NCBI GenBank assembly: GCA_023662905.1
Contig: JAMPIJ010000001.1
Location: forward strand, 1 to 49,810
DNA: 49,810 nucleotides
Direction of reading: 5' to 3'
Source: Fusobacterium sp.
GTDB lineage: Bacteria > Cyanobacteriota > Vampirovibrionia > Gastranaerophilales > Gastranaerophilaceae
Program-made: the position numbers and the translations under genes
Shown here: in pieces, positions 1-49,810 of the stretch
Numbering within the stretch: position 1 is the stretch's first letter
How the letters are laid out: each line of letters begins with the position of its first letter
Notes under the pieces: model-generated
The model's database searches: none
The model's input: only the letters and a program-made list of their open reading frames with translations
What the model was told of the DNA's origin: nothing

Positions 1-229
1 GCTTTACGCTGCGTATTCCAAGTTCTCTCGTTAATGTTGCCTGTCAGCGACGGAAGCGTTATCGCGGCGACTACACCAATAATTGTGAGAGATAAGAGTA
101 TCTCCGCCATAGTGAACCCGCTGAGCGGGATCCTCATTTTCGTTGTACGGTAGCCCGCCAACGTATTAGATAGAACCGGCTCAGCAGTCCCCCCCCCCCT
201 GTCAAAATGTTTACAAGCTTTTGTTTCAT
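1..229 (-). CDS. PL-A: phase-variable pilin-like protein, 5' part only (phase OFF, 11 G)
   Basis: This is the 5' end of a pilin-like cassette whose body runs off the left edge of the window. The start ATG (227..229) follows GGATGAGATT. The leader reads MKQKLVNILT and then a G11 tract (189..199 on the plus strand as C11). With 11 G the ATG frame ends at a TGA at 134..136 after 31 codons. The pilin frame, which reads on to GFTMAEIL and the LTGNINE block, needs 9 or 12 G. The OFF-frame TGA overlaps an ATG of the pilin frame (ATGA at 134..137), which opens a short leader MRIPLSG before the prepilin cleavage site, so low-level re-initiation is possible. The conserved N-terminus matches the other PL copies. 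The phase state could also reflect a homopolymer sequencing error. Confidence 0.85.
189..199 (-). repeat. Poly-G tract of PL-A, 11 bases
   Basis: Eleven consecutive C on the plus strand (G on the coding strand) lie inside the leader of PL-A. Length 11 is not a multiple of three, so the downstream pilin frame is out of register with the start codon. One insertion would restore it. Confidence 0.95.
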
Positions 230-250
230 AATCTCATCCTTTCTGTTCTC

Positions 251-279
251 ATTATGTAGCATGTTTCTAAATTAGTCAA
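251..279 (-). promoter_or_regulatory. PL-A promoter
   Basis: On the minus strand TTGACT, 17 bases and CATAAT form a sigma-70 type promoter about 20 bases upstream of the PL-A start. The CTACATAATG context around the -10 box is shared with PL-C, PL-E and PL-G. Confidence 0.75.
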
Positions 280-290
280 GAGCGCGGGGA

Positions 291-323
291 AAGGTAAAAA
301 GCAGTTTTACTGCTTTTTACCTT
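291..323 (-). terminator. Terminator of the permease pair
   Basis: On the minus strand AAAAAGCAG, a TAAAA loop and CTGCTTTTT make a rho-independent terminator. The stop codon of the downstream permease (307..309) lies in the loop, so the hairpin starts inside the coding sequence. Confidence 0.75.
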
Positions 324-1824
324 GTTCTTCTAAACGTTTTTGTTTGTAACCGTAAGCCGCATAGATTGCAACGCCTATCAACAGCCACAGTGGGAAGTAT
401 ATTGATGAGGTTTTCAAGAACTTCATCGAATAAACCATCAATCCGCCGCAGGTTAGAATCCCCAGAATCGGGAACCAAGGGCAGAACGGAACCTTGAACG
501 GTCTTTCGCGGTTTGGCTCGCTTTTTCTCAAAATCAACACCGCAATACAAATTATAATAAATGATGTGAATGTTCCGAAGTTACATAGTTCAGCCGAAAT
601 ATTCAAGTCCATAAATAATGAACAAACGATTACGATAATACCCGCAATCCACGTCAAAACGTGAGGAGTTCTAAACTTTCTATGGATTACACGGAAAGAT
701 TTCGGTAAAAATCTATCACGGCTCATCGCGTATAAAATTCTTGTTGTTCCTAATTGGTAAATCAATAGAACAGATGTCAACGCGCAAAGCGCACCGGTAG
801 AAATCACACCCGCAAACCAGTCTTTACCAATAAACTGCATAGCCGCCGCAATCGGCGCAGAGGTATTAATGTTTTGCAACGGAACAATACCTGTCAACAC
901 CAACGCCACAAATACATAAAGAATAGTACAGAACACTAAAGTTCCCAAAATACCAATCGGCAAATCGCGTTGTGGGTTTTCTGTTTCTTCCGCACAGGTT
1001 GAAATTGCGTCAAACCCGATATATGCGAAGAAAATCAAGAATGCGCCCATAAAGATTCCCTCAAAACCGTTAGGTGCAAAAGGTGTCCAGTTTTCAGGCT
1101 TAACATAAAACGCACCAACAATAATGAATGAAAGAATCATAAACATATTCACGCCAACCATAATCGTTGCAACACGAGTTGATTCTTTAACCCCTTTAAT
1201 CAAAAGAAGTGTCAGAACAAGCACGATAAAAATTGCAGGCAGGTTAGCCGCTACAGGAATTTTATTAAATAGATACGGCATAAAATCGTGTGGATTCAAA
1301 CCGTTCTGGTCGCACATTGTAAGAATTGTTCTATAGTCATTACGCAACCATAGTGGGAAATTCACCACAAAGTCCGGCAATATATGCCTGAACCCTTTCA
1401 AAAACTGGACAAAATATCCTGTCCACGCGCTTGCAACTGTAATGTTTCCTATCGCATATTCCAGCATTAAAATCCAGCCTACCATCCACGCCATGAATTC
1501 GCCCATTGTAGCGTAAGTATATGTATAAGCGCTACCTGCAACAGGCATCATTGCCGCGATTTCACTATAACAAAGCGCAGAGAATACGCACGCAACAGCC
1601 GCCAAAATCATCGAAATGATTACGGCAGGCCCCGCGCCTGAACCCTCTAAGCCACCCTTAATCGCTGACCCGATAATAGTAAAAATACCTGTTCCGACAA
1701 CCGCTCCGATACCGATAATCATCAAATCGAATACATTCAAAGTCTTTTTCAATTCAGATTTTTTACTTACAGCCAACAACTCATCAGGGCTTTTTCTTTT
1801 TAAAATATTTTCAATTAAACCCAT
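307..1824 (-). CDS. APC-family amino acid permease (second of a tandem pair)
   Basis: This 505-residue integral membrane protein of the amino acid-polyamine-organocation superfamily resembles YhdG and cationic amino-acid transporters. The first helix carries the substrate-binding glycine motif GIGAVVGTGIF near residue 38. About twelve hydrophobic segments follow, and the C-terminal end has the RPFKVPF turn typical of this group. It starts one base after the stop of the paralogous permease at 1826..3436, so the two are almost certainly one transcript. The two proteins share long identical stretches such as ENWTPFAPNGFEGIF, which indicates local duplication. The substrate cannot be told from sequence alone. 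Confidence 0.9.
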   Translation of the reverse strand: MGLIENILKRKSPDELLAVSKKSELKKTLNVFDLMIIGIGAVVGTGIFTIIGSAIKGGLEGSGAGPAVIISMILAAVACVFSALCYSEIAAMMPVAGSAYTYTYATMGEFMAWMVGWILMLEYAIGNITVASAWTGYFVQFLKGFRHILPDFVVNFPLWLRNDYRTILTMCDQNGLNPHDFMPYLFNKIPVAANLPAIFIVLVLTLLLIKGVKESTRVATIMVGVNMFMILSFIIVGAFYVKPENWTPFAPNGFEGIFMGAFLIFFAYIGFDAISTCAEETENPQRDLPIGILGTLVFCTILYVFVALVLTGIVPLQNINTSAPIAAAMQFIGKDWFAGVISTGALCALTSVLLIYQLGTTRILYAMSRDRFLPKSFRVIHRKFRTPHVLTWIAGIIVIVCSLFMDLNISAELCNFGTFTSFIIICIAVLILRKSEPNRERPFKVPFCPWFPILGILTCGGLMVYSMKFLKTSSIYFPLWLLIGVAIYAAYGYKQKRLEEQGKKQ

Positions 1825-1825
1825 T

Positions 1826-3436
1826 TTAATTAGTTATTTCCTGTTTCTTTTTGTGTGCTACTTTTTCGTTGTGTAATTTATTTTCGTGGTTACGGTTTTT
1901 AACAAATCCGTAGTAAAGGTAAATCAATGCGCCTACGCCCATCCATAGCGGGAACAACAAACCTGAGCTTGAAGCGAATTGCATTTTGTAAACCATCAAA
2001 CCGCCGCAGCAAAGAACACCAAGGATTGGGAATAATGGTGAGAACGGAACTTTAAACGGTCTTGGACGGTCAGGATCAGTTTTTCTCAAAATCAATACTG
2101 CGATACAAACAACGATGAATGACGCGAAAGTACCGAAGTTAGAAAGTTCAGCCGCTACGTTCAAATCGAGTAACAATACACCGATAATAGAAAGTCCGCA
2201 GACAGTCCATGTTAAAACGCTAGGGGTTTTGAACACAGGGTGAAGTTTTTGGAATCTTTTAGAAATAAAGTTATCACGGCTCATTGCGTAAAGAGTTCTG
2301 ATAGCCGCCATCATCATAACGAGAAGTACAGACGTCAAACCCGCAAGAGACCCCGCTGAAATCAAACCTGCAAAGAAGTTTTTACCGGCCGCGCCCATAG
2401 CAAACGCCATTGGAGCTTTCAAAAAGTCAGCCGGAATAGTAACGCCGCTAGTTGGTTGCATACCGGTCAAAACTAATGCAACAAGTACATAAACAACAGT
2501 TGTTGCAAGAAGTGAACCGATAATACCAATCGGCAAATCGCGTTGTGGATTTTTACATTCTTCCGCCGCAGTTGCAACCGCGTCGAATCCGATATAAGCA
2601 AAGAAAATTAAGAACGCACCCGCAAAAATCCCCTCAAATCCGTTTGGCGCAAAAGGAGTCCAGTTTTCAGGTTTAATATAAAATGCGCCGCCCAAAACAA
2701 AGAGCGCAATAACCGCGAGTTTAATAACAACCATAATTCCTGCCATTTTCGCAGAATCTTTAGTACCCTTAATCAAAATTGCCGCAGTAAGAATTATCAT
2801 AAAGATAGCAGGAAGATTTATGCAAATCGGTATTCCTGCGATGTGCGGAATAACCGTTGTAACATCCGCAACGCCTGCGTCTTTACAGATTTTGAGCGCA
2901 GAACTTGTATTATTCATCAACCATACCGGCGGATTAGCAAGCCAAGATGGCAGAATGTGTGAGAAACCAGAAAGAAATTGAACAAAGTGGTTTGACCACG
3001 CGCAAGCGCACGCGATAAAGCCGACCGCATATTCTAACATAAGAACCCAGCCGACCATCCACGCCGCGAATTCCCCGAGAGTTGCGAAAGTATAAATATA
3101 CGCACCACCCGCAACTGGAATCATTGTGGCAAATTCACTATAACAAAGTGCTGAAAAAATACACGCAATCAAAGCGATAACCATAGAAACGATTAACGCA
3201 GGGCCAGCGCCGACACCACCGTCAGGGCTTCCTGCCGCCGCAACGCCGACAACCGCAAAGATTCCGGAGCCAATAATCGCACCGATTCCGAGGATAATCA
3301 AATCCCAAACGCCTAAAGTTTTTTCCATAACTTCACCGGATGAAGCTTGTTCAAGCATTTCATCAGGGCGCTTAACTCTTGTAATCTTTTTAATAAAGTT
3401 CTTTGTAAACGTTGCTCTGTTAAATTTTTCAGCCAT
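1826..3436 (-). CDS. APC-family amino acid permease (first of a tandem pair)
   Basis: This 536-residue paralogue of the permease at 307..1824 has the same GIGAIIGSGIF helix-1 motif and about twelve membrane segments. The N-terminal extension before helix 1 is slightly longer and the cytoplasmic tail is lysine- and asparagine-rich. The start ATG is preceded by AAGGA six bases upstream. The gene lies between glyQ (16 bases upstream, same strand) and the second permease, suggesting a three-gene operon. Family known: proton- or exchange-driven amino-acid uptake. Inference: nutrient amino-acid scavenging in a host-associated cell. Confidence 0.9.
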   Translation of the reverse strand: MAEKFNRATFTKNFIKKITRVKRPDEMLEQASSGEVMEKTLGVWDLIILGIGAIIGSGIFAVVGVAAAGSPDGGVGAGPALIVSMVIALIACIFSALCYSEFATMIPVAGGAYIYTFATLGEFAAWMVGWVLMLEYAVGFIACACAWSNHFVQFLSGFSHILPSWLANPPVWLMNNTSSALKICKDAGVADVTTVIPHIAGIPICINLPAIFMIILTAAILIKGTKDSAKMAGIMVVIKLAVIALFVLGGAFYIKPENWTPFAPNGFEGIFAGAFLIFFAYIGFDAVATAAEECKNPQRDLPIGIIGSLLATTVVYVLVALVLTGMQPTSGVTIPADFLKAPMAFAMGAAGKNFFAGLISAGSLAGLTSVLLVMMMAAIRTLYAMSRDNFISKRFQKLHPVFKTPSVLTWTVCGLSIIGVLLLDLNVAAELSNFGTFASFIVVCIAVLILRKTDPDRPRPFKVPFSPLFPILGVLCCGGLMVYKMQFASSSGLLFPLWMGVGALIYLYYGFVKNRNHENKLHNEKVAHKKKQEITN

Positions 3437-3452
3437 CTAAATTCCTTTATAC

Positions 3453-4325
3453 TTACTTACAAAGAGGGAAACCAAGTTCTTCTCTTTGTGCTACATACAA
3501 TTGCGCAACAGCAGAAGCCATTGTTCTTACGCGGTTAATAAAGTTGATACGTTCATCCTTACTGATAACCCCTCTTGCATCAAGCAGGTTAAAAGTATGA
3601 GAACATTTCAACACGTAATCATAAGCCGGTAAAACAAGCTTAGCGTTAACACAATTATCAACCTCTTTTTGATACAGGTCAAACATTGTGAACAGCGATT
3701 TAGCGTCAGAAACCTCAAAGTTGTATTTTGACTGTTCGATTTCGTTTTGCAAGAAAATTTCGCCGTATTTAAGTTTATCGTTCCATTGAATATCAAAAAC
3801 AGACGACTTATTCTGCAAATACATAGCGATACGTTCCAAACCATAGGTAAGTTCTAAAGCAACCGGTTTAACTTCAATACCGCCGACTTGTTGGAAGTAA
3901 GTGAATTGAGTAACTTCCATCCCATCAAGCCAAACTTCCCAACCCACACCGGCCGCGCCGAGTGTAGGAGATTCCCAGTTGTCTTCGACAAAACGAACAT
4001 CGTGTTTTGAAAGGTCAATTCCCATTGCCTCAAGACTCTTCAAATAAAGCTCCTGCGCGTCGTCCGGAGAAGGTTTCAGGATTACCTGGAATTGATAATA
4101 GTGACCCAAACGGTTCGGGTTTTCGCCATATCTTGCGTCAGTAGGTCGTCTGCAAGGTTCAATCATTGCAGTGTTCCAAGGCTCAGGGCCGAGAGAACGC
4201 AAAAATGTAGCAGGGTTCATGGTAGAAGCCCCTTTTTCTATGTCATAAGGCTGTTGAATAATGCAGCCTTGATCAGACCAAAACTTTTGTAAATTAAATA
4301 CTAATTCTTGAAAATTTAGTGCCAT
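3453..4325 (-). CDS. glyQ: Glycyl-tRNA synthetase alpha subunit
   Basis: This 290-residue protein has the sequence of the alpha chain of the bacterial alpha2-beta2 glycyl-tRNA synthetase. It carries the class II catalytic core, with blocks such as [13 protein letters not shown] near the N-terminus, [17 protein letters not shown] and [17 protein letters not shown]. It charges tRNA-Gly with glycine together with the beta subunit GlyS. No glyS follows; the downstream genes are two amino-acid permeases, so the beta subunit must be encoded elsewhere. Length is normal for the family. Confidence 0.97.
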
Positions 4326-4416
4326 AACATACCATTTCTTAATTGTCTAATACACACTTGTTTCAAAATATTACGACCAAAATAACAGAATTGCAATATT
4401 AATGTTAACATATTTT

Positions 4417-4442
4417 AAGGGCGCGACCATGGTCGTGCCCTT
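4417..4442. terminator. Hairpin between glyQ and the Spy-like gene
   Basis: AAGGGCGCGACC and GGTCGTGCCCTT form a near-perfect 12-bp stem with a two-base centre, just after the stop of the Spy-like gene. Neither side has a long T run, so terminator activity is probable but not certain. Confidence 0.5.
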
Positions 4443-4452
4443 TCTACTAAAA

Positions 4453-4980
4453 CTATTGTGCTATGGGCTTTTTATGTTGTTCTTCGAATCGCTTGCGCCC
4501 TTCTTCTTTCATTTTTTGAAGTTCTTTTCTTTGTGCCTCAGATAGGCTTGCCTCAAAAGCTTTCATATTTTCCTTGCGGATTTCGTGGGCTTGTTTACGC
4601 AACGCGCGGATTTCACCTTGAAGCTCAGCGACTTTTTCATCAATTGCCTGCTGTGCCATACGCGACATTTTTGTCATTTCGATTTCGGATTTTTTATTAT
4701 TAATCTCTTCGAGAATAGGTTTAATTTTTTCTATACTTTTTTCACGCTGTGCCTTTGCAATTTGTTTTTGTTCATCGGTCAGATTAAGTCGTTGTTCAAA
4801 ATCTTCCCGTGATGGCGGACGGTGGCCTTTCATTTTGTCACCGTGCGGGTGACGGTGGTGGTCAAAACTATGTTCTTCCGGCATTGGTCGGCTAAAATCC
4901 GGTTCTGCCTGACAAATATTTGCACTCGTGCCGGCAAATACAAATGCTAACATTGCGATTATTAAAAACTTTTTATTCAT
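4453..4980 (-). CDS. Spy/CpxP-like periplasmic protein with His-rich segment
   Basis: This 175-residue secreted protein has a signal peptide (hydrophobic residues about 5-24, ending near ICQAEP). The mature protein opens with a His-rich stretch (HSFDHHRHPHGDK), then a helical LTxxQ-type segment (LNLTDEQKQIAKAQ) and a long charged helix. The layout matches the Spy/CpxP/CnrX group of periplasmic all-helical proteins that sense metals or chaperone misfolded protein. It lies 13 bases downstream of an ECF sigma factor and its anti-sigma. The order resembles metal-sensing CnrYXH-type loci, where a Spy-like sensor works with an anti-sigma factor. Whether this one senses or is merely a target of the sigma factor is open. 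Confidence 0.75.
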   Translation of the reverse strand: MNKKFLIIAMLAFVFAGTSANICQAEPDFSRPMPEEHSFDHHRHPHGDKMKGHRPPSREDFEQRLNLTDEQKQIAKAQREKSIEKIKPILEEINNKKSEIEMTKMSRMAQQAIDEKVAELQGEIRALRKQAHEIRKENMKAFEASLSEAQRKELQKMKEEGRKRFEEQHKKPIAQ

Positions 4981-4993
4981 ATTTATTCCTTTC

Positions 4994-5494
4994 TTAAATT
5001 AGGTCTGCCAAAAGTATTGAAAGTTCTTTCTTTGCGTTGAAGAGTCTTGATTTAACGGTACCGAGCGGACAGTTAAGTTTTTTCGCGCAGTCCTCGTAGG
5101 AATAACCGTAGATTTCGCACATGAGAACGACTTCGCGGAATTTAGGTTTGAGAGAATTTACAGCGTCGATAATCGTTTGTTGACGTTCGTTTTTTATAAC
5201 TCTGAGTTCAGGCGTAATCTTTTTGTCTGCTATTTGGACAAATTCGTCTTCTTCTGACACGGAATTTTCGCGCGCTTTGTAGGAAGCGGATTTTAGGTAG
5301 TCTTTTGAAATATTTTTTGCAATCGTAGTGACCCAGCTTTTGAACGAGCCTTTTTCCTCGTACTTGTCGGCGTTTTTAAGCACGCGGATATAAACCTCTT
5401 GTTCAAGGTCTTCGTTGTCCTCTTTAGTGACAAGCCTGATTATATTTTGAATATTTTTCTTATTTTCTTTGACTAACCTGTTGAAATCCATCAT
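4994..5494 (-). CDS. ECF-type RNA polymerase sigma factor
   Basis: This protein of about 166 residues has sigma region 2 (EDLEQEVYIRVLKNADKY then GSFKSWVTTIAKN) and region 4 (LKPKFREVVLMCEIYGYSYEDCAKKL then GTVKSRLFNAKK), the minimal two-domain ECF layout. I start it at the ATG at 5494 (MMDFN) rather than the TTG one codon earlier. The start lies a few bases downstream of the anti-sigma stop (5502..5504), which implies translational coupling. It would redirect RNA polymerase to envelope or metal stress genes, probably including its own operon. Confidence 0.9.
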   Translation of the reverse strand: MMDFNRLVKENKKNIQNIIRLVTKEDNEDLEQEVYIRVLKNADKYEEKGSFKSWVTTIAKNISKDYLKSASYKARENSVSEEDEFVQIADKKITPELRVIKNERQQTIIDAVNSLKPKFREVVLMCEIYGYSYEDCAKKLNCPLGTVKSRLFNAKKELSILLADLI

Positions 5495-5501
5495 CAACCC
5501 A

Positions 5502-5846
5502 TTATTCTATTAACAAAAATCCGTAATCATCTACCGGAAACCCGAAATCTTCTGCTTCTAACGCTGTTCCGTAGCGAACTGTGTCATAAAGCTCAGGGTT
5601 AAGGTTCACAAGCCCCATGACTGTTCCGGAAAGCAGAATAAACGAAATTGCGCATGCGATTTTCATCTGCGCAAATCGTTTGCGCTTAGCGACGAAATGC
5701 GGCTTAACTTCCTGCAAAAGTTCAGAAACTCTCTGCATTTTTTCGTGTTCGGCGCGGCATTCAGGGCATTGTTCGACATGAGCCTTTAGCGTTGCCTCAT
5801 CAGAAAAAAGAAATAAACTTTCATATTTTGTACATTTTTCACTCAT
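5502..5846 (-). CDS. Membrane anti-sigma factor with zinc-finger motif
   Basis: This 114-residue protein has a cytoplasmic zinc-binding anti-sigma (ZAS) type motif, His23-x3-Cys27-x2-Cys30 in AHVEQCPECRAEH. A basic stretch (KRKRFAQMK) precedes one transmembrane helix at about residues 61-79, and a short acidic periplasmic tail of about 35 residues follows. It lies directly upstream of the ECF sigma factor with an eight-base gap. Family role: it holds the sigma factor at the membrane until a signal arrives. The small periplasmic tail may touch the Spy-like protein encoded downstream (inference). Confidence 0.85.
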   Translation of the reverse strand: MSEKCTKYESLFLFSDEATLKAHVEQCPECRAEHEKMQRVSELLQEVKPHFVAKRKRFAQMKIACAISFILLSGTVMGLVNLNPELYDTVRYGTALEAEDFGFPVDDYGFLLIE

Positions 5847-5867
5847 TTTTCTTGACCTTTCAATAAT

Positions 5868-5893
5868 ATAACGAGAAAGAAATTAAAAAGTTC
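5868..5893 (-). promoter_or_regulatory. Possible ECF-type promoter of the anti-sigma/sigma operon
   Basis: Minus strand GAACTT, 14 bases, CGTTAT resembles the GAACTT / CGT-type boxes used by ECF sigma factors. It is about 20 bases upstream of the anti-sigma start. This is a weak match that would fit autoregulation. Confidence 0.3.
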
Positions 5894-6002
5894 ATTTTAA
5901 TTTTAGCATAAGTTAAATTACGGTGCAAAAAGTTAAAAATAGTGCTTGTGTAGCAGTGGTGAATTTTTAATCCGCAGCTATAATTTTCATAAAGGAGTAG
6001 AT

Positions 6003-6236
6003 ATGACTAAATCATATAAAGCAAAAATCAAAAAAATAGAAAATAAAATACTCAGCATAGGACTTGATATGTATAGAGCCAAAGCATTGTCCAGAATTTT
6101 ATACTCAATTACTGCAGAACCTCGTGCAGGAATAATACAACAATATGATGACGAATCAATGGCATATATTCTGTATAAACACCTCGAAAAAATTTATAAT
6201 GATTTAAGCAATCTTGAACGAAATTTAAAAATATAA
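6003..6236 (+). CDS. Small hypothetical protein, 77 residues
   Basis: This short basic and helical protein begins MTKSYKAKIKK. The start at 6003 is chosen because AAGGAG sits seven bases upstream. The N-terminal part has Lys-rich heptad-like spacing (KIKKIENKILSIGLDMYRAKALS) and the C-terminal part is predicted helical (YKHLEKIYNDLSNLE). No family is recognised. It stands alone between the divergent ECF operon and mgtE. Confidence 0.6.
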   Translation: MTKSYKAKIKKIENKILSIGLDMYRAKALSRILYSITAEPRAGIIQQYDDESMAYILYKHLEKIYNDLSNLERNLKI

Positions 6237-6272
6237 ATCTCTTCTGCAATGCAGGGCTTGAAAATTTTGTTT

Positions 6273-6282
6273 GTGTTATAAT
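6273..6282 (+). promoter_or_regulatory. Extended -10 promoter of mgtE
   Basis: TGT followed by TATAAT (6277..6282) is an extended -10 element. The mgtE ATG at 6292 is only nine bases downstream, so the transcript would start within a few bases of the start codon (leaderless or nearly so). Confidence 0.5.
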
Positions 6283-6291
6283 TTTATTGTG

Positions 6292-7659
6292 ATGAATATT
6301 GCGAACATTATAGACAGATTACGCGAAATTATGGCCGATGAATCCGTGGAAAGATTGCAAGAAGCACTCGACAGTTACCACGAAGCGGATTTGGCTGACG
6401 TTTTTGCGCAAATGAAAGCGGAAGAAAGGCTCCAATGTTTCAAGCTGCTTAACCTTGAAAAAGCCGCTGACTTAATCGAATATTTATCACCGCAATTGCA
6501 AGTTGAACTTCTCGGAGAACTCGACGAAGAAGTTGCATCTAAAATCATCACAAAACTTCCACACGACGCCGCGGCAGACGTCTTAGGGGATATGGAAGAG
6601 GACGAGAGCGAAACTTATCTCGACAAACTTCCGCACAAATTTTCACAGGAAGTCAGAGAACTTCTGACCTACAACGAGGACACCGCAGGCGGTATCATGA
6701 ACCCGCTTGTTTTGACCGTTAGCTTTGATATGACTGTTCAAGACGTATTGAACACAATCAGAAACAAGGCTGAAAAAGACAATATGGAACTTTATTACGT
6801 CTACGTTGTCGACAAACAAAACCACCTTTTAGGCGTTGTATCTTTGAGAAAACTTCTCACCTCGCCTACAAAACAGCAGGTTTCTGAAATCATGATTCGC
6901 GATATCGTAAAACTTCACGTTGACGATTACAGCGACTACATTGTTGACGAATTTCTCAAATACCAGTACAACGCGCTTCCGGTCGTCGACCTCTACAACC
7001 GCCTTAAAGGTATGGTTACTTGGGACGACGTTCACGACCTGTTCGAAGAAGAAACAACCGAAGAGATTTACCAGTCTTCCGGTATTTCGACTGAAATCGT
7101 CGACGAGGATCAAATCCTTTCCGGTAATGTTTTCAACGCTATTATCGCGCGCTTACCTTGGTTATTCATCACACTTATTGGAGAATTTTTAGCGGTTAAT
7201 GTTGCGAACCACTTCAACGCAACGCTTGCGGCATTGCCGATTATCGCAATATTTATGCCGCTTCTGGCTGGTCTTGGCGGAAACATCGGTACGCAAAGTA
7301 TTACTCTTATGGTTCGCGGGCTTTCAACAGGACAGGTTACGCTCAACTCTGCGGTTTTTCACATCTTTCGCGAAATGGGAATCGGGCTTATCATCGGTTC
7401 TGTGTTCGGAATTCTCGTAACACTAACCACATGGGGATGGCAGCATAATATTGAGCTGGGTATTATAGTAGGGATTGCTATGATTATCAACATGACAATG
7501 GCGACTGTAATCGGAACTTTCACTCCGTTTGCACTCAAATCTATGAATGTCGATCCAGCAATCGCTTCAGGCCCGATTATCGCAACAACCATCGACGTCA
7601 TCGGACTCGCAATCTATTTTGGCCTCGTGTCAGCATTTCTTATTAATAAATTAGCATAA
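6292..7659 (+). CDS. mgtE: Magnesium transporter MgtE
   Basis: This 455-residue protein has the MgtE layout. An N-terminal superhelical domain of about 125 residues (HEADLADVFAQM, ELDEEVASKIITKLPHDAAADVLGDM) is followed by two CBS domains at about 130-260 and a five-helix membrane domain with the pore signature PLLAGLGGNIGTQS. Cytoplasmic domains of this family close the channel when magnesium is plentiful. I start it at the second in-frame ATG (6292), where translation is close to the apparent promoter. No M-box riboswitch was seen upstream. Confidence 0.95.
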   Translation: MNIANIIDRLREIMADESVERLQEALDSYHEADLADVFAQMKAEERLQCFKLLNLEKAADLIEYLSPQLQVELLGELDEEVASKIITKLPHDAAADVLGDMEEDESETYLDKLPHKFSQEVRELLTYNEDTAGGIMNPLVLTVSFDMTVQDVLNTIRNKAEKDNMELYYVYVVDKQNHLLGVVSLRKLLTSPTKQQVSEIMIRDIVKLHVDDYSDYIVDEFLKYQYNALPVVDLYNRLKGMVTWDDVHDLFEEETTEEIYQSSGISTEIVDEDQILSGNVFNAIIARLPWLFITLIGEFLAVNVANHFNATLAALPIIAIFMPLLAGLGGNIGTQSITLMVRGLSTGQVTLNSAVFHIFREMGIGLIIGSVFGILVTLTTWGWQHNIELGIIVGIAMIINMTMATVIGTFTPFALKSMNVDPAIASGPIIATTIDVIGLAIYFGLVSAFLINKLA

Positions 7660-7695
7660 CTCCATTAAAAGAAGTTACAGGGTTTTATATTAAAA

Positions 7696-9045
7696 ATGAA
7701 AAATACTACGGACAATAATAAAATATACAAAGTCGATTATAGCAGAACATTCTTAAACGAAGAAATTTACCAGAGATACAGTCAGGACGACCAATCCCCG
7801 ACCCTTAGACGTATCATCGTTATTTCTAGTTTAATTTTTATTATTATACTGTTAGGTTTTTCAATTTTCTTTGACGCTGACGAATTATTCACCAAACTTT
7901 TCGGTGCAGAATCACAGATTAAAAACTCAATGAGCCGCGTTTTTTCTAACGAAGAAAAAGAACACGCAAACTTCCCTACACCTTTTGGGATGAAACGCCA
8001 TAACCTTTTGATTTTAGGTGTCGACGACAACCCTGATTCAAAAGATATGTGGCACGGAACAAGAACCGACACGATTATCCTTGCAAACATAGACCCGAAA
8101 ACAAAATCTGTCAACGCGATTTCAATTCCGCGCGACAGTAAAGTTTTCCTCGCCGGCAACAAGGGGATTAACAAAATCAACTCAGCACACGCCATCGGCG
8201 GAATCGAGATGACTAAAAGCACTATCGAAAAAACTTTAGGCGTTAAAATCCACCGGTTCGTAATGGTTCACGACGGAATTGTCAAAGAACTGGTTGACGC
8301 AATCGGCGGCGTTGATATCTATATCGAAAAACCAATGCATTACCGTGACAGAACCGCAAACTTAAACATTAATTTCAACAAAGGTTCTCAAAAACTCGAC
8401 GGCCAAAAAGCTATTGAATACCTGCGTTTCCGCCACGACCAACTCGGCGACATCGGCAGAACCCAACGTCAGCAATGGTTCATCAGAGCAATCGTGAAAA
8501 AACTTCAAGACCCGCAAACTTTGCCGAAGATTCCGGAACTTATTTCAACAGCAAGAAAATATATTAAAACAGACATCAACGTCAATGAAATGGCGCAATA
8601 CGTAGAACTTTTACGCCACATAGACCTATCAAAAACAGAAATCGCAACGCTTCCGGGGCAGCCAAACCAGAGCGGATATATCAGCTACTGGATTCTTGAC
8701 CCTGAAAAAACACAGGAAGTCGTCGACCGTTTAATTTACAGAGATAGAAACAAAAACGCTACCGATAAACCAATCGTCGCAAACGTTATGTACGCAAAAA
8801 GCTACAAACCTAAAGCCAATGCATTAATCGCTGAACTTAAAAAAGAAGGTATAGACGTAAAATGTATTGATGTTGTAAACCGTTCTCACGCACAATTCAT
8901 CGCGCATTCAAACAGAATTTCCAACGATTATTTCAACCGCTTAAACGAAAAAGTTGAAAATATCGACAAAATTCAGTTTGTTTACGACCCGATTAATCTT
9001 TACTGCGCGGGAACAGATTTCACAGTTATTGTAGCAGAAGAATAA
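7696..9045 (+). CDS. LytR-CpsA-Psr (LCP) family wall-polymer transferase
   Basis: This 449-residue protein has a cytoplasmic N-terminus, one membrane helix at about residues 40-59 and a large extracytoplasmic LCP domain. LCP hallmarks are visible: ILGVDDN, RTDTIILANIDP, SIPRDSKVF, INSAHAIGG and the RFRHDQLGDIGRTQRQQ block with its conserved arginines. A C-terminal domain of about 100 residues (KPIVANVMYAKSYKPKANALIAELKKEG) fits the LytR_C fold. Family function: transfer of undecaprenyl-linked glycopolymers to the cell wall. It lies 12 bases upstream of the nitroreductase gene. Confidence 0.92.
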   Translation: MKNTTDNNKIYKVDYSRTFLNEEIYQRYSQDDQSPTLRRIIVISSLIFIIILLGFSIFFDADELFTKLFGAESQIKNSMSRVFSNEEKEHANFPTPFGMKRHNLLILGVDDNPDSKDMWHGTRTDTIILANIDPKTKSVNAISIPRDSKVFLAGNKGINKINSAHAIGGIEMTKSTIEKTLGVKIHRFVMVHDGIVKELVDAIGGVDIYIEKPMHYRDRTANLNINFNKGSQKLDGQKAIEYLRFRHDQLGDIGRTQRQQWFIRAIVKKLQDPQTLPKIPELISTARKYIKTDINVNEMAQYVELLRHIDLSKTEIATLPGQPNQSGYISYWILDPEKTQEVVDRLIYRDRNKNATDKPIVANVMYAKSYKPKANALIAELKKEGIDVKCIDVVNRSHAQFIAHSNRISNDYFNRLNEKVENIDKIQFVYDPINLYCAGTDFTVIVAEE

Positions 9046-9056
9046 GGAGTTAAGAC

Positions 9057-9695
9057 ATGTTATTAGAAGAGATTTCATCACGAAAAAGTGTTAGAAGTTA
9101 CAGCGAACAACCCATTTCTGACGAAACGCTAAACGAAATTCTGGAAGCCGGCCGACTTGCACCGTCATGGGTGAACGTTCAACCGTGGAAATTCATCGTA
9201 ATCAAAGACGAAAAAACTAAAGAATTACTTTTTAAAGCCTCAGGCGATCAAAAACAAGTTTTAGGCGCAAACGTCATTATTGCCTGCGTTGCTGATATGG
9301 AAGCATGGGACAAAAAGAACTTCGGCGCAGTGCTTGAAAAATCAGGCCGCAACCAGATGGTTCAAGATTTCATTCTAAACTCGCCTATGCTTAACCCCTC
9401 ACTACTGGGCGATATCGAACGCTTAACACGTACAATCGAACAATTAACTTACGCGGTTGCTTATATGTCGCTTCAAGCCGAAAAATCAGGTGTCGGCTGC
9501 TGTATCATCGGCGCGCTTGCTAACGAAATGACCAAAGGCGACGCAAACATTATCAAAGAACTCAAAGAACGCCTTAACCTCAGCGACAGACAGGTTCTTT
9601 TAACACTACTGACACTGGGCTATGACAAAAATCCTAAAGAAACTAAAAAAATCAGAAAAGAAGCAGAAGAAGTAATTTTCTTTGAAAAACTATAA
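9057..9695 (+). CDS. Nitroreductase-family FMN oxidoreductase
   Basis: This 212-residue nitroreductase-fold protein has the FMN-binding N-terminus EISSRKSVRSYSEQPISDE and the helix signature EAGRLAPSWVNVQPWKFIVI. Members use NAD(P)H and FMN to reduce nitroaromatics, quinones or unknown substrates. A strong AAGGAG lies eight bases upstream. Its last six bases overlap the end of the convergent TspO-like gene. The substrate is unknown. Confidence 0.9.
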   Translation: MLLEEISSRKSVRSYSEQPISDETLNEILEAGRLAPSWVNVQPWKFIVIKDEKTKELLFKASGDQKQVLGANVIIACVADMEAWDKKNFGAVLEKSGRNQMVQDFILNSPMLNPSLLGDIERLTRTIEQLTYAVAYMSLQAEKSGVGCCIIGALANEMTKGDANIIKELKERLNLSDRQVLLTLLTLGYDKNPKETKKIRKEAEEVIFFEKL

Positions 9696-10112
9696 TCTCG
9701 GATTTTCTTTGACGACATAGTAGTTCAAATACGTGGCAAGGATTAGCCACAGGCAATATGGAACCTGCAATAATCCTGCCCAAAATGATTGTTTGAAAAA
9801 GACAACAGTCATATAAATAACGATTATCATCAGCGCTATACAAATGTATAGCGCATTTTTAAACTGTTTATAAACAAAAAATACGCAACTCCAGTTGAAA
9901 TTCAAAATCAGTTGAACAACAAAGAGAAAAAGCGCAAGAATTTTGTTGAAAGAGTTTGGCGAGAGCAAAAGCAGAAGAAAAGACACTGCCATCAGCGCAT
10001 ACAGAATTCTCCACGCACCTCTGAACACAGCTTTTGGCGGTGTAATCGGCGATTTATTTAATTTGTCATAAAATTCATCAGGAAACATACATACAATATA
10101 CGCTCCGCACAA
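9690..10112 (-). CDS. TspO/MBR-family membrane protein with unclear start
   Basis: This 140-residue protein keeps TspO family landmarks: the PPKAVFRGAWRILYALMAVS loop and helix 2, FNWSCVFF, and PYCLWLILATYLNYYVV near the end. TspO proteins bind porphyrins or other tetrapyrroles. Helix 1 is incomplete from the only usual initiator, a TTG at 10112 (MCGAYIV). The reading frame stays open upstream through FFLILSGNVIFL, which looks like the rest of helix 1, but without ATG, GTG or TTG, and it then runs into the terminator of the phosphorylase gene. Either a rare start codon is used or the 5' end has been lost. Confidence 0.7.
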   Translation of the reverse strand: MCGAYIVCMFPDEFYDKLNKSPITPPKAVFRGAWRILYALMAVSFLLLLLSPNSFNKILALFLFVVQLILNFNWSCVFFVYKQFKNALYICIALMIIVIYMTVVFFKQSFWAGLLQVPYCLWLILATYLNYYVVKENPRL

Positions 10113-10137
10113 AAAAATAACATTGCCGGAAAGGATT

Positions 10138-10168
10138 AAAAAAAGGCGCGCCTGCGGCGCGCCTTTTT
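10138..10168 (-). terminator. Terminator of the GT35 gene
   Basis: AAAAAGGCGCGCC, GCA and GGCGCGCC followed by TTTTTTT on the minus strand make a strong rho-independent terminator right behind the stop of the phosphorylase homologue. Confidence 0.9.
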
Positions 10169-10170
10169 AC

Positions 10171-11862
10171 TTATTTAATGTTTGAGAATGTCCAAGCATC
10201 GAATGTCGGTGCTTCGGTGATTTTCATCTCTTTTTTCTTTTCGCTGCAAACATCATCGTGAGCGATTGGCTTATACAATCTGTTGTAGTATTCAACAACC
10301 ATACGGTCTGAGTTGAAGTATGCTTCAGATGTTCTGATAGCCTGTCTCATTAATCTTGCCCATTCTTCTTTGTTTTCGTAGTAAGTAGGTAAGATTCTAT
10401 TTTCGATGATATCCATTACGCACTTATGGTCTTTCCAGTGACGTTCTTCCCAAGGCATTTCGTCGTCAAGTCCTTCGTACTCAACAGTGTAGCCGTTGAT
10501 TCCGTCGAATGTACCTTCAACAGTCCATCCGTCAAAGATTGACAAGTGCAATGCACCGTTCATGTTCGCAGACATACCTGAAGTACCAGAAGCTTCGAAC
10601 GGTCTTAATGGTGTATTCAACCAGATATCAGAACCGCGTTTGAGCATTCCTGAAAGTTCAAGTTCGTAGCCAGGTAATACAACAACGTTTTTCAATGAGT
10701 GTGAACGGTTCAACAATTTATTGAACATTTCTTTACCCATAACGTCATCCGGGTGGAATTTACCTGCAAAGATGATTTGAATTTTGTTAGCGTCTAACAA
10801 TTTAGTAATTCTTTCGTTATCCATCAAGATTAACCAAGCACGTTTGTAATCAGCAAATCTTCTTGCCCAAGTAATAGTTAATACATCAGGATCGAATCTC
10901 TTACCTGCAACGTTAGCAACGTATTGGAAGAGTTCAGATTTCATTTCGCGTTTAACTTCTAACAATTTAGCAGGATCGTTAGCCACAGCGCTGACTCTCT
11001 TATCTTGCCAGTAGTGGAGGTTTACCGCGTTAGTGATAGCACGGATAGGGCATCTTCCTTCAACCCATTCCCACATTTTGTTAGAAACAAGACCGTGTAA
11101 TTGAGAAACCGCGTTAGCAAGTCTTGACATTCTAAGAGCAGCAACTGTAAGAGAGAAGTTTTCGCCGCCCAATTGAACAGCAGTTTCTCTAGAGTTACCG
11201 GCGAAGAATCCGCCTTGCAACAATGTGTCAACCCAGTGAACTTCATTACCAGCAGCAACAGGAGTGTGAGTTGTGAATACAGTCATTCTCTTAACAGCAT
11301 TCAAGTCACCGTTGTATTGACGTAACAATTCAAATGCTGCAGGAAGTGCGTGACCTTCGTTCAAGTGAACAACCTGGAAGTCATATCCAACAGCTTGAAG
11401 AATTCTAATACCAGCGATACCAAGAACAGTTTCTTGCGCGATTCTGATTTTTTCATTACCGTCATAAAGTTTGTGAGAAATGCTTCTAGCCCAGTCGCTG
11501 TTACCGTCGATATCAGTAGTCAACAAGTAAACAGGGCAAGTTCCGAACAATTCCGGAGCAACTTTAAACGCTTTAACTTTAACTTTTTCACCGAATACAT
11601 CAACAGTAGTGCTTACGCCAGTATCAGTCAAATAATCATAGTATTTTCTGATATAAGCAACTTCAACCTGACCGTCGCTTCCGATACGTTGATCATAATA
11701 ACCGTATGACCACAACATAGTAACGCCGACCATCGGCATTTGCAAATAACCTGCAGATAACATATGAGAACCTGCTAAGAAACCTAAACCACCGGAATAA
11801 GTTTTCAAAGACTGGTCAATTGCTATCTCCATTGAAAAATAAGCTACATTAGGTAATGACAT
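10171..11862 (-). CDS. GT35 alpha-glucan phosphorylase homologue lacking the PLP lysine
   Basis: This 563-residue protein of the short alpha-glucan phosphorylase type (TIGR02094-like) has the N-terminal YFSMEIAIDQSLKTYSGGLG, the HLNEGHALP motif and TITWARRFADYKRAWLIL. In this family the cofactor pyridoxal phosphate is held by the Lys of a GTSGMKA motif. Here the motif reads EASGTSGMSANMNG, so Ser431 (codon 10570..10572) stands where Lys is expected. The rest of the motif is intact. The protein may be inactive, use another mechanism or belong to a distinct subgroup. Context: a GH57 branching enzyme lies 20 kb away, so glycogen or starch metabolism is likely. The gene has its own promoter and terminator. 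Confidence 0.85.
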   Translation of the reverse strand: MSLPNVAYFSMEIAIDQSLKTYSGGLGFLAGSHMLSAGYLQMPMVGVTMLWSYGYYDQRIGSDGQVEVAYIRKYYDYLTDTGVSTTVDVFGEKVKVKAFKVAPELFGTCPVYLLTTDIDGNSDWARSISHKLYDGNEKIRIAQETVLGIAGIRILQAVGYDFQVVHLNEGHALPAAFELLRQYNGDLNAVKRMTVFTTHTPVAAGNEVHWVDTLLQGGFFAGNSRETAVQLGGENFSLTVAALRMSRLANAVSQLHGLVSNKMWEWVEGRCPIRAITNAVNLHYWQDKRVSAVANDPAKLLEVKREMKSELFQYVANVAGKRFDPDVLTITWARRFADYKRAWLILMDNERITKLLDANKIQIIFAGKFHPDDVMGKEMFNKLLNRSHSLKNVVVLPGYELELSGMLKRGSDIWLNTPLRPFEASGTSGMSANMNGALHLSIFDGWTVEGTFDGINGYTVEYEGLDDEMPWEERHWKDHKCVMDIIENRILPTYYENKEEWARLMRQAIRTSEAYFNSDRMVVEYYNRLYKPIAHDDVCSEKKKEMKITEAPTFDAWTFSNIK

Positions 11863-11937
11863 ATTAAACCCTTCCTCTTATAAAAAGTAACAAACTATTT
11901 TACGTTAAGCACAATGAAAAAACATTAGCCTTTCGTA

Positions 11938-11964
11938 ATAATACCACAAAAATGCTTCTGTCAA
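11938..11964 (-). promoter_or_regulatory. Promoter of the GT35 gene
   Basis: Minus strand TTGACA (11959..11964), a 15-base spacer and TATTAT with a TG one base before it (extended -10). The start codon is about 75 bases downstream and has AGGAAGGG before it. Confidence 0.5.
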
Positions 11965-12081
11965 ACACTAACATTCTAACACTGAAAAATTTTGTCGTCA
12001 AAACTTTGTGCCACAAGGAGTTAAGGTGCTTTAAGTTTCTTAATAATTTAATTACAAAGAATTAGTTATGTAGAGTTAATA

Positions 12082-12110
12082 TTGACAGAGATTGAAAAAA
12101 CATTTAAAAT
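12082..12110 (+). promoter_or_regulatory. PL-B promoter
   Basis: TTGACA, 17 bases and TAAAAT form a strong sigma-70 type promoter 32 bases upstream of the PL-B start codon. AAAGGA (12131..12136) provides the ribosome binding site. Its sequence differs from the promoter shared by the minus-strand copies. Confidence 0.75.
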
Positions 12111-12142
12111 AATATTGACGAAACAAACAGAAAGGATACATT

Positions 12143-13251
12143 ATGAAAAACTTACAACCTGAAAAGCCTTGTCGTACGGACCTGTTCAGTCGGGGGGGGG
12201 GTCGACTGAGTCGACAGCCATACATTGGCTTACGGGCTCACGGACAACGAACCGTGTATTTTTAAGTGAGCCGCAGTACCAGCGGTGCGGGTTCACAATG
12301 GCAGAAATTTTACTCTCTTTAACAATCATCGGCGTAGTTGCTGCAATCACTTTACCAAGTTTAACGGGCAACATTAACGAGCGAACTTGGAACACGCAAC
12401 GCAAAGCGCTTTATGCAAGATTTTCGCAAGCTATTTCTTTAATGCCTGCGCTCAATGGATACGGAACTTTAACGGAAGCAACCGATTCAGCCTCCGCAGT
12501 CGACAACGCAGCGGAAACTTTTATTACTGCAGGACTATCTAAAGTCCTTAAAATTAACAACATCTGCGACAATACACATCTTGCGGACTGTGGTATCGTT
12601 TCATCATTTAACGATATGGGCGGGTCACAAGTCACGACCCCAACGACATTACACCGTTTGAGCGATCATTTCAGAAGAATAGTTGTTGGGTCAGTATCAT
12701 ATTCAACAGTGAATACAAACGCTGCTGCTTTTGAAACTCAAAACGGAGAAAGTATAATTGCATATTACAATCGTTCTTGCACTGCCGAGTATCTAAGTAA
12801 CGGATCCATCACTGTATCTGGTAACACCACCGGTTTTCCACATAAAACAATGTGCGTAAATTTTATTTATGACTTAAACGGGAACAAAGGCCCAAATACT
12901 GTCGGTAAAGATATTGGGTTTATAACTGTATTCAATGCTACAGACTCAATTATAGTAGCCCCATTACCTACATCAGCGAATAATGCAAAATTCGAAAATA
13001 ATGAGCAAATAAGTTGGTATAATGCTTCAAAGGCTTGCACACAACAAGGTTCGGAGAGCCGACTCCCTAATATAGATGAAGCCTCAGCGATGTTAATTAA
13101 CAAATCATTAATAAACTTTCCTAATCAAAGCTTATGGACAAGTACTCCTTTAGCAACGAACCCGACACAAGCTTGGCAAGTAAATTATGTCGGGTGGCGC
13201 TTAACAGAATATAAAGTTAACTCCCGCAACGTCAGATGTATAAAAAGATAA
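12143..13251 (+). CDS. PL-B: phase-variable pilin-like protein (phase OFF, 10 G)
   Basis: This is the only PL cassette on the plus strand. The start ATG at 12143 with AAAGGA upstream opens MKNLQPEKPCRTDLFSR, followed by G10. In this state the frame stops at a TAA at 12260..12262. With 8 or 11 G it would read on through STESTAIHWLTG to a long leader and CG/FTMAEILLSLTIIGVVAAI, then the conserved LTGNINE block and a divergent body with six cysteines, DLNGNKGPNTVGKDIGF and SRLPN ... LWTSTP ... VRCIKR. A TTG at 12169 lies in the pilin frame upstream of the tract but has no ribosome binding site. gatA follows 76 bases later. Confidence 0.85.
12192..12201 (+). repeat. Poly-G tract of PL-B, 10 bases
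   Basis: Ten consecutive G sit after a C in the leader of PL-B. The geometry needs 8 or 11 G for the pilin frame, so length 10 is OFF and one base short. Confidence 0.95.
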
Positions 13252-13271
13252 AATCTAATCCAACCTTGACC

Positions 13272-13313
13272 GAAATCTTTTTTATTATAATATTAAGTAT
13301 AGAAAAAGATTTC
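13272..13313 (+). promoter_or_regulatory. Inverted repeat around a TATAAT box upstream of gatA
   Basis: GAAATCTTTTT (13272..13282) and AAAAAGATTTC (13303..13313) are perfect 11-bp arms with a 20-base spacer that contains TATAAT (13286..13291). The right arm ends just before the gatA ribosome binding site AAGGAG. It could be an operator, or a terminator for PL-B read-through. Confidence 0.45.
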
Positions 13314-13327
13314 TAAGGAGAATTTTA

Positions 13328-14791
13328 ATGAACGAGCTTTTAAAAAAATCGGCTACTGAACAAAGTAAAGCCATTAAAAATAAAGAGATTTCTGCTGTTG
13401 AATTAACAAATGCGGCGCTAGACAGAATTAACGCACTCGATGAAAAATTAGGCTGCTTTAACTCTCTTACCGCAGATACAGCACTTGAAACAGCTAAAAA
13501 AGTTGACGAAAAAGTCGCAAACGGCGAAGAATTACCACTTTTGGCAGGTGTTCCGCTCGCGCTTAAAGATAATATGAACCTCGTGGGTTCTAGAACAACA
13601 GCTTCAAGTAAAATTCTTGAAAACTTTGTTTCACCTTTCAACGCAACTATCACACAAAAATTACTAGATAACTGCGTGCCGATTTTGGGTAAAGCAAATC
13701 TCGACGAATTTGCAATGGGAAGTTCTAACGAAAACTCTGCGTTCAAAAAGGTTCACAACCCTTGGAATTTAAACAAAGTTCCAGGTGGATCTTCTGGCGG
13801 TTCTGCGGCAAGCGTTGCAGCGTGCGAAGTTACTCTTTCACTCGGTTCAGACACTGGCGGATCTATCAGACTTCCGGCTTCATTCTGCGGTATCGTGGGT
13901 ATGAAACCTACTTACGGAAGAGTTTCAAGATACGGTTTGATTGCATTTGCATCATCTTTAGACCAAATCGGTCCGTTTGCAAGAAACGTTGAAGACGCGG
14001 CAAACTTACTAGAAGTTATCTCAGGCTACGATCCTAAAGATTCAACATCATTAAATATTCCTGTTGAACACTATGCCGCATCTTTGAACAACGATATCAA
14101 GGGCAAAAAAGTCGGCGTTATCAAAGAATTAATGTCAGAAGGCTTGACCGAAGATGTTTCAAAAGCTCTTCAAAAAGCAATTGACGACTATAAAGCTATG
14201 GGCTGCGAAATCGTTGAAATTTCACTTCCAAGCTTAAAATACTCAATCGGAATCTACTACATTCTTGCAACCGCAGAATGCAGTTCAAACCTTGCGCGTT
14301 TCGACGGAGTAAAATACGGCTACAGAACACCTGACGCTAAAAACTTGATGGAAATGTACACAAAAACAAGAGCGGAAGGTTTCGGCCCTGAAGTTAAACG
14401 CCGTATAATGCTTGGAACTTACGCACTAAGTTCAGGCTACTACGACGCATACTACAAAAAAGCGCAACAAATGAGAGCGCTTGTAACCCAAGAATTTGCA
14501 AAAGCTTTCGAACAAGTTGACGTATTAATTTCACCAACCTGCCCTAACACAGCATTCGATATGGGTGCAAAAGCAAGCGATCCGTTGGCAATGTATCTAA
14601 CTGACATCGCAACAATTTCTGCGAACCTTGCCGGAATCCCTGGGTTAAGCGTTCCAGCAGGCTTTGACCGCGACGGAATGCCAATCGGTTTACAAATCCT
14701 TGCCCCTCAAATGCAAGACGCAAAATTACTCAACTTTGCGTATAAGTTTGAGCAGGCAAATGATTACCATACAAAATTAGCTAATATATAA
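13328..14791 (+). CDS. gatA: Asp-tRNA(Asn)/Glu-tRNA(Gln) amidotransferase subunit A
   Basis: This 487-residue amidase-signature enzyme has the catalytic Lys in PLALKDN, the Gly/Ser-rich loop PGGSSGGSAA and the cis-Ser/Ser pair in SDTGGSIRLPASFCG. It releases ammonia from glutamine and passes it to GatB, which amidates Glu-tRNA(Gln) or Asp-tRNA(Asn). AAGGAG precedes the ATG. gatB and gatC are not in the window. Its stop shares one base with the start of the ThiE-like gene downstream. Confidence 0.97.
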   Translation: MNELLKKSATEQSKAIKNKEISAVELTNAALDRINALDEKLGCFNSLTADTALETAKKVDEKVANGEELPLLAGVPLALKDNMNLVGSRTTASSKILENFVSPFNATITQKLLDNCVPILGKANLDEFAMGSSNENSAFKKVHNPWNLNKVPGGSSGGSAASVAACEVTLSLGSDTGGSIRLPASFCGIVGMKPTYGRVSRYGLIAFASSLDQIGPFARNVEDAANLLEVISGYDPKDSTSLNIPVEHYAASLNNDIKGKKVGVIKELMSEGLTEDVSKALQKAIDDYKAMGCEIVEISLPSLKYSIGIYYILATAECSSNLARFDGVKYGYRTPDAKNLMEMYTKTRAEGFGPEVKRRIMLGTYALSSGYYDAYYKKAQQMRALVTQEFAKAFEQVDVLISPTCPNTAFDMGAKASDPLAMYLTDIATISANLAGIPGLSVPAGFDRDGMPIGLQILAPQMQDAKLLNFAYKFEQANDYHTKLANI

Positions 14792-15153
14792 TGGATGAAA
14801 AACTAAAACAACACATAATAGATTATAAAATTCGCAACAGACAACATCGCTTTGTTGCGAATTTTAATCTTTCAACCTCGCCGGATGAATTTTTAGACAG
14901 CCTAGCAAAAGAATTGGCCAACGGCGCGGACTTGATTATTTTCAAAACCACTGCGTCAACAGGGATTTCGCTAGAAATCGCGAAAAAGGCAAAACTTCTG
15001 GCAGGAGAATTCGACGCAACATTTTTGATTTACGACCGTGCCGACATCGCGTTCCTCATCGAACCCGACGGAATTCTACTGGATGAAAACAGCATTTCCG
15101 AAATAGATGCAAAAAAAATCCTTGGTCACGAAATTTTAATTATTAAAAATTAG
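14791..15153 (+). CDS. ThiE-like half-barrel protein, 120 residues
   Basis: The protein resembles the first half of thiamine-phosphate synthase (ThiE, TIM barrel, about 210 residues). It has an early barrel strand (DLIIFKTTASTG), the strand-helix FLIYDRADIAFLI that corresponds to the family's LINDRVDVAL, and DGILLDENSISEIDAKKILGHEILI that corresponds to DGVHLGQ-D. It ends there, before the phosphate-binding second half. The start overlaps the gatA stop (TAATG), so the two genes are coupled. A true ThiE function is unlikely without the second half. It may be a remnant or a repurposed half-barrel. Confidence 0.6.
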   Translation: MDEKLKQHIIDYKIRNRQHRFVANFNLSTSPDEFLDSLAKELANGADLIIFKTTASTGISLEIAKKAKLLAGEFDATFLIYDRADIAFLIEPDGILLDENSISEIDAKKILGHEILIIKN

Positions 15154-15161
15154 CAATTTCA

Positions 15162-15209
15162 ATTTCCCAAAATACTTTATATATGTATAACACGGGAATT
15201 TTGGGAAAT
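15162..15209 (+). promoter_or_regulatory. 12-bp inverted repeat overlapping the start codon of the calpain-like gene
   Basis: ATTTCCCAAAAT (15162..15173) and ATTTTGGGAAAT (15198..15209) are perfect arms. The spacer holds a TATAAC -10-like box (15186..15191). The right arm covers the ribosome binding region and the first two bases of the ATG. Read-through RNA from gatA would pair the arms and hide the start, whereas RNA from the internal promoter would lack the left arm. Confidence 0.5.
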
Positions 15210-16962
15210 GCAGACAAGGGAAATAACCAAATTAATTGGTTTATGCAATAACGCAAAGCAATTAATTATCAGACCTAAAAAAGTTAATATAACGTTACCA
15301 CTGACGCTTGCAACAAAACCTTCAGGTATGGGCGTTACGGTAGAAAGGATGGCTGAAACAACCACCCCTTATGCAACGCGCATAATTGAAGCAACCCACA
15401 CACCTCGCGTACCGTTTTTAAGCCAAACATCAAAAAATCCTTATAATATCATCGAAAAACCATTAGAGAAGATTTCTCCAATTTCAGAAGAAGAATTTGC
15501 AACATACCTGAACCGACGACTCGAAGATTTCGATTCGCCATTTTATTCAGGACTCGAAATAAGAAAACTTTTGGAATTATTTAGAACTCACGACCAACGC
15601 TATGTTCAATACCTAACACATCAAAAAAAGAATTTTGTACAAAACAAATTGGCTCCGCGTTTCAATGTCAAAAGCATTGAAAAACTTTTAGGCTACATTA
15701 AAAAAGATGAAGAATTTACACTTGATTTAATCAAACAGGTTGACAAAAACGGATGTCCAAAATTGAAATTCTACGATATTGAAAAGATAATGGGATGCTA
15801 CGACAACAATCCTGCAATCACACGATTTTTATCTCAACACAAATTATCAAGTTCTGAAATTGAACAACTCATTCAGTTTCAAAAAAGCAACCCTAAACAT
15901 TTTGACGAGATATGTGAAAGCGGACTTTTTGACTTAATACAATCTGAGCAAATTGACAGCACAATCTTGAAAAATCTTCGTGAAAATATGACTTTAACCC
16001 CAAATATTCTAAAAGATATCAAAAAAATTCACACAGGGAAGCCTTTAGTAACAGAAATTCCGGCAGGAACAGGACTTGAAAATCTCGGGAAATTTGTAGA
16101 AGAAGGCGAAGTCGGAATTCTGAACGGCAAGCTTTACGCAAATCAAGGGGGCAAGCCTGTTGGATTAAATCTTAGCAAAGAAAAATTTGAAGAACTGTTT
16201 CCACTAATGGAAAGATTCAGGATGGAACAAGGCTTCTTAGGCGATTGCTGGCTAATTTCAGCGATTGACAACATTATGAGCAATGCAACCCAAAGAGTTA
16301 ATTTATACAAATTACTGAGTCAGGAGGGTAACGACATTCTCATACGCTATCCAAACGGCAAAAACGCACTTCGTTTTGTCAACGGAGAAATATCCTCCAG
16401 CGAAAATTTTATGGAATGCGGAGCAAAAGGCTTAAAGATGTTTGAGCAATCCTTTGTTTTCCATAGGGCTAATAAATATACGAAAGGAGCGGAAAGTACA
16501 GATGTTTTAGCTCGTTTGAAGGGAAATCCTAATTTGGTCTATAAACTCGACGGCGGAGTAGAAGGATTTTTTACAGATGCTGTTATGGGATACGACAATG
16601 TAAAAAGCCTCAAAATCTGGAAAGATTTCTTCATTACCCAAATTTACAGACCGATAAAATTCCGTCTGAAAACCCTCGGCCAAGACCACAGCACGCACGC
16701 AAAACTTTCAAGATGGAAGCAGGAAAAATCTTCTAATATTGTTATCTACAGCTGCGAAAAAGGTGAAATGAATGGATACAGAGAAGGTTTAGTCAACTGG
16801 GATTTTGATTTACACGCACCACACGCTTATGCCGTAAAAGATTATGCCGTTGCAGAAAGATTAGTTACGATAAGTAACCCTCATCATACAGAAGTCAATA
16901 TCAATGCTCCACTTAATATATTAGAAGATTACGGAACAATCGTACGTTTTAATAGTGTATAG
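15208..16962 (+). CDS. Calpain-like (family C2) cysteine protease
   Basis: This 584-residue protein has a C-terminal calpain-type catalytic region. Cys347 lies in QGFLGDCWLISAI, His539 in APHAYAV, and Asn557 in TISNPHH, which are the three triad positions of the C2 family in the expected order. The first 300 residues are helical and rich in Lys and Glu (RKLLELFRTHDQRYVQYL, SSSEIEQLIQFQK), without a recognised domain. No signal peptide is evident, so a cytoplasmic role or non-classical export is possible. It lacks calcium-binding EF hands. Target unknown. Confidence 0.85.
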   Translation: MQTREITKLIGLCNNAKQLIIRPKKVNITLPLTLATKPSGMGVTVERMAETTTPYATRIIEATHTPRVPFLSQTSKNPYNIIEKPLEKISPISEEEFATYLNRRLEDFDSPFYSGLEIRKLLELFRTHDQRYVQYLTHQKKNFVQNKLAPRFNVKSIEKLLGYIKKDEEFTLDLIKQVDKNGCPKLKFYDIEKIMGCYDNNPAITRFLSQHKLSSSEIEQLIQFQKSNPKHFDEICESGLFDLIQSEQIDSTILKNLRENMTLTPNILKDIKKIHTGKPLVTEIPAGTGLENLGKFVEEGEVGILNGKLYANQGGKPVGLNLSKEKFEELFPLMERFRMEQGFLGDCWLISAIDNIMSNATQRVNLYKLLSQEGNDILIRYPNGKNALRFVNGEISSSENFMECGAKGLKMFEQSFVFHRANKYTKGAESTDVLARLKGNPNLVYKLDGGVEGFFTDAVMGYDNVKSLKIWKDFFITQIYRPIKFRLKTLGQDHSTHAKLSRWKQEKSSNIVIYSCEKGEMNGYREGLVNWDFDLHAPHAYAVKDYAVAERLVTISNPHHTEVNINAPLNILEDYGTIVRFNSV

Positions 16963-17048
16963 ATTAAAAAATGTTAACAAAATAAAAAAAATTAGCAACA
17001 AAAAATATTTAGAAGTATTTATCCATTTGGCAAAAGGAGCTTCTAAAA

Positions 17049-17432
17049 ATGGAAATCCAACGTATTAATAATACAATGAGTTTCAAAAGTTATACCAGCG
17101 ATGATTTGTATCGTCTTGAGAAAAAACTAGACAGCCTGCAATCCTCAATGGACAGAAATGATTTGAACAGTTTTTATAAAAGTTTACCTAAAGAACGCCG
17201 TATGCCAATGCCTTTAGGCGTTCCACCTTACGCCATTGGCGGAATGATGGGAATGCCTCCAATGGGCCCGATGGGCAGACCACCTATGGGTATGATGGGC
17301 CCAATGGGAATGATGCCGCCAGCAGGCGGAATGTATGGTATGCCAATGGGAATGGGAATGCCGCCGATGGGCGCCCCAATGCCAAGAATAGGCGGGCAGC
17401 CACCAATGGATACTTTTGGCCCACGAAGATAA
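17049..17432 (+). CDS. Met/Gly/Pro-rich low-complexity protein, 127 residues
   Basis: The first 50 residues are ordinary and probably helical (DDLYRLEKKLDSLQSSM). The rest is a run of short M-G-M-P-P-M-G type repeats ending IGGQPPMDTFGPRR. AAAGGAG lies ten bases upstream of the ATG. No family is recognised. Met-rich tails of this kind can bind copper(I) or form flexible, disordered segments, but nothing here decides this. It lies downstream of the calpain-like gene on the same strand. Confidence 0.7.
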   Translation: MEIQRINNTMSFKSYTSDDLYRLEKKLDSLQSSMDRNDLNSFYKSLPKERRMPMPLGVPPYAIGGMMGMPPMGPMGRPPMGMMGPMGMMPPAGGMYGMPMGMGMPPMGAPMPRIGGQPPMDTFGPRR

Positions 17433-17721
17433 AACCAATTAAAAGCAGTTCTCCGCTACTTCCGCCCCGCTGAACCGCGTGTCGTGCGTAGCTGCGCTGT
17501 CTAATACGCCACTCCAAATTTTCGCTATACTGACGCATCGCGAAAATTTCTCGGACAACGAAAACTATTGATATAAAAGAAAACTACCCACATAACTAAT
17601 TGCCATAATTTAATTTTTGTAAACAAAATGATTAGTTATGTCTTTTTTGCTGTGTTTGTAGTAGAATTTATATATTGTATATTGGTTTTTATAAAAATAA
17701 TACCCGAAAGGAAGAGTATTG
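17433..17721. other. Intergenic region with two inverted repeats
   Basis: AAATTTTCGC (17516..17525) and GCGAAAATTT (17540..17549) form a perfect 10-bp hairpin. ACATAACTAAT (17590..17600) and ATTAGTTATGT (17631..17641) form an 11-bp repeat with a 30-base spacer, followed by CTTTTTT. The stretch 17450..17510 is unusually GC-rich for the window. No coding frame is convincing. The second repeat may terminate transcription from upstream. Confidence 0.45.
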
Positions 17722-19308
17722 ATGCAAAAATTATTAATTGTACTATTTACACTGGTTCTGTCTATGCCAAAAGCATTAGCGATGAATGTTGACGCGTTTA
17801 TTGATGAAAACTTAGCGCCTGTCACCAACGCCATCGCGAACTTCATTTTTTACCCTATGCCTGGCACAGAAGTTCCTATTATTATTTTCTGGATTCTTTT
17901 TGCAGGAATATTCTTCACGTTTTATTTCCGTGGGCTTTCTGTTTGGGGCTTCAAACACGCAATCGAAACAGTTATCAGCCACGATAAAGACCACGAAGAC
18001 AACCACGGTCAATCAGAAGGTAATACCGGTGAAGTTTCTTCACTTCAAGCATTAGCAACAGCGCTTTCAGGTACAATCGGTATCGGAAGTATCGCAGGCG
18101 TTGCGATTTCAATTTCAATCGGCGGCCCTGGTGCGGCGTTCTGGATTTTTGCAGGCGCGTTGCTCGGTATGTCTATCAAATTCGTTGAAGCTTCTGCGGC
18201 TGTTAAATATAGAAGATTTAACCTTGACGGCAGTGTTTCAGGCGGCCCGATGCACTATATTTCTCACGGGCTTACAAGAAAAAAACTTAGACCACTCGGT
18301 CAAACTCTCGCTGTAATCTTCGCAACTCTTTGTATTGGCGGCGCGATTACCGGCGGTAATATGATTCAAATCAACCAATCTGCACACCAATTCGTTCACA
18401 TTACAGGCGGCGAAGCAAGCTTCTTACACGGATACACCTGGATATTCGGTCTAATCGTTGCGGTTCTTGTCGGTGCATCAGTTGTAGGCGGTATCAAAAG
18501 CATAGCTAAAGTTACATCAGTTCTGGTTCCTACTATGTGTGTATTGTACATTGCATCAGGCATCATCGTAATCCTTGCAAACTTTATGAATATTCCTCAC
18601 GCAATCGGCGTGATAATCAAAGAAGCTTTCTCACCAGAAGCTGTTGCAGGCGGCGTTTTCGGTACTATTATCATCGGTTTAAGACGTTCAGTTCAATCAA
18701 ATGAAGCGGGTACAGGTGCTGCGGCTATCGCTTATGCGGCGGTTAAAACAAAAGAACCTATCTCTCAAGGTTTTGTTTCTATCTTAGAAACTTTCTTGAC
18801 CGGTGTTCTTTGCTTGTTATCATCATTTGCAATTGTATTCTCAGGTGCATACCTTGAAGCTCACGAGGGAATTTCAGGTATTGAACTTGCATCAAATGCG
18901 TTCCAATCAGTAATCCCATTCTCACACTACATCTTAGCGTTAATCGTAATTATGTTTGCGCTCTCAACATTAATTTCTTGGGCTTACTACGGACAGAAAG
19001 CTTGGAACTTCCTCTTTGGTGAAGGTAAAAAACGTAACCTTACATTCAATATTATTTATTGCTTGTTTATCGTAGTTGGTTCTGCGATGAACGTTAAATC
19101 AATCATCGATATCACAGACGCAATGATGATTGCAATGTCTATCCCGAACTTAATCGCATTGTACATCCTTGCTCCGGAAATCAAAAACGACCTGTTTGAT
19201 TACTGCAGAAGATTTAAAGTCGGAACAATGATTTACAAAGATAAACTTGCACAACTTGCACCTGTGGCAGTTGAAAGTGAGGAAGAAGTATGTCAGACAA
19301 ACAAATAA
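17722..19308 (+). CDS. Sodium:alanine/glycine symporter (AGCS family)
   Basis: This 528-residue transporter has the AGCS signatures TALSGTIGIGSIAGVAISI plus GGPGAAFWI, GLRRSVQSNEAGTGAAAIAYAA and about ten membrane helices. An N-terminal hydrophobic stretch ending ALAMNVDAF may be helix 0 or a signal-like segment. It imports alanine or glycine with sodium. I start at ATG 17722, not the preceding TTG, because GGAAGAG is positioned for it. Its last 19 bases overlap the ACT-domain gene, suggesting the two are co-translated. Confidence 0.95.
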   Translation: MQKLLIVLFTLVLSMPKALAMNVDAFIDENLAPVTNAIANFIFYPMPGTEVPIIIFWILFAGIFFTFYFRGLSVWGFKHAIETVISHDKDHEDNHGQSEGNTGEVSSLQALATALSGTIGIGSIAGVAISISIGGPGAAFWIFAGALLGMSIKFVEASAAVKYRRFNLDGSVSGGPMHYISHGLTRKKLRPLGQTLAVIFATLCIGGAITGGNMIQINQSAHQFVHITGGEASFLHGYTWIFGLIVAVLVGASVVGGIKSIAKVTSVLVPTMCVLYIASGIIVILANFMNIPHAIGVIIKEAFSPEAVAGGVFGTIIIGLRRSVQSNEAGTGAAAIAYAAVKTKEPISQGFVSILETFLTGVLCLLSSFAIVFSGAYLEAHEGISGIELASNAFQSVIPFSHYILALIVIMFALSTLISWAYYGQKAWNFLFGEGKKRNLTFNIIYCLFIVVGSAMNVKSIIDITDAMMIAMSIPNLIALYILAPEIKNDLFDYCRRFKVGTMIYKDKLAQLAPVAVESEEEVCQTNK

Positions 19309-19568
19309 TCGTAACGGTTTCAGGTGTCGACAAAGTCGGTATTGTTGCGAAAGTCACAACCGTATTGGCGCAACTTGAGGTCAATATCGAAGATATCAAA
19401 CAAACATTAATGCAAGGACATTTCGTAATGTTTTTGCTTGCAAACATCGAGAACTCAAAGTTTCCTTTCTCAGAGATAAAAGAAAAACTCACAGACCTCG
19501 GCAAAGAGATGGGAATGGAAATCTGGGTACAGAGAAAAGAAATTTTCGATAATATGCATAACATTTAA
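19290..19568 (+). CDS. Small ACT-domain protein (UPF0237-like)
   Basis: This 92-residue protein is a single ACT domain. It starts IIVTVSGVDKVGIVAKVTTVLAQLEVNIEDIKQT and has the glycine at the ligand-binding turn between strand 1 and helix 1. ACT domains bind amino acids and regulate enzymes or transporters. Because the gene overlaps the end of the AGCS symporter by 19 bases, it may sense or modulate amino-acid supply (inference). Length fits the UPF0237 family. Confidence 0.9.
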   Translation: MSDKQIIVTVSGVDKVGIVAKVTTVLAQLEVNIEDIKQTLMQGHFVMFLLANIENSKFPFSEIKEKLTDLGKEMGMEIWVQRKEIFDNMHNI

Positions 19569-19593
19569 AAAGGAGCCTTGTGGCTCCTTTTTT
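19567..19593 (+). terminator. Terminator of symporter/ACT operon
   Basis: AAAAAGGAGCC, TTGT and GGCTCCTTTTTT follow directly after the ACT stop codon. The A run on the other side makes it usable for the convergent PL-C as well. Confidence 0.9.
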
Positions 19594-19596
19594 ATT

Positions 19597-20551
19597 CTAT
19601 CGTTGAACACAACGAACAAGATTTGTTTCATTTTTTGAACGAATATTTCGTCTTCCCGAATTAAAACTCTGGTACTGAGCTTGATTGGCCGAAACGATTG
19701 AAGACGACCAGTAAAGACCACTCGTAATTCCGATTAATTTCTGGTTCATAAACATTGCTGAAAGCTCTAAAATATTAGGCATTCGATATTCCCCGCCTAA
19801 ATCATTACACAACGCTGAGGCTTCATCAAACTTAATACCATCCGAAAGTGTATGATAATTAACAACCGGCGCAACAATCTCGCTATCACTCGGGTAAAAA
19901 GCCGTTATGAACCCAATATCTTTACCGACAGTATTTGGCCCTTTCGTTCCATTCAAGTCATAAATAAAATTCAAACAAATTTTTGACTGAGTATAAAAAT
20001 CGGAAGTTTCACCCATATTCGCCTTGCACGATGGGTTATAGAATAAAACAATGCTTTCGCCGTTTTGCGTTTCAAAGGCCGCAGCATCAGTATCATCTTG
20101 TGAATAAGAACCTCTCCAGCCAGAATATTCTGGGTCTGAATTTGTGGAGTAATTCGTAAACTTATCGTTCAAATCAGAAAGAGTTCTAGGCATATCCATT
20201 TTCTGAGCATCCAAAGTAGTAATCTGAGTTGGAATTCCACAATCCTCCAACGCGTCTTTGTCACAAATATTGTTAATCTTTAAAACTTTCGACAATGCGT
20301 CCGTTGCGAAGGCTTCTGCATTAGCGTATGTATTCAAGCTATCTATTAACGGGATTGCCTGACTAAAACGCGCATAAAGTGCCTTTCTCTGTGTGTTCCA
20401 TGTGCGTTCGTTAATGTTGCCTGTGAGCGACGGCAAAGTAATTGCGGCAACCACGCCGATAATTGTTAATGACAGGAGTATCTCAGCCATTGTAAAGGCG
20501 GTTAAGGAACTCCCCCCCCCCCCCTGTCAAAATGTTTACATGTTTTTTCAT
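19597..20551 (-). CDS. PL-C: phase-variable pilin-like protein (phase OFF, 13 G)
   Basis: The start ATG (20549..20551) opens MKKHVNILT followed by G13. In this state the frame shifts and stops at a TGA just past the ATG of MAEIL. With 12 or 15 G it would read SSLTA/FTMAEILLSLTIIGVVAAI with Ala at position -1 of the cleavage site instead of the usual Gly. The body from FTMAEIL on is intact for 297 codons. It has six conserved cysteines, DLNGTKGPNTVGKDIGF, a C-terminal YRMPN-EL, YWSSS and VRCVQR tail. Convergent with the ACT gene, four bases beyond its terminator. Confidence 0.88.
20512..20524 (-). repeat. Poly-G tract of PL-C, 13 bases
   Basis: Thirteen consecutive C on the plus strand. The ATG frame needs a multiple of three, so 13 is OFF, one base longer than the readable length 12. 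Confidence 0.95.
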
Positions 20552-20576
20552 TTCTTCATCCTTTCTTTATGTAATC

Positions 20577-20605
20577 ATTATGTAGCATGTTTCTATTAAT
20601 GTCAA
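20577..20605 (-). promoter_or_regulatory. PL-C promoter
   Basis: Minus strand TTGACA, 17 bases, CATAAT. The spacer end and -10 region (AAACATGCTACATAATG) are identical to those of PL-A. Confidence 0.8.
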
Positions 20606-20613
20606 GTTTGGTA

Positions 20614-20619
20614 TATAAT
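20614..20619 (+). promoter_or_regulatory. -10 box of tatD, likely leaderless
   Basis: TATAAT lies six bases upstream of the tatD ATG at 20626 and there is no ribosome binding site, so the transcript probably starts at the start codon. Confidence 0.45.
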
Positions 20620-20625
20620 AATTCT

Positions 20626-21405
20626 ATGAACACATATATAGTAGACACACATTCCCATATTGATATGATTGAGGGAATTTCAATTGAAGAAGTTATCAAA
20701 AACGCGCACGAATCCGGCGTGGACAAGATTATTGTGCCGTGCGCGTATCCACACGACATCGAAAAAATCAACGCACTTACGTTACAATATAAAGAGGTTT
20801 ACGGACTTCTTGGCGTTCATCCATCAGAAGCGCGCGACTGGAGCGATGATTTAATTGATAAAATTCGCGCTATCGTTGCCGCAAATCCGAAAATCGTCGG
20901 AATCGGCGAAATTGGTCTGGATTATTACTGGGATAAATCGTTTAACGACTTACAAAAAGAAGTTTTTATCAAACAAATCGCGCTGGCAAACGAATTAAAC
21001 CTACCGATTTGCGTTCACGACCGCGAGGCACACCTTGATTCGCTAAACATTTTAAAAGAACACAATCAGGGTTCAAAAATTGTTATGCACTGTTTTTCCG
21101 GAAGCGTTGAATTTATGCGCGAATGCCTCAAAGAAAATATTTATATAGCGCTCGGGGGCGTTGTGACGTTCAAGAATGCAGTAAAAGCAAAAGAAGTTGC
21201 GGCAGAAGTCCCGCTTGATAAGCTTCTTCTGGAAACCGACGCGCCGTATTTAACGCCTGTTCCATTCCGCGGCAAGGAAAACCAGCCGGCTTATACAAAA
21301 TTCGTCGCTGAAGAAATCGCAAAACTTCGCGGAATAAATGTAGAAGAAGTTATGCGCATTACAACACAAAATGCACACGACATCTACAATCTGGGAGAAA
21401 TTTAA
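20626..21405 (+). CDS. tatD: TatD-family metal-dependent nuclease
   Basis: This 259-residue amidohydrolase-fold protein has the N-terminal metal motif VDTHSHIDM, GEIGLDYYWD, CVHDREAH, MHCFSGS and ETDAPYLTP, all TatD signatures. Members are 3'-5' DNA exonucleases or deoxyribonucleases using two metal ions. I begin at MNTYIVDTHSHID (20626) because this matches the family N-terminus; the longer open frame upstream runs through the divergent PL-C promoter. The stop overlaps the tlyA start by one base. Confidence 0.93.
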   Translation: MNTYIVDTHSHIDMIEGISIEEVIKNAHESGVDKIIVPCAYPHDIEKINALTLQYKEVYGLLGVHPSEARDWSDDLIDKIRAIVAANPKIVGIGEIGLDYYWDKSFNDLQKEVFIKQIALANELNLPICVHDREAHLDSLNILKEHNQGSKIVMHCFSGSVEFMRECLKENIYIALGGVVTFKNAVKAKEVAAEVPLDKLLLETDAPYLTPVPFRGKENQPAYTKFVAEEIAKLRGINVEEVMRITTQNAHDIYNLGEI

Positions 21406-22220
21406 TGAAAAAAGAACGTTTGGACAAATATCTTGTAGACCTCGGATTTTTTGAAACAAAAAGCAAGGCTTCTGCCGCTATTTTGGCGGGGGACGTCAAA
21501 ATTAATGACGAATACATCACAAAAGCAGGCTACCAGATAAACATAGAAAAAGAACACGATATCGTCGTGAAACAAATGCCATTCGTTTCTCGCGGCGGGT
21601 TCAAACTTCAAAAAGCATTAAAAACTTTTCCGATTAAGGTCGAAGACAGAATCTGTTTTGACGCAGGCGCTTCAACCGGCGGTTTTACAGATTGTCTATT
21701 ACAAAACGGGGCGAAATTTGTCTACGCAGTCGATGTTGGTTACGGTCAGCTTGACTGGAAAATCCGTTCCAGCGCTCAGGTTAAAACAATCGAGCGCACG
21801 AACCTTAAAATCGCCGGCTACGAAGATATTTACGCAGAAAATGAACCTGTTGCCGACTTACTCGTTAGCGACCTGTCGTTCATTTCGCTCACAAAGGTTC
21901 TTGAAAACCTAAAAAAGCTTCTAGCACCGGAGTTTCACGAAATGGTATGCCTAATAAAACCTCAATTTGAAGCCGGCAAAGACAAAATCGAAAAAGGCGG
22001 CGTTGTGAGAAGCAAAGCCACGCACGAAGAAGTTATCAAAAATGTTCTCGATTTTGCGTTATCCCTAGGCTACTCAATCAACGGCCTGACTTATTCCTCA
22101 ATCAAAGGCCCGTCAGGAAACATTGAATATCTTGTCTGGCTTTCGACGGACAACAGCCTTGCACAAGCGCCAGACATAAAAGCAATCGTCGACGACGCAT
22201 TTTTAAATTTGAATAGTTAG
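21405..22220 (+). CDS. tlyA: TlyA-family rRNA 2'-O-methyltransferase
   Basis: This 271-residue protein has an N-terminal S4 RNA-binding domain (RLDKYLVDLGFFETKSKASAAILAG), a linker FVSRGGFKLQKAL, then a Rossmann methyltransferase domain with CFDAGASTGGFTDCLL and the LLVSDLSFISL motif. Family known: methylates cytidine 2'-O in 16S/23S rRNA (annotated also as hemolysin A). Start and the tatD stop overlap as TAATG. Confidence 0.93.
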   Translation: MKKERLDKYLVDLGFFETKSKASAAILAGDVKINDEYITKAGYQINIEKEHDIVVKQMPFVSRGGFKLQKALKTFPIKVEDRICFDAGASTGGFTDCLLQNGAKFVYAVDVGYGQLDWKIRSSAQVKTIERTNLKIAGYEDIYAENEPVADLLVSDLSFISLTKVLENLKKLLAPEFHEMVCLIKPQFEAGKDKIEKGGVVRSKATHEEVIKNVLDFALSLGYSINGLTYSSIKGPSGNIEYLVWLSTDNSLAQAPDIKAIVDDAFLNLNS

Positions 22221-22288
22221 TTTAATTATTCAAAGCGCTACGCTAAAAGTATATTGATTAAAAAATACCGTTAAGGTTAAATGATGAT

Positions 22289-23509
22289 ATGAAAAAATGG
22301 TTATTCGCACTTACATTATTTATACTTGTCGTCTTGAATGTCGCATTCATCGAGTATTCAAACGACAACAGCAGACTGATTGAAGAATTAGAACACAATC
22401 ACGACCACGTTTCATATCAAAAATTATTCGACAACACCTGGGCCGAAATCAAAGATAACTATTACGACGCAAGCCTTAACCGCCAAATCTGGTACCGTTG
22501 GAAAGAACACTACCGCGGTAAAATTAAAACCGAAGCGGACGCAAAAGTCGCAATAGACTCAATGCTCGCAAGCCTTAACGACCCTTATTCCAAATATATG
22601 GACAAAGAAGAATATTCTGAACAAAATTCTTCCATAGCCTCAAAAATAGTCGGAATAGGCGTCAATATTGCATCGGTTTCAGGTAAAATAACAATAATTA
22701 ACGTTATGGACGGCTCACCTGCGCAAAGCGCTAATCTTCAAGCCAACGACATTATCTACGCCGTTGACGGCAAAGAAATCAGCGGTATGCCTATCGCTGA
22801 GGTTGCAAACCTTGTCAAAGGCAAGGAAAATTCTGTCGTTGACGTAACAATTCTTAGAAACAACGAAAAACTCAACAAAAAAATCGTTAGAAAAGAAATA
22901 AAAATTAAAACCGTTAAATCAACAATCGACAAAAATATCGGCTACATCCAAATTTCAACGTTCGTAAGCGTTACGACCCCGAACGACTTTTTGGAAGCCC
23001 TTGAAAAAACACAAAATACAGACGGTTTAATCATAGACCTACGCGGGAATACGGGCGGCTTGCTTCCAAACGCTGTATTCATCGCAAATTTATTCATTCC
23101 AGAGGGTAATATCGTAAGTATCGTCGGCCGCGACGGGTACAAGTTCGACATTGCCGCACAAAATCTGGATTTAAAAATCAACAAACCTCTGGTTATCCTA
23201 GTCGACGGAAACTCCGCGAGTGCCAGCGAAATTCTCTCCGGTGCGCTCAAAGATTACAAAAAAGCCGTTCTTCTAGGCACCAAAACTTACGGCAAAGGCA
23301 TGGTTCAGAAAATAATTCCGCTCCAAAACGACACCGGACTAAACCTGACCATCGCAAAATACCTTACCCCGAAAGGCAGTGATATTAATCAAAAAGGCAT
23401 TGAGCCTGATTATAAAGTTGAATTCACCATAAATGACTTGAAAAATCAAAACGATGTCCAGCTTGCTACTGCCAAGAATATCATTAATAACATGATTTCT
23501 CACAAATAA
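22289..23509 (+). CDS. S41 carboxy-terminal processing protease
   Basis: This 406-residue protein has an N-terminal membrane anchor or signal (residues about 3-22), a PDZ domain (GIGVNIASVSGKITIINV ... GSPAQSANLQANDIIYAVDG) and an S41 catalytic domain. The catalytic Ser is in DGNSASASEILSGALKD and the Lys in TYGKGMVQ. CtpA/Tsp-type enzymes cut C-terminal ends of envelope proteins. It lies 68 bases downstream of tlyA. Confidence 0.94.
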   Translation: MKKWLFALTLFILVVLNVAFIEYSNDNSRLIEELEHNHDHVSYQKLFDNTWAEIKDNYYDASLNRQIWYRWKEHYRGKIKTEADAKVAIDSMLASLNDPYSKYMDKEEYSEQNSSIASKIVGIGVNIASVSGKITIINVMDGSPAQSANLQANDIIYAVDGKEISGMPIAEVANLVKGKENSVVDVTILRNNEKLNKKIVRKEIKIKTVKSTIDKNIGYIQISTFVSVTTPNDFLEALEKTQNTDGLIIDLRGNTGGLLPNAVFIANLFIPEGNIVSIVGRDGYKFDIAAQNLDLKINKPLVILVDGNSASASEILSGALKDYKKAVLLGTKTYGKGMVQKIIPLQNDTGLNLTIAKYLTPKGSDINQKGIEPDYKVEFTINDLKNQNDVQLATAKNIINNMISHK

Positions 23510-23525
23510 ACGCCGTAAAACTCAT

Positions 23526-23576
23526 AAGATTACCGGAAATACCTATAATTTTCTGCACTTACAGGTAATCTTTTCC
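23526..23576 (+). terminator. Inverted repeat downstream of the protease gene
   Basis: AAGATTACC (23526..23534) and GGTAATCTT (23564..23572) are followed by TTCC. The long spacer of 29 bases makes it a weak terminator candidate. Confidence 0.4.
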
Positions 23577-23628
23577 TCCCCCACATCTATTAGAATTAAA
23601 ATATCACAGTTACCCTATGGAGTTTATT

Positions 23629-23928
23629 ATGTTAATGAGTCACGATTGCAACAGAAATAATAGAATTGAACTTAAAAACGTCGACAAAGACATAGTTTTC
23701 TGGCTTGAAGATATTATTGACGAAAACAACGGACGCATCGAGCGCAAAGAATGGAAAAGCAAGTACAACAGCTATGTCGTTTACGATTACGAACCTTTCT
23801 GCACGGAGGGGTTTGAAATAAACATCGTCGTAACGTCCTTTGACGACGCATATTTAAAATTCATAAAATACCTCTATGATGAAAAAATAAATACAATAGA
23901 GTTTCTCAATAATTGCATAAACGCATGA
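23629..23928 (+). CDS. Hypothetical protein, 99 residues
   Basis: This small acidic, probably globular protein begins MLMSHDCNRNNRIELKNVDK. The start at 23629 is chosen since GGAG lies six bases upstream; an ATG 12 bases earlier overlaps that site. It contains alternating strand-like segments (NSYVVYDYEPF, GFEINIVVTSF) and a C-terminal helix. No family recognised. It is a single-gene unit followed by a GC-rich hairpin. Confidence 0.65.
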   Translation: MLMSHDCNRNNRIELKNVDKDIVFWLEDIIDENNGRIERKEWKSKYNSYVVYDYEPFCTEGFEINIVVTSFDDAYLKFIKYLYDEKINTIEFLNNCINA

Positions 23929-23930
23929 GT

Positions 23931-23956
23931 AAGGCGGCCGTTCACCCGGCCGCCTT
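23931..23956. terminator. Hairpin after the 99-residue gene
   Basis: AAGGCGGCC (23931..23939) and GGCCGCCTT (23948..23956) form a perfect 9-bp stem with an 8-base loop, but no T run follows on the plus strand. Confidence 0.5.
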
Positions 23957-24059
23957 AAAAATCTAAAAAAAACTCCGAGTAGTTTATCTAATCGGAGGAA
24001 ATGTGTCATAAAGGAAGTGTGTAATGTGGAGTTTATGTAAGTAAAACCTCATTCAAACA

Positions 24060-24500
24060 TTATTCATGCTTGTTCGTTGATATCATTGTAATTAGATTAT
24101 CGAAAACTTCTTGCAGTGGCGTGGTGAAATCTACCGCCATCAGCTCTTGAATCGGTGTCGAAACATCCGTATTCAAAATATCTCCGAGCGGAGCCGACAC
24201 ATCTGTATTCAACAGATTAATAATTCGTTTCTTGAACGATTTCTTTTTATGCGGTCGGCCAACAAAATTCCGCAAATCAATAACTTCTTTTTTCAAATCA
24301 ACACAAGAAAAATCATCTAAAAGAGTTTCTAAAACATTCAAGGTTTCCACCTCATTAATAACAATATTCTCTTTAAAATCTTTTATGTTAATTTCTTTAA
24401 TAGCTTCCATCGCATCTTGTAGAGAAAACTCTTCAACTGCGGCTTTTTTACATTCAACAGGAACAAAAATCTTTTCCTTAGGGCAAGCTGTATTTACCAT
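24060..24500 (-). CDS. Hypothetical protein with three C-terminal repeats, 146 residues
   Basis: The start ATG at 24500 has AAGGAG upstream; the TTG two codons earlier is not preferred. The C-terminal half holds three imperfect repeats: NTDVSAPLGDIL, NTDVSTPIQELM and AVDFTTPLQEVF, after a basic patch (RPHKKKSFKKRI). The N-terminal half is acidic. No signal peptide or membrane segment. No family recognised; the repeats could form short amphipathic helices for binding a partner. Confidence 0.6.
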   Translation of the reverse strand: MVNTACPKEKIFVPVECKKAAVEEFSLQDAMEAIKEINIKDFKENIVINEVETLNVLETLLDDFSCVDLKKEVIDLRNFVGRPHKKKSFKKRIINLLNTDVSAPLGDILNTDVSTPIQELMAVDFTTPLQEVFDNLITMISTNKHE

Positions 24501-24604
24501 AATCAACTCCTTTGCTGTAGAATATTTATCGTATTGCTTAATGACAAACTTTAACTTTTGAGATAGAATATTAACAAACTGTTACAAAGAACCATAAGGA
24601 TATT

Positions 24605-25030
24605 ATGAGAATACGAATAATAATTTTAACGGCCCTAATATTTTGTACTGCAAGGATTTCGACGGTACTGGCAAATGATAACACAAGTTTCACCGAAAGC
24701 CTTAAAAACTGTCAGGAATACTACGGAAGCCAAACAATTGAACTCAATGACATAAAACTTTCAACCACAAAACAAATTCACGGAATGAAAGGGGAAAAAT
24801 GTTCTTATCAGGAAACAATTTCAACAAAGGATTCCAGATATAGCGTAAATTGTATGCTTTCAAAAGAAAATATCAACGAACTGGTAAAAATAATGGATGA
24901 TTTTGAAAACAACGCCGAAAACAAAAAGATAGACCTGAACGACTTTACGCAGGTAGAATCTTCAAGCGTGGTAACAGGTTGGAGCAAATATCTCCAGAAC
25001 CCTGAAATCTGTTCAATAGAAGTCGAATAA
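24605..25030 (+). CDS. Hypothetical secreted protein, 141 residues
   Basis: It has a clear signal peptide (basic MRIR, hydrophobic core, cleavage near VLAND). The mature part contains four cysteines (NCQEYYG, EKCSYQ, NCMLSK, ICSIEVE), which suggests disulfides in the periplasm or outside. The body is acidic and of no recognised family. It ends at a strong terminator, so it is a single-gene unit. Confidence 0.65.
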   Translation: MRIRIIILTALIFCTARISTVLANDNTSFTESLKNCQEYYGSQTIELNDIKLSTTKQIHGMKGEKCSYQETISTKDSRYSVNCMLSKENINELVKIMDDFENNAENKKIDLNDFTQVESSSVVTGWSKYLQNPEICSIEVE

Positions 25031-25056
25031 AAAAGCGCCTTTGAAAGGCGCTTTTT
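25030..25056 (+). terminator. Terminator after the secreted protein
   Basis: AAAAAGCGCCTTTGAAAGGCGCTTTTT is split here as arms AAAAAGCGCC and GGCGCTTTTT around TTTGAAA. It can also serve the convergent small membrane-protein gene. Confidence 0.88.
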
Positions 25057-25060
25057 ATTG

Positions 25061-25375
25061 TTATTTCAACTTATTCTTCTGAATAAACAACAAAATCGCT
25101 TCGTCAACGGACTGCGGTGACTTTAAGGTCGCTTCGTAGTCAATAGTCTTGGTACGTGAACGGCGCAAAATGGCGTTCCAAATTGATAATCCAAGAAAAA
25201 TTGCAAATGATGAAAGCATAACAGCAAACATTACCGTCGCAAATTTGATTATTGCTGAAATCAATTCGGAATTTTCCGGCGCTGCCGCTGTTTGAACAGC
25301 AGAAAGCGTTTCGCCAAAACAAGTTTGCGAAACGCCTAATACTATTAACATTAATATGAATATTCTAAGCTTCAT
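25061..25375 (-). CDS. Small membrane protein, 104 residues
   Basis: It has a signal peptide (MKLRIFILMLIVLGVSQTCFG), a short outer loop and one membrane helix (about residues 44-69, IKFATVMFAVMLSSFAIFLGLSIW), then a basic cytoplasmic tail ending IDYEATLKSPQSVDEAILLFIQKNKLK. This topology is like OadG-type or small accessory subunits, but no family can be fixed. The start overlaps the end of the RNase E/G gene by 11 bases, so it is translationally coupled to it. Confidence 0.65.
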   Translation of the reverse strand: MKLRIFILMLIVLGVSQTCFGETLSAVQTAAAPENSELISAIIKFATVMFAVMLSSFAIFLGLSIWNAILRRSRTKTIDYEATLKSPQSVDEAILLFIQKNKLK

Positions 25376-27182
25376 CTTCTGTTTTTTTAGTTCTAGGTTT
25401 GCGGGTAGTCTTAGAAGAACCGCGGTTTGGACGGCGTTTTGGCTTTTCTTCTGTTGGTTCAGAAGAAGTTTCTGCCGGTGCTTCTTCTACAACCGGTGCA
25501 GAAGCTTCCGGTGCAACGATTACAACTTCTTCGGTTGTTTTAGTAGATTTACGGCCGCGTCTTGCCGGTTTCTTTTTAGGCTCTTCAACAACAGCTTCTA
25601 CCGGTGCTGATTCCACAACGATTTCTGGGGCTGGAGTTTCTGCAACAACAGGTGTTTCCTCAATCTGTGCCAAAACTTCTGCTTCCGGAGTTGTTTCGCC
25701 ATCTTCGCGGTAACGGTTGTTTCTGCCGCGTTTGTTGAATTTATTACGACGATTTTTCTTATTATTGTTTTTTCTTTCTTCTGAAAGATTTTCGTCAACT
25801 GCCGGCGTTTCAACTGTTTCAGAAACCTCAGGTGCCGCGTTGTTTTTATTGTTATTATTTTTCTTGTTAAATGTTGCAATCGGCATTTTAGCCTTAGCGA
25901 CTTTTGCTTTCATTTCGGCTTCTGCTGATGGAGTTGCAAAGTTGAACTCGTTCATAAAGTAGCCGCTGCCCTGACAGTGAGGGCATTTTTTCGTAAAGAT
26001 TTCTGATAAGCTTTGACCTTGGCGGTGACGTGTTAATTCAACAAGTCCGAGGTCAGAAAGCTGACCGACTTGCGGTTTTGCCTTGTCAGGTTCAAGCGCA
26101 AGTTCCATTTCTTCCATAATCGCGAGTTTATCAGCGCGTGAAAGCATATCGATAAAGTCGATAATAATCATACCGCCGATGTTTCTGAGTCGGAGTTGAC
26201 GTGCAATTTCGTGAACCGCTTCGATATTAGTTTTGAGAATTGTTTCATCTTGAGTTGATGAACTTGTGAACTTACCGCTGTTAACGTCGATTACGGTTAG
26301 GGCTTCTGTTTGTTGGATGAAGAGATAACCGCCTGATGGCATGTTAACTTTAACATTCAATGCCGCTTTAATTTCTTTGTGAATATCTTCCGCAATCAAT
26401 AGCGGTTCAGTGCCTTTGTACAAAGTTACCTGAATATTTTTGCTCATGTGCCAGTTTTGCAGGATATTTTGAACACGTGTCATTGCAAACGCAGTGTCAA
26501 CAACGATTTCGCGAACATCATCAGTGCAGGCTTCACGAATAACTCTGTAGAGCAAATCTTGATCACGATAAATCAAGTTTGGCGGTGTAAGGCTTTCGGC
26601 AGAAGTAATAATGTTGTTCCATTTTTCGAGAAGAATTTCCAAATCCTCTTGAATATCTGCTTCTGATTGACCTTCAGCTTCTGTTCTTATGATAACACCG
26701 ACGCCCACCGGTTTAATCAAACTTACGATAGATTTCAAACGTGCGCGTTCTTTGGAGTTTTCAATTTTTTTACTTACGTTGATTCCAGGTTCGTGCGGAA
26801 TCAAAACGAGGAAACGCCCTGGGAGGCTGACTTCTGTCGTAACACGCGGGCCTTTGTGACCTGTAGGTTCTTTAACTACTTGAACAACAAGTTTTTGGTT
26901 AGGTGAAAGCTTGTCTTTCAACGCGCCTTTGCCCATAACGTCCTGAGCGTGAAGAAATCCCATTTTGTCAGAACCAACATCAACGAACGCCGCATCAATA
27001 CTCGGAAGAATATTGTCAACACGCGCAAGATAAACGTCGCCTAATAAAATGTCACCTTTGTGGATAAAAAAGTCCGAAACTTTGCCGTTTTCAAGAACAG
27101 CCGCGATATTGTCGCGTTCAGCTATAATAATTCTTTTTTCGGGATTAGAATTATTATTGTGCCTAAATTTGTCATTTGCCAT
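25365..27182 (-). CDS. Ribonuclease E/G family endoribonuclease
   Basis: This 605-residue protein has the S1 domain (GDVYLARVDNILPSIDAAFVDVG), the 5'-sensor and DNase I-like catalytic core with IDVNSGKF and IIIDFIDM (metal-binding Asp), and a Zn-link CPHCQGSG. A long C-terminal tail follows. It is first Lys/Arg/Asn-rich and then alternates acidic Ala/Pro/Val stretches with basic patches (KKKPARRGRKS, KPKRRPNR). Such tails dock partner proteins or membranes in RNase E. The gene follows a radical SAM gene, an order I know from other bacteria. Confidence 0.94.
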   Translation of the reverse strand: MANDKFRHNNNSNPEKRIIIAERDNIAAVLENGKVSDFFIHKGDILLGDVYLARVDNILPSIDAAFVDVGSDKMGFLHAQDVMGKGALKDKLSPNQKLVVQVVKEPTGHKGPRVTTEVSLPGRFLVLIPHEPGINVSKKIENSKERARLKSIVSLIKPVGVGVIIRTEAEGQSEADIQEDLEILLEKWNNIITSAESLTPPNLIYRDQDLLYRVIREACTDDVREIVVDTAFAMTRVQNILQNWHMSKNIQVTLYKGTEPLLIAEDIHKEIKAALNVKVNMPSGGYLFIQQTEALTVIDVNSGKFTSSSTQDETILKTNIEAVHEIARQLRLRNIGGMIIIDFIDMLSRADKLAIMEEMELALEPDKAKPQVGQLSDLGLVELTRHRQGQSLSEIFTKKCPHCQGSGYFMNEFNFATPSAEAEMKAKVAKAKMPIATFNKKNNNNKNNAAPEVSETVETPAVDENLSEERKNNNKKNRRNKFNKRGRNNRYREDGETTPEAEVLAQIEETPVVAETPAPEIVVESAPVEAVVEEPKKKPARRGRKSTKTTEEVVIVAPEASAPVVEEAPAETSSEPTEEKPKRRPNRGSSKTTRKPRTKKTEDEA

Positions 27183-27201
27183 GATAAAATCCTTTTACTA
27201 A

Positions 27202-29706
27202 CTATAATTTTGTCATATTTTCGTCAAAGAAAGCAATACGTGTAATATTAAACGTCACTTCCGGTGCGATTAATTGCATTACAACATCTGCTCTTACCGC
27301 AGGAATCTCGCTTCCTTGACCGGTTTTTAAGATTATGAACAGACAACCATCTTCAAATCTGTATGATTTTATTGAGTTTTTAATGTCTGTTTTTTTAAGT
27401 AAACCTTTTTTGTTTTTCTTCTCAATAAAAATCTCGTGAGAAGCTAAAACCTTGTCTGTATTGTAGCACAAAGTTTCAAAATCGTAAAGGTCTTTATTAA
27501 AAATTTCGACTTTGTATTCAGCCCATTGCGCAGTATTGTCAATGGATTTGAGGCTTCTGTCGATTTTGTTAATCTCGACGATTTCGCAGCCTGATGGTAG
27601 AACTTTTTCCAACTTTAGTTTGAGTTCATCGCTTGTCAGATCGTCCCAGATGTCGATGTCAACGAGTTCGCAGATACTTTCAGAGAACAACGGCAACGCA
27701 ACACCCATCGAAACGCGCATCGTCGGGTTAAATCCGTAAGAAAACGCGATGTTCAGACCGCTTCTTGAAAGCGATTTCAGGAACGTATTCTGCCAATCAA
27801 GGTGTGAAAAATACTTCAAAATTCCGCACTTTGTGAGTTTTAAACGGTAACGGAACGGAACCGCGTTGTGTTCTTCCGGTTTTCGTGACGGCTTTGGCAG
27901 AGATTTATTTTCGTATTTTGGCGCAAGAACTTTTCTTGTTTTCAAGTTCGGACAAACACCGCAGCCCACGCATCTGTGTTCGCAGGTTGGTGTAAGCTTA
28001 AATTCTGTCGTATTTTCTGCCATCGCAGCATTGTATTCGTTTGCAAACCACTCTTTATTAACACCGATATCAAGAAAATCCCACGGTAAAGGTTCGTTTA
28101 AGCAATAAGTTTTCTGCGCCAAATCAGAAAGTGTGAACCCGAGTTCTTCCGCAGTTTCTTTCCAAACATTTTTGTCGAAATTCTCACCCCACGCGTCCAA
28201 ATAACAGCCTTTTTTATAAAGCGCTTCGATATAATCGCAAAGTTTTGCATCACCTCGCGTCAAAACCGCCTCGATTTCAGACACATATTTTTCATGGTAA
28301 TTAATTTTCAAGCCTTTGATATGCTTTGTTTTGTCTTTCAAATAATGAATATGTTCGGTAACTTTATCCAAATTCATCTGACCGCACCACTGGAACGGTG
28401 TGAACGGCTTCGGTACAAAAATCGAAAGCGTACAGGTCAAATCAAGCGAGTGTAAAAGCCCTTTTTCCTTTTTGAGAAGCTTTGCGCGGTACTTAATTTT
28501 GTTCAAAAGTTCCGCCAACTCGTCCATATCTTCTAACGTTTCAGTCGGAAGCCCGCAAATAAAATAGAATTTAACGCGTGACCAGCCATTTTCATAAAGC
28601 GTCAAAACTGCGTGTAAAATCTGTTCTTCCGAAATATTTTTCTTGATAACATTACGAAGTCTTTGGCTTCCAGCCTCAGGCGCAAGTGTCATAGTTGATT
28701 TACGCACACTCTGAACAAGGTTTGCAAGTTCCAGATTAAACCCGTCAATACGCTGGCTCGGAAGCGAAACTGAAATCTTTCGCTCGTCAAAATCAACCGC
28801 AAGTTCCTTGATAACCTCTTTAATATTAGAATAATCGTTTGATGAAAGCGATAAAAGCGAATATTCATCATAACCGGTGTTATTAACGAGTTCGCGCGTA
28901 ATCTTAACGATTTCCTCGCCAGTACGTTCACGAATAGGCAAAGTCACATGCCCCGGCTGACAAAAACGGCACATTCTGCCGCATCCCCGGCGAATTTCAA
29001 CAACCGCCCTGTCTTGAACAGATGAAGAAAACGGTATCGGATAAGTTTTAGGCGCGGTTTCGTAAGTCAACTGTGCAATACGTTTTTTCACACCGCCGCC
29101 AACCATTGCCGACCAACGACCGGAATTTTCACCCTCAACAAGTGCTTTTATTCGTTCTGCGCGCGGCAAGCCCTTTGTGCGTTCTAAAATTTCGCACGCC
29201 TCAACAATACTGTCCTCACCATCGCCTATCATAAAAACATCAATAAAATCCGCCATAGGCAACGGGTTAAACGCACACGGCCCGCCCGCCATAATAATTG
29301 GATCGTCGTCCGAACGCTCATCGTTTCTATACGGAATCCCGCTCATTTCAAGCATTTTCAGTACAGTCGGATAAGACAATTCATACTGCAAAGAAAATCC
29401 TACAGCGTCAAACTCTTTCAGCGGTCGTTTACTTTCCAACCCGTACAATGTTTCAGGCTGAAAATCTTTCTCAGGCGCGTAAACTCTATCCGCCATAAAC
29501 TCCTCGCGGTCGTTCAAGCAATTATATAATACGCGCAACCCTAAATTACTAATCCCAATCTCATACTTATCAGGGAAAACAAGCGCAAATCTTACTTTCG
29601 CAGCGTCAAAATCCTTTTTAACCGACAAAAACTCATCACCAACATACTGATAAGGTTTATTAGCCTTAAACAGTGCCTCGTGGTACTTTCTAAAAAAACA
29701 TGTCAT
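27202..29706 (-). CDS. B12-binding radical SAM protein fused to a DUF2344 domain
   Basis: This 834-residue protein has an N-terminal B12-binding-like domain (RFALVFPDKYEIGISNLGLRVLYN), then a radical SAM domain with the cluster motif RRGCGRMCRFCQPG, a Cys-rich segment CEHRCVGCGVCPNLKTRKV, and a C-terminal DUF2344 (TIGR03936-like) domain of about 200 residues (YRLKLTKCGILKYFSHLDW ... NIAFSYGFNPTMRVSMGVALPLF). The two halves are separate genes in many bacteria and are often next to rng/rne, as here (20-base gap). Function is unknown; a role in RNA or ribosome modification is an inference. Confidence 0.9.
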   Translation of the reverse strand: MTCFFRKYHEALFKANKPYQYVGDEFLSVKKDFDAAKVRFALVFPDKYEIGISNLGLRVLYNCLNDREEFMADRVYAPEKDFQPETLYGLESKRPLKEFDAVGFSLQYELSYPTVLKMLEMSGIPYRNDERSDDDPIIMAGGPCAFNPLPMADFIDVFMIGDGEDSIVEACEILERTKGLPRAERIKALVEGENSGRWSAMVGGGVKKRIAQLTYETAPKTYPIPFSSSVQDRAVVEIRRGCGRMCRFCQPGHVTLPIRERTGEEIVKITRELVNNTGYDEYSLLSLSSNDYSNIKEVIKELAVDFDERKISVSLPSQRIDGFNLELANLVQSVRKSTMTLAPEAGSQRLRNVIKKNISEEQILHAVLTLYENGWSRVKFYFICGLPTETLEDMDELAELLNKIKYRAKLLKKEKGLLHSLDLTCTLSIFVPKPFTPFQWCGQMNLDKVTEHIHYLKDKTKHIKGLKINYHEKYVSEIEAVLTRGDAKLCDYIEALYKKGCYLDAWGENFDKNVWKETAEELGFTLSDLAQKTYCLNEPLPWDFLDIGVNKEWFANEYNAAMAENTTEFKLTPTCEHRCVGCGVCPNLKTRKVLAPKYENKSLPKPSRKPEEHNAVPFRYRLKLTKCGILKYFSHLDWQNTFLKSLSRSGLNIAFSYGFNPTMRVSMGVALPLFSESICELVDIDIWDDLTSDELKLKLEKVLPSGCEIVEINKIDRSLKSIDNTAQWAEYKVEIFNKDLYDFETLCYNTDKVLASHEIFIEKKNKKGLLKKTDIKNSIKSYRFEDGCLFIILKTGQGSEIPAVRADVVMQLIAPEVTFNITRIAFFDENMTKL

Positions 29707-29717
29707 TGCTATACCTA

Positions 29718-30005
29718 TTATTTCAAATAATTAATAATCTCTAGTGCCAATTCTTTTCTAACTTCATCCGGCGCATTTTTAAGATATTCCATAGCGTGAG
29801 AAACCTTGACGTTCTTGTCATACCAGCGGCGCATAATGTAATTATATTGATCATCCAATGACATTTCGATATCAAAATCAAAATCTTTAAGCTTGCTGAT
29901 GATATGGTCGGCACATCTAACCTGCATATCTTCACTCATTTTTTCCAAAGTGGCAATCGCCTTACTAACAGTCGGATCTACATCATACCAGCGTTTAAAA
30001 AACAT
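29718..30005 (-). CDS. Small protein with two RWYD repeats, 95 residues
   Basis: I start at the ATG at 30005 (MFFKRWYDVDPTVSKAI), preceded by GGGAG; the open frame extends further upstream through the PL-D terminator. The protein is an internal duplication. Unit one is RWYDVDPTVSKAIATLEKM with CADHIISKL; unit two is RWYDKNVKVSHAMEYLKN with ALEIINYLK. Each unit looks like a two-helix module. No known family; the gene lies 11 bases upstream of the radical SAM gene. Confidence 0.65.
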   Translation of the reverse strand: MFFKRWYDVDPTVSKAIATLEKMSEDMQVRCADHIISKLKDFDFDIEMSLDDQYNYIMRRWYDKNVKVSHAMEYLKNAPDEVRKELALEIINYLK

Positions 30006-30042
30006 GTCTCCCGCGCTCCTTTTCTTAAGAAAAGAATACACG

Positions 30043-30067
30043 AAAAAGGCGGATTTGTAAACCCGCC
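30043..30067 (-). terminator. Terminator downstream of PL-D
   Basis: Minus strand GGCGGGTTT, AC, AAATCCGCC followed by TTTTT, with one G-U pair. It lies about 70 bases past the PL-D stop and ahead of the RWYD gene. Confidence 0.8.
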
Positions 30068-30135
30068 CTTTAATATTAACGCTTAATAAACCACCGCCGG
30101 TCAAGACGGTTTCATAACTAAACCCGTACATACCT

Positions 30136-31110
30136 TTAACGTTTGATACACCATAGGGAATGTCTTGCTGTTTTAGGCGCAGAATACCGTATTCCGCCGC
30201 CAGTATCCTGCAAATACGCTTTCTCTGACGAGAGAAGTGAACTAGACCAGAAATCTCCCGAGGTAATCCCCATTAAATCCCTATTATAAAAGACAGCAGC
30301 AAGCTCATCCATATTAGGTAATCTTGATTCTGAATCATTTTCACGACAAGTTTTTCCAGCCTCGTTCCAAGTTGTCGCCACCGAACGATTAATAACAGGT
30401 AACGGCGCAACTACTACAGAATCCGAAGAATAAAGCGCTGTAATGAACCCAACATCTTTACCAACAGTATTCGGCCCCTTACTTCCGTTTAAATCATAAA
30501 TAAAATTGGCACACATTTTTGGCTGAATATAATCCCTAGTAAGATTTTCTAAACCATTTGCCGTACAATACGGGTTATAAAAGACAACAATGCTTTCTCC
30601 GTTTGCGGTTTCAAACGCTGCAGCCTTTGTATCTACTTGTGAATACGAATACGTATACCCTGCGGCACTTCCAGAAAAATTGAACATCGGATTATATGAA
30701 ACTAACGTTTTCGGAAAAGAACTAAACATTTTACGGCCTGAAATATTTGTCACAGTACTAGGAACCCCGCAATCAGATAAATGCTCACTATCGCAGATAT
30801 TGTTAATCTTTAGAACTTTTGATAACCCTGCTGTAACAAAAGTTTCAGCAGCGGTATCTGTTGTATCATTTACCGTTCCGTACCCATTCAAAGACGGCAT
30901 TAATGCAATCGCCTGTGAAAATCTTGCATAAAGCGCTTTTCTTTGCGTGTTCCACGTCCGCTCGTTAATATTGCCAGTTAGCGACGGCAAAGTAATCGCC
31001 GCAACTACGCCAATAATTGTGAGGGATAATAAGATTTCAGCCATTGTAAAACCGGTTAAGTTACTCCCCCCCCCCCCCCCTGCAAAAGTGCATACAAATT
31101 TGTTTTTCAT
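30136..31110 (-). CDS. PL-D: phase-variable pilin-like protein (phase ON, 15 G)
   Basis: This 324-residue protein is readable from ATG 31110. The leader MKNKFVCTFA is followed by five glycines (G15), SNLTG, then the cleavage site G20/F21 and the hydrophobic stalk TMAEILLSLTIIGVVAAITL. Glu at +5 is the usual pilin residue. The body has the block ETFVTAGLSKVLKINNICD, six conserved cysteines, DLNGSKGPNTVGKDVGF and a C-terminal SRLPNMDELAAVF ... FWSSS ... LWCIKR segment. It reads as a type IV pilin-like or pseudopilin subunit placed at the cell surface. The tract of 15 is the longest seen. Confidence 0.9.
   Translation of the reverse strand: MKNKFVCTFAGGGGGSNLTGFTMAEILLSLTIIGVVAAITLPSLTGNINERTWNTQRKALYARFSQAIALMPSLNGYGTVNDTTDTAAETFVTAGLSKVLKINNICDSEHLSDCGVPSTVTNISGRKMFSSFPKTLVSYNPMFNFSGSAAGYTYSYSQVDTKAAAFETANGESIVVFYNPYCTANGLENLTRDYIQPKMCANFIYDLNGSKGPNTVGKDVGFITALYSSDSVVVAPLPVINRSVATTWNEAGKTCRENDSESRLPNMDELAAVFYNRDLMGITSGDFWSSSLLSSEKAYLQDTGGGIRYSAPKTARHSLWCIKR
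31066..31080 (-). repeat. Poly-G tract of PL-D, 15 bases
   Basis: Fifteen consecutive C on the plus strand encode five glycines in the leader. A multiple of three keeps the frame ON. Confidence 0.95.
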
Positions 31111-31134
31111 TTGTTCATCCTTTCTTTTAAATTT

Positions 31135-31163
31135 ATTATAAATTATAATCCCCCTTTTGACAA
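31135..31163 (-). promoter_or_regulatory. PL-D promoter overlapping a terminator
   Basis: Minus strand TTGTCA, 17 bases, TATAAT. The -35 box and half the spacer lie inside the terminator hairpin of the GH57 gene, so cassette and neighbour share bases. Confidence 0.6.
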
Positions 31164-31171
31164 GGGGGATT
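31147..31171 (-). terminator. Terminator of the GH57 gene
   Basis: AATCCCCCTT and AAGGGGGATT form a perfect 10-bp stem around a five-base loop just after the stop codon (31179..31181). The tail on the minus strand is A/T-rich (ATAATTT). Confidence 0.75.
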
Positions 31172-31178
31172 ATTAATT

Positions 31179-32897
31179 TTATTTATAAAGCGGAGCTAAC
31201 TTCGCAGATTGTTGAGGAATTACACCCTCTTCGATTGATTGGTACACTCTGTAATCTATTACAGGGAAGCAGTTATCAATACTTTCGATTTCTTGAAGTT
31301 TTGCTTCGTCAATGTTACCGCTTTCAATCATATCAGCGATAGTTTCAAAGCGTTCAACGTGTTCTCTGAACCTATCTGTTGCGTAGTCCTTAGCCTGCCA
31401 TGTTGTAATCAGGAACGGCCAATCTGAACTTTGTAACAAGAGGTTTTCTCTTGCCAGTTGATTCAACGCGCGGTGGAGAAGTTTATCTTCCGGAATTTCA
31501 GCGTGTTCATCAACGATTGCACACATTCTCTTTTCACAAGAGTGAATAATCGGCCACATCCATTCTGTAAGATGGTTCATCCATACATAGAAATGTCCGC
31601 CTTGACCCCAAGAGCTTTCAGGAATTTGAATAGCTTCTTTCGGAGGATAAGCTTTGAGGTATTCACCTGCTGTCATACGTTCAACTTCCGGAACATAGTT
31701 GTGAAGTTTTTTGATAACCTGTTTGATAAACTCAACACCTTCAAACCACCAGTGTCCGAAAAGTTCTGTATCGAATGAAACCATTACCAAACCATCTTTG
31801 CCAGCGCCTTTTTTGTAGTCGTTTAATAGGTGGTAAAGCATTGTTGTGTAGTGGTCAGAGTTTTCACTAATTTTGTTAAGCGCCAAAACTGGATCATAAA
31901 GCATTTTGTCGCCCAAATCAGTTTTAGAAGAAGTAATTCTCCAGTAGTGCATGCCTGATTTGTCATCTTTTTTGTGGAATTCTCTGAAGCATCCATCTCC
32001 AGGGTATCCGTCAGCCGCAGACCAAACTTGATAGCCTGCTCTGTCGTTACGTCCCATAACCGCAACTTGTGCGTCTGGAAGCCAGTAAGCAGAATAAGTA
32101 TCGTAGCCTGTTGCAGGTCTTTCTGGAAGCGGAATGTATTCAATGTTACCGTAAATACCGATTACGCGGCGGTTTCCGATAGAGTTTCCGCCCTCGATAA
32201 CGTGAGATTCGGTAAAGAAGTATTCAATATCGTTGTTTTGAAGAGTAACTTCAATCGCCGGACGCCATTTCTTTTCGCCGTCTTTGCCAACGTATTCATA
32301 ACCTTGACGGTAAGCACATTCAGGAAGCCAGCAGCCTCTTGCACGTTTTCCGAAAAGTCTTTCTGTTGTATCAGAACCAACTTTAAACTGAGCGTTCAAG
32401 TTGCTATCAGTTGCAAGCAACGGAGAAAATCCGTGAGTTGCGCCCGATGTTGTAATCTCAATACATCCTAAATCCTGATATTTTTTGAACTGTGCAATCA
32501 AATCCATGCCGTATTTGTTAACGAATGAATCTTTAATATGATTGAACCAGTCAAAATAATATTTTGCGAGATATTTAAGGTGTTGAGAGTGCGGAACTTT
32601 TTCATCCGGATATCTATCTAAATCCTTAGACACTTGAGCAATTCTTGAATCTAAATATTTAACAAAACCTTCTTTAAGATGCTGGTCATTAAGCTGTTCC
32701 GCAAGGATTGGAGTAATCCCAACTGTTAATTTAGCTTTAATCCCTTCATCATATAATTCGGATATTGCATTAAGTAAAGGCACGTAAGTTTCTGCCATAC
32801 ATTCGTACAGGTTTTCTTCCCCGAACGGCCACATTCCCGCTTTTCTATAATACGGGAGGTGACTATGCAACATGAACACGAATTGTCCAACCGTCAT
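31179..32897 (-). CDS. Family GH57 1,4-alpha-glucan branching enzyme
   Basis: This 572-residue GH57 protein has the motifs FVFMLHSHLPYYRKAG (motif 1), GCWLPECAYRQGY with nucleophile Glu193, VSFDTELFGHWWFEG with acid/base Asp376, and a C-terminal helical (DUF1957-like) domain with ESSWGQGGHFYVWMN. This layout matches glycogen branching enzymes of the GH57 type, which form alpha-1,6 branches. I start at the Met five codons into the open frame (32897) because GGAGG sits five bases upstream. It fits with the GT35 homologue in a glycogen pathway. Confidence 0.9.
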   Translation of the reverse strand: MTVGQFVFMLHSHLPYYRKAGMWPFGEENLYECMAETYVPLLNAISELYDEGIKAKLTVGITPILAEQLNDQHLKEGFVKYLDSRIAQVSKDLDRYPDEKVPHSQHLKYLAKYYFDWFNHIKDSFVNKYGMDLIAQFKKYQDLGCIEITTSGATHGFSPLLATDSNLNAQFKVGSDTTERLFGKRARGCWLPECAYRQGYEYVGKDGEKKWRPAIEVTLQNNDIEYFFTESHVIEGGNSIGNRRVIGIYGNIEYIPLPERPATGYDTYSAYWLPDAQVAVMGRNDRAGYQVWSAADGYPGDGCFREFHKKDDKSGMHYWRITSSKTDLGDKMLYDPVLALNKISENSDHYTTMLYHLLNDYKKGAGKDGLVMVSFDTELFGHWWFEGVEFIKQVIKKLHNYVPEVERMTAGEYLKAYPPKEAIQIPESSWGQGGHFYVWMNHLTEWMWPIIHSCEKRMCAIVDEHAEIPEDKLLHRALNQLARENLLLQSSDWPFLITTWQAKDYATDRFREHVERFETIADMIESGNIDEAKLQEIESIDNCFPVIDYRVYQSIEEGVIPQQSAKLAPLYK

Positions 32898-33047
32898 TTT
32901 AGCCTCCATTTCTTATTCTAGTATATGAATATTAATCCATATTCTTACATGATTTAATATAGCACAAACGGGTAGAAAAAATAATCCTTTAGGATTAATT
33001 CGTGGGTGTATTTGTTACAAAAGTTTACATGTTTGCCCTGGGCGGAA

Positions 33048-33725
33048 TTATATAGTACGAAGCAATTTTTTCTGCTCCTTTGTCAGACGCAAAGATTCAC
33101 AACCCTTTTGAATACTTTTCTTAAAAATCACAGGACTTAAACGACCTTGCTTTAAATATTCAACCGTCTTATCAAAAAACTTCACCATACAAACCGAAAT
33201 TGCCCACGCTATCCCCATCTGCGCGTAATAATCTTCACTATCAAGCGAAAACAGAGTGTCCAAAACCTTATCAATCCACTCGTCAACAATAAAATGATCT
33301 AAAAGCATTACCACACCGAAACGAAGTTCAAACTCATCTTTAGACGCCAAATAAGGTTGCAAAAATTCCCATACCGAATCGCGATTTTTCTGAACAAACT
33401 TCAACCCTGCACAAAAACAATCACATAGGCTCCAGTTTGTAATTTTAGGAACATAATCACGAACCAACGCCAGATGTTCATCACAAGGAAGTTTCAAGCA
33501 CCCGATAACAAAACCCTGCATTAGAATTTCTTCAAAATATTCGCAATTTCGGGATTTAACGATTGCACGCCAGTCGCCTTTTGCAAGCTGTTTAGCTTTT
33601 GCGCGCATTTTCGGGATACGAACGCCGAGCATATTTCCGCAATTTGGAACCAGCGCCGCAGAAAAATCTCTATATTTAGGCTCAGCCTCTTGCAAAAGCC
33701 ATTCGCGCAATTCATTACAAGGCAT
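33048..33725 (-). CDS. AlkD-like DNA alkylation repair protein
   Basis: This 225-residue all-helical HEAT-repeat protein has the features GVRIPKMRAKAKQLAKGDWR, EYFEEILMQGFVIG, ITNWSLCDCFCAGL and MGIAWAISVCMVKF, typical of AlkD-type glycosylases that remove alkylated bases. The trip Trp-Ser-Leu-Cys-Asp around the catalytic Asp is present. The gene starts 11 bases inside the ispF coding end, so the two are one transcript. Confidence 0.9.
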   Translation of the reverse strand: MPCNELREWLLQEAEPKYRDFSAALVPNCGNMLGVRIPKMRAKAKQLAKGDWRAIVKSRNCEYFEEILMQGFVIGCLKLPCDEHLALVRDYVPKITNWSLCDCFCAGLKFVQKNRDSVWEFLQPYLASKDEFELRFGVVMLLDHFIVDEWIDKVLDTLFSLDSEDYYAQMGIAWAISVCMVKFFDKTVEYLKQGRLSPVIFKKSIQKGCESLRLTKEQKKLLRTI

Positions 33726-34203
33726 TTTCTTTCCTTTTTAAAAGCACAACTGCCTGCGCTTCAATTGCAAGCTGCAAACCAACAGCGTCAAGCTCTTCCT
33801 TAGTTTTAGCCTTAATCGACAAATCAGTTTCCGACAACTCCAATGCCGCGCACAAAACAGATTTCATCTTCGGAATATACGGCATCATTTTAGGTTTTTG
33901 CGCAATAATATTTGAATCAATATTTGCAATCTCATACCCTCTTTCAACGATGAGGGAATAAACTTTTTTTAACAAAAGCACACTATCTGCGTCTTTATAT
34001 TTTTTATCGGTATCAGGGAAAAGGGTTCCGATATCGCGAAGAGCAAGCGCGCCTAAAAGCGCGTCGATTATAGCGTGAACAAGCACATCCGCGTCAGAAT
34101 GCCCGAGTAATCCGAGTTCGTGGGTAATCTTAACCCCACCGATTATCAAATCGCGCCCTTGAACTAATTTATGAATATCGTATCCCGTTCCAATTCTATA
34201 CAT
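33715..34203 (-). CDS. ispF: 2-C-methyl-D-erythritol 2,4-cyclodiphosphate synthase
   Basis: This 162-residue protein has the IspF signature GTGYDIHKL with metal ligands Asp9 and His11, then LLGHSDADVLVHAIIDALLGA and IGTLFPDTDKKYKDADS. It makes MEcPP in the non-mevalonate isoprenoid pathway. IspE, the enzyme before it, is encoded at 37490..38281. The gene is followed by alkD with an 11-base overlap and preceded by the SRP RNA gene on the same strand. Confidence 0.97.
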   Translation of the reverse strand: MYRIGTGYDIHKLVQGRDLIIGGVKITHELGLLGHSDADVLVHAIIDALLGALALRDIGTLFPDTDKKYKDADSVLLLKKVYSLIVERGYEIANIDSNIIAQKPKMMPYIPKMKSVLCAALELSETDLSIKAKTKEELDAVGLQLAIEAQAVVLLKRKENAL

Positions 34204-34224
34204 TTCAACCCCTAATTCAAATAA

Positions 34225-34483
34225 AGTCGTGTCACTGTCTATCGAATTTTTGGCTCAAAACACCAAACAAAGGGCTTCTCTTATCAAACCGGTAACACCC
34301 GAAAGTTATGCCTTAGTGCTGCTATATTTCTATCCTGACACGGTTCGGCAGCTTTCGCCGCTATCGTTTTAATCGTCAACAAAACCGGTTGCCGATGTCC
34401 TGCTCCGCCAACCCTCACAACAGGCTCTGCACCCCGCATTGGCTTCGGGTCAAGAGATTGCAATTCCCCGTGGAACACGACAC
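34225..34483 (-). ncRNA. ffs: Signal recognition particle RNA, long form
   Basis: On the minus strand the domain IV core reads CCGAACCGTGTCAGG, ATA GAAA TAT, AGCAGCACTAAGG, the asymmetric loop and tetraloop of bacterial SRP RNA. The 5' end GTCGTGT can pair with ACACGAC near the 3' end, closing a molecule of about 260 nt. The 5' half contains GGGGAATTGC and GCGGGGTGCAG-type blocks like the Alu domain of Bacillus SRP RNA. This explains the gap between ispF and the next gene. Ends are estimated to within about 10 bases. Confidence 0.85.
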
Positions 34484-34487
34484 TTAA

Positions 34488-34516
34488 AGCCTAACATGAA
34501 AGTTTGCACATTTCAA
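34488..34516 (-). promoter_or_regulatory. SRP RNA promoter
   Basis: Minus strand TTGAAA, 17 bases, TAGGCT, placing the start of transcription near 34481. Confidence 0.5.
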
Positions 34517-34571
34517 GGTAATAGGTTAATATTAAGCTATGAACGAAATATAATCAGACACAGTTAAACTT

Positions 34572-34925
34572 TTATGCAGCAACATAATATTTTAGTTCAG
34601 CTTCCAAAAGCTTCATCTCAGAGGCTAAACTATCTTTTCGTTCTTTATATGTTTCAACTGTATCAAAGCCGAACATTCCTGCAAATTTATTTGCTAGCCA
34701 TGCAGAGATACCTTTAAGCCCAGAGGAGTCTTCATACTCCTTAATATAAGCATCAAGAAGTTTTATTTCAATTTTTATTTCTTCAATTTTGTTTTTAATT
34801 TCATTTTGTCGTTTGGTAGCTTCAGGCATTTGAACTTCTGCTGTTTTTTTGCTTTTTAAAAGAGTAGCTTTTGAATCAATGACCTTAGTTGAATCTGTTC
34901 TTGCGGTATTTGTTCTAATTCCCAT
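34572..34925 (-). CDS. Coiled-coil hypothetical protein, 117 residues
   Basis: The start at 34925 (MGIRTNTARTD) has AGGGG five bases upstream; the longer frame begins inside that site. The middle (KRQNEIKNKIEEIKIEIKLLDAYIKEYED) and the end (YKERKDSLASEMKLLEAELKYYV) are predicted coiled coils joined by a hydrophobic segment GISAWLANKFAGMFGF. No family recognised. Confidence 0.6.
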   Translation of the reverse strand: MGIRTNTARTDSTKVIDSKATLLKSKKTAEVQMPEATKRQNEIKNKIEEIKIEIKLLDAYIKEYEDSSGLKGISAWLANKFAGMFGFDTVETYKERKDSLASEMKLLEAELKYYVAA

Positions 34926-35077
34926 ATATTCCCCTCGTTGTTTATACATATATAAAAAAACATTAGCCTTCCAAAAATTGCCTAAACCGCCTATTTTGTA
35001 AAAATTTATAAACTTGACGAAAATAATATTCTAAACCTTGCTTTATAAGAATTGAAGCTAAAAAACAATCCAAAAAT

Positions 35078-35111
35078 AAAAGCGGAAGCAACAAATGTCA
35101 CTTCCGCTTTT
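35078..35111 (-). terminator. Terminator of tRNA-Val
   Basis: AAAAGCGGAAG and CTTCCGCTTTT form an 11-bp stem, followed by ATTTTTGG on the minus strand, two bases after the tRNA CCA end. Confidence 0.85.
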
Positions 35112-35112
35112 A

Positions 35113-35188
35113 TGGTGGGCGTTAGAAGACTCGAACTTCTGACCCTCTCCTTGTAAGGGAGACGCTCTACCAACTGAGCTAAACGCCC
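35113..35188 (-). tRNA. tRNA-Val (anticodon UAC)
   Basis: The 76-base cloverleaf reads GGGCGTT acceptor, TAGCTCAGTTGGTAGAGC D arm, anticodon loop CTTACAA in a TCTCC/GGAGA stem, TTCGAGT loop, and AACGCCC with an encoded ACCA end. The anticodon TAC reads GUA valine codons. Confidence 0.96.
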
Positions 35189-35230
35189 TCTCGGGTACGA
35201 GATTTATATTACGTCAAACATATTTTAATG

Positions 35231-36568
35231 TCAAGCACTTTGTTTTATTAACCAACGCAACATCTTTTTAACGTCCTTATTCCAGCAACCATGCCAGTTT
35301 TTAAGGATTTCATCCGCAGGTGTAACGCCTTTCATCGTATAAGATTTTATCGCACCTAAATATTTTGCTTCATGCTCTTTACGACCCTTTAATGATTTTT
35401 CCGCAATTTTTATCAATTCTTTCGCGATATCCGCCGTTTTTCGGTGCTTAATCCGGCTGTGAAGCGCATAACGCGGAACTTCATAACGTAATTCCGAGTA
35501 ATCAAGGTGTTTAAATTCTTTTAAAAGTTCTTCAACTTCATCCATCGCAACCGAATCGTACAAAAGACCTTTATACATCGCCATTACAGAAAGCAAAAGG
35601 TCTTTTCTGACACAGTCATGGTTTCTAATTTCAATAAACCTGTTCAATCGAACTTCAGGGAAACACAAATTGGCATGGAGTTTATAGTCGGTCATGGTCG
35701 GAACAAAGCCCTCATAACCTTTTGCCATAAATTGATCAAATGTCATTCTGCCATTCAGTTCAAGCGGCAACTCTTCTTTATTAATAAAGATTATAGGAGT
35801 TTTCAGAACTTTGTTTATATAAGTATCGAATGTGAATTCATCGTCAAGATTAAGCCCGAAGCCGCAGCGCTCGTTGTCGGTATTTAGCCAACTCAACGCG
35901 CGGAAAGATTTGTAACCCGTTTCCACCCCGCCGCGAATAGGGGAATTGGCGAACATTGCGCTCATAAACGGTACAATTTTATTGGCAAGTTTGAACTTTC
36001 TTGCCGCGTCCTCTTCGCTTGTGTAATCTATGCAGCACTGAATCCCTGCTGTTTCTCTCATCATAACGTCAGAGAGAATTCCCCACAGATACTTAGCCAT
36101 AATTTTGTAACGATGCTTAGGGATTAAATTAATTGATTTATAGGTAACAAGCGGTGAAACGCCGTAGTTCAAAAGCGTTATGCCAAACTCATCCAGAATC
36201 TTTGCCAAATTTCCGTCGATTTTTTCAATTTCATCTTTAATCTGTGAAATTTTATCGACCGGAGCCAAACTGTATTCAAACTGACATCCGGGTTCTAGCG
36301 TAATCGTATTGTGTCCTTTTTTCAATCCTATAATATTAAAATCGTCGGTAATATAATCCCAGTTATCGTTTTTGGCGAATTTTCTGAGTAAATTACATAT
36401 TCCAAACTCATGGTAATAATCAACATTTGCGCCTGTAACGTCAAAAATCGGAAGACGTTCGTATTCAAGCCCGATTTTGAGGTCATTTTCAGACTTCGCG
36501 CCGCTTTCGTAATATCTTCTGATATCCGCTCTTGTAACTTCCTTTTCCTCTAGTTGAATATTTAACAC
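35231..36568 (-). CDS. gshA: Glutamate-cysteine ligase (GCS2 family)
   Basis: This protein of about 445 residues belongs to the GCS2/plant-type glutamate-cysteine ligase group. It contains LKIGLEYERLP near the N-terminus, TLEPGCQFEYSLAP, MMRETAGIQCCIDY and the ANLCFPEVRLNRFIEIRNHD block. It joins Glu and Cys in glutathione (or related thiol) synthesis. I start at a GTG (36568), which has AGGAGG a few bases upstream, rather than the TTG six codons earlier. No gshB is present nearby, so the final thiol is not known. Confidence 0.9.
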   Translation of the reverse strand: MLNIQLEEKEVTRADIRRYYESGAKSENDLKIGLEYERLPIFDVTGANVDYYHEFGICNLLRKFAKNDNWDYITDDFNIIGLKKGHNTITLEPGCQFEYSLAPVDKISQIKDEIEKIDGNLAKILDEFGITLLNYGVSPLVTYKSINLIPKHRYKIMAKYLWGILSDVMMRETAGIQCCIDYTSEEDAARKFKLANKIVPFMSAMFANSPIRGGVETGYKSFRALSWLNTDNERCGFGLNLDDEFTFDTYINKVLKTPIIFINKEELPLELNGRMTFDQFMAKGYEGFVPTMTDYKLHANLCFPEVRLNRFIEIRNHDCVRKDLLLSVMAMYKGLLYDSVAMDEVEELLKEFKHLDYSELRYEVPRYALHSRIKHRKTADIAKELIKIAEKSLKGRKEHEAKYLGAIKSYTMKGVTPADEILKNWHGCWNKDVKKMLRWLIKQSA

Positions 36569-36660
36569 ATTCCCTCCTACATTCAAATTATAACACTAAA
36601 AATAATACTTACTGAATGAATTTGTATATTTCGCCATGTGTATGATATGATGATACCGTT

Positions 36661-37506
36661 ATGGATTACTTCACTAGAGCAAAATATTTTAAGACTAAAA
36701 AAAGACTGGGCCAAAACTTCTTGATTGACGGCACAGCGATTGCGGATATTATTCACGCGGCGAACATTTCGCCTGACGACGTAGTTGTAGAAATCGGCCC
36801 GGGGGTTGGTTTTGTAACCGAACAGCTTGTAAAAAAAGCAAAAAAAGTTATTGCGATAGAACTTGACGAAGAAGCTATTGCCGAATTAAAAAAACTTGAC
36901 GCGCCAAACTTAGAAATTATACACAAAGACGTATTAAAAACCGATTTGTCTACGCTTTGCGATGAAAAGATTAAAATTGTTGCGAATATTCCATATTATA
37001 TTACAAGCCCGATTATCGCGCATTTACTCGGCGAAATCGATGATTTAACCAATAAAAACAGAAACAAGATTACCGATATTTTGCTCATGGTTCAGGAAGA
37101 AGTTGCACGCAGAATGGTTGCGGATGAAAATTCGCCGTCTAAACAATACGGACTTTTGACGATACTTTCGCAATTCTGGGCGGACGTAAAAATTGTAAGG
37201 CTTGTTGGCAGAAAATCATTCTACCCTGCGCCGAAAGTTAATTCCGCGGTTGTAAGTTTGGTTGTGCGCGAAAAACCTATGCTTGAACTTTCAGACTATT
37301 CACATTTTAGAAAAACAGTGAAAGCGGCATTTGCACAACGCAGAAAGAATGTAAAAAATTGCTTGCTTAGCGGCGGGTTCGCAAAAGAAAACATTTCAAT
37401 GGCGCTCGCTGCGCTCGCGCTCGACGAGAACGTCCGCGGCGAAAAGTTATCAATCGAAACATTAGGAAAGCTTTCCGAGGAGCTTCTAAATGGCGCCCAA
37501 AATTAG
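36661..37506 (+). CDS. rsmA: 16S rRNA dimethyladenosine transferase
   Basis: This 281-residue KsgA/RsmA enzyme has KTKKRLGQNFLID, the SAM motif VVEIGPGVGFVTEQL, and motif IV NIPYYITSPI, then SFYPAPKVNSAVV. It dimethylates two adenosines at the 3' end of 16S rRNA. A TATGAT box 10 to 15 bases before the ATG and no ribosome binding site suggest a very short leader. The end overlaps ispE by 17 bases. Confidence 0.96.
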   Translation: MDYFTRAKYFKTKKRLGQNFLIDGTAIADIIHAANISPDDVVVEIGPGVGFVTEQLVKKAKKVIAIELDEEAIAELKKLDAPNLEIIHKDVLKTDLSTLCDEKIKIVANIPYYITSPIIAHLLGEIDDLTNKNRNKITDILLMVQEEVARRMVADENSPSKQYGLLTILSQFWADVKIVRLVGRKSFYPAPKVNSAVVSLVVREKPMLELSDYSHFRKTVKAAFAQRRKNVKNCLLSGGFAKENISMALAALALDENVRGEKLSIETLGKLSEELLNGAQN

Positions 37507-38281
37507 AGTGCAGTGTCCCGCAAAGATTAATTTAGATTTAAAAATTCTCGGACGTAGGCCGGACGGATTTCATAATATTGAAAGCACGATGCAGACAATC
37601 AGTCTTTATGATTATTTGACGATTTCGGTTGCGGAAGCGCAGACTTTAACAATAAAACTTTCAGGCACATCGGATGAAATTCCGTATGATGAAAAAAACA
37701 TTGTTTATAAGGCTGTGAAATTATTTTTTGAAACGCTCGGGCGGGCAGGCAAAGTTGAGATTTTTATAGAAAAACATATTCCTGTATCGGCGGGAATGGC
37801 AGGCGGAAGCACGAACGCGGCAGGCGCGATTTTCGGGCTGAACGAACTTTTAGCAAGACCGCTTGACCGCGAACAACTTCACAAACTTTGCGCAAAACTG
37901 GGTTCTGATTTAAACTTTTGCCTTGAGGGCGGATGTAAAAAAACGACTTCCCGCGGCGAAGTGCTTAAAAACGCAGAGTTTATAGAACGAAATGTATCAT
38001 TAATAAAACCGATAAACCTTGGAATAAGCGCGAAAGAAGCTTATACCAAATTTGCGGCGAAAGAGAAAACGGCGGAGCGTGACGAATTTATCAACGACCT
38101 TGAATGGGCGGTCATTGGGGATTATGAAGAATTGCAGACGATAAAAAAACAATATCCTCAAGCGGTTATGACCGGCTCCGGCTCAACATATTTCGCTTTC
38201 GACACCGAATTCGCCCCGCTGAAAGGATATTGGATTAAGAATAATTTAAAAACGATTCAAACTGGTATTAAAATCGTTTAA
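37490..38281 (+). CDS. ispE: 4-diphosphocytidyl-2-C-methyl-D-erythritol kinase
   Basis: This 263-residue GHMP kinase has the IspE start CPAKINLDLKILGRRPDGFHNIE, the phosphate loop PVSAGMAGGSTNAAGAIFGLN and a C-terminal MTGSGSTYFA loop. It phosphorylates CDP-ME in the isoprenoid pathway. GAGGAG precedes the ATG inside the ksgA end. Its 3' end overlaps the convergent PL-E by 14 bases. Confidence 0.96.
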   Translation: MAPKIRVQCPAKINLDLKILGRRPDGFHNIESTMQTISLYDYLTISVAEAQTLTIKLSGTSDEIPYDEKNIVYKAVKLFFETLGRAGKVEIFIEKHIPVSAGMAGGSTNAAGAIFGLNELLARPLDREQLHKLCAKLGSDLNFCLEGGCKKTTSRGEVLKNAEFIERNVSLIKPINLGISAKEAYTKFAAKEKTAERDEFINDLEWAVIGDYEELQTIKKQYPQAVMTGSGSTYFAFDTEFAPLKGYWIKNNLKTIQTGIKIV

Positions 38282-39272
38282 CACACCACGTGTAGAATGG
38301 GCCAGCAGCTGATTTTGGAGAAATATCGCCGCCAAATCCCTGAACCCAGTGTTGAATCCCCCCATTTTTTGTAATTGGGGTTGATGTCCAAGCGAGTCCG
38401 TTTCCACCAGTAAATAACTTCCTTGCAGCAACGATAGATGAAGCTTCTTCTTTCGTTGGTAAACGATATTCGTCACCTAGACTTCTACAATTTTGTACTG
38501 CTGTTGTATAATCTGATGGGTCAAAAACTTTTTGGTGTGGAATGGGCATTGACACTACGGAGTCTGTCGGATAAGTTACAGAAATAAAACCGATGTCCTT
38601 ACCAAATGTATTTGGTCCCTTTTTACCGTTCAAGTCAAAAATCATAACTGCGCAAAGTTTCGTTTGGGTTAAATAATAACTATTTTCATTCATATCTGGC
38701 TTACAGTCAGGAATATAAATTACATCTATACTTTCGCCGTTAACAGTTTCAAAACCGGCAGTTTTAGTATCTAGATGGTTATATGGAGGATCAATTCCTT
38801 TAACTAAAATGTTGCTTAAATCACTTGCTTTAGTAGGCATTGCAAACTTTGTCCCATCCGGTTTTACAATCTGTTCAGGTAAACCGCAGTCTGAGAGGTG
38901 TTCATTATCGCAAATATTGTTAATTTTAAGAACCTTTGATAATCCGGAGGTTACAAAAGTTTCGGCAGCAGTATCTGCTGTAATCGTTTGTGTTCTATCT
39001 TCATCATCACCAATCGTGCCTGACAATGTACCGTAATTATTAATCGCCGGCATTAACGAAATTGCCTGTGACATACGCGCAAAAAGCGCTTTACGCTGCG
39101 TATTCCAAGTTCGCTCGTTAATGTTTCCTGTAAGTGACGGCAAAGTTATCGCAGCCACTACGCCAATAATTGTTAATGACAATAAAATCTCCGCCATCGT
39201 GAAAGCGGCAGACAGGCGGCTAAGAAAACTCCCCCCCCCCCCTGCAAAAATGTACATAATTTTGTTTTTCAT
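38268..39272 (-). CDS. PL-E: phase-variable pilin-like protein (phase ON, 12 G)
   Basis: This 334-residue protein is readable from ATG 39272: leader MKNKIMYIFA, four glycines (G12), SFLSRLSA, then A23/F24 as the cleavage site (Ala at -1) and the conserved stalk. The block LSKVLKINNICD, six cysteines and DLNGKKGPNTFGKDIGF are present, and the tail is EYRLPT ... AWTSTP ... TWCVKRF. It ends with an extra Phe where other copies stop after KR, because its last codons overlap the ispE end. It has two intervening insertions (GDDEDRTQTITAD). Confidence 0.9.
   Translation of the reverse strand: MKNKIMYIFAGGGGSFLSRLSAAFTMAEILLSLTIIGVVAAITLPSLTGNINERTWNTQRKALFARMSQAISLMPAINNYGTLSGTIGDDEDRTQTITADTAAETFVTSGLSKVLKINNICDNEHLSDCGLPEQIVKPDGTKFAMPTKASDLSNILVKGIDPPYNHLDTKTAGFETVNGESIDVIYIPDCKPDMNENSYYLTQTKLCAVMIFDLNGKKGPNTFGKDIGFISVTYPTDSVVSMPIPHQKVFDPSDYTTAVQNCRSLGDEYRLPTKEEASSIVAARKLFTGGNGLAWTSTPITKNGGIQHWVQGFGGDISPKSAAGPFYTWCVKRF
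39231..39242 (-). repeat. Poly-G tract of PL-E, 12 bases
   Basis: Twelve consecutive C on the plus strand, four glycine codons in the leader; frame ON. Confidence 0.95.
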
Positions 39273-39295
39273 AAATCCTTCCTTTCTATATCGTT

Positions 39296-39324
39296 ATTAT
39301 GTAGTATTTTTAATAACTTGTCAA
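39296..39324 (-). promoter_or_regulatory. PL-E promoter
   Basis: Minus strand TTGACA, 17 bases, CATAAT. The whole element is identical to the PL-G promoter at 47388..47416, including several flanking bases on both sides. Confidence 0.85.
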
Positions 39325-39419
39325 TATTACGAAATGTAACAAAAAACTTCCTTTCTGAAATTTCGGATTTCTCAATAACTTTATATAAGAGTAAGACGTA
39401 AATGAGGAACTTTTAAGAG

Positions 39420-39782
39420 ATGAGCGCAATGTTTACAACACAGATTAATGAAGTAGACAGAAAGACTAATCAAGGTTTTGCAGGCAAATCAGTCGAAACA
39501 GCAGGGCCACTCGCTATGCTTCCGGCTAACCCGTTATTAGAAACTCCTGTTTATGACGATTTTTCTTCTAGTAATCCGTTTGCGCAAAGCTCAGTTGATT
39601 ACTCTATGTATTCAGAAAGTCCGATGGCTTCTACCGTCAGCGAAAGCTCTTATGCCGTTGCGATGAGCAGTTTTTTAAGCTCTGAGGGTTCAAGTTTTTC
39701 AGGCGATGTTGCCGGAAGTTTCTCATCAGACGGCGGATTTTCTTCAGGTTCAAGCGACTGTGGTTTCACGGCTTCCTGCTAG
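39420..39782 (+). CDS. Ser-rich small protein, 120 residues
   Basis: This low-complexity protein begins MSAMFTTQINEVDRKTNQG. The second half is dominated by Ser, Gly and aromatic residues (SSFLSSEGSSFSGDVAGSF, FSSGSSDCGFTASC) and ends with two cysteines. No signal peptide or membrane helix is evident. No family recognised. A GAGGAAC about 13 bases upstream of the ATG is a loose ribosome binding site; a second in-frame ATG is at 39429. Confidence 0.6.
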   Translation: MSAMFTTQINEVDRKTNQGFAGKSVETAGPLAMLPANPLLETPVYDDFSSSNPFAQSSVDYSMYSESPMASTVSESSYAVAMSSFLSSEGSSFSGDVAGSFSSDGGFSSGSSDCGFTASC

Positions 39783-39819
39783 GAAATAAAAAAGAACGAA
39801 TAAAGAAAAAGAAATGTAT

Positions 39820-39843
39820 GGCGAAGCCGCTTGCGGCTTCGCC
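39820..39843. terminator. Bidirectional hairpin between convergent genes
   Basis: GGCGAAGCC and GGCTTCGCC form a 9-bp stem (11 bp with the inner bases) between the Ser-rich gene and the convergent metzincin gene. T-rich sequence follows on the plus side. Confidence 0.65.
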
Positions 39844-39848
39844 TTTCC

Positions 39849-41213
39849 TTATTTTCCACCCAGAAGTTTATTATATTTATCAAACATTACTTTATCTTTT
39901 TGAACATAACCTAGCCAGCGATAGTTTTGATAAATATTTTTACGCATTTCATCATCCTGCGTATTCGAAAGCGCCTTGTCAAATACCTGTGCAGCCTTAT
40001 TATAGTTTTTTTGTTTAGCGTAGTTTACGGCAATTATATTATAAAACACAGCAATATATTTATCCTGTCCGTAGGTAGCGGCTTTATCAATGCATTTTTC
40101 GGCAGATTGAAACTGTTCCATTTTAATATACAGGTCAGAAACATCAAAAAGAATCGCGGTTGCGGTTTCAGAGTTATCAACATTTTTCAACGCCTGAGAA
40201 TAGGCTGAAATTGCAGAATTATAATCTTTTTTATCGCGATAAGCTTGCGCGAGTTCTACGTATAACGACGGATTGTCAGGCGTAAGTGCGATATTTTCTT
40301 TAAGTTGAGAGATAGTAAAATCAGCCCTCTGCGCGTCTTCGCCCCAGAAATCCGCACTTGTAATCAAACCTTTTTTGTCTTCATCAGTGAACGGAATATT
40401 TGTCACATCAGGAATAATCGAATAAATAGCGCGAAGCGTTGTCATATCCGCGTCAGAAATTTTACCGCGCTCACGGCTTCCGGTGCCGACAGGATACATT
40501 AAATCATTAGAATCTGTGCTGTGGCCGCGAAGCCCCAGACCGTGTCCGATTTCGTGAAGCGCCATTGTGTAAAAGATTTCCGCCGGCCAGGGCTGACCAT
40601 TGCAGGCGTACGGCGAAAATTCTACAATAGAATATTCAATATTTCCGGTTTTATCATAAGTAAAATACTGATATGCCGCGGTTCCAAGTCCTTTTTCATC
40701 ACAGTTGCGATTTTTCAAGTTCGCAGCAAAAATACATTTGTAATTTGCCTGTGCCGGTGAATTTGTATAAACGAACTTCACAAACCCGTTTGTACTGGCT
40801 TCCCATGTTGCAAACGCGTTTTTCACCTCTTGCACATAAGCCGGCGGAACATTCGCAGCACCCTCCATATAAACTTTCAGCGGAAAACTTCTCGGGTTCC
40901 AACGTTCAAGCTTGCCGGCGCTCAATACCGCATCAAGATAATTTTTACCGATTAAATTCTGAACCGCCGCGCGTTTGGCATGAAGATTCGAACGAGGAGT
41001 TTCTGCAGAAGAAACAATCTCTTCTTCCTCCTCCTCTTCAAACACTTCTTCTTCAACCTCGAGCGGTGCGGGTTCTTGAGGCGCAATCGTAATCTTTGCC
41101 TGCGGAAACAGCCTGAACAATAGATATTCTAGCTTCTGCGGTCCATCAGGAAGACAATAGATTCCTGCAACAATTATACAAATGAGTAATACCAACCTGC
41201 CTATCAATTTCAT
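39849..41213 (-). CDS. Metzincin-type metalloprotease with C-terminal TPR repeats
   Basis: This 454-residue exported protein has an N-terminal membrane segment (residues about 5-22), an acidic linker rich in Glu (about 50-70), a matrixin-like protease domain and about four TPR units. The zinc motif is HEIGHGLGLRGH (His220, Glu221, His224, final His231), one residue longer between the Gly and the third His than the canonical HExxHxxGxxH. The Met-turn DLMYP follows. TPRs begin at about residue 315 (SLYVELAQAYRDKKDYNSAIS). It is anchored in the envelope and probably cuts surface or periplasmic proteins. Confidence 0.85.
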   Translation of the reverse strand: MKLIGRLVLLICIIVAGIYCLPDGPQKLEYLLFRLFPQAKITIAPQEPAPLEVEEEVFEEEEEEEIVSSAETPRSNLHAKRAAVQNLIGKNYLDAVLSAGKLERWNPRSFPLKVYMEGAANVPPAYVQEVKNAFATWEASTNGFVKFVYTNSPAQANYKCIFAANLKNRNCDEKGLGTAAYQYFTYDKTGNIEYSIVEFSPYACNGQPWPAEIFYTMALHEIGHGLGLRGHSTDSNDLMYPVGTGSRERGKISDADMTTLRAIYSIIPDVTNIPFTDEDKKGLITSADFWGEDAQRADFTISQLKENIALTPDNPSLYVELAQAYRDKKDYNSAISAYSQALKNVDNSETATAILFDVSDLYIKMEQFQSAEKCIDKAATYGQDKYIAVFYNIIAVNYAKQKNYNKAAQVFDKALSNTQDDEMRKNIYQNYRWLGYVQKDKVMFDKYNKLLGGK

Positions 41214-41266
41214 ATAATTATTTTAACAAAATCTTGTGTTATAATCAAATATAATGAGGTGAGTTT

Positions 41267-42196
41267 ATGAATGTTTATGACAGCGTACTGGATTTAATCG
41301 GAAACACTCCGTTAGTTGAGATAAAGAAGTTAAACAAAGACGGCAAAGCACGAGTTTTTGTAAAATTAGAAAGCAAAAACCCTGCAGGTTCAATAAAAGA
41401 CAGACCGGCGCTAAAAATGATTGAAGAAGCCGAAAAATCAGGGCTTATAAACAAAGATACACTTATTATCGAACCTACAAGCGGAAACACCGGTGTCGGC
41501 CTTGCAATGGTTTGTGCGGTTAAGGGTTACAAAATGATTCTCACAATGCCTGAAAGCATGAGTCTAGAACGCCGCGCACTTTTAAAAGCCTACGGGGCAG
41601 AACTCGTTCTCACACCTAAAGAAAAAGGTATGCAAGGTGCTGTTGATAAAGCCGTTGAATTAATGAAAGAATATCCGAACAGCTTTATGCCACAACAGTT
41701 CAACAATCCCGCGAACCCGCTTTCTCACGAGCTTTCAACAGCAAAAGAGATAATAAAAGACACCGATGGCAAAATAGACATATTTATTTCAGCGTTCGGA
41801 ACCGCCGGAACTCTCAGCGGCTGCGGAAAAGTTTTAAAAGAATTCAACCCATCAATAAAAGTTTTCGGTGTCGAGCCTGAAACCTCACCGCTTATCTCAC
41901 AAGGCACCGCAGGCCCGCACAAAATTCAAGGCATAGGCGCAAACTTCCGCCCTCAAAACTTCAACGCGGCCTATGTAGACGAAGTTCTAACCGCAAACTC
42001 CGACATCGCAATGGAAACAGCGCGAAAAATGGCGTCGCAAGAGGGAATCCTCTGCGGAATCTCATCAGGCGCGAATGTAGCAAAAGCGCTTGAACTTGCC
42101 AAACTTCCTGAAAACGAGGGCAAAATTATTGTTACTGTTATCTGCGACACGGGCGAAAGATACTTAACCAGCGAGTTATTTAATTATGGAAAGTAA
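41267..42196 (+). CDS. cysK: Cysteine synthase A (O-acetylserine sulfhydrylase)
   Basis: This 309-residue PLP enzyme has the cofactor lysine Lys44 in PAGSIKDRPA, the substrate loop PTSGNTGVGLA and the C-terminal GISSGANVAKAL. It makes cysteine from O-acetylserine and sulfide. GAGGTGA lies 7 bases upstream of the ATG and a TATAAT lies about 20 bases above that. Its end overlaps menG by 11 bases. Confidence 0.96.
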   Translation: MNVYDSVLDLIGNTPLVEIKKLNKDGKARVFVKLESKNPAGSIKDRPALKMIEEAEKSGLINKDTLIIEPTSGNTGVGLAMVCAVKGYKMILTMPESMSLERRALLKAYGAELVLTPKEKGMQGAVDKAVELMKEYPNSFMPQQFNNPANPLSHELSTAKEIIKDTDGKIDIFISAFGTAGTLSGCGKVLKEFNPSIKVFGVEPETSPLISQGTAGPHKIQGIGANFRPQNFNAAYVDEVLTANSDIAMETARKMASQEGILCGISSGANVAKALELAKLPENEGKIIVTVICDTGERYLTSELFNYGK

Positions 42197-42854
42197 AACA
42201 CCTGAAAAGATTTGTGCGCTATTCAACCAAATTGCGCCGCATTATGACCAGAACAACGATATAATTTCGTTTTTTACACACAGATTCATCAAACAGCACG
42301 TGGTAAATTCTATCGAAGAACTGCCGCCGGATGCGCGAATTCTCGACCTTTGCACCGGAACCGGCGATATTGTGAAACTTCTACAAAAAAGGTTTCCCAA
42401 CGCACACATAACAGGCGCAGACTTTTCAACAGAAATGCTCAAAATAGCACGCCACAAACATCGCGGAACAGATTTTGTCCTTGCAGACTGCCTACAGCTT
42501 CCGTTTGAGAATGAAAGTTTTGATCTTATTACGATGAGTTTCGGTCTGCGCAACACCACAAATTACAATCGCGCACTCTCCGAAATAAAAAGAGTTCTAA
42601 AACCAAACGGAACCTTTGTTCACCTTGATTTCGGCAAAGACGCAAAATTTGTAGACGATATTTTCCATAAAATCGTAAAATTCATCGCGGAAATTCAGGA
42701 AGACGACAGCTATGTTTATCTATTAGAATCAAAAAATAATTTTCCGCCTGCGGAGCAGCTTATAGAACTTTTTGCCGCGCACGGACTAGAAACAAAACTG
42801 CGCAAAGACTATTTACAAGGAATAATCTCCGCGCAGCATTGTGTTAAAAATTAA
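42186..42854 (+). CDS. menG: MenG/UbiE-type quinone methyltransferase
   Basis: This 222-residue SAM-dependent methyltransferase has the motifs LDLCTGTGDIVKLL, MSFGLRNTTNY and RVLKPNGTFVHLDFGK that mark the MenG/UbiE family. It acts in menaquinone or ubiquinone side-chain methylation, and here demethylmenaquinone is likely. The end is slightly shorter than typical (C-terminal LQGIISAQHCVKN). Its stop overlaps the convergent PL-F stop by four bases. Confidence 0.93.
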   Translation: MESKTPEKICALFNQIAPHYDQNNDIISFFTHRFIKQHVVNSIEELPPDARILDLCTGTGDIVKLLQKRFPNAHITGADFSTEMLKIARHKHRGTDFVLADCLQLPFENESFDLITMSFGLRNTTNYNRALSEIKRVLKPNGTFVHLDFGKDAKFVDDIFHKIVKFIAEIQEDDSYVYLLESKNNFPPAEQLIELFAAHGLETKLRKDYLQGIISAQHCVKN

Positions 42855-43849
42855 CGTTTAACACACCAGAGGCTGTATTCATTGTCCTTGGTAGTAACTT
42901 CTAGCATTCCGGCTTGGAACCATATACGCCAAACCTTTCCTGCACTATCAAGTGATGAAGAGTTATACGCGCCGTCAACAAGTCCCAACAATCTCTTTGA
43001 CGCCAGCATTGACATCAATTCATAACGATTTGGAACCCTATACTCAGGATCTGTTTTTGTACAAGTTTTTGCCGCATCCGTATAAGCAACTAGGCCGCTA
43101 TGCCGTTGAGGATAGTTAATCGGTGACACAACAACACTATCTGATGGGAACAATACTGTAATAAAACCAATATCCTTATTTACAGTATTTGGCCCCTTAC
43201 TTCCGTTCAAGTCATAAATAAAATGCGCACAAATCTTTGTCGGAACCATAATTTCATTGGTTTCATTCATATCAGAAGTACAAGCCGGATTATAATACAC
43301 TGCAATACTTTCGCCATTGGCAGTTTCAAACGCAACGGCTTTCGTGTTTATCGCGCTGTGCTTATAAGTTTTTTCTATCGAATCCGTTCTTGAATAGTTA
43401 ATAGACGTCAACTGAGGGTTTAACTCGTTAAGCGTCTTAGGTAAATCAATTTTAGAGCCATTACTTAATGGAATAATCGTTTCTGGCATGCCGCAATCCG
43501 CAAGATTCTCACTATCGCAAATATTGTTAATTTTAAGAACTTTTGACAGTCCCGCCGTTACAAAAGTTTCTGCCGCATTGTCCTGAGTAACGCTTCCGCT
43601 CGCATCTTCGGTTAATGTTCCGAACCCGTTAAGCGCCGGCATAAGGGCAATTGCCTGACTAAAACGTGCATAAAGTGCTTTTCTCTGCGTGTTCCAGGTG
43701 CGCTCGTTAATATTTCCAGTAAGCGACGGAAGCGTAATCGCAGCAACCACGCCAATAATTGTGAGGGAAAGCAAGATTTCGGCCATAGTAAAGCCGGTTA
43801 AGGAACTCCCCCCCCCCCCTGTCAACATGTACATAATTTTGTTTTTCAT
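42851..43849 (-). CDS. PL-F: phase-variable pilin-like protein (phase ON, 12 G)
   Basis: This 332-residue protein is readable from ATG 43849: leader MKNKIMYMLT, four glycines (G12), SSLTG, cleavage site G19/F20 and the conserved stalk. The body has LSKVLKINNICD, six cysteines, DLNGSKGPNTVNKDIGF, and the tail EYRVPNRYELMSMLASKR ... YNSSS ... LWCVKR. The DIGF context differs from the usual VGKD (here VNKD). The 3' end overlaps the menG stop and has no visible terminator of its own. Confidence 0.9.
   Translation of the reverse strand: MKNKIMYMLTGGGGSSLTGFTMAEILLSLTIIGVVAAITLPSLTGNINERTWNTQRKALYARFSQAIALMPALNGFGTLTEDASGSVTQDNAAETFVTAGLSKVLKINNICDSENLADCGMPETIIPLSNGSKIDLPKTLNELNPQLTSINYSRTDSIEKTYKHSAINTKAVAFETANGESIAVYYNPACTSDMNETNEIMVPTKICAHFIYDLNGSKGPNTVNKDIGFITVLFPSDSVVVSPINYPQRHSGLVAYTDAAKTCTKTDPEYRVPNRYELMSMLASKRLLGLVDGAYNSSSLDSAGKVWRIWFQAGMLEVTTKDNEYSLWCVKR
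43808..43819 (-). repeat. Poly-G tract of PL-F, 12 bases
   Basis: Twelve consecutive C on the plus strand; four glycine codons, frame ON. Confidence 0.95.
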
Positions 43850-43869
43850 AAATCCTTCCTTTCACATTC

Positions 43870-43898
43870 ATTATGTAATATTTTTATAAAAAAGTAAA
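43870..43898 (-). promoter_or_regulatory. PL-F promoter overlapping the clpP terminator
   Basis: Minus strand TTTACT, 17 bases, CATAAT. The -35 box is the tail of the clpP terminator, and the -10 box matches the other PL copies. Confidence 0.6.
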
Positions 43899-43916
43899 GC
43901 CCCTTTCAGGGGCTTT
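43891..43916 (-). terminator. Terminator of clpP
   Basis: AAAGCCCC, TGAAA and GGGGCTTT on the minus strand, followed by ACTTTTTT, directly after the clpP stop (43920..43922). Confidence 0.85.
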
Positions 43917-43919
43917 TAA

Positions 43920-44528
43920 CTAAATTTTTGTTACAACTTTATCAATCAAGCCGTATTCACAGGCTTCTTGCGCTGACATATAGTGGTCACGCTCGGTATC
44001 TTCCTTAATCTTTTCGATTGACTGACCGCTGTTTTCTGCAAGAATTCCGTTTAACATTGACTTCATTCTCAAAATTTCTTTTGCTTCGATTTCAATATCA
44101 GTAGCCTGACCTTTAGCGCCGCCAAGCGGTTGGTGAATCATAATTCTAGCGCCAGGGAGTGCCATACGTTTGCCTTTTGTACCGGCAGAAAGCAAGAACG
44201 CGCCCATTGACGCAGCTTCGCCAAGACAAATTGTGCAAACATCTGATTTAATAAGGTTCATTGTGTCATAAATCGCAAGACCGGCTGTGATAACACCTCC
44301 AGGGCTATTGATGTATAACATGATATCTTTTTCTGAGTTTTCACTATCAAGAAGAAGCAACTGCGCAACGATTGAATTTGCAACTTCATCGTCAATCTCT
44401 GAGCCTAAGAAAATAATTCTCTCTCTCAAAAGACGTGAAAAAATATCAAATGAACGTTCGCCGCGTGAAGACGCTTCAACAACAGTCGGAACATAACCCA
44501 TTATTTTCATATATGTTTCTTGATTCAT
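43920..44528 (-). CDS. clpP: ATP-dependent Clp protease proteolytic subunit
   Basis: This 202-residue serine peptidase has Ser107 in GEAASMGAF, His132 in MIHQPLGG and Asp in ERDHYMSA, the Clp triad. The N-terminus begins [18 protein letters not shown] start at 44528 because AAAGGAG is eight bases upstream; the longer frame includes 8 extra residues without a ribosome site. It forms the ClpXP/ClpAP barrel. The TPR gene lies 40 bases upstream. Confidence 0.97.
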
Positions 44529-44570
44529 ATTAAAACTCTCCTTTAAACACATTTTAACACAAAAATTTTA

Positions 44571-45494
44571 TCAGTGAAGCCCATTTAATTTTTCTTTGAC
44601 AAGCCAGACATCAAAACTCAACGAACTATAGTTTTTCAAGGCAAGGGAAAAAGCTTCTTTTGCTTTTTCTATATCGTTCATATTTTTATAAGCTTCCCCC
44701 ATCAAGAAGTATAAGTCACCGTTTTCACCGGTCTTTTTAAGCGCATTGGAGAGCATTTCAACCGCAGACGCAAAGTTTTTATCTTTCATCAGGACGCGCG
44801 CCCAGATTTTATAAGCCTCAACATCTTTAGGGTTGTATTGCACTGTTTGGCGAAGATTATTGATAGCAGAAGCAGTGTCGCCCTCCTCAAAATCAATAAC
44901 CGCCAAATTGTAATACGCCCAGCTATAGTCAGGCGAGATTTCAAGAACTTTTTCAAACTCATTGCGCGCGGTTTCAATATCGCCAAGATTTTTATATAAA
45001 TTTCCTAGATAAAAATGCGCGTACAAATCTTCGGGGTTTAATTCAACAGTGCGCTCAAAATAATATTTTGCAGAATCAAACTTTTCCTGTTTGAAATAAC
45101 AAATCGCAATATTAAAATAAGTGTTTGAATCCTCACTATCTGAATCCAAAACCGTTTCAAAACAATCAATCGCCTTGTCATACTCTTTTTTATCAGTATA
45201 AACGAGGCCTAAATTATAATACGCATCCGCATCTTCCGGCGCAAACTTAATGGCCTTTATATAAGCCTGTTCGGCATTATTCAAATCTTTCAATTTCTCA
45301 TAAACAATGCCCATATTATAATAGAGTTCACTATCTTCTTTGAATATTTCAGCCAGATGCAGAAAATGCGCAAGCGCCTCTTCCTTATACCCGTTATCAA
45401 GCAAAAGCATCGCAAGCTGACGTCGTGCCTGAAAATTCGACCCGTCATTGCGGAGTATACTTTGAAGTTTTTCAATCTTTTCTAACGCTGACAT
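44571..45494 (-). CDS. TPR-repeat protein, 307 residues
   Basis: About eight consecutive TPR units of 34 residues, each with the W/A-G-Y-A-A-P pattern (ELYYNMGIVYEKLKDLNNAEQAYIKAIKFAPEDA is spread over two units). No signal peptide or membrane helix. TPR proteins scaffold protein complexes. It precedes clpP on the same strand with a 40-base gap, so co-expression is likely, but no specific partner can be named. Confidence 0.9.
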   Translation of the reverse strand: MSALEKIEKLQSILRNDGSNFQARRQLAMLLLDNGYKEEALAHFLHLAEIFKEDSELYYNMGIVYEKLKDLNNAEQAYIKAIKFAPEDADAYYNLGLVYTDKKEYDKAIDCFETVLDSDSEDSNTYFNIAICYFKQEKFDSAKYYFERTVELNPEDLYAHFYLGNLYKNLGDIETARNEFEKVLEISPDYSWAYYNLAVIDFEEGDTASAINNLRQTVQYNPKDVEAYKIWARVLMKDKNFASAVEMLSNALKKTGENGDLYFLMGEAYKNMNDIEKAKEAFSLALKNYSSLSFDVWLVKEKLNGLH

Positions 45495-45526
45495 AACTAT
45501 TGAATTATAATAAATCGCTTAACATC

Positions 45527-45565
45527 TTGCAACCTGTTGCAAAAAGTTCACAATTAGATTAAAAT
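45527..45565 (+). promoter_or_regulatory. Promoter with a short palindrome over the -35 box
   Basis: TTGCAA (45537..45542), 17 bases, TAAAAT (45560..45565). The palindrome TTGCAAC-CT-GTTGCAA overlaps the -35 box, which could be an operator for the downstream secreted protein gene. Confidence 0.6.
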
Positions 45566-45591
45566 GGGAACGTAAAAGAGAGGGGATAATG

Positions 45592-46275
45592 ATGAAAAAA
45601 TTAATTTCGTTTTTAATATTAGCATTATTTTTAACACAATCAGTAATGGCGGCGCCTTTTAACGCAAACGCTAAGACTAAAAGAATCACCGCAGGCACCA
45701 AGTTTGAACTAAAACTTATGAACCCGCTTTCAACTTCAACAAATATTGAGGGACAAGAATTTCAGGCGATACTTTTGACTGACCAAACACAGGACAACGA
45801 CGTAATTCTTCCAATGGGTTCTCTCATCAGAGGTTCAATCAAAAAAATTGTTCCGTCAAAAAAACTTTCCCGCGGCGCAATCTTGTATCTTGATTTTGAC
45901 CATATCGTAACTCCAAACGGACGTCAAATTCCATTGAGCCTTTCCATCGTAGGTCGTTCTGATATGACGTATGACGGCGGAATCGCGGCATCTCAGGGTT
46001 ACAAACAGGCTGTAAAAGAAAACTGGGACAAAACAGTTGATATCACAAAAACAGCGACCGAATGGGGTAACGAAACATTTGAAGACTTCGCAGGCGGCTG
46101 GTTCAGAGTTCTTACAGTTCCTGTGTCAGCAGTCGCAGGCGGACTTGCAGGCGGCTTCTATACAGTCGGCGCAGATGTTTACGCACTGTTCGCAAGAGGT
46201 AAAGATGTTAACCTCAAATGCAACGAAAAAATTAACGTAATCCTCGTCGAACCGATTGATATTCCGGTTATATAG
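45592..46275 (+). CDS. Hypothetical secreted protein, 227 residues
   Basis: Signal peptide MKKLISFLILALFLTQSVMA then APFNANAK. The N-terminal mature domain (TAGTKFELKLMNPLSTSTNIEGQEF, ILPMGSLIRGSIKKIVPSK) has the PxGSxxxG pattern of a common beta-rich exported domain. A Gly-rich hydrophobic segment (AGGLAGGFYTVGADVYALF) lies near the C-terminus. I take the second of two adjacent ATGs because GAGAGGGG is better spaced. Function unknown; cell envelope is likely. Confidence 0.7.
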   Translation: MKKLISFLILALFLTQSVMAAPFNANAKTKRITAGTKFELKLMNPLSTSTNIEGQEFQAILLTDQTQDNDVILPMGSLIRGSIKKIVPSKKLSRGAILYLDFDHIVTPNGRQIPLSLSIVGRSDMTYDGGIAASQGYKQAVKENWDKTVDITKTATEWGNETFEDFAGGWFRVLTVPVSAVAGGLAGGFYTVGADVYALFARGKDVNLKCNEKINVILVEPIDIPVI

Positions 46276-46306
46276 AAAAAAGAGAGCCATAAGGCTCTCT
46301 TTTTTT
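46276..46306. terminator. Bidirectional terminator between convergent genes
   Basis: AAAAAAGAGAGCC, ATAA, GGCTCTCTTTTTTT lies between the secreted protein gene and convergent PL-G; U tracts flank both sides. Confidence 0.88.
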
Positions 46307-47309
46307 ATCGCTTAACGCATTGAACCGTAGTTTCAAGAGAACGGAAATGAACCAATCTGCCACCAGTAAACATCCCCTGTGTCCAACCGTGAGTCGAGTC
46401 ATAAATAGTCGCTGACCAATAATTCGTTGCAGAACCACTTGCCATCGCACCGTTAATTAACCTTTGGTTTACAAACATTGAGGCCAGTTCATCTCTTGTA
46501 GGAATACGAAACTCAGGATCTTGCTCCTTACAAATCTCCATCGCACGTTGCTGCGTAGCACTTGTTGAGGCTTTTTGCGGCGGAATATTCGGAGCAACAA
46601 CAGAACTGTCCGTAGGATACAAAACAGTTATAAACCCGATATCTTTACCTACGGTATTAGGCCCTTTATTTCCGTTCAAGTCAAAAACAAAGTTTGCACA
46701 AATTTTAGGCTGTACGCTATGGTTTCCAGTTTCCCCCATTTCAGCTTTGCAATACGGATTGTAAAACGCAATAATACTTTCTCCGTTAGCAGTCTCAAAC
46801 GCAGCAGCTTTAGTGTTAAGCTGACTATGAGCCGGGCCCGCAGTCCCATCGTGGAAAATCATTTTAGGATTCAATTCTTCCATAGTAGTCGGTACAGTAA
46901 TTTGAGTTCCTGTAATCGCTGTAATTCTTGACGCAACCCCGCAATCAGTAATATGCTCGCTATCGCAAATGTTGTTAATTTTTAAAACTTTAGCCAAACC
47001 GCTGGTGACAAAAGTTTCGGTTGCGGTATCAACAGCGGAAGTTGATTCGTCGCCGGCCGTCAGAGTTCCGTAGCCATTAAGAGCCGGCATAAGCGCGATT
47101 GCCTGACTAAAGCGCGCATAAAGTGCTTTTCTTTGCGTGTTCCAAGTGCGTTCGTTAATGTTGCCTGTCAAACTTGGCAGCGTAATCGCAGCGACCACGC
47201 CGATAATTGTGAGGGATAAAAGTATTTCGGCCATTGTGAAGCCGCGGCTGATGACCTGCTCAGCAGTCCCCCCCCCCCCTGCATTAGTTAATACTTTTCG
47301 TTTGTTCAT
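46305..47309 (-). CDS. PL-G: phase-variable pilin-like protein (phase ON, 12 G)
   Basis: This 334-residue protein is readable from ATG 47309: leader MNKRKVLTNA, four glycines (G12), TAEQVISRG, cleavage site G23/F24 and the conserved stalk. The body has LAKVLKINNICD, six cysteines, DLNGNKGPNTVGKDIGF, and the tail FRIPTRDELASMF ... NYWSAT ... VQCVKR. The 5' UTR contains a GC-rich hairpin (around 47350..47375) not seen in other copies. Its promoter faces the manC promoter. Confidence 0.9.
   Translation of the reverse strand: MNKRKVLTNAGGGGTAEQVISRGFTMAEILLSLTIIGVVAAITLPSLTGNINERTWNTQRKALYARFSQAIALMPALNGYGTLTAGDESTSAVDTATETFVTSGLAKVLKINNICDSEHITDCGVASRITAITGTQITVPTTMEELNPKMIFHDGTAGPAHSQLNTKAAAFETANGESIIAFYNPYCKAEMGETGNHSVQPKICANFVFDLNGNKGPNTVGKDIGFITVLYPTDSSVVAPNIPPQKASTSATQQRAMEICKEQDPEFRIPTRDELASMFVNQRLINGAMASGSATNYWSATIYDSTHGWTQGMFTGGRLVHFRSLETTVQCVKR
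47268..47279 (-). repeat. Poly-G tract of PL-G, 12 bases
   Basis: Twelve consecutive C on the plus strand; four glycine codons, frame ON. Confidence 0.95.
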
Positions 47310-47387
47310 AATAATAAATCCTTTCTTGGCGTCTTGCCATTATCTAATTAGGAAACCGCCTTGACCGGCGGTCCTTTCTATAAACTT

Positions 47388-47416
47388 ATTATGTAGTATT
47401 TTTAATAACTTGTCAA
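47388..47416 (-). promoter_or_regulatory. PL-G promoter
   Basis: Minus strand TTGACA, 17 bases, CATAAT, identical to the PL-E promoter. The -35 box overlaps the -35 box of the manC promoter on the other strand. Confidence 0.85.
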
Positions 47417-47446
47417 TATTTCTATTTTATCCTAAAATAGAAATAT
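47410..47446 (+). promoter_or_regulatory. manC promoter with a 14-bp palindrome
   Basis: TTGTCA (47410..47415), 17 bases, TAAAAT (47433..47438). A perfect inverted repeat, ATATTTCTATTTTA (47416..47429) and TAAAATAGAAATAT (47433..47446), covers the spacer and -10 box and is a likely operator. Confidence 0.7.
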
Positions 47447-47468
47447 CAGTTTTCAAGGAGAGTTTTTA

Positions 47469-48791
47469 ATGAAAGCAATTATTCTCGCAGGCGGTTCCGG
47501 AACTAGACTCTGGCCAATATCACGCAAACAGTATCCTAAACAATTACTAAAAATTGAAAGCGATATGAGCCTTTTGCAGTCAACATTCAAACGTGCGCTT
47601 GAATTTACAACAGCACAAAACATTGTTTCTATCACGAACACAGAACAGGCCGGCGATGTTCGCTTACAGCTTAACGCAATAGAGAGCGGAAGTACCGTAC
47701 TTTCAGAACAGGAAAGCAAAAACACTGCACCTGCAATTCTTTCAGCGTTAAAACACCTTGAAGAAAACACCAGCGACGAAGAAATTATTGTAATTCTTCC
47801 GTGCGACCACTTAATCAAAAATATAGCAGATTTCACAACGAGTATAAAATCCGCTGAAACTTTAGCAAAACACGGATATCTTGTAACTTTTGGCGTTAAA
47901 CCGTCTTATGCAGAAACAGGTTACGGATATATTCAATCAGGCGACAAACTTGATAACGGGTTCAAAGTTAAGAAATTTGTCGAGAAACCGGAAGAAACAA
48001 CCGCCGAAGAATTCTTGAAAACTCCTAATTTCTACTGGAACAGCGGAATCTTTATGGGCAAACTTTCAACGTTCAAAAACGAGTTTAGAAAATACGCTCC
48101 ACAAATCGATGGTGAAATTTCATTTGATTATGCAGTTTTAGAAAAATCCGATAACATCGCACTTGTTGAACTCAAATCTGATTGGGTTGATGTCGGCTCA
48201 TGGCAATCGCTCTACAGCGTTAACGCTAAGGATGAAAACAACAATGTCATCACAGGTAACGTAATCACAAACGACGTTAAAAACTCATTCATCTATAGTT
48301 CAAAAGAACTTATCGCGGTTTCAGGTCTGGAAAACATTATCCTTGTTGAAACCGAAGACGCAATAATGGCTTGTAGAAAAGACCGTGCGCAGGATGTAAA
48401 AGTTCTGCACGATAAATTAAAAGAAAAAGCCAGCGAAACTGTTGAACTTCACAAAACAGTTTTCCGTCCTTGGGGTTACTATACCTGCCTGAACAGAGGC
48501 GATGGATACCAAACCAAAATGATTTGTGTTCACCCTGGGCAAAAGCTTTCAATCCAATCACACAACTACCGTTCAGAACACTGGGTTGTGCTTGAGGGAA
48601 CAGCGTGCGTAATCCTTGACGACGTAACACACACCCTTGAAGCAGGAAACAGTATTGATATTCCTGTAAAAGCAATTCACTCGTTGCAAAACCCTTACGA
48701 AACAGATTTAAAAATCATAGAAGTTCAAAAAGGGGAAATTCTTTTGGAATCTGATATTATCCGTTATCAGGACATGTATAACAGAGTTTAA
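47469..48791 (+). CDS. manC: Mannose-1-phosphate guanylyltransferase / mannose-6-phosphate isomerase
   Basis: This 440-residue protein has a nucleotidyltransferase domain starting AIILAGGSGTRLWPISRKQYPKQ and the FVEKPE motif, and a C-terminal cupin-like type II isomerase domain (RPWGYYTCL, KLSIQSHNYRSEHWVVLEG, VPVKAIHSLQN). It makes GDP-mannose for surface polysaccharides. It is a little shorter than the usual 460-480 residues. AAGGAG precedes the ATG. It fits with the LCP protein in wall-polymer synthesis. Confidence 0.95.
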   Translation: MKAIILAGGSGTRLWPISRKQYPKQLLKIESDMSLLQSTFKRALEFTTAQNIVSITNTEQAGDVRLQLNAIESGSTVLSEQESKNTAPAILSALKHLEENTSDEEIIVILPCDHLIKNIADFTTSIKSAETLAKHGYLVTFGVKPSYAETGYGYIQSGDKLDNGFKVKKFVEKPEETTAEEFLKTPNFYWNSGIFMGKLSTFKNEFRKYAPQIDGEISFDYAVLEKSDNIALVELKSDWVDVGSWQSLYSVNAKDENNNVITGNVITNDVKNSFIYSSKELIAVSGLENIILVETEDAIMACRKDRAQDVKVLHDKLKEKASETVELHKTVFRPWGYYTCLNRGDGYQTKMICVHPGQKLSIQSHNYRSEHWVVLEGTACVILDDVTHTLEAGNSIDIPVKAIHSLQNPYETDLKIIEVQKGEILLESDIIRYQDMYNRV

Positions 48792-48816
48792 AAAGCCCCT
48801 TTCGGGGCTTTTTTTT
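48789..48816 (+). terminator. Terminator of manC
   Basis: AAAAAGCCCC, TTTC, GGGGCTTTTTTTT follows the manC stop; it lies 24 bases before the stop of convergent PL-H. Confidence 0.9.
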
Positions 48817-48839
48817 GAACCTGCGTATGCGGTTAACGG

Positions 48840-49810
48840 TTAGCGCTTAATACAACGAGCATTACGAGTTTCCGTTTTGGCATAACGTGAACGTAATCCT
48901 GTTACGAAATTCACTGTCCAAACTTTACCGTTTTCATCACGCGATGAAGACCATATTTCTCCATAACCGCCACCATTGATAGCCCCTACCAGTTTTCTAT
49001 TAATAAATATCGCAGCTAATTCATCAGCATTAGGCAAACGATACTCATCGCCCTGACTTTTACATAAATTACCAGCCTCTTTAAACTCAACATTCTCAGC
49101 TGTTTTATCATTATAAGCAAACATTGGCGCTACGACTACAGAATCCGTCGGATACAAAACGCTTATAAAACCGATATCTTTACCGACAGTATTTGGCCCT
49201 TTGCTTCCATTCAAGTCATAAACAAAATTCGCACAAACAATTTTCTGTGACATATCACTCTGCCCGACGACTTTCGATGTACAAGCTCTATTGTAATAAA
49301 CCGCGATACTTTCACCGTTAGCAGTTTCAAAAGCAGCCGCCTTAGTATTCAAAGCATTAGCAGCTACAGGGTGAGCAACGCCATCCGACCCTGTCCACGA
49401 AAAGCTTCCAAAATTCGGCTGAAATCCATATAAATCTTCAGGTAAGCCTTGTGAATATGATGAATACGGTATTTTAGCATCCAAAGCAGTGATTTTCTTC
49501 GGGATTCCGCAGTCATTCAAATGGTCAAAATCACAGACATTGTTGATTTTAAGAACTTTAGCCAATCCGCCAGTTACAAAAGTTTCAGTGATATTATCCA
49601 TTGGACTTCCAGCATCGGTTAAGGTTCCATATCCGTTTAATGCAGGCATTAAAGCGATTGCCTGCGAAAATCTTGCATAAAGCGCTTTTCTCTGCGTGTT
49701 CCAAGTCCGTTCGTTAATGTTTCCTGTAAGTGACGGCAACGTTATGGCCGCAACTACGCCAATAATTGTGAGGGATAAAAGTATTTCGGCCATCGTGAAG
49801 CCACGGCTTA
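48840..49810 (-). CDS. PL-H: pilin-like protein, 5' end beyond the window
   Basis: The body is open from the window edge: SRG/FTMAEILLSLTIIGVVAAI, the LTGNINE block, LAKVLKINNVCD, six cysteines, DLNGSKGPNTVGKDIGF and the tail YRLPNADELAAIF ... IWSSS ... ARCIKR. The start codon, G tract and promoter lie outside, so its phase state is unknown. The SRG just before the cleavage site is most like PL-G. Confidence 0.88.
   Translation of the reverse strand, partial: SRGFTMAEILLSLTIIGVVAAITLPSLTGNINERTWNTQRKALYARFSQAIALMPALNGYGTLTDAGSPMDNITETFVTGGLAKVLKINNVCDFDHLNDCGIPKKITALDAKIPYSSYSQGLPEDLYGFQPNFGSFSWTGSDGVAHPVAANALNTKAAAFETANGESIAVYYNRACTSKVVGQSDMSQKIVCANFVYDLNGSKGPNTVGKDIGFISVLYPTDSVVVAPMFAYNDKTAENVEFKEAGNLCKSQGDEYRLPNADELAAIFINRKLVGAINGGGYGEIWSSSRDENGKVWTVNFVTGLRSRYAKTETRNARCIKR

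Follow-up and report, generated by a model that had tools for sequence, protein, structure and literature searches.

The region upstream of manC in an uncultured gut relative of the Cyanobacteria probably holds a clade-specific manC promoter with an operator-like dyad of its own; next to it is a pilin cassette of a dispersed type, with a -35 element that coincides with that of manC. The source is a metagenome-assembled genome from the Gastranaerophilales (1.74 Mb in 54 contigs, designated G000), and positions refer to the window, i.e. the whole stretch of 49,810 nucleotides that was analysed. The features concerned are as follows.

46305 to 47309, minus strand: PL-G, a prepilin-type protein of 334 aa with a predicted C-type-lectin-like (Lcl_C-like) C-terminal domain
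47268 to 47279, minus strand: 12-G homopolymer tract in the PL-G leader, which reads in frame here
47388 to 47393, minus strand: PL-G -10 element CATAAT, inside the family motif TACATAAT and invariant in the stereotyped pilin promoter
47388 to 47416, minus strand: PL-G promoter TTGACAAGTTATTAAAAATACTACATAAT, an exact copy of TTGAC-N16-TACATAAT; an identical 29-mer lies at 39296-39324
47409 to 47497, plus strand: 89-bp run identical in G000 and the sister genome G006 (60 nt noncoding and 29 nt of manC)
47410 to 47416, both strands: TTGTCAA, the overlapping -35 elements (manC, plus, 47410-47415; PL-G, minus, 47416-47411)
47416 to 47446, no strand: perfect inverted repeat ATATTTCTATTTTA-TCC-TAAAATAGAAATAT (arms 47416-47429 and 47433-47446, 3-nt centre), a candidate operator
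47433 to 47438, plus strand: manC -10 element TAAAAT, 17 nt past the -35 and 30 nt ahead of the ATG
47455 to 47462, plus strand: ribosome-binding site of manC, AAGGAGAG, which is conserved across six members of the genus
47469 to 48791, plus strand: manC, bifunctional mannose-1-phosphate guanylyltransferase/mannose-6-phosphate isomerase, 440 aa

The product of manC matches the profile TIGR01479 at 471 bits (cut-off 373). The N-terminus of PL-G is that of a prepilin, with a match to TIGR02532 above the cut-off, and its C-terminal domain matches Lcl_C weakly, below the cut-off. In a predicted structure with a mean pLDDT of 74, residues 197-311 are nearest to the C-terminal domain of Legionella Lcl (8q4e; Z 10.4, rmsd 2.0 over 90 residues), the next structural neighbours being other C-type-lectin-like folds, and such a fold is predicted for the C-terminal domain (window 46308-47240, minus strand).

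Both genes are preceded by predicted sigma-70-type promoters, which rank among the three best of the 14 sigma-70 matches that a scan of 3.8 kb gave (mean of the shuffles, 7.6). That of manC consists of TTGTCA (47410-47415), a 17-nt spacer and TAAAAT (47433-47438) on the plus strand and scores 10/12; that of PL-G consists of TTGACA (47416-47411), a 17-nt spacer and CATAAT (47393-47388) on the minus strand and scores 11/12. As an earlier sequence-only reading had noted, TTGTCAA carries both -35 elements on opposite strands, with an overlap of 5 bp between the hexamers; the -10 elements (47388-47393 and 47433-47438) do not overlap. That reading placed the promoters face-to-face, but transcription of the two genes diverges from the centre, so that they stand back-to-back, with transcripts expected to start near 47445 (plus strand, manC) and 47381 (minus strand, PL-G), approximately 64 bp apart. 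Overlapping divergent sigma-70 promoters with overlapping core elements form a classical class. The manC/PL-G pair resembles this class in that two sigma-70-type promoters on opposite strands point apart into two genes and overlap in their -35 elements, and is a further example of a known, ordinary promoter arrangement; it differs in that one of the two promoters is of the dispersed pilin type and neither gene encodes a regulator. Mutual exclusion of opposing RNA polymerases at this site is sterically reasonable and plausible, but unproven. In the related bidirectional promoters of Warman et al., a near-symmetric core element engages polymerase on either strand and binding is mutually exclusive, so that two opposing polymerases are unable to bind simultaneously (PMC12825309; PMC10268837); competition in these pseudo-symmetric promoters is slight at basal activity and strong once one direction has been strengthened (PMC12825309). 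Such promoters have a common -10 element and starts 7-25 bp apart (PMC10268837), whereas manC and PL-G have the -35 in common and would start transcription about 64 bp apart.

The promoter of PL-G belongs to a dispersed type with many copies. In G000 the motif TTGAC-N16-TACATAAT occurs 53 times exactly and 86 times at up to one mismatch, compared with 5 matches for the reversed control and 2 when N17 takes the place of N16. Allowing one mismatch, the motif has 57-92 copies in five of the other six members of the genus and 8 in G005, and among the other relatives searched there is at most one exact match per genome; within the genomes searched, the promoter type is confined to the genus. Across the 54 copies read the spacer was also found to be constrained (AAAcATGnTACATAAT), and upstream conservation was essentially nil past the two bases next to the -35. 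Homologues of PL-G at E <= 1e-60 number 112 in G000, 83-118 in five genus members and 4 in G005. The family, of about 100 pilin-like genes, is present in six of the seven genus members searched; the number of its genes may be off, since contig ends at pilin leaders and poly-G tracts indicate that the assemblies break at this family. Indeed, many G000 contigs (e.g. C4, C9, C10, C28, C37, C42 and C47) stop just past a pilin promoter, at the leader or the poly-G tract. Within the window, pilin genes lie near 107(-), 12301(+), 20487(-), 31041(-), 39194(-), 43783(-), 47231(-) and 49790(-).

Most pilin copies with downstream sequence run from promoter to ATG to a poly-G tract, mostly of 11-13 residues, and the stereotyped promoter would appear to drive about 100 dispersed pilin-like genes, most of them with such tracts. 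Where the copies could be read as far as the prepilin motif (n=31), 15 were in frame and 16 out of frame. PL-G itself has the long homopolymer in its 5' coding sequence that is expected of a poly-G phase-variable gene, both frame states being found among its paralogues, and the family is likely to be phase-variable by means of poly-G on/off tracts. Our literature searches gave nothing specific on pilin phase variation in this group and no description of the approximately 100-member family.

Given this abundance, the overlap at manC is less unusual than it may seem. Because the heptamer TTGACAA is all but identical to its reverse complement, TTGTCAA, any pilin promoter starting with the former gives a 5/6 -35 element on the other strand; 8 of the 54 copies start in this way and thus have TTGTCA on the opposite strand. 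An opposite promoter-like match of at least 9/12 sharing the pilin -35 was found at five of the 54, and a match of 10/12 only at PL-G/manC. With about 100 pilin cassettes in 1.74 Mb, a single coincidence of this kind is unsurprising.

The perfect 14-bp inverted repeat that had been described over the manC spacer and -10 is indeed there. It extends over 31 bp (47416-47446) and spans the spacer, the -10 and the expected +1 of manC; arms of at least 14 nt were seen in 0 of 20,000 dinucleotide shuffles of 47383-47468. The window has nine perfect repeats with arms of at least 11 nt, and this one, at 87%, has the highest A+T content; most of the others resemble terminators, a function rejected for the dyad on account of this same composition. 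It was likewise rejected as a dispersed or viral element, viral contigs giving no exact match, and as a described RNA, there being no Rfam match at the site and, by the expected starts, transcription of it in neither direction. The palindrome had been taken to be common to both promoters; however, seen from PL-G it occupies DNA ahead of the core promoter (at about -36 to -66) and has a single base, 47416, in common with the PL-G -35. On sequence grounds it belongs to the manC promoter alone and not to the pair. A beyond-chance dyad over the spacer and -10 is what is looked for in a palindromic operator. The face-to-face operator-promoter of Escherichia coli bioA/bioB also has a dyad overlapping promoter cores between divergently arranged genes, as at manC/PL-G, from which it differs in orientation, the promoters here being back-to-back and the dyad covering one of the two only.

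Attribution of the dyad to manC, rather than to the other overlapping promoter, follows from the sister genome G006, in which that other gene is lacking. The G006 ManC protein is 93% identical, and the promoter does not differ in a single letter between CTTGTCAA and the ATG, TTGTCAA and the palindrome included; PL-G is absent and no pilin takes its place there, window positions 46288-47401 corresponding to 18 bp. The link between a GDP-mannose gene and a pilin that the sequence-only reading had drawn is therefore not borne out. The 60 noncoding promoter bases are 100% identical between the two genomes, as against 92 of 166 four-fold sites in manC (55%), so that the manC promoter is under constraint. 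The 89-bp run is the fourth-longest identical run in the 28.9 kb aligned with G006, the longest (23628-23780) being within a reading frame of 103 aa. This constraint is not attributable to the dyad alone, because the promoter region at 45501-45565 is equally conserved in the same alignment. The intergenic region there (45495-45588), divergent between a TPR gene and the gene at 45589, includes 65 consecutive bp that are the same in G006, with a repeat of the form TTGCAA...TTGCAA, and is perhaps another regulatory site.

An alternative origin for the dyad is inverted duplication by template switching, in which the -10 arm TAAAATAGAAATAT was copied backwards into the spacer, leaving a trace that is not an operator and persists because the whole promoter is conserved. 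In keeping with this, the right arm holds the genus-wide -10 motif TAAAATAG, which precedes manC in each of the six pilin-rich members of the genus, whereas no genome other than G000 and G006 has the left arm upstream of manC. The genome search proposed with the sequence-only reading returned a single occurrence: even when 3 of the 28 positions may mismatch, G000 has no second copy, nor is there one at any other pilin promoter. The dyad core is also rare in the family (8 of 383 genomes, about equal to the reversed control). Promoter spacers usually drift freely, however, whereas here not one of the 31 bp has changed, the 3-nt centre included, although neutral identity is 55%, and we consider template switching conceivable, if unlikely.

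The more distant genus members differ. Conservation of the palindrome in relatives, which the sequence-only reading had set as a test of itself, gives a split outcome: it holds for the one sister species G006 and fails in G001-G004, where the manC -10 (TTATTGTAAAATAG) is kept, the dyad is absent and the best -35 is 3/6 at 15-19 nt, as against 5/6 in G000 and G006. In L032, a near manC relative, the contig starts at codon 2 of manC, and the promoter site was not found elsewhere in that genome. A pilin gene is also located divergently upstream of manC in G001, G002 and G003, 52-67 bp separating the pilin GTCAA end from the manC -10, compared with 16 bp in G000, and overlap of the pilin and manC -35 boxes is found in G000 only. 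The presence of a pilin beside manC across species may reflect old linkage or repeated insertion, both being possible. In G001-G003 the genes past this pilin vary between species. More generally, gene order around manC varies by species (G000, G001-G004 and G006), manC being flanked by pilins on either side in G000, G002 and G003, and this suggests rearrangement between dispersed pilin repeats. The best relatives of PL-G in other species are at varied places, one of them adjoining manC in G002.

These comparisons also raise the question of where the manC -35 came from. A pilin promoter beside manC may have supplied, in reverse, the missing -35 TTGTCAA, which G006 kept when it later lost the pilin. 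In G001-G004, manC has the same -10 with a -35 of at most 3/6 at 15-19 nt, and 12 bp on the manC promoter strand are identical to AATATTGACAAG in another pilin promoter (39324); on the other hand TTGTCAA is short, and the reverse order of events, with a pilin inserted at a pre-existing TTGTCAA, fits the same data. We regard such capture as rather unlikely; it concerns the origin of the promoter and is compatible with the explanation that we prefer. The wider notion that repeated contingency-gene cassettes provide the genes around them with movable promoter parts, a dispersed phase-variable pilin cassette having given a reversed -35 to the housekeeping gene manC, which kept it after pilin loss in the sister species, is offered tentatively and must be thought doubtful.

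In a selected switch, a regulator bound at the dyad would shut manC and free the -35 for PL-G, coupling the supply of surface-polysaccharide precursor to pilin expression. The exact overlap of the -35 boxes, the position of the dyad, fit to block manC yet just upstream of PL-G, and the fact that four of the six pilin-rich members of the genus have a divergent pilin upstream of manC are all in its favour. Nevertheless, G006 retains the dyad and TTGTCAA without the pilin, the dyad is absent from G001-G004, including three genomes with a pilin beside manC, and the overlap is found in G000 only, which together make a selected switch distinctly improbable. The shared regulator once suggested fares no better, since the palindrome occurs once in the genome (up to 3 mismatches) and the PL-G promoter type 86 times (up to one mismatch).

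Our preferred explanation is that manC and PL-G are transcribed as independent units that come together at a single -35 motif. For manC, transcription would be from the sigma-70-type promoter TTGTCA-N17-TAAAAT, with the 31-bp perfect dyad extending over its spacer, -10 and start; most likely the dyad serves as operator to a dimeric manC regulator that, when bound, would exclude RNA polymerase. The PL-G unit would be one copy of the stereotyped pilin promoter, its TTGACAA having come to coincide with the TTGTCAA of manC either by insertion in the G000 lineage or, if the pilin was already present, with its loss in the sister lineage. Only one polymerase at a time could presumably use the common -35, and hence mild competition between manC and PL-G may exist. 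We see no sign in these sequences that selection has coupled the synthesis of GDP-mannose to the expression of the pilin at this site. Two points weigh against this explanation. The divergent pilin-manC arrangement of G001-G003 could be an old and useful pairing, though the -35 boxes are far apart there. The operator reading has against it the lack of a second dyad site in G000 and of a cognate regulator; at up to 2 mismatches the dyad core occurs 5 times in G000 versus 3 in the control, with no recurrence at other targets. Recurrence of an operator at further targets of its regulator is typical, but is not required of a local regulator. Downstream of manC, a gene for a small helix-turn-helix-like protein is found in G006 (C56 5929-6249, L147) and G002 (L151 12723-13046); it is a possible regulator, but the dyad is absent in G002.

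This locus is a worked case of how a sister genome lacking one gene shows to which promoter of an overlapping pair a conserved dyad belongs. As a discovery the pilin family is the larger, approximately 100 genes found genus-wide that would be governed by one rigid promoter and, for the most part, by poly-G on/off tracts, and whose single modelled member is predicted to be lectin-headed.
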